DNA of 36,211 bases from NCBI RefSeq assembly GCF_000153345.1, contig NZ_CH724125.1:717611-753821 (forward strand), in the 5' to 3' direction. Made by a program: the position numbers and the translations under genes. This DNA is from Neptuniibacter caesariensis. GTDB lineage: Bacteria > Pseudomonadota > Gammaproteobacteria > Pseudomonadales > Balneatricaceae. Below the pieces are notes generated by a model. The model was not told where the DNA came from. It made no database searches and saw nothing but the letters and a program-made list of their open reading frames with translations. Below are positions 1 to 36,211 of the stretch, in pieces (the first letter of the stretch is position 1; every line of letters begins with the position of its first letter).

Positions 1-1196
1 TTAGCGATAGATGACGCGAGTAGAATCTGAGCACCCCAGGGGATAATGCCCTGTACGACACAGGAGAAAATATCCATTAGGCTGGCAGATCGCTTAGCGT
101 TAACGCCGTATCTTTGCGCAATATCTTTTGCCAATGATCCAGCTATAACGATAGATACGGTATTGTTGGCTGTACATAAGTTGGTGGCAGCAACACTTGC
201 TGCAATACTAAATTCGCCTGCTTTTTTGCCGCTATTTTTGCCTGTCAGTTTCTCTATTGTTCTGGCAATGAAGTCTAGCCCTCCCTGATGCTTAATCAGG
301 GCTCCAAGGCCTCCGATCAGCATAGAAAGAATCATAATCTCCTGCATGCCTGTGTAGCCGTCATAAATCTGCTTCGAAAGCATGGCTACGTTGTACTCAG
401 GATTGCTGATAAAGCCAACGGTTCCGGCTAACAGTATGCCTATCAGTAAAACCAGCATTACATTCATTCCGGCAATAGCCAGAATCAATACAGTCAGATA
501 GGGAAGCACTTTGATCAGCTCATAGCTTTGTTCTGATACACCAGTGGAACTGCTCTGGAAAGCAAGAAGCAACATAGTTGCCAGTGCTGCAGGCAGCGCA
601 ATTAAAAGGTTCAGGCGAAACTTGTCTTTCATTTCGCACCCTTGGGTACGTGTTGCGGCGATGGTGGTATCAGAAATAATTGATAGGTTATCGCCAAACA
701 TTGCGCCTCCGACTACGGCCCCAACTGTCAGCAGGAGGGGAAGGTCGCTTGCTTCAGTTATACCAACCGCAACGGGGGCCACAGCAGCAATGGTCCCCAT
801 AGATGTGCCCATTGAAGTGGCAATAAAAGCGGCAATTGCAAAAATACCTGGTAGTAGCAGCCATTCAGGGATGTAGTTCAAGCCGAGGTTAACGGTTGCA
901 TCAACGCCTCCAATCGCTTTTACAACGGAGGCGAAGGCGCCTGCAAGCAAAAATACAATCACCATCGTAATGATAGTCTGATCACCTATGCCCTTGATAA
1001 AGATTTCGAGACGCTCATTCAGTGAACCTTTGCATAGCATCAAAGAGAGAACGACCGCTGGGATAATCGCTACCGGCGCTGAGATCTGGTAGAAGGCGAA
1101 TTCGGTGCCTTGGGATTGATAATAGATGCCGCTGCCAATAAACAGGGCTAAAAACAGCGCTAAAGGTATGAGCGCAATAGGGTTGGAGTTGTTCAT
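1..1196 (-). CDS. nhaC: Na+/H+ antiporter, NhaC family (partial, C-terminus beyond window)
   Basis: The gene reads leftward from an ATG at 1196-1194 and stays open to the window edge, giving about 398 residues. NhaC proteins are usually about 440-480 residues, so the last 50-80 are missing. The product is very hydrophobic, with about ten predicted membrane segments. A Gly/Ser/Thr-rich stretch near residue 130 (TSMGTSMGTIAAVAPV) is followed by GAMFGDNLSIISDTTIAA, both typical of NhaC/ArsB-NhaD superfamily antiporters. It is expected to exchange Na+ for protons, or an organic anion pair, across the inner membrane; some NhaC members are malate/lactate antiporters, so the substrate is not settled. 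It stands alone on its strand, with a 477-bp gap upstream and no promoter I could place with confidence. Family assignment is firm and substrate is inferred. Confidence 0.88.
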   Translation of the reverse strand, partial: MNNSNPIALIPLALFLALFIGSGIYYQSQGTEFAFYQISAPVAIIPAVVLSLMLCKGSLNERLEIFIKGIGDQTIITMVIVFLLAGAFASVVKAIGGVDATVNLGLNYIPEWLLLPGIFAIAAFIATSMGTSMGTIAAVAPVAVGITEASDLPLLLTVGAVVGGAMFGDNLSIISDTTIAATRTQGCEMKDKFRLNLLIALPAALATMLLLAFQSSSTGVSEQSYELIKVLPYLTVLILAIAGMNVMLVLLIGILLAGTVGFISNPEYNVAMLSKQIYDGYTGMQEIMILSMLIGGLGALIKHQGGLDFIARTIEKLTGKNSGKKAGEFSIAASVAATNLCTANNTVSIVIAGSLAKDIAQRYGVNAKRSASLMDIFSCVVQGIIPWGAQILLASSIA

Positions 1197-1391
1197 TTGC
1201 TAGATCCTATTGGAGACCAGGGTAATGGTTTCAATATTGGGAATATCGGATGACAGGGATCTGACCCGTTATCCTAGTAGGGCGGAGAAGATACTACTTT
1301 AGTCGAGATAAATAAAATGTTTTTAGGTCTTTTTTGTATTGATTTGGAATTTAAAATTCTATTTAGTTATATGCGAGGTTAAATAATCCAA

Positions 1392-1409
1392 GACTTATTC
1401 GCAGGTTCC
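1392..1409 (-). repeat. Solo copy of the GGAACCTGCGAATAAGTC repeat end
   Basis: Read on the minus strand, these 18 bases are identical to 16679-16696, the left terminal inverted repeat of the 269-bp element. No matching opposite end is visible within about 200 bp on either side, and the two outermost bases of the element end (AA) are replaced by GG here. It may be a decayed element or a solo end. The rest of the gap 1197-1673 holds AT-rich sequence and the possible gene remnant at 1475-1666. Confidence 0.7.
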
Positions 1410-1474
1410 CCATTGAATGAATCTGGCTTTTATACAAAAGAGATGGTGATCTGGTGGGTTTGGCTCCTCCATAA

Positions 1475-1666
1475 AAAAGTGCAAGCGATCCATTTTCACA
1501 ACTCAGCCTCATTACAGACGGGGAGGCCCTGGAGGAGTTGGACGGTTTGTTAGCTAACTATTATAACGAGGCGCTCTCGGATGAGGAGCGTGCTGTTGAG
1601 TTCGGCAATGTGTTAGAAATTTTGCAAGCCAATGATGCAGATGGCTTAATCAGTGAGAGAGTTTAA
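1475..1666 (+). pseudogene. Possible small ORF or gene remnant without a standard start
   Basis: This frame is open from a stop at 1472 to a TAA at 1664-1666, 63 codons, and has no ATG or GTG near its beginning. The translation is acidic and looks protein-like, with a helical stretch ALEELDGLLANYYNEALSDE ending in DADGLISERV. A TTG at 1547 has GGAGGAG nine bases upstream and would give a 39-residue peptide. It could be a small real gene with a TTG start, the tail of a gene whose 5' end was lost, or chance. It runs convergently into the diguanylate cyclase gene, seven bases away. I recognise no family. Confidence 0.25.
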
Positions 1667-1673
1667 TTAAGCA

Positions 1674-2663
1674 TTAAAACAGCTCAATATCACCTTCATG
1701 GGTGTTATTGAGCTGTACGTAACCTGAGCCGGCCAGTGCTTCAAATGAGTGAACCTGATTTCGCCCATGTTCTTTCGCAAAATAAAGTGCCTGATCGGCT
1801 CTATCGATTAATAGTGGCGTTGATAGCCCATCTTCTATACTTGTTACGCCAATACTGACCGTAACTTGCCCTAGTTGTGGAAATTCTGCATTTGAGACGA
1901 CATTGCGAAAGCGATCTAAAACCTTAACAGCGGATTCAAGCGAGACATCTTTTAGTGCGACAGCAAACTCTTCCCCTCCATAACGGAAAAGTAGATCCCC
2001 ATCACGAAATGTTTTTTGCATCAGCTGTGAAAAGATAAGGAGTACTTCATCTCCAAACAGGTGTCCGTAGTCATCGTTTACTTGTTTAAAGTGATCAATG
2101 TCTAATAGGGCAAAACACCAGTTATTTAATTCGCAGTCACTTGAGCGGCGTTTTATCTCGTTATTTTCAAATAACAGATTGTTTATTTGTTGATCAAATG
2201 CCTGGCGATTACTTAAACCCGTTAGCGCATCGTTTAGCGCTGAGAACATGAAAAAACGCTGATTCGCATAAACACCTACCAGTTTGATAAGAACATCATG
2301 GAGAAGGGGATTATCTTCAGGCCAGTTGGTAATAAGGACGCCACTTAAGGAGTGGAGAATGCTAAACCCATAATATGAAAAATCACCCTTGCGGGTGAAT
2401 CGGATTCGGTCCGCATGCTCGGTGTGGGTAATATTTTCCAGAACTTCATCAGGTAAAAGTGCGCGATGTTCGTTCTGTTCTGAGTCGACAAGTTTACAGC
2501 TGGTATGGTCGATCTCTCGATAATCGTAGAGCCAGAAATTATGGTCGGGAAACAGAACCAGGCAGGTTGCCATCAAAGCTTCGTTTAGATCTGTTTGGGT
2601 ACGCGGTTCGGTAAGCGCTAAAAACAAGTCACAGTAATCTGAGACTTTAGCTTCGGCCTGCAT
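1674..2663 (-). CDS. Diguanylate cyclase (GGDEF domain) with N-terminal sensor region
   Basis: A 329-residue soluble protein starting at ATG 2663 with a good GGGAG ribosome site. Residues about 1-140 form a region without membrane segments that I do not recognise, probably a GAF/PAS-like sensor. Residues about 141-300 are a GGDEF domain: DALTGLSNR opens it, DIDHFKQVND carries the metal-binding Asp and substrate residues, and the active-site loop is GGEEF near residue 228. An RxxD product-inhibition site (RDGD) sits five residues before the loop, as in PleD. It is therefore predicted to make cyclic di-GMP from two GTP and to be feedback-inhibited. There is no EAL domain. It is not visibly in an operon; the next minus-strand gene upstream is 136 bp away. 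Confidence 0.92.
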   Translation of the reverse strand: MQAEAKVSDYCDLFLALTEPRTQTDLNEALMATCLVLFPDHNFWLYDYREIDHTSCKLVDSEQNEHRALLPDEVLENITHTEHADRIRFTRKGDFSYYGFSILHSLSGVLITNWPEDNPLLHDVLIKLVGVYANQRFFMFSALNDALTGLSNRQAFDQQINNLLFENNEIKRRSSDCELNNWCFALLDIDHFKQVNDDYGHLFGDEVLLIFSQLMQKTFRDGDLLFRYGGEEFAVALKDVSLESAVKVLDRFRNVVSNAEFPQLGQVTVSIGVTSIEDGLSTPLLIDRADQALYFAKEHGRNQVHSFEALAGSGYVQLNNTHEGDIELF

Positions 2664-2799
2664 GCGAACTCCCGGTCGGTTTAGTAGACCACTAATTTTA
2701 TCCTTTTTCCCTACAGAATATAAGTTAATATATTAAACAACCGTTTTAATGCGGTGCGAGACCTGGCCCTCTCAAAGCCTTTGAAATTAAGCGGTTTGA

Positions 2800-3438
2800 T
2801 CAACCTTGCCCCATAACCTGAAGGTACTGGTTAACTTTTGCTGAGGATAGATTTTCCGGCTCAAGCTTATCGGCAATTTTTAACGCCATGTTAAGCTGTT
2901 CGAACTGGCTTTTATCGCTCTCAGAAAGCTGTTTGCCTTCTTCCGAGTTTAAAAACTGTGTGAGTTCTGCGCTGGTCGTTTTAATATCAAGGGCTAAAGA
3001 TGAAGGGTTAGAGCCATCAAGGTTGTTAATAATTGATTTCGCTTTGTTGAGTATTTCAGCAAGGCTTTCGTTCTGATTTTCCGAATTAGCCAAATAGCTA
3101 TCGATGAAGTCACTCAGTTCGCCTAGTGTTCCTTCTGATGATGTAGGGTTGTTCTGCAATTGAGAGAGAAATGAATCGGCTTCCGAAGTCTTTAGAAAGC
3201 CATACTCTTCCAGGCGTTGGATAAACTCAGGAGTGATTTGAACGCTACGTGGACCGCCTTGGAAGAACTCTTCGTTCAATTTCTGAATTTTTTGTGCTCG
3301 CTCCGACAGAGCCAGTCGTCGTACTTCTTTGTCACTCTGCTGTTCAGTGCTCGTGCTATCAGAACTAATGGTTGTGTTTGCGCTCGTTTGTGAAGCCTGT
3401 GATGTTGTGCCTTGGCTGATAGTACTGATTGTAGTCAC
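2800..3438 (-). CDS. Unrecognised helical protein with Ser/Thr/Gln-rich N-terminus
   Basis: A 212-residue product read from a GTG at 3438; AAGGG lies about ten bases upstream. I recognise no family. Residues 1-35 are almost entirely Ser, Thr, Gln and Asn, followed by a charged helical stretch (VRRLALSERAQKIQKLNEEF) and a run of amphipathic helices to the C-terminus. It has no signal peptide, no membrane segment and no Cys, His or Trp. A disordered polar N-terminus on a Cys-free helical body resembles substrates or chaperone-like parts of type III or flagellar export, but nothing nearby supports that, so it is only a suggestion. Coding status is supported by length and a coherent acidic composition. 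It stands alone between the cyclase gene and the arsJ terminator. Confidence 0.7.
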   Translation of the reverse strand: MTTISTISQGTTSQASQTSANTTISSDSTSTEQQSDKEVRRLALSERAQKIQKLNEEFFQGGPRSVQITPEFIQRLEEYGFLKTSEADSFLSQLQNNPTSSEGTLGELSDFIDSYLANSENQNESLAEILNKAKSIINNLDGSNPSSLALDIKTTSAELTQFLNSEEGKQLSESDKSQFEQLNMALKIADKLEPENLSSAKVNQYLQVMGQG

Positions 3439-3552
3439 GAACAGAAGTCCCTTGCTTATTTGTAGTTGGATTGCAGATAAGCAAATCAGATGCCAACAAA
3501 TAAAATTTATTTAAATCAATAAGATGGGGTGGTTCGGGAGTGTCTCTGGTTG

Positions 3553-3598
3553 AAAAAAGGCAACAAGCAGCCGCTGAAGCTGCAACAGATTGCCTTTT
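3553..3598 (-). terminator. Rho-independent terminator after arsJ
   Basis: GGCAA (3559-3563) pairs with TTGCC (3590-3594), and an inner GCAGC/GCTGC stem strengthens the fold. On the minus strand it ends in a run of six T. It lies just past the arsJ stop and closes the ars operon. Confidence 0.75.
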
Positions 3599-3611
3599 CT
3601 ATTCCGTATTT

Positions 3612-4820
3612 TTAATAACCTACCAGCTGGGTGTGTCTCGGCAAAGCGATGGATATCAATACGGTCAAAAATATCATGATCGAGGATATGTACAGGCAGG
3701 CTTCAAGCCCCCAAAGCTGGAATACGGCGCCGGAGAGTATGGTGCCGACCAGGCGCCCCATTGCGTTAGCCATATAGTAGAAGCCTACATCCAGCGAAGT
3801 GCCTTCATTGCGGGCGTAACTAACAATAAGATAGCTGTGCAACGAGCTATTAATAGCAAATATAGCGCCGAATATCCCTAAGCCTCCGAGCAGAATCCAT
3901 TGCGAGTCTAAGCCCTGTGCAATGAGCAGCGGAATACTGCACAGTAAGCTGGCCCAAATCAGAGCGCTGAAACCATCAGGCGTTTTGCCAGATTTTTTTC
4001 CTGTGATCATGGGTGCAATGGATTGGACAAATCCGTAGGCGATTACCCAGGCTGCCATAAAGCTTCCTACCTGCCAGTGATCCCAGTTCAGTTCTTTGCT
4101 GATAAAAACGGGTAGGGCAACAACGAACCACACATCGCGTGAGGCAAAGAGGAACATGCGAGCTGCAGAGAGAATATTTATCGACCGATTTTTTGAAAAA
4201 ATCTCTGTGAACTTTGGTTTAGTACTCGCTACACCGAGGTCTTTCTTGAGCAGGATTAAACTGCAACCTAGTACTATGCATAGCCCAGCTAGCATAAACC
4301 ACATCGCTCCCTGGAAGCCTAGCAAATTGAGAAGCAGGCCGCCCATAAAAAAACCAACCCCTTTTAAGGCGTTCTTGGACCCTGTCAGTATGGCTATCCA
4401 TTTGTAAAGGGTCCCCTGAGCATCACTACTAACGAGTGATTTTATTGAGCTTTTTGCGCTCATTTTATTCAGGTCTTTTGCAATACCGGAAAAAGCCTGC
4501 GCGGCCATAACCCAGGCAATGGATAGATACTCTGTAGGCAGCGTTAGCATTAGTAGCGCAATGACCTGAAGTCCCAGGCCGATATTCATGGTCCGGTTCA
4601 AACCAATTCGGGCGCCAAGCCAGCCGCCAACAAGATTGGTGACAACACCGAAAAATTCGTAGAAGAGGAATAGCAGTGCGATGCTTAAGGCGTTATAGCC
4701 TAGCTGATGAAAGTGGAGCACGACTAACATACGTAGTGCTCCATCCGTCAAAGTGAAGGCCCAATAGTTACCGGTAACTAACAGGTACTGCCTAAGGGCC
4801 TGAGAGTTTAACGAACTCAT
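3612..4820 (-). CDS. arsJ: Organoarsenical (1-arseno-3-phosphoglycerate) efflux permease ArsJ
   Basis: A 402-residue major-facilitator-type membrane protein with about 11-12 segments and the ArsJ opening ([19 protein letters not shown]), plus the region [17 protein letters not shown] near residue 115. In characterised systems ArsJ exports 1-arseno-3-phosphoglycerate, the unstable product made when GAPDH uses arsenate in place of phosphate, so arsenate leaves the cell without being reduced. Its ATG overlaps the stop of the GAPDH gene by four bases (4817-4820), the usual mark of translational coupling. It is the last gene of arsR-gapdh-arsJ and is followed by a terminator. A generic MFS exporter is the alternative, but the context makes ArsJ by far the best call. 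Confidence 0.93.
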
Positions 4821-5827
4821 TTTACAGAATCGATAGCAACGAATTTTGCCAGTTCAACGGTGCGGTTTACATACCCCCATTCGTTGTCATACCAAGCATA
4901 AATTTTTAGCTGAGTTCCGTTTACCACCATCGTTGATAACGCGTCTACAATGCTGGAGCGTGGGTCAGTACGATAATCGATAGAGACTAGAGGGCGCTCT
5001 TCATAGCCAAGTATGCCGTGAAGTTCATTCGCAGCTGCTTCGGCAAAGAGTTGGTTGACTTCATCCACTGTCGTTGCGCGTTCAAGCTCAAACACCATAT
5101 CCGTTAAGGAGGCATTGGCCAGAGGTATGCGAACGGCATGGCCATTCAGTTTGCCGGTTAGTTCTGGGAATATTTGTGTAATTGCTTTTGCCGATCCAGT
5201 CGTGGTTGGGATCAGGCTCATCCCGCATGCTCTTGCCCGACGTAGATCTTTATGCGGTGCATCCAGAATGGTTTGAGTGTTGGTAATGTCGTGGATTGTC
5301 GTCATTGAGCCATGCTTAATTCCAAGCTTCTCATGGACAACTTTAACGACAGGTGCCAGGCAGTTGGTTGTGCAGGATGCAGCCGTAACGATCGGGTATT
5401 TACCTGGTTCGTAAAGGTGGTGGTTGATGCCCATCACCATGTTGAGAACACCTTCCTCTTTCACTGGCGCCGTAACCACAACGTGTTTAACACCCTGATC
5501 CAGATAGCTTTGAAGAAGGGCTTTCTTTTTCATAACGCCACTAGCTTCAATCACTAAATCACACTGAGACCAATCGGTGTCTTCGATTTTTTCATTGCGG
5601 CTTACAGAGATCTGCTTGTCGCCAATTAGCATCATGCCTTCATCGGCAGTGGCTTCATGACCCCATGTACCATGAACTGAGTCAAAGTTAATTAGGTGAG
5701 CCAGGGTGGCTGCGTCGCCTTGTGGGTCATTGATTTGGATGAATTCAAATTCAGGCCATTCCCATGCCGCACGCATGGCCAGTCTTCCCATTCGGCCAAA
5801 ACCATTGATGCCAATTTTAATAGTCAT
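4817..5827 (-). CDS. gapdh: ArsJ-associated glyceraldehyde-3-phosphate dehydrogenase
   Basis: A 336-residue GAPDH. It begins with the NAD-binding motif [10 protein letters not shown] and carries the catalytic Cys152 in ASCTTNC and His179 in TTIHD. The fold is complete through YDNEWGY at the C-terminus. Placed between arsR and arsJ, it is the accessory copy that makes 1-arseno-3-phosphoglycerate from arsenate and glyceraldehyde 3-phosphate for ArsJ to export, rather than the glycolytic enzyme. I start it at ATG 5827, which gives [11 protein letters not shown] directly and has GAG eight bases upstream. A GTG at 5836 overlapping the arsR stop would add three residues and has no ribosome site. 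Tight coupling on both sides indicates one transcript. Confidence 0.93.
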
Positions 5828-5832
5828 TGCGA

Positions 5833-6171
5833 TCACTCATTACAGTTTATTGCTGCGACAGGCCGACTAAGCATTGGCTCAATGAGTTCACGATTACGCA
5901 TGAAGGTCAGGTCTATTACTTCTAGGCACCAATCGGGAAGATCCTGATTTATGCGATAGTAGACCCATTTACCTTTACGGTGATCGCTAAGTATGCAGTT
6001 GCTGCGAAGCAAGGCCAGATGTCGCGAAATTTTGGGTTGGCTCAAAGTGAGCAGATCCGTAAATTCACAGACGCAGAGTTCCTGATGATGTTTAACCAGT
6101 AAGATGAGGTTTAAACGGGTCTCATCTGACAGGGATTTAAAAAACTCAGTGGGTGTCACTGTTTTGTTCAT
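5833..6171 (-). CDS. arsR: Arsenic-responsive repressor ArsR
   Basis: A 112-residue winged-helix ArsR/SmtB-family repressor. The DNA-recognition region is about residues 40-60 ([14 protein letters not shown]). The metal-sensing motif ELCVCEF supplies Cys33 and Cys35, matching the CVC core of enteric ArsR; a third sensing Cys at the usual nearby position is absent, though Cys59 lies in the recognition region. Binding of As(III) to these thiols is expected to release the repressor from DNA. It is the first gene of the operon, and its start codon lies inside a perfect palindrome (6168-6193), which points to autorepression. Its stop lies five bases before the ATG of the GAPDH gene. Confidence 0.93.
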
Positions 6172-6193
6172 ATATACGGATTTCCATATATGA
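6168..6193. promoter_or_regulatory. Candidate ArsR operator
   Basis: TCATATAT (6168-6175) and ATATATGA (6186-6193) form a perfect eight-base inverted repeat with a ten-base spacer, overlapping the arsR ATG. AT-rich ATATAT half-sites like this are known from ArsR boxes in Pseudomonas. A bound repressor here would block initiation or early elongation of the whole operon. Confidence 0.65.
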
Positions 6194-6260
6194 TGATTAA
6201 TTATTATGGAGACAGCAAGTCAATAGTGAAAATATTTTATTACTTTTTGGTTACAGCCAC

Positions 6261-6285
6261 AAAAAAAGCCCCTCAAAGAGGGGCT
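6261..6285 (-). terminator. Strong rho-independent terminator (minus strand)
   Basis: AGCCCCTC (6267-6274) pairs with GAGGGGCT (6278-6285) around a three-base loop, followed on the minus strand by seven T. It lies 260 bases past the prephenate dehydratase stop, so it ends either a long 3' region of that gene or a separate RNA between 6286 and 6544. Confidence 0.85.
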
Positions 6286-6489
6286 GAAAAATGCGTTAAC
6301 TCATGGCGAGGCCAGAGTTGAAGATGGGATGCAGATGAGCTCAGAACTACCACATGTCCTTGGTAGCAAGTAAGCGTCAATTGCACTCTCAGTATGGTTT
6401 TAAATTGTGCGCCGCAACATTGGACTTTGGTTCTATATTACAATGTGTTAACAATACTTTCGGTGAGTCTATGCTGCGGTATCAATATG

Positions 6490-6519
6490 ATTGCCGGGGT
6501 TATTAATTCACCCGGCAAT
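6490..6519. repeat. Nine-base inverted repeat in the gap after pheA
   Basis: ATTGCCGGG (6490-6498) and CCCGGCAAT (6511-6519) are perfect complements with a 12-base loop. No T-run follows on the minus strand, so it is a stable hairpin but a poor terminator. The remaining gap (6286-6489) holds no convincing ORF; it does contain a small hairpin, CTACCA/TGGTAG around 6346-6366. Confidence 0.6.
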
Positions 6520-6544
6520 GCATAGGAGTAGCGTTAGAGGGTGG

Positions 6545-7411
6545 TTACTCTATGATCTGATTCGCTTGTGTGCGGAAGGGATGCCAAGGGTAAGTGCCCA
6601 TTATGCGGACATCTTTTGCGAAGAAATCTAATTCCTGAAGGGCGTACTTCATCGCTTTTTGATCCGGGTGACCTTCCACATCAAGATGGAAGCTGGTTGC
6701 CGTCATGCTATCTGATGCCATATAGCTCTCCAGCTTTAGCATGTTAACGCCATTGGTGGAAAAACCGCCAAGCGCCTTATACAGTGCAGCCGGAATGTTG
6801 CGAACAGTGAACATGATAGATGTCATAAAACGAGCATCGTTAACCAACTGAGGAATATGGCTGTCACGTGCGAGAATCAAGAAACGTGTTGTATTGCCAC
6901 TTTTATCCTGAAAGTTGTCACGTAAAATCTCGAGATCGTACAGTTCTGCTGCCAGGCTTGATGCGATCGCTGCGTGCCCTTGTTGAGGAGCATTGCTAAG
7001 GGACTCTGCGGCTCCCGCGGTATCCAAGCTTGCGATAGGCTGGATGTTTAACTGCCTGATATTGCCGTCACATTGAGCAAGCGCCTGTGGATGAGATGCA
7101 ACGACACTTATCTCTTCTACTTTACTGCCTTTTGCTGCCAGTAAGCAGTGATTCACAGGTTCGAAGTGCTCGCCAACAATATGCAGTTCAGTTTTTGGCA
7201 TCAGCCGATAGATCTCTTCCACGCGACCAGCAGTAGAATTCTCTAGCGGAATCATAGCCAATCGCGCTTCACCACCCTCAACCATAAACATCGCTTCCGC
7301 AAAGGTAGAACAAGCACGAGCTTCAAGCTCAGGGTGTGCTTTGCGGCAAGATAAATGGGAGTATGCTCCCGGAACGCCTTGATAGGCGATAATGGCTGGC
7401 AAGTCGGTCAT
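6545..7411 (-). CDS. pheA: Prephenate dehydratase, single-function type
   Basis: A 288-residue protein that decarboxylates and dehydrates prephenate to phenylpyruvate, the committed step to phenylalanine. Residues about 6-185 are the periplasmic-binding-protein-like catalytic domain (YQGVPGAYSH, IPLENSTAGRV and the catalytic NTTRF). Residues about 195-280 are an ACT regulatory domain whose phenylalanine-binding segment reads LESYM in place of the usual ESRP. There is no chorismate mutase domain, unlike the fused P-protein normal in gammaproteobacteria. Sequence character, especially LESY and the end motif YPWHPFR, is closest to the alphaproteobacterial form. It may be a second or transferred copy. 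It diverges from trmH and has no strong ribosome site. Confidence 0.9.
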   Translation of the reverse strand: MTDLPAIIAYQGVPGAYSHLSCRKAHPELEARACSTFAEAMFMVEGGEARLAMIPLENSTAGRVEEIYRLMPKTELHIVGEHFEPVNHCLLAAKGSKVEEISVVASHPQALAQCDGNIRQLNIQPIASLDTAGAAESLSNAPQQGHAAIASSLAAELYDLEILRDNFQDKSGNTTRFLILARDSHIPQLVNDARFMTSIMFTVRNIPAALYKALGGFSTNGVNMLKLESYMASDSMTATSFHLDVEGHPDQKAMKYALQELDFFAKDVRIMGTYPWHPFRTQANQIIE

Positions 7412-7459
7412 GGTTTGATTCTGGCGTTATTCAGTAAAAACAAGGTGGCGTATTATTAC

Positions 7460-7478
7460 ACAGAGATAAAAACTCTGT
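7460..7478. promoter_or_regulatory. Short palindrome between pheA and trmH
   Basis: ACAGAG and CTCTGT form an inverted repeat with a seven-base A-rich centre in the roughly 100-base divergent region. It could be an operator shared by both genes. It does not resemble a TyrR box. Confidence 0.3.
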
Positions 7479-7515
7479 TACTGTTCCCGCGTTAAAATTA
7501 TTGCTTTTTACGCCT

Positions 7516-8232
7516 ATGACCCCGGAAAGAACAGAAAAATTACTCAATGTGCTGCGTCGTCGTCAGCCTGACCTCTCATTAATTGCCGATCAGGTAAATA
7601 AACCGCGAAATCTATCTGCGTTAGTGCGTAATTGTGACGCGGTGGGCATTCATAGCATCCACACGGTGGTACCTAAAGAGGGGTATCGGACTTACCGAGG
7701 GACGGCTAAAGGCAGTGACTATTATGTTAAGAGCCGTGCCCATGAATCGGTAGAAAATGCTATCTCTGTGGTAAGGCAGCAAGGAATGAAAGTTGTTGCT
7801 GCCCATTTCTCGGATAAAGCGATTGATTATCGGGAGTTTGATTTTACACAACCCTGTGCGTTGTTAATGGGGGCTGAAAAGCAAGGTGTTAGCGATGTTG
7901 CTGCGCAGATGTCGGATGCGCATGTGGTGATTCCGATGATGGGGATGGTTAGTTCCTTAAATGTGTCTACAGCAGCGGGAATAATTCTTGTTGAAGCGCA
8001 ACATCAACGTTTAAAAGCAGGCATGTACGATCAGGTAAGGCTATCTGATCAAGAGATATCCCGAACACTCTTTGAATGGGGTAATAGAGATCTGGCCGGG
8101 TACTGCCGAAGCAATGGGCTGGCCTATCCACCGCTGGATGAAATTGGTGATGTCATCGATGCTCCGGGTTGGTATCAAACGGTCAAAGATGGCAAGGCAG
8201 ATAGCTTCGACTGGACAGCTGAGGCTGTTTAA
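7516..8232 (+). CDS. trmH: tRNA (guanosine(18)-2'-O)-methyltransferase TrmH
   Basis: A 238-residue SPOUT-class methyltransferase that methylates the ribose of G18 in the tRNA D-loop using S-adenosylmethionine. The N-terminus (MTPERTEKLLNVLRRRQPDL) aligns with enterobacterial TrmH. The three SPOUT motifs are visible: NLSALVRNCDAVG near residue 30 with its catalytic Arg, LLMGAEKQGVS near 118, and IPMMGMVSSLNVSTAAG forming the trefoil knot near 142. I prefer ATG 7516 because family members begin at this point; a TTG at 7501 would add five residues. Neither start has a good ribosome site. It is divergent from pheA and 39 bases ahead of the kinase gene. Confidence 0.93.
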   Translation: MTPERTEKLLNVLRRRQPDLSLIADQVNKPRNLSALVRNCDAVGIHSIHTVVPKEGYRTYRGTAKGSDYYVKSRAHESVENAISVVRQQGMKVVAAHFSDKAIDYREFDFTQPCALLMGAEKQGVSDVAAQMSDAHVVIPMMGMVSSLNVSTAAGIILVEAQHQRLKAGMYDQVRLSDQEISRTLFEWGNRDLAGYCRSNGLAYPPLDEIGDVIDAPGWYQTVKDGKADSFDWTAEAV

Positions 8233-8271
8233 TAGAGGCTAAAGACTCTTCTTGTCTAAGTTGATACTGCT

Positions 8272-10317
8272 ATGAGCCGGCGTGTATTCATTATTTTGCT
8301 CTACATTATCTTCACTCTTGCTACGACTTGGCAGGTGGTGACGCTAACGCGTGACTGGACGTTAAGAACGCTTCATCAGCAGGGTTCCGATGAACTGCTC
8401 AAAGTGATTACTCAGTTAAGGGGAGCATTGGATCAATATCGTTACCTGCCTTTTCTTATCTCTCAGGATACCGATGTCAAAGAGTTGATGTTGGGATTTA
8501 CAGAATCTAAAGGAGATGAAGTTAGTCTTTATCTTGAGCAGACCAATCTGGTTGCCGGTTCGTCATCGTTATTTGTATTGAATGCCCATGGCAAGCCCAT
8601 TGCCTATAGCCATTGGCGTGATGAGCGGGATTTCTTTCTCCGTCTTCATCAGGATCAGGATTATTATCGCCAAGCTTTGGCGGGCCATCGGGGCCGCCAA
8701 TTTAGTCTTAATGCGGAGAGTCAAAGCCCGGCATATTTTTTATCTTCCCCTATCTATGATGGTAAACGTTTTACCGGGGTAGCGGTTGTCAGGATTGAAC
8801 TGGAAAAGTTAATAAGCCAGCTGCGATCCTTTGGTGTTGTGCTGCTTAGCGACGAAAATGATCAGCTTTTCTTTTCTACAGGCCCTTTTCAGAGGTTTTC
8901 TCAACTGGGTACACAGATCAAGTCACGTCAGGAGAATCTGACAGACGGTATAACGACCGAGCTTTGGGAGCAGAGTGAGGGTAACTGGCTGGTGCGTGGT
9001 GTTTCATTAGATGATCTGCAATGGCGAGTCACGCTTTTGCAAGACCTGGACGTTGTTCAGCGTAATGTGCGGAATGCATCATTATTCTCTTTCGGGGGGT
9101 GTATTGCATTAGGGTTGATGGTTCTCCTGTTCCGCGAGCGGCAGCTAAAAATTCGTTCGCAAAATGAAACCCGCGAAGCCTTGGCGGCGAGTGAAGCTCA
9201 ACAAAAAGCGATTATCAATAACGCTCAGGTTGGCTTACTGCTTATTGATAGCAAAGGCTGTATTACATTTGCCAATGAGATGGCCCTGCAGCAGTTTGCT
9301 GCCTCTGCGCCTTTGCTCATGCATAAGCCTTTACTGGACCTGTTATCGTCTGAAGGCGTTTCTCCTATTCAAAGATTACTCTCCCGCCTAGACCATAAAG
9401 GCTTTTCCCCGCTTATAGGTTTTGAAGCCGTTGCGGTTAGAGGAGATGGAACCGAATTCCCCATTATGCTTTCAATTCGTCAAATGCTGGCGCTTGTTGA
9501 ACGACAGTACCTTGTGACAATTATTGATATCTCTCGGCGTAAGGGGCTAGAACTACAATTAAAACGCGCAAATGAATCACTGGAGCATAAGGTTGAGGAG
9601 CGAACCCAGGCTCTGCAGGAAGCGCAAGATGAACTGGTCCAGGCAGGTAAAATGGCCGCTATCGGGCGTATGTCTACCGCGGTTGTTCATGAGTTAAACC
9701 AGCCCCTTACTGCTATTCGCAACTATGTGGCGATCTGCCGACAGATGTTGCAGCAGCCCGAAATGCTTTCTGAGAGCTTGACCGAAGTTGATGAACTAAC
9801 CCAGCGTATGGCTCAAATAACTTCGCAATTGAAGACATTTGCGTACCGTAAGCCAGAGCAGATGGAAAAAGTATCAGTGCAGATGGCGGTCAATAATGCC
9901 TTGCATCTGTTCAGGCAACGTTTCATTGATGATGGTTTTCAAGTTGATCTGGATCTTCCTGAGCCGACTGTTTATGTCCTGGGAGATAGCGCCCGACTTG
10001 AGCAAGTCCTGCTAAATCTTATTAAAAATGCGCTTGATGCTATGCAGGGTTTCGATCATAAACAAATCGCCATTCAGGTTGATGCGGTTGATGATAAGGT
10101 TCGGGTGACGGTAGTGGATAGCGGGCCTGGAATTGACATGGACCTACTGCCAGACTTGTTTGAGCCTTTCGTAACCTCAAAATCTATAGGTGATGGGCTT
10201 GGTTTAGGCTTATCGATTGTTCGATCGATTGTCAGAGATCTGAATGGTGAGATCTCTGCTGAAAATCAGACCGGTGGCGGGGCATGCTTCCGCGTCATTT
10301 TACCCCAGAGTAAATAA
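8272..10317 (+). CDS. DctB-like sensor histidine kinase with extra PAS domain
   Basis: A 681-residue inner-membrane kinase. The first membrane helix is about residues 5-24, a periplasmic double-CACHE-like sensor spans about 28-268, and the second helix is about 271-286. A cytoplasmic PAS domain follows (about 303-425), then a coiled coil (KVEERTQALQEAQDEL). The HisKA segment carries phospho-acceptor His473 in VVHELNQPLT, and the ATPase has NLIKNALDAM, DSGPGID and GLGLGLSIV. HELNQPLTAIRNY is characteristic of DctB, the dicarboxylate sensor. Classic DctB lacks the PAS domain, which here could add a second, cytoplasmic input. It is co-transcribed with the sigma54 activator 14 bases downstream and sits upstream of a TRAP transporter, so it probably senses that transporter's substrate. 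Confidence 0.9.
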   Translation: MSRRVFIILLYIIFTLATTWQVVTLTRDWTLRTLHQQGSDELLKVITQLRGALDQYRYLPFLISQDTDVKELMLGFTESKGDEVSLYLEQTNLVAGSSSLFVLNAHGKPIAYSHWRDERDFFLRLHQDQDYYRQALAGHRGRQFSLNAESQSPAYFLSSPIYDGKRFTGVAVVRIELEKLISQLRSFGVVLLSDENDQLFFSTGPFQRFSQLGTQIKSRQENLTDGITTELWEQSEGNWLVRGVSLDDLQWRVTLLQDLDVVQRNVRNASLFSFGGCIALGLMVLLFRERQLKIRSQNETREALAASEAQQKAIINNAQVGLLLIDSKGCITFANEMALQQFAASAPLLMHKPLLDLLSSEGVSPIQRLLSRLDHKGFSPLIGFEAVAVRGDGTEFPIMLSIRQMLALVERQYLVTIIDISRRKGLELQLKRANESLEHKVEERTQALQEAQDELVQAGKMAAIGRMSTAVVHELNQPLTAIRNYVAICRQMLQQPEMLSESLTEVDELTQRMAQITSQLKTFAYRKPEQMEKVSVQMAVNNALHLFRQRFIDDGFQVDLDLPEPTVYVLGDSARLEQVLLNLIKNALDAMQGFDHKQIAIQVDAVDDKVRVTVVDSGPGIDMDLLPDLFEPFVTSKSIGDGLGLGLSIVRSIVRDLNGEISAENQTGGGACFRVILPQSK

Positions 10318-10331
10318 CAGGAAATTCGGCT

Positions 10332-11723
10332 TTGAAAAGTATCGACACCCTGCCAATAGATAATCGCGGCACAGTGCTCTTAGTTGACGACGAGTCAATG
10401 GTGCGTAAATCGACTCAGAAATGGTTACAGTTGGCCGGATTTGAAGTTATTGAGTGCGATAGTGCGATTCAGGCGCTGACCTATATTGATGAGGCTTTTT
10501 CAGGAATCGTCGTCAGCGATGTGAAAATGCCAGAAATGGACGGTTTGGCGCTATTGGATGAGGTTGTATCCCGTGTGCCTGGTTTGCCTGTTGTTCTGGT
10601 TACGGGGCATGGTGATGTGGATATGGCTATCAATGCAATGCGCCAGGGGGCTTATGATTTCATAGAGAAACCTTTTAACCCGGAGCGTTTAGTAGAGACT
10701 ATTCAGCGTGCCTGTGAGAAAAGGCGTTTGATGCTCGAAAATTTGAAGTTACAACAGCATCTGGCTTCATCGAGTGGTATTGATAGTCGATTGATTGGTA
10801 TGTCAGCGTCTATTCAGCGTCTGAAAAAAGAGATTCTGAATCTGGCTGAGATGGACACGAATGTCATCATCTATGGTGAAACGGGAACAGGTAAAGAGCT
10901 CGTTGCCCAGTCTTTGCATGAGTACAGTAACAGAAATAAGGCCCACTTTGTGCCGATCAACTGTGGAGCAATACCTGAATCGCTGATTGAAAGCGAGCTG
11001 TTTGGGCATGAGGCCGGCGCTTTTACCGGTGCGGCTAAGCGCCGGATTGGTAAGTTTGAATATGCGAGTGGCGGCACGCTCTTCCTCGATGAGATCGAAA
11101 GCATGCCGCTTAACCTGCAGATCAAACTGTTAAGGGCGCTTCAGGAGGGTGTGATTGAGCGCTTAGGAGGCAATCAGCCCATTCCGGTTGATCTTCGTGT
11201 GATTGCTGCGGCAAAAACCGATCTTAGAGAAGAGGAGCGGTTTCGAGAAGATCTGTTTTATCGCTTAAATGTATCGCAACTGCATATTCCTCCGCTCAGG
11301 GATCGAATAGAAGATGTTCCGCTGCTGTTTGAACACTATGTGAGGATGACGTCTGAGGACCACCATAAAGAGCAGCGTCATTTCCCGGAACAGGATATTA
11401 GAACATTACAGGGGTACCAGTGGCCGGGTAATGTTCGTGAGCTAAAGAATATCGCTATGCGCTACGCATTAGATAAGCGGTTAAGTGTTGCTGACATTTT
11501 GTTTCCCCAGGAGAGCCAGCTTTCGAGTTCGGCAATAACAGCAGAGTCCGGTCAGCCCCTGGCAGTTCAGGTCGCACGATTTGAAGAGGAAGTCCTCAGA
11601 CTCTCTCTGCAAGAACATAAAGGGAATATTAAAGCCGTCATGGATCAGCTCGATCTTCCGCGCCGTACTTTAAATCAGAAAATGGCTAAGTACGGCTTAA
11701 ACCGTGCTGATTATACTGACTAG
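10332..11723 (+). CDS. DctD-like sigma54-dependent response regulator
   Basis: A 463-residue NtrC-family activator. The receiver is residues about 15-125 with phospho-acceptor Asp63 (VSDVKMPEMDG). The AAA+ domain (about 155-385) has Walker A GETGTGKE near residue 182, the sigma54-contact loop GAFTGA at 229-234 and LFLDEIESMP. A Fis-type helix-turn-helix closes the protein (about 420-460). The sequence ESMP after the DE box is the DctD form, where NtrC has GDMP. The start is a TTG at 10332, with AGGA about ten bases upstream; the next ATG lies inside the receiver. It is the obvious partner of the preceding kinase and the predicted activator of the sigma54 promoter at 11969, binding the palindromes at 11739-11897. 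Confidence 0.92.
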   Translation: MKSIDTLPIDNRGTVLLVDDESMVRKSTQKWLQLAGFEVIECDSAIQALTYIDEAFSGIVVSDVKMPEMDGLALLDEVVSRVPGLPVVLVTGHGDVDMAINAMRQGAYDFIEKPFNPERLVETIQRACEKRRLMLENLKLQQHLASSSGIDSRLIGMSASIQRLKKEILNLAEMDTNVIIYGETGTGKELVAQSLHEYSNRNKAHFVPINCGAIPESLIESELFGHEAGAFTGAAKRRIGKFEYASGGTLFLDEIESMPLNLQIKLLRALQEGVIERLGGNQPIPVDLRVIAAAKTDLREEERFREDLFYRLNVSQLHIPPLRDRIEDVPLLFEHYVRMTSEDHHKEQRHFPEQDIRTLQGYQWPGNVRELKNIAMRYALDKRLSVADILFPQESQLSSSAITAESGQPLAVQVARFEEEVLRLSLQEHKGNIKAVMDQLDLPRRTLNQKMAKYGLNRADYTD

Positions 11724-11738
11724 CCATCATGTTGTGCT

Positions 11739-11762
11739 CAATAGGCATTTTTTTGCCTATTG
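11739..11762. promoter_or_regulatory. Upstream activator palindrome 1 (candidate)
   Basis: CAATAGGCA and TGCCTATTG form a perfect nine-base inverted repeat with a six-base T spacer, about 210 bp upstream of the sigma54 promoter. It follows the regulator gene by 15 bases and might look like a terminator, but no T-run follows the stem, and a similar palindrome with the same spacing recurs at 11841. Confidence 0.6.
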
Positions 11763-11840
11763 GCCTGTTTCGATGATTTATTCATATTTTGCTCAGCATT
11801 TCTTGCTGTTTGTATCTGATGAAATGTAAGAAAAACCCTG

Positions 11841-11862
11841 AATAGGCAAATTCTTGCTTATG
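11841..11862. promoter_or_regulatory. Upstream activator palindrome 2 (candidate)
   Basis: AATAGGCA, six bases, then TGCTTATG. The left arm is identical to that of palindrome 1 and the spacer length is the same; the right arm differs at two bases. It is probably a second binding site for the DctD-like activator. Confidence 0.55.
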
Positions 11863-11875
11863 CTTTTTGTATGTG

Positions 11876-11897
11876 GATAAGCGGTTTTTTGCTCATT
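11876..11897. promoter_or_regulatory. Upstream activator palindrome 3 (weaker candidate)
   Basis: GATAAGCG, six bases, then TGCTCATT keeps the layout of the other two sites with several mismatches, 35 bp downstream of site 2. Tandem sites in this range upstream of a -24/-12 promoter are the usual arrangement for DctD and NtrC. Confidence 0.4.
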
Positions 11898-11968
11898 ATT
11901 TCATTTTTGAATTATGCTGATCTTTATAACATTCTGAAAAATATAGATTTTTTGTTTTTGTTGTAGAT

Positions 11969-11983
11969 TGGCATCCTGCTTGC
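11969..11983 (+). promoter_or_regulatory. Sigma54 (-24/-12) promoter
   Basis: TGGCAT, five bases, TTGC matches the sigma54 consensus TGGCAC-N5-TTGC with one change; the invariant GG (11970-11971) and GC (11982-11983) are correctly spaced. Transcription would begin near 11995, about 40 bases before the binding-protein gene. Confidence 0.85.
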
Positions 11984-12036
11984 TCTAGAGAGAGGGTTAC
12001 TAAAAAAATAAACCTCACTTAAAGAAGGGTAAGAGG

Positions 12037-13065
12037 ATGACAATAACAAAACGCACTTTTATCAAAGGTATGGGATTGGCGCTGGCAATGAGCGCAGCAA
12101 TGGGCACAGCGGGTCTGGCTCAGGCGGCGGAAAAGCGTTCTTATATTCTGGCAACAGCTTCTACGGGTGGTACTTACTATCCGGTAGGTGTAGCACTGGC
12201 GACGCTGACAAAAGTAAAGCTAGAGCCTAAACACAAAATTTCTATGTCTGCGATTAACTCTGCAGGTTCAGGCGAGAACGTCAAACTGCTAGGCGAGAAT
12301 GAAGCACAGTTTGCAATTCTTCAGGGCTTATATGGTGCGTGGGCCTGGAATGGCGAAGGTCGTCTTAAAGAGAAAGGCGCTCAGAAAGGCCTGCGTTCAG
12401 TGACCATGCTGTGGCAGAACGTAGAGCAGTTCGTTGTGAAATCTGACTATGTTAAATCAGGTTCAATCGACGATATTAATGGCTTCGCAGGCAAAAAATT
12501 CTCAATCGGTAAGAAAAACTCAGGTACCGAGGGTTCCGGCCGTACGATTCTGGGTAACCTGAAGGTTAATGTTGATGGCTTTAACCTGGCACATATGGGC
12601 TATGGTGCATCAGCAGATGCGCTACAGAATGGCACGATTGACGGCATGAACATCCCATCGGGTGTACCTACATCAGCTATCACTCGCGCCTATGCTGCAC
12701 TGGGAAGTGATATCACAGTTCTGAATTTTACCGATGAACAGATCAAAGAGGCGAACGGCAGCTATAAGCTTTGGACTCGTTATACCATTCCGGCAAATAC
12801 TTACCCTGGTCAGACCAAAGATATTCAAACAATGGCGCAACCAAACTTCCTGGCTGTACGTGATGATATCAGCGAAGAAGATGTATACCTGCTGACTAAG
12901 ACGGTATATGAAAATCTGCCATTCCTGAACGGTATCCATAAAGCGACTAAAGCAATGGCGCTAGAGAAAGCCATTGCAGGTCTGCCTGTTCCGCTTCACC
13001 CAGGTGCGGCGCGTTACTACAAAGAGCAGGGCATTAATATTCCTGCACACCTGATGGCGAAGTAA
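12037..13065 (+). CDS. TAXI-family TRAP transporter substrate-binding protein
   Basis: A 342-residue periplasmic protein. An export signal covers residues 1-30 and is cut after AQA or one residue later; its TKRTFIKG start resembles a Tat signal with Lys in place of the first Arg. The mature protein opens with ILATASTGGTYYPVG and has NSAGSGENVKLL, both typical of TAXI (TRAP-associated extracytoplasmic immunogenic) proteins and not of DctP. It should capture a small organic acid and deliver it to the fused permease downstream. The start ATG has a good AAGGGTAAGAGG leader. It is the first gene after the sigma54 promoter. Ligand is not evident from sequence; the neighbouring LhgO suggests a C5 hydroxy- or dicarboxylate. 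Confidence 0.93.
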   Translation: MTITKRTFIKGMGLALAMSAAMGTAGLAQAAEKRSYILATASTGGTYYPVGVALATLTKVKLEPKHKISMSAINSAGSGENVKLLGENEAQFAILQGLYGAWAWNGEGRLKEKGAQKGLRSVTMLWQNVEQFVVKSDYVKSGSIDDINGFAGKKFSIGKKNSGTEGSGRTILGNLKVNVDGFNLAHMGYGASADALQNGTIDGMNIPSGVPTSAITRAYAALGSDITVLNFTDEQIKEANGSYKLWTRYTIPANTYPGQTKDIQTMAQPNFLAVRDDISEEDVYLLTKTVYENLPFLNGIHKATKAMALEKAIAGLPVPLHPGAARYYKEQGINIPAHLMAK

Positions 13066-13155
13066 TTCTCTATCAACGAGGACTGAGATAATAGGGAACT
13101 TTGTTGCTGAGCTACAGTCAGAGCATTAACTCCCTTCTTGTTTCATGTTCCTCCG

Positions 13156-13193
13156 GGTGCGGGCTGGGTTACCAGCGAGACCTAGTCTGCACC
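13156..13193 (+). other. Stem-loop between TRAP binding-protein and permease genes
   Basis: GGTGC (13156-13160) pairs with GCACC (13189-13193), and inside it GCTGG pairs with CCAGC (13163-13176). A T/C-rich tract follows (TTTTCTTTC). Such a structure after a binding-protein gene commonly protects the upstream message and partly terminates, giving more binding protein than permease. The 13066-13251 gap holds no other gene. Confidence 0.55.
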
Positions 13194-13251
13194 TCCTTTT
13201 CTTTCTCTATCAGAATTGGCAAGCGCCATCGATCAATTGAGCAAAGCACTT

Positions 13252-15378
13252 ATGTCTACTGAAAATACAGTCACCGATCATGAAGTCAGTGAAAAACTGA
13301 AGGGACTGGAACTCGCCCAGCGTTCTGAACAATCAACAACCGGCAAGCTTATCTACTGGATAGGTGTTGTGTTTGCGTTGGCTCATATCTATTTCAATAC
13401 GCTCGGCACCTGGTCTGAGTTATATGTATCGGCCATCCATTTTGGCGGTTTTGCCCTGATGTGCGCTTTGATGGTGCCAATGTTCAAAGGTGGTAATCGA
13501 GCTCAAAAGAGCTTGGCTCTGGTGTTAGATCTGCTTCTGGGTATTGCCGCGATTGTCTGTGCGCTCTATCTGATTGGTTTTGAAGATGCTCTCTATGATC
13601 GTGGGGTGAAATTTGCCCAGTGGGATTGGGTGTTTTCTGTTTGTGCAATATTTATTGCGCTGGAAATGGCCAGACGCACAACAGGATGGTTCATACCTTG
13701 TTTGATTCTGGTCGCCCTGACTTATGTATTTTGGTGGGGTAAGTATATTGACGGAATTTTCGGTTTTGCTGGATTAAGCCTGGAAACCCTTCTATATCGT
13801 TCATATTTCTCATCTGAGGGAATGTTTGGCCAAATCGCCCGAATTTCATGGACTTATGTTTTCATGTTTATTCTCTTTGGGGCATTCCTTGTAAAATCCG
13901 GTGCGGGTGATTTTATCATTGAGCTGTCTCGATGTGCCGCTGGCCGATTCGTCGGGGGGCCAGGTTTTGTTGCTGTGCTCGGCTCCGGTTTGATGGGTTC
14001 GGTATCAGGTTCGTCGGTTGCGAATACCGTTTCAACGGGTGTTATTACAATTCCGTTAATGAGGAAAGCAGGCTTCCCGGCACGTTTCTCGGCGGGTGTT
14101 GAGGCAGCCGCTTCAACCGGTGGTCAGTTGATGCCGCCTGTTATGGGGGCAGGGGCCTTTATTATGGCTTCCTATACTCAGATCTCCTATCTGGACATCA
14201 TTTCGATTGCCGCTTTACCGGCTCTGCTTTATTTCCTCTCCGTTGGTTTCTTTGTCAGGGTCGAGGCTAAGCGTAGCCATGCGCACGCCGTTGAATTGGA
14301 TACGCGCCCTATAGGTGAGGTTTTCCGAGGTGGGTGGCATTTCTTATTACCGCTGGTTGTGCTGGTCGCGCTGCTTATTTACGGTTTTACGCCAACCTAT
14401 GCAGCAGGTATTTCAATCATCTCTGTCATCGTCTCTTCCTGGTTATCCAAGAATCCAATGGGTATTAAGGAGATTCTGGATGCGTTAGCACAGGGATCGA
14501 AGAACATGGCTACCACGGCTATGCTGCTGATCTCAGTTGGGCTGGTAGTCAATGTAGTCGCAATGACGGGTATCGGTAATACCTTTTCACTGATGGTTAC
14601 TGACTGGGCGGGCGGTAGTTTGCTCATTACCTTGGTGCTGGTGGCGCTCGCGTCTTTAATTTTAGGTATGGGCTTGCCGGTAACCGCAGCCTATATCGTG
14701 CTTGCGACGCTGTCGGCTCCCGCGCTTTATGGACTGATGGCAGAAAGTCGTCTTCTGGATCTGATGGTTGCAGGTCAGTTGCCTGAGGCAGCCAAAACGA
14801 TCTTTATGCTGGTGGATATGGAAAAGGTCGCTTTGCTATCAGCCCCGATGGCGCCGGCAGATGCCCAGGCGCTGCTGAGTCTGGTCCCTGCGGATTTCAA
14901 GGGACAACTTCTTGAGCAGGCGCTAGCACCAGAAACCCTGGCGATGATTCTCCTCTCGGCGCATATGATTATTTTCTGGCTCTCGCAGGACTCTAACGTT
15001 ACACCGCCTGTTTGCCTGACTGCTTTTGCCGCAGCCGCAATTGCTAAAACACCGCCAATGGCGACAGGTTTCACCGCCTGGAAAGTGGCTAAAGGCCTTT
15101 ATATCGTGCCACTGTTATTTGCGTATACCAATTTCATTGGTGGTGAGCCTTTAGAAGTATTGAGCATCTTCATTTTTGCCGTGTTTGGTTTATATGGATT
15201 TGTTGGTTTTATGGAGGGCTATCTGGAAGGGCGCTTGAACCTTATAAGTCGAGCGTTGTGCGGAGTTACAGCCATGGCATTGCTGTGGCCTCATGGTGAA
15301 CTGATGATAAATCTGCTGGCTATGTTAGCATTTGCGGTAATTTTCTGGCTTAGCCGAAGAAATTCTGAGACCGCATAA
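13252..15378 (+). CDS. Fused TRAP transporter permease (4TM/12TM, TAXI type)
   Basis: A 708-residue membrane protein combining the small (DctQ-like) and large (DctM-like) TRAP subunits, the normal form for TAXI systems. About four N-terminal membrane helices (residues 30-165) precede about twelve helices of the transport domain. The latter shows SGSSVANTVSTGVITIPLM and STGGQLMPPVMGAGAF in the first half and GMGLPVTAAYIVLATLSAP and DSNVTPPVCLTAFAAAAIAK in the second, the paired hairpin motifs of DctM. It is driven by a sodium gradient in studied relatives. I choose ATG 13252; a TTG at 13216 would add 12 residues, and neither has a strong ribosome site. It forms an operon with the binding protein and lhgO. 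Confidence 0.92.
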   Translation: MSTENTVTDHEVSEKLKGLELAQRSEQSTTGKLIYWIGVVFALAHIYFNTLGTWSELYVSAIHFGGFALMCALMVPMFKGGNRAQKSLALVLDLLLGIAAIVCALYLIGFEDALYDRGVKFAQWDWVFSVCAIFIALEMARRTTGWFIPCLILVALTYVFWWGKYIDGIFGFAGLSLETLLYRSYFSSEGMFGQIARISWTYVFMFILFGAFLVKSGAGDFIIELSRCAAGRFVGGPGFVAVLGSGLMGSVSGSSVANTVSTGVITIPLMRKAGFPARFSAGVEAAASTGGQLMPPVMGAGAFIMASYTQISYLDIISIAALPALLYFLSVGFFVRVEAKRSHAHAVELDTRPIGEVFRGGWHFLLPLVVLVALLIYGFTPTYAAGISIISVIVSSWLSKNPMGIKEILDALAQGSKNMATTAMLLISVGLVVNVVAMTGIGNTFSLMVTDWAGGSLLITLVLVALASLILGMGLPVTAAYIVLATLSAPALYGLMAESRLLDLMVAGQLPEAAKTIFMLVDMEKVALLSAPMAPADAQALLSLVPADFKGQLLEQALAPETLAMILLSAHMIIFWLSQDSNVTPPVCLTAFAAAAIAKTPPMATGFTAWKVAKGLYIVPLLFAYTNFIGGEPLEVLSIFIFAVFGLYGFVGFMEGYLEGRLNLISRALCGVTAMALLWPHGELMINLLAMLAFAVIFWLSRRNSETA

Positions 15379-15399
15379 CAGTAGAGAAGGTTAGTTTTA

Positions 15400-16620
15400 G
15401 TGACTAAATCTGAACATCACACCATTTATGATTTTGTCGTCATTGGCGGAGGCATCCTTGGGATGTCTACTGCCTGGCAGCTACAGAAAAAATATCCGGA
15501 TAAAACGGTTCTGGTCGTCGAGAAGGAATCGTCTGCAGCTCAACATCAGACAGGGCATAACTCAGGCGTTATCCATGCGGGTGTTTATTACAAGCCAGGT
15601 AGTTTGAAAGCAAAGTTCTGCAAAGCGGGTAATCGGGCGACTAAGGCGTTTTGCCTTGAACACGATATCCCATTCGACGAGTGTGGCAAGCTCTTGGTCG
15701 CAACCAATGCAACTGAATTAGAAAGGATGCAGGGGTTAATTGAGCGTTGTGCTGAAAACGAGCTCGAGATCGAGGTGCTTGATCAGAAGCAGTTAACCGA
15801 AAGAGAGCCTAATGTTACGGGCGTGGGCGCTATCTTCGTCCCGTCTACCGGTATTGTTTCGTTTACGAAAATAACTGAGAAAATGGGCGAGTTAGTTGAG
15901 TCTCAGGGAGGCGTTGTTCGCTTTAATACCCGCGTAGATAAGATTGAAGAATTCTTTGATCGGGTGACTCTCTATACAGATAAAGGGCGCTTTCACGGGC
16001 GTTATCTTATTAGCTGTGCAGGTCTTCAGTCTGATCGAATTGTGAAGATGCTAGGGCTTGAGCCGGATTTCCGAATTATCCCCTTTCGCGGAGAATACTA
16101 CCTTCTGTCAGCGAAGCATAACCAGATAGTTAATCATCTTATCTACCCCTTTCCTGACCCGGATCTGCCATTTTTAGGCGTACATCTAACGCGGATGATA
16201 GATGGCACGGTGACCGTTGGACCGAATGCGGTTCTAGCGTTTAAGCGTGAAGGTTATCGGAAGACGGATATCAGTATCAAAGATAGTCTGGAGATGTTGG
16301 CTTATCCGGGCATGATCAAGCTTTTGTTACGGCATTTCAAAGCGAGCATGGCTGAACTTAAGAATTCAATTTCTAAATCGGGTTACCTCAAATTGGTGCA
16401 GAAGTATTGCCCGACCCTCGATTCCGAGGATATGCAACCTTACCCAGCGGGGATCCGAGCGCAAGCTGTATCGGAAAACGGTGATATCGTGGATGACTTT
16501 TTATTTATGTCGACAAGTCGCTCCCTTGCTGTATGCAATGCACCTTCTCCTGCGGCAACTTCTGCGATACCCATCGGAGAGCACATCGTAGAAAAGTTGG
16601 CTGAAATTATCAGTGAATAG
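15400..16620 (+). CDS. lhgO: L-2-hydroxyglutarate oxidase LhgO
   Basis: A 406-residue FAD enzyme of the DAO family. The dinucleotide-binding motif is VVIGGGILGMSTA near residue 12, followed by the LhgO signature GHNSGVIHAGVYYKPGSLKA and the C-terminal GIRAQAV and NAPSPAATSAIPIG. It oxidises L-2-hydroxyglutarate to 2-oxoglutarate and passes electrons to the quinone pool. The start is a GTG with GAGAAGG nine bases upstream. It follows the TRAP permease by 21 bases, so it is in the sigma54-driven operon. In Escherichia coli lhgO sits with csiD and the gab genes; none are present here. Linkage to an uptake system suggests the substrate comes from outside rather than from glutarate hydroxylation. 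Confidence 0.92.
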   Translation: MTKSEHHTIYDFVVIGGGILGMSTAWQLQKKYPDKTVLVVEKESSAAQHQTGHNSGVIHAGVYYKPGSLKAKFCKAGNRATKAFCLEHDIPFDECGKLLVATNATELERMQGLIERCAENELEIEVLDQKQLTEREPNVTGVGAIFVPSTGIVSFTKITEKMGELVESQGGVVRFNTRVDKIEEFFDRVTLYTDKGRFHGRYLISCAGLQSDRIVKMLGLEPDFRIIPFRGEYYLLSAKHNQIVNHLIYPFPDPDLPFLGVHLTRMIDGTVTVGPNAVLAFKREGYRKTDISIKDSLEMLAYPGMIKLLLRHFKASMAELKNSISKSGYLKLVQKYCPTLDSEDMQPYPAGIRAQAVSENGDIVDDFLFMSTSRSLAVCNAPSPAATSAIPIGEHIVEKLAEIISE

Positions 16621-16627
16621 CGGTTCA

Positions 16628-16658
16628 GGGTTGCTTTACCGATAAATAAAAGCAACCC
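16628..16658 (+). terminator. Terminator-like hairpin after lhgO
   Basis: GGGTTGCTTT (16628-16637) pairs perfectly with AAAGCAACCC (16649-16658). Only TT and then C follow, so termination may be partial. It ends the TRAP-lhgO operon eight bases after the stop. Confidence 0.6.
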
Positions 16659-16675
16659 TTCCCCCATTGCCAACA

Positions 16676-16944
16676 TAAGGAACCTGCGAATAAGTCTAAT
16701 GCTTTCTCAGTGGGCTGTAGAACGTCCATATGCGAGAAAGGCAGTGCCGCGAAATGTCTGGACCTTTTCAAACTGACTGACAAAGCAGATGGCCGTTTTA
16801 AAGCCCACCCTATGGGGCTTACAGAGTAAACGAATCGCTTTGTTAATAATTTTCGCCAGGCAACCAGCATGACTGTAATTATTGCCTCGCGCTTCATTTG
16901 CTCTGTAAGCCTGAGGCGCATCGGACTTGTTCGTAGGTTCCTTA
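16676..16944. mobile_element. 269-bp MITE-like element with terminal and nested inverted repeats
   Basis: The ends (16676-16696 and 16924-16944) are 21-base inverted repeats differing at two positions. They begin TAAGGAACC and end GGTTCCTTA, so TA occurs at both borders, as expected if a TA target was duplicated. A second pair inside (16816-16838 and 16889-16911) matches in 20 of 23 bases. No transposase is recognisable; a minus-strand frame stays open across it but looks like no family I know. The element ends two bases before the TAGGAG ribosome site of the next gene. Confidence 0.65.
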
Positions 16945-16958
16945 ATAGGAGATTTAAA

Positions 16959-17603
16959 GTGGGATCGATTCTGGCTTTTCTAATGCTTGCCATTCTGATT
17001 TTGGTACTGTTTTTCTATCTGCGCCGCAATAAGTTTCGCCACAGAATCAAGCTTATCGATTCCTACCGTTTTCCAAATCGGCTCAATGAAGCAATTAAGA
17101 AACGATATCCACATCTGACAGAGCAGGATGTTGATAGGGTAATCATTGGGCTGAGAGAATACTTTCAGATATCGCTGATGGCGCGAAAGCGAATGGTGGC
17201 GATGCCTTCACAGGTAGTGGACCTTGCCTGGCATGAATTTATTCTTTTTACCCGTCATTACGAGGCGTTTTGTAAGCATGCTTTGGGAAGGTTTCTCCAT
17301 CATACCCCTGCTGAAGCGATGCGAAGCCCAACAGATGCCCAAGAGGGGATTAAGCGTGCCTGGCGTTTATCCTGTCAGCGGGAAGGGATTGATCCACACA
17401 AGCCTAATCGTCTACCCCTGCTGTTTGCTTTAGATTCTGAACTCAAGATAGATGATGGCTTTAACTACAAGTTGGATTGCAAGGCGCTACAAGACAATGG
17501 TTACTGCGCCAGCCATATAGGGTGTGGCGGTGGATGCAGTGGCGGTTGTGGCGGCGATTCAAGCTCCGATTCCGGCTGTGGGGGAGGTTGCGGCGGAGAC
17601 TAG
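16959..17603 (+). CDS. GRDP-like membrane protein with Gly/Cys-rich tail
   Basis: A 214-residue protein of unknown function. The start is fixed by TAGGAG at 16946-16951, seven bases before a GTG at 16959; an ATG at 16869 would run through the repeat element and has no ribosome site. Residues about 3-20 are a membrane helix, residues about 30-130 resemble the glycine-rich-domain-protein (GRDP-like) family with VDLAWHEFILFTRHYEAFC and GRFLHHTP, and the last 27 residues are almost only Gly, Cys, Ser and Asp (GCGGGCSGGCGG). The tail may bind metal or be disulfide-linked. It converges on the NlpC/P60 gene, six bases apart. Confidence 0.8.
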   Translation: MGSILAFLMLAILILVLFFYLRRNKFRHRIKLIDSYRFPNRLNEAIKKRYPHLTEQDVDRVIIGLREYFQISLMARKRMVAMPSQVVDLAWHEFILFTRHYEAFCKHALGRFLHHTPAEAMRSPTDAQEGIKRAWRLSCQREGIDPHKPNRLPLLFALDSELKIDDGFNYKLDCKALQDNGYCASHIGCGGGCSGGCGGDSSSDSGCGGGCGGD

Positions 17604-17609
17604 CGATCA

Positions 17610-18086
17610 TTACTCCAAAGGCACTCTTCGTGCAGTCCAGTAGTGTTTAGCCCAATAGGGATTACTGAGTTTACTGAGCATAACGCCGCGGCTGGTTGAT
17701 GCATGCAGAAATATATCATCTTCAAGATAGATGCCTACATGGCGTTGCTTATTGCCACCCGTTTTAAAAAAGACTAAATCTCCAGGTTTTAATGAGTGCT
17801 TGCTTACGGCTGTGCCTAGGCTGACCTGATGGGCTGTCGTTCTGGGCAGGGAGCGGTTAAAGCGTTGGGCAAAAGTGATTTGGGTGAAGCCAGAACAATC
17901 TACGCCGCCCTTGCTATTTCCACCGAGCTTATAAGGTGTACCTTGCCACTCATTATGTTGTGCCAGAAGTCTTTGCGTTACCGTCGATGAGGATTCGATA
18001 TTAAGGTTCTGTCTGGGTTTTTCGGAGGTTCCGGCACAACCAGCCAGGAAGATACTCATGCAGAAAGCTATCCATAATCGATTCAT
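17610..18086 (-). CDS. NlpC/P60-family lipoprotein, peptidoglycan endopeptidase
   Basis: A 158-residue lipoprotein. The signal sequence ends in lipobox LAGC with Cys17 as the lipid site; Ala at the next position suggests outer-membrane sorting. The NlpC/P60 domain covers about residues 38-155, with catalytic Cys64 in VDCSGF, His116 in RHVGIYLED and His128 in FLHAS as the polar third residue. The family cuts peptide links in murein, and close relatives are the MepS/NlpC endopeptidases needed for wall growth. A strong GGAGGAAAGG ribosome site precedes the ATG. It converges with the GRDP-like gene, and its upstream region contains the 58-bp repeat element. Substrate among murein crosslinks is not evident. 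Confidence 0.9.
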   Translation of the reverse strand: MNRLWIAFCMSIFLAGCAGTSEKPRQNLNIESSSTVTQRLLAQHNEWQGTPYKLGGNSKGGVDCSGFTQITFAQRFNRSLPRTTAHQVSLGTAVSKHSLKPGDLVFFKTGGNKQRHVGIYLEDDIFLHASTSRGVMLSKLSNPYWAKHYWTARRVPLE

Positions 18087-18194
18087 TACCTTTCCTCCAC
18101 CAACTCCATTTTTAATGGTTTGCCACGGCTACTCAATTTAATCGGGCTTTGTAGCTTGCGATCAGTATAACCCCAACTAATATTTACAGAAGAT

Positions 18195-18252
18195 TAAGGA
18201 ACATGCGAGTAAGTCTCGTGGTTTCGCAATGTGCTTGTGCGCAGTTTCCTTA
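18195..18252. repeat. 58-bp mini-element of the same repeat family
   Basis: The left end (18195-18215) matches the 269-bp element's left end at 19 of 21 bases, and the right end, read in reverse from 18252, matches it at 16 of 21. It starts TAAGG and ends CCTTA, with nothing but a short loop between, so it could fold into one long hairpin. It lies in the 301-bp gap between the NlpC/P60 gene and rapA. Confidence 0.6.
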
Positions 18253-18322
18253 GTGCATAACCAGCTAGATTGGTTATAAACGTGATAGCGCTTCCTGGGA
18301 TAAAAAATAACGGTAAAAGGGT

Positions 18323-18351
18323 TTGGCTTTCATCTTATAAGTCCCTATTAT
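18323..18351 (+). promoter_or_regulatory. Sigma70 promoter for rapA
   Basis: TTGGCT, 17 bases, TATTAT: four of six and five of six consensus bases at ideal spacing, 36 bases before the rapA ATG. Confidence 0.6.
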
Positions 18352-18387
18352 GCGCAGCTCTTTTTTGATCGACTAAGCGAAAGATTA

Positions 18388-21261
18388 ATGACCGAAGAAT
18401 TCCAGATAGGCCAGCGCTGGTACAGCTATACTGAGGCAGAGCTTGGTTTGGGGGTAGTTACTGAACTGTTAAATCGTCGAGTAACTATCCTTTTCCCTGC
18501 GACGGGTGAAGAGCGAACTTACGCTCAGAATAACGCACCTTTAAGTCGTATTGTTTATCCGATAGGTGATCAGATTCGTGATGATGAAGGTTTAACTATC
18601 ACCGTCACTGAGCACGAGGAAAGCAAGGGATGTGTTATCTATATCGGCTTAGATGATCAGGAACGCGAACAGATAATTCATGAAGCTTCGCTTGAGAGTG
18701 CTGTGCACTTCAGTAAGCCATATGAACGCTTATTCGCTGGGCAGATCGATAAGTTAAGAGATTTTGAGCTTCGTCAGGAGACGGTCAAGTTCCAGCATCA
18801 ACATCGTAATTCAGCAGCTTATGGTCTTATGGGGCCAAGGGTGCAATTTTTACCTCATCAGTTTTATATCGCTTCTGAAGTAGGCAAGCGCTCAGCGCCG
18901 CGTGTCCTGCTGGCCGATGAGGTAGGCTTAGGTAAAACGATTGAGGCGGGGCTGATTCTTCATCAGCAGCTCATTCTGGGGTTGACCAAACGAGCGCTAA
19001 TTGTTGTCCCAGATAGCCTGATTCATCAATGGCTTGTTGAGATGTTGCGTCGCTTTAATCTTTTATTCTCCATTATCGATGAAGGGCGTTGTGCCGATGC
19101 AGAGGGTAACCCTTTTGAGTCGGCTCAATTGGTCTTGTCGCCACTCTCTCTTTTCACGCGTGATGACAAACATCTGGAACAGGCCAAGGAAGCGGGTTGG
19201 GACCTTCTTATCGTCGATGAAGCGCATCATCTTGGTTGGAGTGAAGAGGGTGCTAGTCACAGCTATCGCTGTATAGAACAGTTAGCTTTAGATACAGCAG
19301 GTCTGCTATTACTGACAGCAACTCCTGAACAGCTGGGCATCGAGAGCCACTTTGCGCGACTTCGCTTGCTAGATCCGGATCGTTATTACGATCTGGAAAA
19401 GTTTGTGCAGGAAGAGAAAGACTTCAAATGTGTTAATCAACTCATAGAACAGTTACAGCAGCCTGAGAATTGGCAAGAAGCGCTTTCTGATAAAGTATTT
19501 ACGGATCTGTTACATCGTTATCTGGGCGATCAGGCGGCTGTGGAGCTGGAGCAGCATCTGGATGAGGAGCCTGAGCAGCAGGCTCTGTTGATAGAGAAAA
19601 CAGTTAATAACTTGTTGGATCAGCATGGTACAGGACGTGTCTTGTTCCGTAACACCCGAGACAGCGTTCAGGGCTTCCCCGAGCGTGTGCTGACCACTTA
19701 TCCATTGGAAATGCCTGCCGCTTATAGAGAACAAATGGCTGAAGCCAGCATGGAAAAGCAGCTTCACCCAGAGACACTGATTGCTGATGGTGTAGGCTCT
19801 GCATGGTTGCTGGAGGATAACCGGGCTGACTGGATTATTAAGTGGTTAGAAGACCACCGTAATGACAAAGTCCTGATCATTTGCGCGCATGCGCAAACCG
19901 CCATCACCCTGGAAAAGCAGCTGCGTTTGTTTGAGGGTAAGCGTACTGCTCTTTTCCATGAAGGAATGAGTCTGTTAGAGCGTGACAGAGCTGCGGCTTA
20001 TTTTGCTGACCCAGAGGAAGGAGCACAGCTTCTTATCTGCTCAGAAATAGGTAGCGAGGGGCGCAATTTCCAGTTTGCTCATCATATGGTGATGTTCGAT
20101 CTACCGTTGAACCCCGATCTTCTGGAGCAGCGCATAGGGCGACTGGATCGTATCGGTCAGGTACGAGATGTCAATATCCATGTGCCTTTCTTCACCGGAA
20201 GTGCTCAGGAAGTGCTGCTCAAGTGGTATGCGGAAGGCTTAAGTGCGTTCCAGCAGGTCTGTCCTACTGGTCAGGCAATGATGCAGAAGTTTGCGGCTGA
20301 GCTTCATCAGTGTATGGAAGCCCCTGAAGATACCGCTGCAGTCGCATCATTAATCACTGATACGTCACTTGCGCAGCAGGAATTATTGGCTGAATTACAA
20401 GAAGGACGCGACCGTCTGTTGGAGCTTAATTCCTGTAAACCAGAGAAAGCAGAAGTGCTAATGGAAGCCTTGGAAGAGGATAGCAATAGTTCTCAGCTAG
20501 CTTCCTATATGGGACGGATTTTTGATCATTTTGGTGTGGAACAGGAAACTACAGGTTTAGCCGGTGTGGTTCTTCATCCTGGCGATCACATGCTGAACGC
20601 GCATTTTCCTGGCCTTCCTGAAGATGGAATGACGGCTACCTTCCAGCGTAGTGAAGCCCTCTCCAGAGAAGATATGCAGTTCCTGAGTTGGGAGCACCCA
20701 ATGGTCTCAGGTTCGATGGAGATGATGCTTGAGGGAAGTTACGGTAGTTCAACACTGTGTACAATGAAGTTATTGCCGTTGAAGGCCGGAAGCTTATTGG
20801 TAGAGGCTATTTTCAGAATTCAGTCTATTTCTGATTCAAGCCTGAACCTGCAGTGCTTCCTTCCGGAAGCGTGCGTTCGTAAAGTCCTGGATAGTAATGG
20901 CAACGATCTTACAGGTGTTATCACCGAGCAACACTTCGCTTCATTGGGTAAGCGAGTCGGTAAAAGTGTTGCTTACAATCTGGTCAAACATACCAGAGAG
21001 GAGATTGGGCAACTGGCTACCCAAATGGAAAACCAGGTCGTTGATCTCGAAGTGGAGCTGTTGAATCAGGCAAGACAGCAGGTTACCGATGAGTACCAGA
21101 TTGAGAAAGAAAGGCTGGTAGCGCTTTCAAAAGTAAACCCGAATATACGTCAGGATGAGATTGATGCATTGATCCAGCAGGAAGCGCGGCTTCATGATGC
21201 ATTAGATGATGCCGCCCTTAAGATGGATTCTATTCGTGTCGCGGTTGTAACCCACGAATAA
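18388..21261 (+). CDS. rapA: RNA polymerase-associated ATPase RapA
   Basis: A 957-residue SWI2/SNF2 ATPase, close to the 968 of Escherichia coli. The two N-terminal Tudor-like domains (residues 1-105) begin FQIGQRWYSYTEAELGLG. The motor has Walker A LADEVGLGKTIEAG with Lys183, a DEAH box (VDEAHHL near 280), LLTATPEQLG, and the helicase C-terminal motifs EIGSEGRNFQFA and QRIGRLDRIGQ around 555-590. The C-terminal domains contain ALSREDMQFLSWEHPMV. RapA binds RNA polymerase and recycles it from stalled or post-termination complexes. It is a single-gene unit with its own promoter and terminator. Confidence 0.97.
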   Translation: MTEEFQIGQRWYSYTEAELGLGVVTELLNRRVTILFPATGEERTYAQNNAPLSRIVYPIGDQIRDDEGLTITVTEHEESKGCVIYIGLDDQEREQIIHEASLESAVHFSKPYERLFAGQIDKLRDFELRQETVKFQHQHRNSAAYGLMGPRVQFLPHQFYIASEVGKRSAPRVLLADEVGLGKTIEAGLILHQQLILGLTKRALIVVPDSLIHQWLVEMLRRFNLLFSIIDEGRCADAEGNPFESAQLVLSPLSLFTRDDKHLEQAKEAGWDLLIVDEAHHLGWSEEGASHSYRCIEQLALDTAGLLLLTATPEQLGIESHFARLRLLDPDRYYDLEKFVQEEKDFKCVNQLIEQLQQPENWQEALSDKVFTDLLHRYLGDQAAVELEQHLDEEPEQQALLIEKTVNNLLDQHGTGRVLFRNTRDSVQGFPERVLTTYPLEMPAAYREQMAEASMEKQLHPETLIADGVGSAWLLEDNRADWIIKWLEDHRNDKVLIICAHAQTAITLEKQLRLFEGKRTALFHEGMSLLERDRAAAYFADPEEGAQLLICSEIGSEGRNFQFAHHMVMFDLPLNPDLLEQRIGRLDRIGQVRDVNIHVPFFTGSAQEVLLKWYAEGLSAFQQVCPTGQAMMQKFAAELHQCMEAPEDTAAVASLITDTSLAQQELLAELQEGRDRLLELNSCKPEKAEVLMEALEEDSNSSQLASYMGRIFDHFGVEQETTGLAGVVLHPGDHMLNAHFPGLPEDGMTATFQRSEALSREDMQFLSWEHPMVSGSMEMMLEGSYGSSTLCTMKLLPLKAGSLLVEAIFRIQSISDSSLNLQCFLPEACVRKVLDSNGNDLTGVITEQHFASLGKRVGKSVAYNLVKHTREEIGQLATQMENQVVDLEVELLNQARQQVTDEYQIEKERLVALSKVNPNIRQDEIDALIQQEARLHDALDDAALKMDSIRVAVVTHE

Positions 21262-21281
21262 CCTTTTTTACTTTCAATACT

Positions 21282-21307
21282 AAAAGCCCCTGTTCAGGGG
21301 CTTTTTT
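21282..21307 (+). terminator. Terminator after rapA
   Basis: AAAAGCCCCTG and CAGGGGCTTTT form an 11-base stem with a TT loop, followed by T residues. It starts 20 bases past the rapA stop. Confidence 0.9.
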
Positions 21308-21457
21308 ATTATTCAAATGATGTTTTATTTCTACATTAAATCTAGCAAAACTTGATGCTGAGCAATTTTCCTTGCTGATCAGTGCATTAGAATGGCCCGA
21401 TCAAAGCGGGTAATCGGTCGGAAAGCCTCACCGCTCATACTTAACCAAGGAGGGGAT

Positions 21458-23053
21458 ATGATAAACGCCATATCTAACCTGATAGACAAAACCTTACGTA
21501 CCTTAGGCTGTAAGACGATTAACAGCCAGTTCACCCTGTCATATGCGCTGATTTTCCTCCTTGCCGCTTCTTCTGGTATTAGCCTCTATTTCAGTATGGC
21601 GATCAACCCGCAAACGATAAATATGGCTGGACGGCAGCGAATGCTGAGCCAGAAAATTGCTAAAGAGGCATTACTGGTTGCGGCTCAGGTTGAACAGCAA
21701 TCAACGCTCAAGAAAACAATGGAGCTCTTTGAGTCATCGCATAAGAAAATCATGCTGGGTAATGAAGAGTTAGGCATGAATGCAATTAAAGACTCTGAAA
21801 TTCTCAAGCAGATGCAGCATGTAGAAACCTTGTGGGCAACCTACAAGGGGGTTATCGAATCGCACATTACTCAACCCTCAGAAAGTACAACGCTAGATAT
21901 AATGAAACAGTCGCCTGTTGTTCTGAAAGAGATGAATAAAGCGGTTGTGATGATGACCAACAAGGCCAGTGATACCAACATGCAGCAGCTAATGATCGCT
22001 TTAGTTTGTGTGCTGGGAATTCTCTTGCTGGTGGTGTTTGGGCGTATCTTTGGTTTGCGGATCTTAATGGATAATATCCGCCGCTTGAATGCCCGTATGA
22101 GTGAGGTGGGTGAAGGAAACTTCTCGCATCGCTTTAATATTACTCATACCGATAATGAGATCGGCCAAATGTTCCTCGCGTACAATAATATGTTGGATCA
22201 CGTGGGACAGCTGCTTCAAACCGTCCAGACGGTTGCGAAGAATACGGAGATCCATGTTAGCAATGTTGTTAAGGCAACGTCTGATGCCAGTATGGGCGTT
22301 GGGCGGCAGTATGAGGATATCGAGCTGGTTGCGGCTGCAATGACAGAGATGAGTGCAACTGTTCAGGAGGTTGCTAATAATGCTCAGGAAGCCGAACTGG
22401 CTGCTCAGGAAACTGATGGGCACGCGAAAGACGGTGGCACTGTCGTGGGTAGATCAGAGTCTGAAGCGCAAAAAATGGTCACCATGCTCAATGAAACCGC
22501 TTCAATGTTGTCTGAATTAGAAGAGGAAAGCCAGGCAGTTGGTAATGTCACATCCGTAATCACGGGTATTGCTGAGCAAACTAATTTGCTTGCTTTGAAT
22601 GCTGCAATCGAGGCTGCACGTGCTGGCGATCAGGGGCGTGGGTTTGCCGTAGTGGCAGATGAGGTAAGAACCTTAGCCCAGCGCACTCAGCAATCTACCC
22701 GGGAGATTCAGGATATTATTGAGCGTCTGCAGAGCAAAGCAGAATCTGCCGTTTCATCAATGGGCGAGAGTACAGAGCTTGCAGGTAAAAGTAGTGAGCT
22801 GGCTAATTCCGCTGCGTCTGTACTGGATCAGATTATCTGTTCGACGAATACTATTTCGTCAATGAACACCATGATATCCACTGCTGCAGAACAACAGTCG
22901 GCGGTTGCCACAGATATTGACCAGCGGGTCGTAAACATCTCTGATATAGCGGGGCAGACTAAGCGAGATACTGAGAAAGTCGTGGAAGCGACAGATCTGA
23001 TTCGTAAAGAAGCGCACGAACTCAATCAGTTGGTTATGAAGTTTCAGTTATAA
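21458..23053 (+). CDS. Methyl-accepting chemotaxis protein with PilJ-type sensor
   Basis: A 531-residue receptor. I start it at ATG 21458, which has a near-perfect AAGGAGGGG ribosome site; the frame opens further upstream at 21392 without one. Membrane helices are near residues 24-46 and 178-198. The periplasmic part carries [19 protein letters not shown], the mark of the PilJ_N / type IV pilus methyl-accepting family also seen near nitrate sensors. A HAMP domain follows, then the signalling tip [32 protein letters not shown]. No CheR-tethering pentapeptide ends the protein. It signals to a CheA-CheW array, either flagellar or pilus type. It is not clustered with other chemotaxis genes. Confidence 0.93.
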
Positions 23054-23061
23054 GTTTAAAG

Positions 23062-23095
23062 AAGCGCCGCCAGAGGGATAACGGTGGCGCTTTAT
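23062..23095. terminator. Bidirectional terminator between the receptor gene and bcp
   Basis: AAGCGCCGCC (23062-23071) pairs with GGTGGCGCTT (23083-23092) with one G-T pair, flanked by AAA on one side and TTTATT on the other. It serves two convergent genes. Confidence 0.75.
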
Positions 23096-23109
23096 TGTAC
23101 AGGCTTAAA

Positions 23110-23583
23110 TTACGCGTTTAAGCTTTGAACGGCCTCAAGAACTTCTTCAACGTGCCCCTTTACCTTAACGGTGCGCCATTCTTTCCGTAAAATACCTTCT
23201 GCGTCGATAAGGAAGGTCGAACGGTCAATCCCCATATATTCCCGACCGTAATTTTTCTTCAGCTTAATCACATCAAAAATTTTACAAAGCTCTTCGTCAG
23301 GATCACTGATCAGTTCAAATGGGAAGGATTGCTTGGCTTTGAAATTTTCGTGAGCGCGAAGTCCATCACGCGATACGCCAAAAATTACCGTATTTGCTGC
23401 TTCGAACTTCTCGATGTTGTCGCGGAAATTCTGTCCTTCGGTTGTGCAGCCTGGCGTACTATCCTTTGGATAGAAGTAGATCACTACATTTTTTCCCGCT
23501 AGATCATCAAGGTTAACAGTCACCTCACTGGTGGCTTGTGCGGTGAAAGAGGGTACTTTTTGGTCAATAGCGACTGTGCTCAT
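23110..23583 (-). CDS. bcp: Thioredoxin-dependent peroxiredoxin Bcp/PrxQ
   Basis: A 157-residue peroxiredoxin that reduces hydrogen and organic peroxides. The peroxidatic Cys46 lies in YPKDSTPGCTTEG. Escherichia coli Bcp has a second Cys five residues on; here that position is Gln51. Another Cys, Cys100 in DEELCKIF, is conserved with the enterobacterial protein and could act as the resolving Cys, as in PrxQ enzymes that use the helix-3 position, or a separate thiol could resolve it. It diverges from dapA across 299 bp, a known order in gammaproteobacteria except that gcvR, often between them, is missing. A perfect palindrome sits 42 bases before its start. Confidence 0.94.
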   Translation of the reverse strand: MSTVAIDQKVPSFTAQATSEVTVNLDDLAGKNVVIYFYPKDSTPGCTTEGQNFRDNIEKFEAANTVIFGVSRDGLRAHENFKAKQSFPFELISDPDEELCKIFDVIKLKKNYGREYMGIDRSTFLIDAEGILRKEWRTVKVKGHVEEVLEAVQSLNA

Positions 23584-23624
23584 AATAAATCCTTAGTGAA
23601 GATGGCTACTCAACAAAGTGTAAA

Positions 23625-23654
23625 ATCGTATAGAATAACGACCCTCTATACGAT
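23625..23654. promoter_or_regulatory. Perfect 10-base inverted repeat upstream of bcp
   Basis: ATCGTATAGA (23625-23634) and TCTATACGAT (23645-23654) are exact complements with a ten-base spacer, so the half-sites are about two helical turns apart. A further CGATA/TATCG pair overlaps its right arm (23651-23665). The shape suggests an operator for a dimeric regulator controlling bcp, dapA or both. I do not recognise the regulator. The rest of the gap to 23882 holds no gene. Confidence 0.55.
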
Positions 23655-23702
23655 ACCAGATATCGTTTGGATTATAAGTAGAGTGCTTTCTCAGATCTGA
23701 AT

Positions 23703-23731
23703 TTGATTTGCAGCCAGGTGCTCAATTAATA
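23703..23731 (+). promoter_or_regulatory. Possible sigma70 promoter for dapA
   Basis: TTGATT, 17 bases, TTAATA. The match is moderate and the leader would be about 145 bases. Confidence 0.3.
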
Positions 23732-23882
23732 AATATGATCCAGGTGTGGAGCTGGCTTTAGCAAAAAATTAATAGTTTCAGATAGCTAGAGCCAGATAAG
23801 TAGTGTTTTAAGGTTGTAATAAGCGATTGGGCAGAGTAGTTTTGTCCTTTGCTAAACCTATTTGAATCTCATGGAGAATAAA

Positions 23883-24758
23883 ATGATTACTGGCAGCATT
23901 GTTGCTCTTGTTACCCCTATGCAATCTAACGGCGATGTCGATTGGGAAAATCTCGACAAACTTGTAGATATGCATTTGGATAAGGGCACAGATTCTATCG
24001 TTGCAGTGGGCACAACAGGTGAGTCCGCGACTTTAAACTGCGATGAGCACTGTCAGGTCATTAAACGTGTAGTTGATCGTGTTGCTGGTCGGATTCCGGT
24101 TATTGCAGGTACTGGCGCAAACTCAACAAGCGAAGCGATAGAGCTTACTGAAGAAGCAAAGAAAGTGGGTGCAGATGCCTGTCTGTTAGTTACGCCTTAC
24201 TACAACAAGCCAACTCAGGAAGGGCTTTATCAGCACTTTAAAGCGATTGCTGAAGCCGTTGATATTCCTCAGATCCTATATAATGTTCCGGGTCGTACTG
24301 CATGTGATATGCAGACTGAAACGGTAGTTCGTTTGGCTGAGATCGATAACATTATTGGTATTAAAGAAGCGACAGGTGATGTAGAGCGCGGCATCGATTT
24401 GGTGAAGCGTGTACCTGAAGATTTCGCAGTTTATTCCGGCGACGACCCTACGGCTGTAGAGCTAATTTTGGGTGGCGGTAAAGGTAATATCTCTGTCACT
24501 GCAAACGTTGCTCCTGCGGAGATGTCTAATCTGTGTGAACTTGCACTGGCGGGTAAGGCAGATGAAGCGCGTGCACTAAATGATCGTCTGATGCCATTAC
24601 ATGAGAAACTTTTCGTTGAGGCTAATCCTATCCCTGTAAAATGGGCTTTAGCTGATATGGGCCTCATGGGACTGGGTATTCGTTTGCCTCTCACTGTTTT
24701 AGCAGATGAATACCATGAAGTAGTACGTGAAGCTTTGCGTAGCAGCGAAATTATCTAA
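23883..24758 (+). CDS. dapA: 4-hydroxy-tetrahydrodipicolinate synthase
   Basis: A 291-residue TIM-barrel enzyme that condenses pyruvate with aspartate semialdehyde, the first step of the diaminopimelate and lysine branch. All known active-site residues are present at Escherichia coli positions: Schiff-base Lys161 (GIKEATGD), Tyr133 (LYNVPGRT), Thr44-Thr45 (VGTTGES), Tyr107 and Arg138. I start at ATG 23883, six bases after GGAG, which gives the standard [13 protein letters not shown]; a TTG at 23862 would add seven residues. It is followed 11 bases later by bamC, the conserved gammaproteobacterial pairing. Confidence 0.96.
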
Positions 24759-24769
24759 GCGACTGAATA

Positions 24770-26146
24770 ATGAAAAAAATTGTATCTTTATCTGTAGTAG
24801 CGAGTGTGCTGCTAACGGGTTGTAGCATGCTGGATGACAACCCGATTTATGGTGACAATGGGATCGTGCGAGATCGGAGCCAGGATTATGAACTGGCGGA
24901 AAAAGGGAAGCGCCTCGAGGTTCCTGCGCACCTTAAATCTAAGCAGACGGAAGATACATTGCAGATTCCTGATGTGAGTCAGGTCGCTACAGCCCGGACC
25001 GGTGAGTTTATCGTACCGCGTCCGGAGTTCTTCTATGCTGAAGCTGGAAGTGAATCGGTTAGCCTGAAGCGTGATGGTGGTGACAAGCTTATTATCGTGG
25101 ATGAAGGCATCACCAATGTATGGGTGAAACTGCAGGAGTTTTGGCGCTTTAATGGTATCGATATTGCCAAGTCAAACCCGCGTCAGGGAGATATGGAAAC
25201 TCAGTGGATCTATCATGAAGCCAAAGAGTTTAGCTTTATTGATACTTGGGTAAAGCGCCTGACATTCCAGGATATTCCTGGGCCGACAAAGGATAAATTG
25301 CGTATTACGCTTCGACCTGTCGACGGCGACTTCAATCGTACTGCTGTAGCCATGCAGCATGTTCGTTTTGCAGCTGATGAAGATGTATCGGCAATCGATT
25401 GGAATGAAACCTCCCGAGATGTTAGCTATAAATCTGACATGATGTTTGAGATGCTGCGTTATCTTGCGAAAGCGACCGGAGATCGAAATGCTCAAACCCT
25501 GATTGCCTTCAATGAAAAACGACGTGTCGGCACTCAGTTGGGTCGTGACTCTCGTGGCAATCCTGTATTAAAGCTTGATGCAGATATAGAAACAGCTTGG
25601 AATGAAGTTAACAAAGCTCTGGATCTGGCAGATATGGATGTGGGTACCCGTGATGCAGATACAGGTCGTTTCTACATGACTTACTCAACTTCAACTCCAT
25701 TTGAAAATGTTGAGGAGATGGGCTTCTTCGAATGGCTTCACTCTGATCGAGATGAAATCAAGCTAGATACAAGTGCGTTCAACGCTGCGATTGGCATCGA
25801 GGAAGAAGATGATGGTATCAGTTACACCTCTGGTAAGACTGCCGCGCGACTTCAAGAGGTTGATGGTGATTCCGAAAACTCGTTGATTGATCCTGAAGAT
25901 CAGGGCAACAAGAAGGGTTACAAAATCTGGTTTGCTGGCAAGCCTATCTATGTCTTTGGTGGTGAAGATTCAGGTATTTATAACCATTCAACCGGAAAAT
26001 TTGAGCACACAGGGCGTTACGAGTTGCGTTTGATCCGTAGCCGTAAGGGAGTATTCCTAACTGTTCATACTTACCAGGGGCTTTCCGCGCCTGCTGTTGT
26101 TGCTGAAGAGATTCTCTGGGGAATAAAGGATAACCTTCAGAAATAG
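24770..26146 (+). CDS. bamC: Outer membrane assembly lipoprotein BamC (enlarged)
   Basis: A 458-residue lipoprotein, about 110 longer than the 344 of Escherichia coli. The signal ends in LLTGC with Cys18 as the lipid site. The long unstructured segment that contacts BamD follows (residues about 19-85, NPIYGDNGIVRDRSQDYE). Two helix-grip domains come next, the first about residues 100-235 and the second about 260-455. Extra length lies mainly in the second, where an acidic insert around residues 345-385 (IEEEDDGISYTSG, DGDSENSLIDPEDQG) separates its strands. BamC is part of the BAM complex that folds outer-membrane proteins. It is coupled to dapA as in most gammaproteobacteria, but purC does not follow. 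Confidence 0.92.
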   Translation: MKKIVSLSVVASVLLTGCSMLDDNPIYGDNGIVRDRSQDYELAEKGKRLEVPAHLKSKQTEDTLQIPDVSQVATARTGEFIVPRPEFFYAEAGSESVSLKRDGGDKLIIVDEGITNVWVKLQEFWRFNGIDIAKSNPRQGDMETQWIYHEAKEFSFIDTWVKRLTFQDIPGPTKDKLRITLRPVDGDFNRTAVAMQHVRFAADEDVSAIDWNETSRDVSYKSDMMFEMLRYLAKATGDRNAQTLIAFNEKRRVGTQLGRDSRGNPVLKLDADIETAWNEVNKALDLADMDVGTRDADTGRFYMTYSTSTPFENVEEMGFFEWLHSDRDEIKLDTSAFNAAIGIEEEDDGISYTSGKTAARLQEVDGDSENSLIDPEDQGNKKGYKIWFAGKPIYVFGGEDSGIYNHSTGKFEHTGRYELRLIRSRKGVFLTVHTYQGLSAPAVVAEEILWGIKDNLQK

Positions 26147-26162
26147 AATCTAATCAATTTCT

Positions 26163-26187
26163 AAAAGGGGCCTTATGGCCCCTTTTT
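26163..26187 (+). terminator. Terminator after bamC
   Basis: AAAAGGGGCC and GGCCCCTTTT make a ten-base stem with a TTAT loop and a T-run. An alternative ATG for the next gene falls inside this hairpin, which argues against using it. Confidence 0.9.
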
Positions 26188-26210
26188 GTTTAGTTAGAAA
26201 GGAGTTGTTT

Positions 26211-27158
26211 ATGCGTGCAGTTATACTTGATCTTAACGGACTTGAGGCTTACGACTTATCACCTTTGAGGTCGCAGTTAGATGAGTTGGTTACATATGAT
26301 CTTACGCCTAAAGAGTGCGTAGGCGATAGGATCCAGGGCTTTGATATAGTGATCACGAATAAAACTCCGCTGTCCGCAGACCTGCTCTCTCAGGCTGATC
26401 GTTTGAAATACATTAGTGTACTTGCGACAGGGACAAATGTTGTCGATAAGCAAGCTGCTTCGGAGCTGTCTATTCCGGTATCAAATTGCGTTGCCTATGG
26501 TGTTGATTCGGTCGTACAGCATGTCTGGTCAATGATTCTGGCTTTGCATACCAACCTGGTGAATTATTCAAATGATGTCAGGCAGGGTGAGTGGCAAAAA
26601 GCGCAGCAATTTTGCTTTTTCAATCACCCGATTTCTGAGCTAAAAGGTAAAACTCTGGGGATTGTTGGCTACGGTAATCTGGGGCAGGGTGTTGCAAAAA
26701 TAGCTGAAGCCTTTGGCATGCAGGTCCTGATTGCTAATCGCCCTGATGATGCTGAGCTTAAAGCGGGTCGGGTTTTATTCGATACCGTTGTTGAAAATTC
26801 AGATGTGATTAGTTTGCACTGCCCGTTGACCGAGGGCACTCGAAACCTTTTTATCGAGGAGACTTTTCGTAAAATGAAAGGTTCCGCCATGTTGATTAAT
26901 GCGGCGCGAGGAGGGATCGTCAATGAGGAGGACCTTGCGAGTGCATTGCGTAATCATGAGATTGCGGCGGCGGCTACAGATGTTCTCAGTGTCGAGCCTC
27001 CTGCAAACGGAAATCCCCTTTTAGGTGCAGATATTCCTAATTTGTTGGTTACACCCCATATTGCTTGGGGGAGCGAACAGGCCAGACAAAGGATTATTGA
27101 TCAAACCGCTGAAAACATTGCTGCTTTTTTGCAGGGAAAAATTATACGTCAGGTGTAA
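26211..27158 (+). CDS. D-2-hydroxyacid dehydrogenase, HprA-like (hydroxypyruvate reductase)
   Basis: A 315-residue NAD(P)-dependent enzyme. ATG 26211 follows AAAGGAG at good spacing. The nucleotide site is GYGNLGQG (Gly153, Gly155, Gly158). The catalytic triad is Arg233 (NAARGGIV), Glu262 (LSVEPP) and His283 (TPHIAW). PHIAW with EPP is the pattern of glycerate dehydrogenase / hydroxypyruvate reductase, which turns hydroxypyruvate into D-glycerate in the serine and glyoxylate pathways. Other 2-oxoacids are possible, since the family is promiscuous. It is a single gene after the bamC terminator. Confidence 0.88.
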   Translation: MRAVILDLNGLEAYDLSPLRSQLDELVTYDLTPKECVGDRIQGFDIVITNKTPLSADLLSQADRLKYISVLATGTNVVDKQAASELSIPVSNCVAYGVDSVVQHVWSMILALHTNLVNYSNDVRQGEWQKAQQFCFFNHPISELKGKTLGIVGYGNLGQGVAKIAEAFGMQVLIANRPDDAELKAGRVLFDTVVENSDVISLHCPLTEGTRNLFIEETFRKMKGSAMLINAARGGIVNEEDLASALRNHEIAAAATDVLSVEPPANGNPLLGADIPNLLVTPHIAWGSEQARQRIIDQTAENIAAFLQGKIIRQV

Positions 27159-27226
27159 TTTGACATTTCAGGGTATATTTACTGTTCTTTATTAGTCGTT
27201 CTAAAACTGTCCCGTTGGGTGTTGAT

Positions 27227-27991
27227 ATGATGCTGAAACTGAGAGCTCTGCTAAGTATAAGTACGCTGTGCTTATTGCTGCTAGTGCCAGTCACTAACCA
27301 TGCTGGTGGGCATCAGATGATCGCTTTGGTTCAGGATTCCAAGCCCAAGTACCTATTTGAAAATGGCGAATTGACTGGCCTTTGTGGTGATCTCTATCGG
27401 GCTTTAGCCACTCATTTAGAAGAAAAAGGTGTGGTGTTAGAGATAGGTCAGGTTGCTTTACCCATCAAACGGATTCTGAAGCAGGTTGAAAGTAGCGCTA
27501 ATAAAATTTATTGCGGGGCAGGGCGTAATGCTAATAGAGAGAAACGCTTTGTTTATGCTGCGACACCGGTTTATGAGGTTTCAAATGTAGTTGCGGCTCA
27601 TGTTGATGAGCCTTACCTACCTAACTCATTTGATGACCTGGCGTCAGATAAGGTGCCTGTGGGGGCTCTGTTTGGTACCAGCTCTGCGTCGTTCTTAAAA
27701 AAACAGCCTGGGGTAGAAGTGGTTGAGCAGATATATAGTCTGGATGAGGCGCTTAAGCTTTTAGGTTTAAAGCGGCTACGTTTATTCTACTATCATGACC
27801 TTGGTTTGAACTACCTGACCAAAAATTCTGAATACTCTTTAAAGGTTTTGCCCACGAAATTCCGCTCAACACCCCAGTGGATCATCTACGGAAAAACAAT
27901 GCCTTCTGAGCTTAGTGGTCCGCTTGAAGAGGTTTTGGCGGAAATGGAGCGCAATGGGCAGTTACAAAGAATTATTAGTAACTACCTTTAG
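27227..27991 (+). CDS. Orphan periplasmic binding protein, family 3 (amino-acid type)
   Basis: A protein of about 254 residues with an N-terminal signal (LRALLSISTLCLLLLVPVTNHAGG) and one SBP_bac_3-like domain. The fold is suggested by the order of segments from MIALVQDSKPKYLFENGELTGLCGDLYRAL to the C-terminal LEEVLAEMERNGQLQRIISNYL. No permease or ATPase is nearby. Such orphans in marine gammaproteobacteria often act as sensors or serve remote transporters. The start is uncertain: ATG 27227, ATG 27230 or TTG 27215, with no good ribosome site for any. Typical ligand-binding Arg and Asp residues could not be identified, so the ligand is unknown. Confidence 0.8.
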   Translation: MMLKLRALLSISTLCLLLLVPVTNHAGGHQMIALVQDSKPKYLFENGELTGLCGDLYRALATHLEEKGVVLEIGQVALPIKRILKQVESSANKIYCGAGRNANREKRFVYAATPVYEVSNVVAAHVDEPYLPNSFDDLASDKVPVGALFGTSSASFLKKQPGVEVVEQIYSLDEALKLLGLKRLRLFYYHDLGLNYLTKNSEYSLKVLPTKFRSTPQWIIYGKTMPSELSGPLEEVLAEMERNGQLQRIISNYL

Positions 27992-27999
27992 CAAGCCAT

Positions 28000-28632
28000 T
28001 TAGAAGGGGCAGGGTGCGTTAAACTCCATCATTTTTCCGCTTTCGGGGTGGGGTAGCTTCAAAAATTCTGCATGTAGTAATAGCCTTTCTGAGGCCGCTA
28101 CTTGCTCCTCGCTGGCGTAAAAGCGATCACCAATAATTGGATGCCCCATGGCTTGCATATGTACGCGCAGTTGATGCGAGCGACCCGTTACAGGTGTCAG
28201 TAAGACTCGGCTACCCAGCTCAGTGACTTCATCAATCAGCCAATGGGTTAGCGCGGACTTTCCTTGCTCGTGATCAACAATTTGTAGAGGACGGTTTTCC
28301 CAGTCGCAGCGTAAAGGAAGATCTACACTTCCAGAATCTTCTTTAGGTCGACCTGCAATAATAGCTTGATAGCGCTTCTGGGTTTCTCTTTCCTGAAAGC
28401 TGCGGCTGAGAGCTCGTTGGGCATCAAGCGTAAGGGCCAGTATGATTATTCCAGAAGTGGCGTAATCCAGTCGATGTACGATGCGCGCAGTCGGATAGCT
28501 GGTCTGGACTCTTCGCCATAGACAATCCTGCTTATCTTCGCCTTTTCCTGGTACTGAAAGCATATCCCAGGGCTTATTGGCCACGACGATATGCTCATCG
28601 GCGTAAATGATTTCTACAGAGCTGTCTTGCAT
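28000..28632 (-). CDS. rluA: rRNA/tRNA pseudouridine synthase RluA
   Basis: A 210-residue enzyme of the RluA family, close to Escherichia coli RluA in length and sequence along its whole span. The catalytic Asp56 lies in VHRLDYATSG, then come KRYQAI, GRSHQLRVHMQAMGHPIIGDRFYA and LLLHAE. RluA makes pseudouridine 746 in 23S rRNA and 32 in some tRNAs. I start at ATG 28632, one base after the rlmD stop, with GAG from the rlmD tail as ribosome site; a TTG at 28644 would overlap rlmD. The arrangement indicates coupled translation of two rRNA-modifying enzymes. Confidence 0.93.
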   Translation of the reverse strand: MQDSSVEIIYADEHIVVANKPWDMLSVPGKGEDKQDCLWRRVQTSYPTARIVHRLDYATSGIIILALTLDAQRALSRSFQERETQKRYQAIIAGRPKEDSGSVDLPLRCDWENRPLQIVDHEQGKSALTHWLIDEVTELGSRVLLTPVTGRSHQLRVHMQAMGHPIIGDRFYASEEQVAASERLLLHAEFLKLPHPESGKMMEFNAPCPF

Positions 28633-28633
28633 C

Positions 28634-29983
28634 TTATTTCTCAAATAGAACGAGTGACTCTACATGGGAGGTATGAGGAAACATATCCATCACGCAGAAT
28701 TTGCTGGCTTTATAGCCTTGGCGGATAAGCTCTGCGCCATCTCGCGCTAAAGCTGACGGATTACAGGAAACATAAAGAATCTGATCACACTGGTGTTGTT
28801 CCAGTTGTTTGATGACTTCTAACGCGCCTGTTCTGGGAGGGTCTATTAGGATCTTGCTAAAACCCTGTTTATACCAGGGCAGGGCTTTTAGATCCTTGCT
28901 TAGATCTGCCCGATAGAATTCACAGTTATTAAGCCCAGCTTGTTTGGCGTTGTTCTGCGCGCGTTGCACCATATCTTCAACGCCTTCTACACCAATAACA
29001 CTACCTGCTTTAGTAGCCAACGGCAGGCTGAAGTTTCCGACGCCACTAAACAGATCCAATACCCTGTCATTATCCTTTAAATCAAGCCAGTCCATAGCCC
29101 GATTGATCATTTGTGTATTAACCGAAGCATTGACTTGAATAAAGTCGCCAGGTTTAAAACCGATCTGGGTTTCACTCTTTTCTAATTGATAGCTGAGATC
29201 GGCTTCATCACCAAAAGCGTTAATCTGCTGTCCGTTGTCGAAATAGAGGCGAAACTCGTTGTCTTCAGCCAGTTTTTGCAAAGAAGATGAGAGGCTTTCA
29301 GGTAATGGCTTTTTAATCCTGAGCGTCATGGCACCCTGTTGGTCACCCATGCTTAGTTCCGCATGGGTAATCTCTTTACAAGAATCTGCTTCGGATAAAA
29401 CTGCCTTGAGTTTACCGAGGATTTTATTGATCGGATTAATCAGGATTGGACAGTTGTCTACCTGTAGTAGTTTGCTGCTGCCTCGACGTCGGAAGCCGAT
29501 GATAGGCGTTCCATCACGCATCAGTTGGTTTATGCCGATACGGCAGCTGCGTCGGTACTCCTGATCAGAGCCAGATAACGGAGGCGTTGTCGATTCGGGG
29601 TTGAATTTGCCTAAACGTTGGAGTTGATCCAGTACAAGGCTTTCTTTGGCTTTGATCTGCTCTGAGTGTTCCAGATGTTGAAGATCACAACCACCGCATT
29701 GTCCATAATATTGGCAGAAGGGTTCTACACGATTAGGTGATGGGGTAATGACTTCTACGCACTCAGCTTCATCAAATCTGCGGTGCTTCTTGCTGATCTC
29801 ATACCTAACGGTCTCTCCGGTCAGTGCACCCGTAACAAAAATGGTCTTGCCATTGTGTTTAGCAATCCCTCTGGCTTCGTGGCTGAGGCCAATAATTTCC
29901 AGCGTTTCAGGGTAATCCATGCTGGCTTTACTTTTAGGTGACTTGGCGGGTTTGCGGGCAAACAAGCTATTTTGTTTTTTCAT
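28634..29983 (-). CDS. rlmD: 23S rRNA (uracil(1939)-C5)-methyltransferase RlmD
   Basis: A 449-residue protein. A Lys-rich start leads into a TRAM RNA-binding domain (residues about 25-80). The iron-sulfur Cys residues are 90, 96 and 99 (FCQYYGQCGGC), with the fourth in NCPIL near 177. The methyltransferase domain has LDLFSGVGNFSLPLA, LIDPPRTGA and the catalytic Cys in YVSCNPSALARD near residue 405. It methylates U1939 in 23S rRNA with S-adenosylmethionine. The often linked relA gene is not next to it in this window; rluA follows instead. Confidence 0.95.
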   Translation of the reverse strand: MKKQNSLFARKPAKSPKSKASMDYPETLEIIGLSHEARGIAKHNGKTIFVTGALTGETVRYEISKKHRRFDEAECVEVITPSPNRVEPFCQYYGQCGGCDLQHLEHSEQIKAKESLVLDQLQRLGKFNPESTTPPLSGSDQEYRRSCRIGINQLMRDGTPIIGFRRRGSSKLLQVDNCPILINPINKILGKLKAVLSEADSCKEITHAELSMGDQQGAMTLRIKKPLPESLSSSLQKLAEDNEFRLYFDNGQQINAFGDEADLSYQLEKSETQIGFKPGDFIQVNASVNTQMINRAMDWLDLKDNDRVLDLFSGVGNFSLPLATKAGSVIGVEGVEDMVQRAQNNAKQAGLNNCEFYRADLSKDLKALPWYKQGFSKILIDPPRTGALEVIKQLEQHQCDQILYVSCNPSALARDGAELIRQGYKASKFCVMDMFPHTSHVESLVLFEK

Positions 29984-30040
29984 CTGATATTACCGGGTGA
30001 GATCAGCTGCGGATTCTATCAAAAACCTTGTTTTAGGGGC

Positions 30041-30063
30041 ACCGCTATCTGCGTTACAGCGGT
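30041..30063 (-). other. Small hairpin after cobS
   Basis: ACCGCT and AGCGGT pair around an 11-base loop, just past the cobS stop on the minus strand. No T-run follows, so it is a weak terminator at best. Confidence 0.35.
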
Positions 30064-30065
30064 CT

Positions 30066-30821
30066 CTATAAAAATGCCAGGCAAAACCATAGATAAATCA
30101 GCAGCTCATTTAGTTGTTGGCAACAGCCAAGGCAGTCACCGGTATAGCCGCCAATTCGATGTTGAAAATAATGATTAAGCCATAGGGTAATTAGTAAACA
30201 TGGAAGAATAACTGTGCTGAAAGAGGTAGGAAGCAAAACAACGCAGATCAACGCGGGGATTGCCGCTAACAACAGATCCGTATTTGAAAGAGGGAAGGTT
30301 AGGTCACTGGATTTGCTCTCTTCTTGCCTTCCTGCGTAAGCAGATTTGCGCATGATTAACAGGGGGAGAAAACGGCTAAAGCAGTGGGCAAAGATGATGG
30401 TCAGTATGGTTTCTTCTATCTCCAGTAGCGCTGCATATTTGAGTAAAAGTACCAGAATCAGCCCCAGAACAGCATAAGTACCGACTCGAGAGTCTTTCAT
30501 TATGCTAAGGATCTGTTGTTTGTCCCAGCCTCCGCCAAAGCCATCACAACAATCGGCCAGGCCATCTTCATGTATGCCTCCGGTCATGATGATAGAGGTA
30601 AACATCGACAGAATAATTGCCAGGCTTTCAGGAAAAATGAATTGGCATAGCCAGTAGATAAGGGCGGCGTAAACACCGATTAAGGCGCCAATCCAAGGGA
30701 GGTATTTTGAGCATTTAGCTTGGTAATCAGGTTTGTAGATTACCCATTTTGGTGCACTCAAGCGTGTATAAAAGGTCAGAGCATTAAAAAAAATATGTAG
30801 CTGCTCTGGGTAAGATTTCAT
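30066..30821 (-). CDS. cobS: Adenosylcobinamide-GDP ribazoletransferase CobS
   Basis: A 251-residue membrane protein with about six helices that joins adenosylcobinamide-GDP to alpha-ribazole, the last assembly step of cobalamin. The signature GGIHEDGLADCCDGFGGG near residue 81 and SRVGTYAVLGL are clear. I start at ATG 30821, with AAGG nine bases upstream; the frame stays open to 30905 but that part resembles nothing in the family. No other cobalamin genes and no cobalamin riboswitch are visible here, so this copy may serve salvage or belong to a scattered pathway. It diverges from the TrpD2-like gene across about 105 bases. Confidence 0.93.
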   Translation of the reverse strand: MKSYPEQLHIFFNALTFYTRLSAPKWVIYKPDYQAKCSKYLPWIGALIGVYAALIYWLCQFIFPESLAIILSMFTSIIMTGGIHEDGLADCCDGFGGGWDKQQILSIMKDSRVGTYAVLGLILVLLLKYAALLEIEETILTIIFAHCFSRFLPLLIMRKSAYAGRQEESKSSDLTFPLSNTDLLLAAIPALICVVLLPTSFSTVILPCLLITLWLNHYFQHRIGGYTGDCLGCCQQLNELLIYLWFCLAFL

Positions 30822-30926
30822 TAAACTAAGCCTTAAACGAATTGCGGTGTCTGCAAAGTGATTAACTGTTTTGAAGGCTACCCACTCTAGAGATTCCTGC
30901 AGCATAGAACAAGGTTAAATCTGCAT

Positions 30927-31916
30927 ATGATAGAAGAACATCAATTTGCTCCATTTGTTCGCATACTTGGTAAAGGCAAAAATGGAACCCGTTCGCTGAC
31001 GCGTGAAGAAGCAGCTGAGGCGATGGGAATGATTCTGGATGGACAGGTTGAGCCTGAGCAGCTCGGTGCCTTTTTAATGTTGCTTAGGGTTAAGGAAGAA
31101 GCGCCTGAAGAGTTGGCAGGTTTTGCCGATGCTGTAAGGCAGCGATATGCCGTGGGGCGAGAGATTAAAGTTGATCTAGACTGGTCAACTTATGCTGGCA
31201 AGAAGCGTCGACATACCTGGTACCTTTTGGCTGCCTTGTGTCTGGCAACTCATGGTTATCGGATCTTCATGCATGGTGCTAAAGGGCATACGCCTGGCAG
31301 AATCTATGTAGAAGATATGCTCTCTATGTTCCGATTACCCGCCTGTGAGGGGTGGGCTAAAGCAGAATCAGAGCTGGAGCGCTGTAATTTTGCTTATATG
31401 GCAATAGATCAGTTCTGCCCTCCATTGGGCGCCATTATTAAGCTTCGACCTGTGCTTGGTTTGCGATCACCAGTACATACCTTATGCCGTATGTTAAACC
31501 CTGCTGATGCGCCAGCGAGTATCGATGGAGTCTTCCATCCGCCCTATGGTCCTATGCATCAGAAGGCGGCTAAGCTTTTAGGGATAGAGCGCAATCTAAC
31601 CATGAAGGGTGATGGTGGTGAAGCGGAAATACGTCCTGACACCGAATGCCTTTTGCAGTGGGTAACGGATGGTGAGCTCACTGAGTATGAGTGGCCGCGC
31701 AGTGTTGAGAAGCGTTTCGTAAAAGAGGACGAGTTACCACCTGAAACACTTCTGGCTTTCTGGAAGGGAGAGGTTGAGCATGAATATGGCTTTCGGGCCA
31801 TTATAGCTACCATTGCGGTTACCTTGCGCCTGCTTGGGGAAGAGGGGGATGTGGAATCGCTTCAGGCTAAAGCGGAAAAGCTTTGGGCGGAACGGAAAAT
31901 CGGTCAGTTTGTCTGA
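30927..31916 (+). CDS. ybiB: TrpD2/YbiB-like nucleic-acid-binding protein
   Basis: A 329-residue protein built like anthranilate phosphoribosyltransferase: helical N-terminal domain (residues 1-70, EEAAEAMGMILDGQVEPEQLGAFLMLLR) and an alpha/beta domain. The glycine-rich diphosphate-binding loop of true TrpD is not kept; the equivalent region reads YAGKKRRHTWYLLAAL. Studied relatives (Escherichia coli YbiB, TrpD2) have no transferase activity and bind DNA or RNA; YbiB is induced by DNA damage. I see no clear LexA box upstream. The ribosome site AAGG is somewhat distant (12 bases). Confidence 0.82.
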   Translation: MIEEHQFAPFVRILGKGKNGTRSLTREEAAEAMGMILDGQVEPEQLGAFLMLLRVKEEAPEELAGFADAVRQRYAVGREIKVDLDWSTYAGKKRRHTWYLLAALCLATHGYRIFMHGAKGHTPGRIYVEDMLSMFRLPACEGWAKAESELERCNFAYMAIDQFCPPLGAIIKLRPVLGLRSPVHTLCRMLNPADAPASIDGVFHPPYGPMHQKAAKLLGIERNLTMKGDGGEAEIRPDTECLLQWVTDGELTEYEWPRSVEKRFVKEDELPPETLLAFWKGEVEHEYGFRAIIATIAVTLRLLGEEGDVESLQAKAEKLWAERKIGQFV

Positions 31917-31928
31917 TTATAATGCCAA

Positions 31929-31960
31929 AAAAAAGCCGGCGAGCCCTCGCCGGCTTTTTT
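31929..31960. terminator. Bidirectional terminator
   Basis: AAAAAAGCCGGCGAG pairs with CTCGCCGGCTTTTTT around a two-base loop. It closes both the TrpD2-like gene (plus) and the CPA2 antiporter gene (minus). Confidence 0.92.
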
Positions 31961-31963
31961 GTT

Positions 31964-33142
31964 TTAGTCCCTGCGCAATTTATCCGATACCGCGATCGGA
32001 GAAGGAAAGTTAAAGATCACAACATAACTGGAGAGTAAGAAAGTTAAGATCGCGGTGGCCTGAATAACATGAGAGGCCTCTTCTCCAATCATGCTTGCGC
32101 CGGCTGCGATATAGGCGATCAATAATGAGAATTCACTGATCTGACCAAGACGGAATCCGACCTCCCAGCCTAACTTGGGTGATTCACTAATGCTGCTGAG
32201 TAGATATCTGAATGCAGCAGGTTTAACGGCCAGAACAAGAAGCGCCAAAATGATTGCGGGTACTGCTATCTGTCCGACAAGTCCAAGGTTGAAGCTTGCG
32301 CCTATCGAGAAGAAAAACAGAATCAGGAAAAAATCACGTAATGGCTTAAGGCTGGTTGCAATATATTGCGCAATTGGGCTTGTAGCGATCGATACGCCCG
32401 CTACGAACGCCCCAATTTCAGCAGAAAGCCCCGCCAGGTTGGCGATCTCCGCCAAACCAAGGCACCAGCCGATAGCGAGCAGAAATATATATTCGTGAAA
32501 ACGATCGAACTTCTGGATCAGCTTGAGCAGCACGTACTTTACGAAGACAAATGCGCCAATAATGATTAACGGAAGTGCTGCGATGGTCTTGCTGAATTGT
32601 GCCATGGTGTCGCTGGTGCTGCTCTCGCCTGAGCCACTGTATAAAAATAGCAAAACCATGATGGCAATAACGTCCTGAAGCAGCAGCAAGCCGACCACCA
32701 GTTCACCTGTATGTCGATGATGTAGCACAGTCGTTGGTAACAGCTTAATACCGATGATGGTACTTGAGAACATCACGGCGATGCCGATGATCATGTTCTC
32801 GGTTTGCGTATAACCAAACGCATAACCGACGCTATAACCGAGTGCGAAGAATATTAGCGAGCTGAAAATGGCGACTAAGGTAGCCTTCTTCAGCATATGC
32901 AGTAGGTGGGACGGTTGCATATCCAGGCCGAGCAGGAACAGCAAAAATATGATGCCTATATGCGATATCTCTGATAGCAGCTGAGTGTCTGTCACCATCA
33001 TCATGCCGTAGGGACCTAGTACAGCACCCAATACTATATAGGCTACCAGTAGAGGCTGGCGTGTATAGAGTGCCAGTGAAGCGACGATAGCGGCACCGGT
33101 AAAGATCAGGAAAAAAGAAAAAACTAGTGACTGATCAGCCAT
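31964..33142 (-). CDS. Cation:proton antiporter, CPA2 family (KefB-like, no TrkA domain)
   Basis: A 392-residue membrane protein with about 12-13 helices and no cytoplasmic nucleotide-binding (TrkA-N/RCK) domain, which KefB and KefC carry. Family features include GIIFLLFLLGLDMQPSHLL near residue 85, MFSSTIIGIKLLP, GLLLLQDVIAIMVL near residue 150, with Gln-Asp in the ion site, and GLSAEIGAFVAGVS. It probably exchanges K+ or Na+ for protons. An AGGGA ribosome site lies eight bases before the ATG. It is monocistronic, between two hairpins. Confidence 0.9.
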   Translation of the reverse strand: MADQSLVFSFFLIFTGAAIVASLALYTRQPLLVAYIVLGAVLGPYGMMMVTDTQLLSEISHIGIIFLLFLLGLDMQPSHLLHMLKKATLVAIFSSLIFFALGYSVGYAFGYTQTENMIIGIAVMFSSTIIGIKLLPTTVLHHRHTGELVVGLLLLQDVIAIMVLLFLYSGSGESSTSDTMAQFSKTIAALPLIIIGAFVFVKYVLLKLIQKFDRFHEYIFLLAIGWCLGLAEIANLAGLSAEIGAFVAGVSIATSPIAQYIATSLKPLRDFFLILFFFSIGASFNLGLVGQIAVPAIILALLVLAVKPAAFRYLLSSISESPKLGWEVGFRLGQISEFSLLIAYIAAGASMIGEEASHVIQATAILTFLLSSYVVIFNFPSPIAVSDKLRRD

Positions 33143-33188
33143 TTACATATCCCTATAGGTATTTACTTCAATATAGCAACTTCACAAA

Positions 33189-33214
33189 GCTGCGAACAAG
33201 CCCGGATGTCGGGC
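33189..33214. repeat. Hairpin with GCGAACAAGCCCG segment after the MATE gene
   Basis: GCCCG (33200-33204) pairs with CGGGC (33210-33214). The preceding GCGAACAAGCCCG also occurs at 35427-35439 and weakly resembles the inner part of the repeat family. No T-run makes it a strong terminator. Confidence 0.4.
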
Positions 33215-33231
33215 ATGGCAAGTTGTTATAA

Positions 33232-34560
33232 CTAGATTTTAATATTTTGCCAGGATCGCTGAGACCAGATTCGGATAAACATAATGGATGATAAAAAGCG
33301 GTAAACGACTTGTACAAGCCAGATACCGATCAGGCCAAAGCCGAAAAAGGGTCCAAATAGCCAGGCGAGGGGTAAAAAGAAGCACCACTGTCCCAGTGTC
33401 GAAATCAGTAATACGGACCGGCTTGCTCCTACACCCAGCAGGGCTTGGGTAAAAACGATCGTTGCAGCATCGAGGCAGATCGCCAAAGCTGTCAGTCGCA
33501 GCGGAAGTTTTGCTTGCTCAATGATCTCTTCAGAGTGAAGAAAAATCTTCAGCACTGATTCCGGGATGAATAAGAGTGGCAGACTAAGTATTAGTACGGT
33601 AGTAAATGCGGTCTTTACCACATCCCAGCCCCAGCGTGAGGCAGCCTGGAGGTTTTTCTCACCCATTGCGTGGCTCACTAATGACGTTGAAGCTACACCA
33701 AAACCTACAGCAGGAAGAATAAGAAACAGTGACAAGTTAATGAGTACATGGGCGATCGCTTGTTCATGAGTGCCTAATTGACCAATAATCCAGATCAGGG
33801 TGCAGATGGCGAGTGCCAACAAGAACTGCTGCAAAGAGTGGGGCAGGGCCAGGCGAAAGAATCGTATTAATGAGTAATCCCTGATAAGTGAAGTGATCAG
33901 CCTGCGAGTCGGTTTAAGCTCTTTTCGCAGAAGCCAGAAGTTAAAAAATGCCCCCGCAAACAGGGCGATTGCACTGCCAAGCCCTGCGCCAGGTGCGCCG
34001 AGTCTAGGTAACCCGAGTTCGCCGAAGATTAAGCAATAGCTAACAACAACGTTCAGCAGGTGGGTGAACAGTAGTACCTTAAAATAGGTGACCGGTTGTT
34101 TGTTTCCATTCCACCATCCGCGCAGTGATAAGTTTAATCCTACGGCGACCATCGCCGCTGTTCGATAATCGAAATAAGAAGCGGCTATATCCTGCACGGC
34201 TAAGTCATCTGTCATAAGACCAGTCAACTGCTCAGACTGAGAGATGAATAGCAGGCTGAGTGGGAGGGCAATGACAACAGAAAGAATAATTCCCCAATAG
34301 ACCGGGATAACAGACCGTTCCCTGTCTCCACTGCCTAAGGTGCGAGCAACCAGTGCTTGTACGGCAGAAGAAAGCCCAAGAATCAGGCTGATTACAACAA
34401 AATTGGCATAACTTCCTATACCGACACCCGCCAAAGAGGCTTCGCCCAGTTGGCCAACAAGCGCGGCATCGATCAGGTTGAGGACGCTTTGTGAAAGCAT
34501 TCCCGCAATGATCGGCAGTCCAAGGCCCAGAATGATTTTTTTGCGTTCGAGCGACAGCAT
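33232..34560 (-). CDS. MATE family multidrug/toxin exporter
   Basis: A 442-residue membrane protein with about 12 helices in two similar halves. The N-terminal half has PIIAGMLSQSVLNLIDAALVGQLGEASLAGVGIGS, including the Gln and Asp positions typical of MATE proteins, and the second half has GVASTSLVSHAMGEKNLQAASRWG. It exports cationic compounds in exchange for Na+ or protons. Sequence character is closer to the NorM/DinF type than to polysaccharide flippases. It diverges from nfuA. Confidence 0.9.
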   Translation of the reverse strand: MLSLERKKIILGLGLPIIAGMLSQSVLNLIDAALVGQLGEASLAGVGIGSYANFVVISLILGLSSAVQALVARTLGSGDRERSVIPVYWGIILSVVIALPLSLLFISQSEQLTGLMTDDLAVQDIAASYFDYRTAAMVAVGLNLSLRGWWNGNKQPVTYFKVLLFTHLLNVVVSYCLIFGELGLPRLGAPGAGLGSAIALFAGAFFNFWLLRKELKPTRRLITSLIRDYSLIRFFRLALPHSLQQFLLALAICTLIWIIGQLGTHEQAIAHVLINLSLFLILPAVGFGVASTSLVSHAMGEKNLQAASRWGWDVVKTAFTTVLILSLPLLFIPESVLKIFLHSEEIIEQAKLPLRLTALAICLDAATIVFTQALLGVGASRSVLLISTLGQWCFFLPLAWLFGPFFGFGLIGIWLVQVVYRFLSSIMFIRIWSQRSWQNIKI

Positions 34561-34612
34561 AAGAGCGTTTAATAAAAAAAAGGCGATTCTAGCAGATAAA
34601 AGTAATGATGGG

Positions 34613-34645
34613 GCCTTCAGCGAAATGATTTGAAGGCCTTTCTTT
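34613..34645 (+). terminator. Terminator-like hairpin between divergent MATE and nfuA genes
   Basis: GGCCTTCA (34613-34620) pairs with TGAAGGCC (34631-34638), followed on the plus strand by TTTCTTT. Its position upstream of nfuA and after no plus-strand gene is unusual. Confidence 0.5.
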
Positions 34646-34678
34646 GCGTATGGTTTAAATTGACTAATAGTTGATCAA

Positions 34679-34707
34679 TTTACTCGGGATTGGAATCGGT
34701 GTATCCT
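34679..34707 (+). promoter_or_regulatory. Possible promoter for nfuA
   Basis: TTTACT, 17 bases, TATCCT, four of six matches in each box, 38 bases before the nfuA ATG. Confidence 0.35.
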
Positions 34708-34745
34708 ATGCTCAATTGTTAAATCGTGAACATACAGGACATCGT

Positions 34746-35339
34746 ATGAACATTACTGTTACAGAAACAGCAGAAGAATATTTAGGTGAATTGCTTTCTA
34801 AGCAGGACACTGAAGGCATGGCCGTTCGCATGTTTGTTACTCAGCCGGGTACTTCATATGCTGAGACCTGTCTCGCTTACTGTCGCCCGGATGAAGTGAT
34901 CGAAGATGATGAGATCATGCAGCTAGAGACACTACGTTTTTACATTGAGAAGAACAGCGTTCCCTATCTGGATGAGGCATACGTTGATTTTTCTAAAGAT
35001 CGTATGGGTGGTCAGCTGACGATTAAAGCGCCAAACGCAAAGGTACCGAAGGTATCCCCAGATAGCCCTATTGATGAGCAGATCAATTACATCCTTTACT
35101 CTGAAATCAACCCAGGCCTGGCCGCTCACGGTGGTGATGTTAAGTTGATGGAGGTTGTGGAAGAAGAGGAAGGTCATATTGCTGTTCTTCAGTTTGGCGG
35201 CGGTTGTCAGGGTTGTAGCGCAGTAGATATGACGTTGAAAGACGGAGTTGAAGCGACGCTGGTGGAACGTATCGACAGCCTTGTTGGTGTGCGTGATGTA
35301 ACCGATCATAGTGTCCGTGATAAGGCCTATTTCAAATAA
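34746..35339 (+). CDS. nfuA: Fe-S cluster carrier NfuA
   Basis: A 197-residue scaffold and carrier of iron-sulfur clusters. The N-terminal degenerate A-type domain (residues 1-95) lacks the full Cys set, and the C-terminal Nfu domain (about 110-197) has [12 protein letters not shown] and the cluster-binding CQGC motif (Cys154, Cys157; 149 and 152 in Escherichia coli). It moves 4Fe-4S clusters to targets such as LipA and aconitase under stress. The start is ATG 34746 with AGGA at proper spacing; the frame opens upstream at 34671 but without support. It is monocistronic with its own terminator. Confidence 0.95.
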
Positions 35340-35354
35340 TCACTGCGTTTGCTG

Positions 35355-35384
35355 AAAAAAGGGGAAATTTATTTCCCCTTTTTT
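35355..35384. terminator. Terminator after nfuA
   Basis: AAAAAAGGGGAAA pairs with TTTCCCCTTTTTT around a four-base loop, with T residues on the plus strand. It separates nfuA from lon. Confidence 0.9.
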
Positions 35385-35415
35385 CATTGTTTACTGACAA
35401 GGTTGTTGCTATAAG

Positions 35416-35439
35416 TTACGGAACCGGCGAACAAGCCCG
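35416..35439 (+). repeat. Possible diverged copy of the repeat end upstream of lon
   Basis: The segment containing GGAACCGGCGAACAAGCCC agrees with the 269-bp element's end at about 17 of 21 bases. No opposite end is visible nearby. It lies in the 287-bp gap between nfuA and lon, which otherwise holds a terminator, the heat-shock-like promoter and no gene. Confidence 0.35.
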
Positions 35440-35528
35440 AAAGACTTTTAAGTGCTTTTTTCCAGCTTCACAGTATCCCCGGCGACATCCAACAATCTTC
35501 ATAGCACTGTATTTTTTATAAATCACTG

Positions 35529-35558
35529 GTTGTAATTGGTTAGACAGACCCCCATGTA
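35529..35558 (+). promoter_or_regulatory. Candidate sigma32 heat-shock promoter of lon
   Basis: GTTGTAA resembles CTTGAAA (five of seven) and is followed after 14 bases by CCCCATGTA, which fits the sigma32 -10 consensus CCCCATNTA exactly. The leader would be about 60 bases. lon is a classic sigma32 gene. Confidence 0.6.
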
Positions 35559-35626
35559 ACCAGAAACGTGCATTACAGAATTTCTCCGCAGAGCATCGCG
35601 GACCGGTTTTATGAGGCTTTATCAGC

Positions 35627-36211
35627 ATGACGCAACAGGATAATACTCAGACGCAACTGATTGAGTTGCCCGTACTTCCACTCAGAGATGTAGTGGTGTA
35701 CCCACATATGGTTATTCCGCTATTTGTTGGCCGTGAAAAGTCGATAGACGCACTTGAAGCGGCAATGGCTGGTGATAAAGAGATCTTATTGGTAGCACAG
35801 AAAAATGCTTCCGATGATGAGCCAACATCAGAAGATCTGTTTGCAGTAGGTACTGTTGCAAGTGTACTGCAAATGCTCAAACTGCCAGACGGTACTGTGA
35901 AAGTTCTGGTTGAAGGTGATTACCGTGCAACCATCGAAACGCTTCACGAAGAGGAAGGCTTCTTTACTGCAGAAGCGTCAATCCTGGCGGTTGAAGAGCT
36001 AAGCAGTGCGGAAGATGAGCTATACAAGCGTACCGTCTTGGAACAATTCGAACGTTTTGTTCAGGTTAACAAAAAAATCCCATCTGAAGTGCTTTCATCG
36101 CTGCAGAATATCGAAGAAGTGGGGCGTCTGGCTGACACGATTGCCGCACATATGTCTCTGAAGCTTGAAGAGAAACAGCAGATTCTGGAGATGCTCAGCA
36201 ATAAAGAGCGT
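35627..36211 (+). CDS. lon: ATP-dependent protease Lon (partial, N-terminal 195 residues)
   Basis: The frame starts at ATG 35627, with GAGG about ten bases upstream, and is open at the window edge with 195 codons. The visible part is the Lon substrate-binding domain: LIELPVLPLRDVVVYPHMVIPLFVGREKSI opens it, and FERFVQVNKKIPSEVLSSLQNI with the start of a long helix (LEEKQQILEML) closes what can be seen. The AAA+ and Ser-Lys protease domains lie beyond. Lon degrades misfolded and regulatory proteins in the cytoplasm. The heat-shock-like promoter upstream fits its known control. Confidence 0.96.
   Translation, partial: MTQQDNTQTQLIELPVLPLRDVVVYPHMVIPLFVGREKSIDALEAAMAGDKEILLVAQKNASDDEPTSEDLFAVGTVASVLQMLKLPDGTVKVLVEGDYRATIETLHEEEGFFTAEASILAVEELSSAEDELYKRTVLEQFERFVQVNKKIPSEVLSSLQNIEEVGRLADTIAAHMSLKLEEKQQILEMLSNKER

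Follow-up and report, generated by a model that had tools for sequence, protein, structure and literature searches.

A TAXI-TRAP transporter locus with a conserved sigma54 promoter and a linked L-2-hydroxyglutarate oxidase gene in Neptuniibacter caesariensis

We have analyzed a cluster of five genes in a 36,211 nucleotide stretch of the Neptuniibacter caesariensis genome (contig NZ_CH724125.1, positions 717,611 to 753,821 of the forward strand), referred to here as the window. The ORF list of the window places all five ORFs on the + strand, at the positions given in an earlier sequence-only reading. The ORFs and the features between them are as follows.

8272..10317, + strand: sensor histidine kinase with DctB-like periplasmic dCache, PAS, HisKA and HATPase domains
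10332..11723, + strand: sigma54-dependent response regulator with receiver, AAA+ domain with GAFTGA (by eye) and Fis HTH
11741..11761, no strand: activator-binding-like palindrome copy 1, ATAGGCA-N6-TGCCTAT
11842..11862, no strand: activator-binding-like palindrome copy 2
11877..11897, no strand: degenerate palindrome copy 3, 35 bases from copy 2
11969..11984, + strand: sigma54 -24/-12 element TGGCATCCTGCTTGCT, 52 bases upstream of the TAXI ATG
12037..13065, + strand: TAXI-family TRAP solute-binding protein (TIGR02122); N-terminal signal region without cysteine (by eye)
13155..13194, + strand: hairpin with T-rich tail between the TAXI and permease genes
13216..15378, + strand: fused TRAP membrane subunit (TIGR02123)
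15400..16620, + strand: L-2-hydroxyglutarate oxidase LhgO (NF008726), starting 21 bases past the permease gene

The gene set proposed in that reading (kinase, regulator, TAXI protein, fused TRAP subunit and LhgO) is confirmed by the ORFs and by family models. The TAXI protein scores 322 bits to TIGR02122 (cut-off 84), the fused subunit 650 bits to TIGR02123 (cut-off 321) and LhgO 604 bits to NF008726 (cut-off 299). In profile searches the kinase matches HisKA, HATPase and PAS above cut-off, with a dCache match slightly under it (41.4 vs 45 bits, Pfam dCache_1); its periplasmic part resembles the DctB sensor structures 3by9 (65 bits) and 3e4o (37.5 bits). The regulator combines a receiver, a sigma54-activation and a Fis-type HTH domain. 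Its top NCBIfam matches, NtrC and AtoC, are both under cut-off, so that DctD-like, the label first applied to it, holds only loosely. As in DctB/DctD-type systems, the regulator is a sigma54 activator and its presumed target carries a sigma54 promoter. The terminator-like total for the hairpin region (11, against 9.9 expected from shuffles) is not above chance.

As a lone pattern match TGGCATCCTGCTTGCT is not significant, with 41 matches in the window against 58 expected; single-pattern significance was dropped and conservation across loci used instead. The counts cover 79 of 80 related loci, L137 being omitted because its upstream region is too short. A sigma54 score of at least 9 of 11 is found in 66 of these 79 homologous upstream regions, against about 5% of shuffles. 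The -24/-12 element precedes the TAXI gene in all 58 related loci with an adjacent regulator and in 8 of the 21 without, and the promoter postulated between regulator and transporter is thus real as judged by its conserved position. The palindromes, like the sigma54 site, are conserved across related loci. Exact copies of the longer palindrome form number two in the whole genome, both at the window locus; copy 3 is 76% identical to copy 1 and falls outside the strict RGCA-N6-TGCY matches. Upstream of lhgO genes unlinked to TAXI, the strict form occurs in 7 of 37 rows (6 csiD-linked, scanned upstream of lhgO and not of csiD, and 1 other), none of the 7 with AT-rich flanks. The single other match is the only one among 14 lhgO rows apart from both TAXI and csiD; four of these 14 reach 9 or 10 in the sigma54-like score, always more than 370 bases away. 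Shared activator control of TAXI-unlinked lhgO genes is therefore unsupported by the palindrome and sigma54 scan.

Drosophila L2HGDH contacts 2-oxoglutarate through S88, H92, Y289, L299, H302 and R393, according to passages of PMC10726252. All six are kept in LhgO, as S55, H59, Y249, L259, H262 and R353, without variation among the 73 LhgO rows. The window LhgO matches a characterised L-2-hydroxyglutarate dehydrogenase at its substrate contacts, and its activity is predicted on that basis. A second LhgO in the same genome belongs to an ordinary csiD-lhgO cluster, whose regulator is, by eye, of the GntR type. CsiD has a single match in the genome (G000:C3:362001), beside this other LhgO, and the window locus is without csiD; a glutarate pathway at the window locus was rejected for this reason. 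Given the separate csiD-lhgO cluster, the window lhgO is an extra copy, tied to the transporter.

Linkage was examined in a sample of 60 family genomes. TAXI is present in 45 and a full TAXI orthologue in 44, since the TAXI gene of G049 is cut by a contig end. Among the 44, the fused TRAP subunit adjoins TAXI in 43, lhgO lies beside TAXI in 21 and all five genes are together in 18; the gene order of the window thus recurs among relatives, and lhgO is not separate from the transporter in all of them. It is apart in 23 of the 44, a few of them truncated at a contig end. At E up to 1e-60, LhgO is found in 43 of 45 genomes with TAXI vs 4 of 15 without (p 2.7e-7, kinship ignored), the two TAXI genomes with no match at E 1e-60 being G037 and G050. 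The 23 unlinked genomes, these two without LhgO and the VcGluP key residues kept in the TAXI protein (below) count against the reading that we prefer. csiD is absent from 24 of the 47 LhgO-bearing family genomes, and in 16 of these 24 an LhgO is linked to TAXI; 5 genomes carry csiD as well as a TAXI-linked LhgO.

Over all 80 loci, lhgO is near the transporter in at least 27, and the TAXI tree requires no fewer than 9 changes of linkage state. Both counts treat a locus truncated by a contig end as lacking lhgO, so that the 27 linked loci are a minimum and the 9 changes may be an overestimate. For the LhgO tree, 85 rows were reduced to 75 by identity; 11 loci (L146, L158, L211, L209, L198, L195, L086, L121, L134, L129 and L220) were omitted and 9 added, giving a final tree of 73 rows. 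The TAXI-linked LhgOs do not form one clade on this tree (AU p 1e-68, at least 4 changes forced) and are drawn from several LhgO lineages, three singly linked rows sitting on long branches. Among 368 other gammaproteobacterial genomes, TAXI is found in at least 13, LhgO in at least 9 and both in at least 2; up to 5 first-look candidates were scored per genome, so misses are possible in these counts. In both co-carrying genomes TAXI and LhgO are adjacent, in two different gene orders, and the palindromes are absent. Chance neighbourhood of lhgO and TAXI was examined by means of these trees and this outside sample. The pheA-trmH site, which in the window holds both lhgO and the regulator-transporter block, may in relatives hold just one of the two, and some of the linkage may therefore reflect inherited position. 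Importer and LhgO seem to have been brought together independently in several bacterial lines, which points to a little-studied route of 2-hydroxyglutarate utilisation. The earlier proposal of a regulated uptake-and-oxidation unit, with LhgO tied to the transporter, is borne out by the linkage and by the several LhgO lineages that take part in it.

Among solved structures the TAXI protein is closest to PDB 9ibp ("Immunogenic protein"; 496 bits over residues 16-341), whereas VcGluP is remote (116 bits). Residues Y45, S75 and Q93 of VcGluP are kept as Y47 (identical in 34 of 37 orthologues), S78 (in 37) and Q96 (in 36), and G156 and G203 are likewise kept. H123, E125, D157, Y200 and M201 are replaced by W126, N128, T164, I206 and P207, and all 37 orthologues have N128 in place of E125. 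Published VcGluP mutants indicate that Q93 and Y45 matter most for glutamate binding, followed by S75; E125 touches the amino group, and E125A costs only 1.3-fold. A pocket-based argument against glutamate is weakened by these mutants. Passages of PMC12344293 and PMC11574862 cite a Proteus mirabilis TAXI-TRAP (PMI1055-type) as specific for 2-oxoglutarate and 2-hydroxyglutarate; another passage names alpha-ketoglutarate as its ligand and describes it as H+-driven.

What the sequence establishes is the genes themselves, a conserved promoter architecture, the active site of LhgO and repeated linkage. We favour as probable the reading that the genes constitute a sigma54-controlled TAXI-TRAP importer of 2-oxoglutarate and L-2-hydroxyglutarate, the latter oxidised by LhgO. 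The kinase would sense a periplasmic dicarboxylate and phosphorylate the regulator, which would bind the palindromes at 11741-11897 and activate the sigma54 promoter at 11969. Both acids would be bound by the TAXI protein and taken in by the fused TRAP subunit; LhgO, whose gene may share a transcript with the transporter genes, would feed the TCA cycle by converting L-2-hydroxyglutarate to 2-oxoglutarate. The TAXI ligand may instead be 2-oxoglutarate or glutamate.

If the transporter imported 2-oxoglutarate, LhgO could act in metabolite repair, removing L-2-hydroxyglutarate formed by intracellular side reactions, and external hydroxyglutarate would be unneeded. Such an arrangement would explain why lhgO is optional at the locus and yet LhgO is nearly always somewhere in the genome. 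Deficiency of the mammalian enzyme is termed a metabolite-repair disorder in the title of PMC4357467, and the excerpted part of PMC8694187 lists MifS, a dCache kinase that groups with DctB, as governing 2-oxoglutarate transport and use in Pseudomonas aeruginosa. We consider repair rather unlikely, since the recurrent placement of lhgO from several lineages beside the transporter fits a link through the substrate better than housekeeping.

Uptake of L-glutamate (or glutamine), as by VcGluP, with LhgO linked through downstream handling of 2-oxoglutarate, would agree with the retained residues that matter most in VcGluP. Glutamate is described, in the sources as excerpted, as a common ligand of the TAXI family; glutamate transport has been proposed from mutants for a Cereibacter TAXI system, and AauS is listed as a DctB-like sensor for glutamate/aspartate uptake (excerpt of PMC8694187). 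The substitution of E125 and of four other pocket residues tells against it, as does the presence elsewhere in the same genome of another TAXI-TRAP that resembles VcGluP and lies next to a UspA-like gene (both likenesses by eye). To our knowledge LhgO catalyses no step in glutamate catabolism, and we regard glutamate uptake as improbable. The departures from the VcGluP pocket would also suit another 2-hydroxy or 2-keto acid, handled by an LhgO of shifted specificity; this is very improbable, given that every LhgO row keeps all six substrate contacts of L2HGDH.

2-Hydroxyglutarate is known chiefly for being an oncometabolite and for its place as an intermediate in lysine degradation. If bacteria took it up by a route with a dedicated sensor, it would become a nutrient that is traded, and a substrate would be assigned to a TAXI group found in 45 of 60 sampled family genomes, within a transporter class that has few known ligands. 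A bolder extension of the importer reading, which we offer tentatively and would not bet on, is that extracellular L-2-hydroxyglutarate is a nutrient exchanged in marine communities, sensed by the DctB-like kinase and imported by the TAXI-TRAP. On this view a second LhgO would be reserved for a use separate from the lysine/glutarate pathway, and the pairing would have been assembled independently several times from different LhgO lineages. The promoter architecture is a ready reporter for identifying the sensed compound. A literature search pairing "L-2-hydroxyglutarate oxidase" with "TRAP transporter" found no papers; in a wider search, among the 25 papers listed of 229, only PMC12344293 joins hydroxyglutarate with "tripartite ATP-independent".

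Parts of the locus have known counterparts, and the view that both partners play an unusual role was too strong in light of the P. mirabilis TAXI-TRAP, MifS/AauS and P. putida W619 lhgO, as described in the available passages. The csiD-lhgO glutarate pathway (E. coli glaH-lhgD-gabDT) uses the same oxidase family, and such a pair exists elsewhere in this genome; the window locus differs in having no csiD and in replacing the GntR regulator with a transporter and a sigma54 pair. In P. putida W619 lhgR-lhgO, as in the window, lhgO is without csiD, and it is argued to serve L-2-hydroxyglutarate itself; its regulator, unlike that of the window, is a GntR repressor, and the excerpt of PMC8206213 mentions no transporter for it. 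The V. cholerae L-glutamate system VcGluP/VcGluQM (VC0430/VC0429) shares the TAXI family and the fused permease; VC0430 has argR, mdh and uspA as neighbours, and in published work 2-oxoglutarate did not shift its thermal stability. The PMI1055-type system (Roden et al. 2023, Biol Chem 404:715), compared by its description, is a TAXI-TRAP like that of the window; the title of that paper and a citing passage emphasise membrane-anchored lipoprotein binding proteins, in contrast to the window protein with no N-terminal cysteine (by eye), and the passages on it mention neither a regulator nor lhgO. MifS and AauS are described in part of PMC8694187 as DctB-like sensors tied to C5 acids, grouping with DctB in 29 of 100 bootstraps. 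DctB/DctD, MifS/MifR and AauS, so far as the available passages describe them, likewise join a DctB-like dCache kinase to a carboxylate transporter; the window pair differs from them in that its target is a TAXI-TRAP.

The five genes of the unit at 8272-16620 are all on the forward strand, and their open reading frames agree with the positions proposed in the sequence-only reading. The window corresponds to G000:C5:717611-753821, where G000 is its own genome of 3.92 Mb. Solved DctB sensors resemble the periplasmic part of the kinase, and the regulator has receiver, sigma54-activation and Fis-type DNA-binding domains. The TAXI protein, whose closest named relatives are from Neptuniibacter, the fused TRAP subunit and LhgO all pass their curated cut-offs; lhgO is separated from the permease gene by a gap of 21 bases. 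On sequence evidence, the unit probably encodes a dedicated oxidase together with a sigma54-controlled TAXI-TRAP importer of 2-oxoglutarate and L-2-hydroxyglutarate.

Among the other genes of the window, an arsenic-resistance cluster at 3612-6171 on the reverse strand comprises an ArsR-type regulator, an ArsJ-associated GAPDH and the ArsJ organoarsenical efflux gene. The 244-aa ORF at 16869-17603 (forward strand) has a C-terminus rich in Cys and Gly and no match in Pfam or NCBIfam; two of the five named Neptuniibacter loci have a homologue 3' of lhgO. Three genes separate lhgO from a chemoreceptor (21392-23053, forward strand), the top NCBIfam match of which, CtpM, is far under the cut-off (257 versus 900 bits); CtpM is described in PMC8694187 as acting in malate chemotaxis.

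LhgO is encoded near the TAXI gene in 27 of 80 named homologous loci, some of which are cut by contig ends. The lhgO gene is directly 3' of the permease in 22 of the 27, past a short ORF in 1, and past an intervening kinase gene in 4, in one of these on the opposite strand. No other gene following the permease in the 80 loci is comparably frequent over both Oceanospirillaceae and Vibrionaceae; the next commonest cluster, a protein of unknown kind, occurs in 11 loci, mainly of Amphritea. TAXI orthologues are present in 45 of 60 sampled genomes of the family, and beside the full gene (44 genomes) are found the permease in 43, the regulator in 39 and the kinase in 36. The sequence-only reading tied lhgO to import, and in relatives the gene is not always apart from the transporter: it is linked in 21 of the 44 genomes, and all five genes are present in 18. 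Two loci, L044 (G039) and L142 (Neptunomonas antarctica), which may be one genome, have tandem TAXI duplicates before a single permease. At L252 (G198) no permease was found beside the TAXI orthologue (57%); the gene after it is peptidase-like (by eye).

At L215, L217, L219 and L222, lhgO alone directly follows trmH, where the window has the whole regulator-transporter-lhgO block; other relatives have the regulator-transporter block without lhgO at that same site. These arrangements mark the site after trmH as an exchange or insertion point, and position alone may account for some of the linkage seen in the family.

LhgO is encoded somewhere in 43 of the 45 TAXI genomes and in 4 of the 15 others (Fisher p 2.7e-7, without correction for kinship). 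The csiD gene is missing from 24 of these 47 genomes, 16 of which carry TAXI-linked LhgO. Both csiD and TAXI-linked LhgO are found in five genomes, each with a second, csiD-linked LhgO. The second LhgO of G000 (59% identical) is directly 3' of csiD and adjoins a GntR-type regulator (by eye); thus glutarate-derived L-2-hydroxyglutarate has its own enzyme. Only a few genes from this pair is a second TAXI-TRAP system (L036, G000:C3 4615-8706), which by eye is similar to VcGluP, the L-glutamate TAXI of Vibrio cholerae, and includes a UspA-like gene (likewise by eye). Drosophila L2HGDH is reported to contact 2-oxoglutarate through S88, H92, Y289, L299, H302 and R393 (PMC10726252); the counterparts in the window LhgO are S55, H59, Y249, L259, H262 and R353, and all six contacts are kept in 73 of 73 LhgO rows.

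The 34 TAXI-linked rows of the 73-row LhgO tree do not form one clade (AU p 1e-68). Linkage takes 8 parsimony changes, at least 4 of them forced by starred branches, and the first LhgO tree (75 rows) likewise needed at least 4. The linked groups are the window's lineage, a Vibrio/Photobacterium lineage, and a group (support 94, not starred) that joins Amphritea balenae with Oceanospirillum and Motiliproteus; single linked rows from G019, G208 and G415 are all on long branches. In the TAXI tree (98 rows), where cut loci are scored as unlinked, parsimony counts 16 changes of linkage, of which no fewer than 9 fall on starred branches. Among 368 genomes outside the family, 13 carry TAXI and 9 carry LhgO (E up to 1e-90). 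Two of them carry both, side by side, in the order lhgO-TAXI-TRAP in one and TAXI-TRAP-lhgO in the other. In L253 and L256, from distant gammaproteobacteria, TAXI-TRAP comes after a kinase-like gene of another kind and the gene of a short response regulator (by eye), hinting that two-component control of TAXI-TRAP was acquired more than once.

Between the regulator and transporter genes, the window contains:
start 11741, first of three related 21-base sequences, its arms forming a perfect palindrome
start 11842, second 21-base sequence
start 11877, third 21-base sequence
11969-11984, -24/-12 sigma54 element downstream of the three, 11/11 key positions matched

A sigma54 promoter had been proposed here from the window alone, and conservation bears it out: the element scores at least 9/11 in 66 of 79 homologous upstream regions versus ~5% of shuffled copies, and is present in all 58 loci with an adjacent regulator and in 8 of 21 without. 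In these 58 loci plus the window, there are 85 matches to the strict palindrome RGCA-N6-TGCY, spread over 42 of 59 regions, where shuffles predict 0.93 regions. Spacers of N3, N4, N5, N8, N9 and N10 show no excess over shuffles in the 59 regions; N7 occurs in 8, versus a shuffle maximum of 3. The strict form is also found in 8 of the 21 loci without an adjacent regulator. There are no palindromes in G208 and G415, and none with the flanking consensus upstream of unlinked lhgO genes. ATARGCA-N6-TGCYTAT without mismatch is represented in G000 only by the two unit copies, among the matches listed. We infer that the palindrome may be the binding site of the unit's regulator, the control of which would be local. 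Two copies are ~34 bases apart in many loci, which would fit binding on one helix face.

The closest solved protein to the window TAXI is PDB entry 9ibp. For glutamate binding by VcGluP, Q93 and Y45 are reported to matter most and S75 next, with little effect of E125, Y200 and M201 (PMC11574862). The window protein keeps Q93, Y45 and S75, whereas H123, E125, D157, Y200 and M201 are changed. Single rows aside, 37 orthologues differ at only two of the aligned pocket positions, 206 (27 I, 10 T) and 47 (34 Y, 3 F). The pocket therefore appears suited to a five-carbon dicarboxylate, altered on the side that would face an amino group. The kept residues would also suit glutamate itself, but the linkage of lhgO to the transporter and the separate VcGluP-like system in G000 make this ligand improbable. 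The strongest rival, import of 2-oxoglutarate with LhgO as a repair enzyme, is unlikely, though less so than glutamate; lhgO is not beside the transporter in 23 of the 44 family genomes, which counts against import coupled to oxidation. The missing palindromes in G208 and G415, their absence in flanked form before unlinked lhgO genes, and the part that position may play in the linkage weigh in the same direction.

The favoured reading remains import of both acids with oxidation by LhgO. The assembly, its promoter and its repeated formation had no description in the literature searched, among the matches listed; the component parts are already known. For a TAXI-TRAP of Proteus mirabilis, PMC12344293 cites specificity for 2-oxoglutarate and 2-hydroxyglutarate, and PMC11574862 gives alpha-ketoglutarate with H+ coupling.
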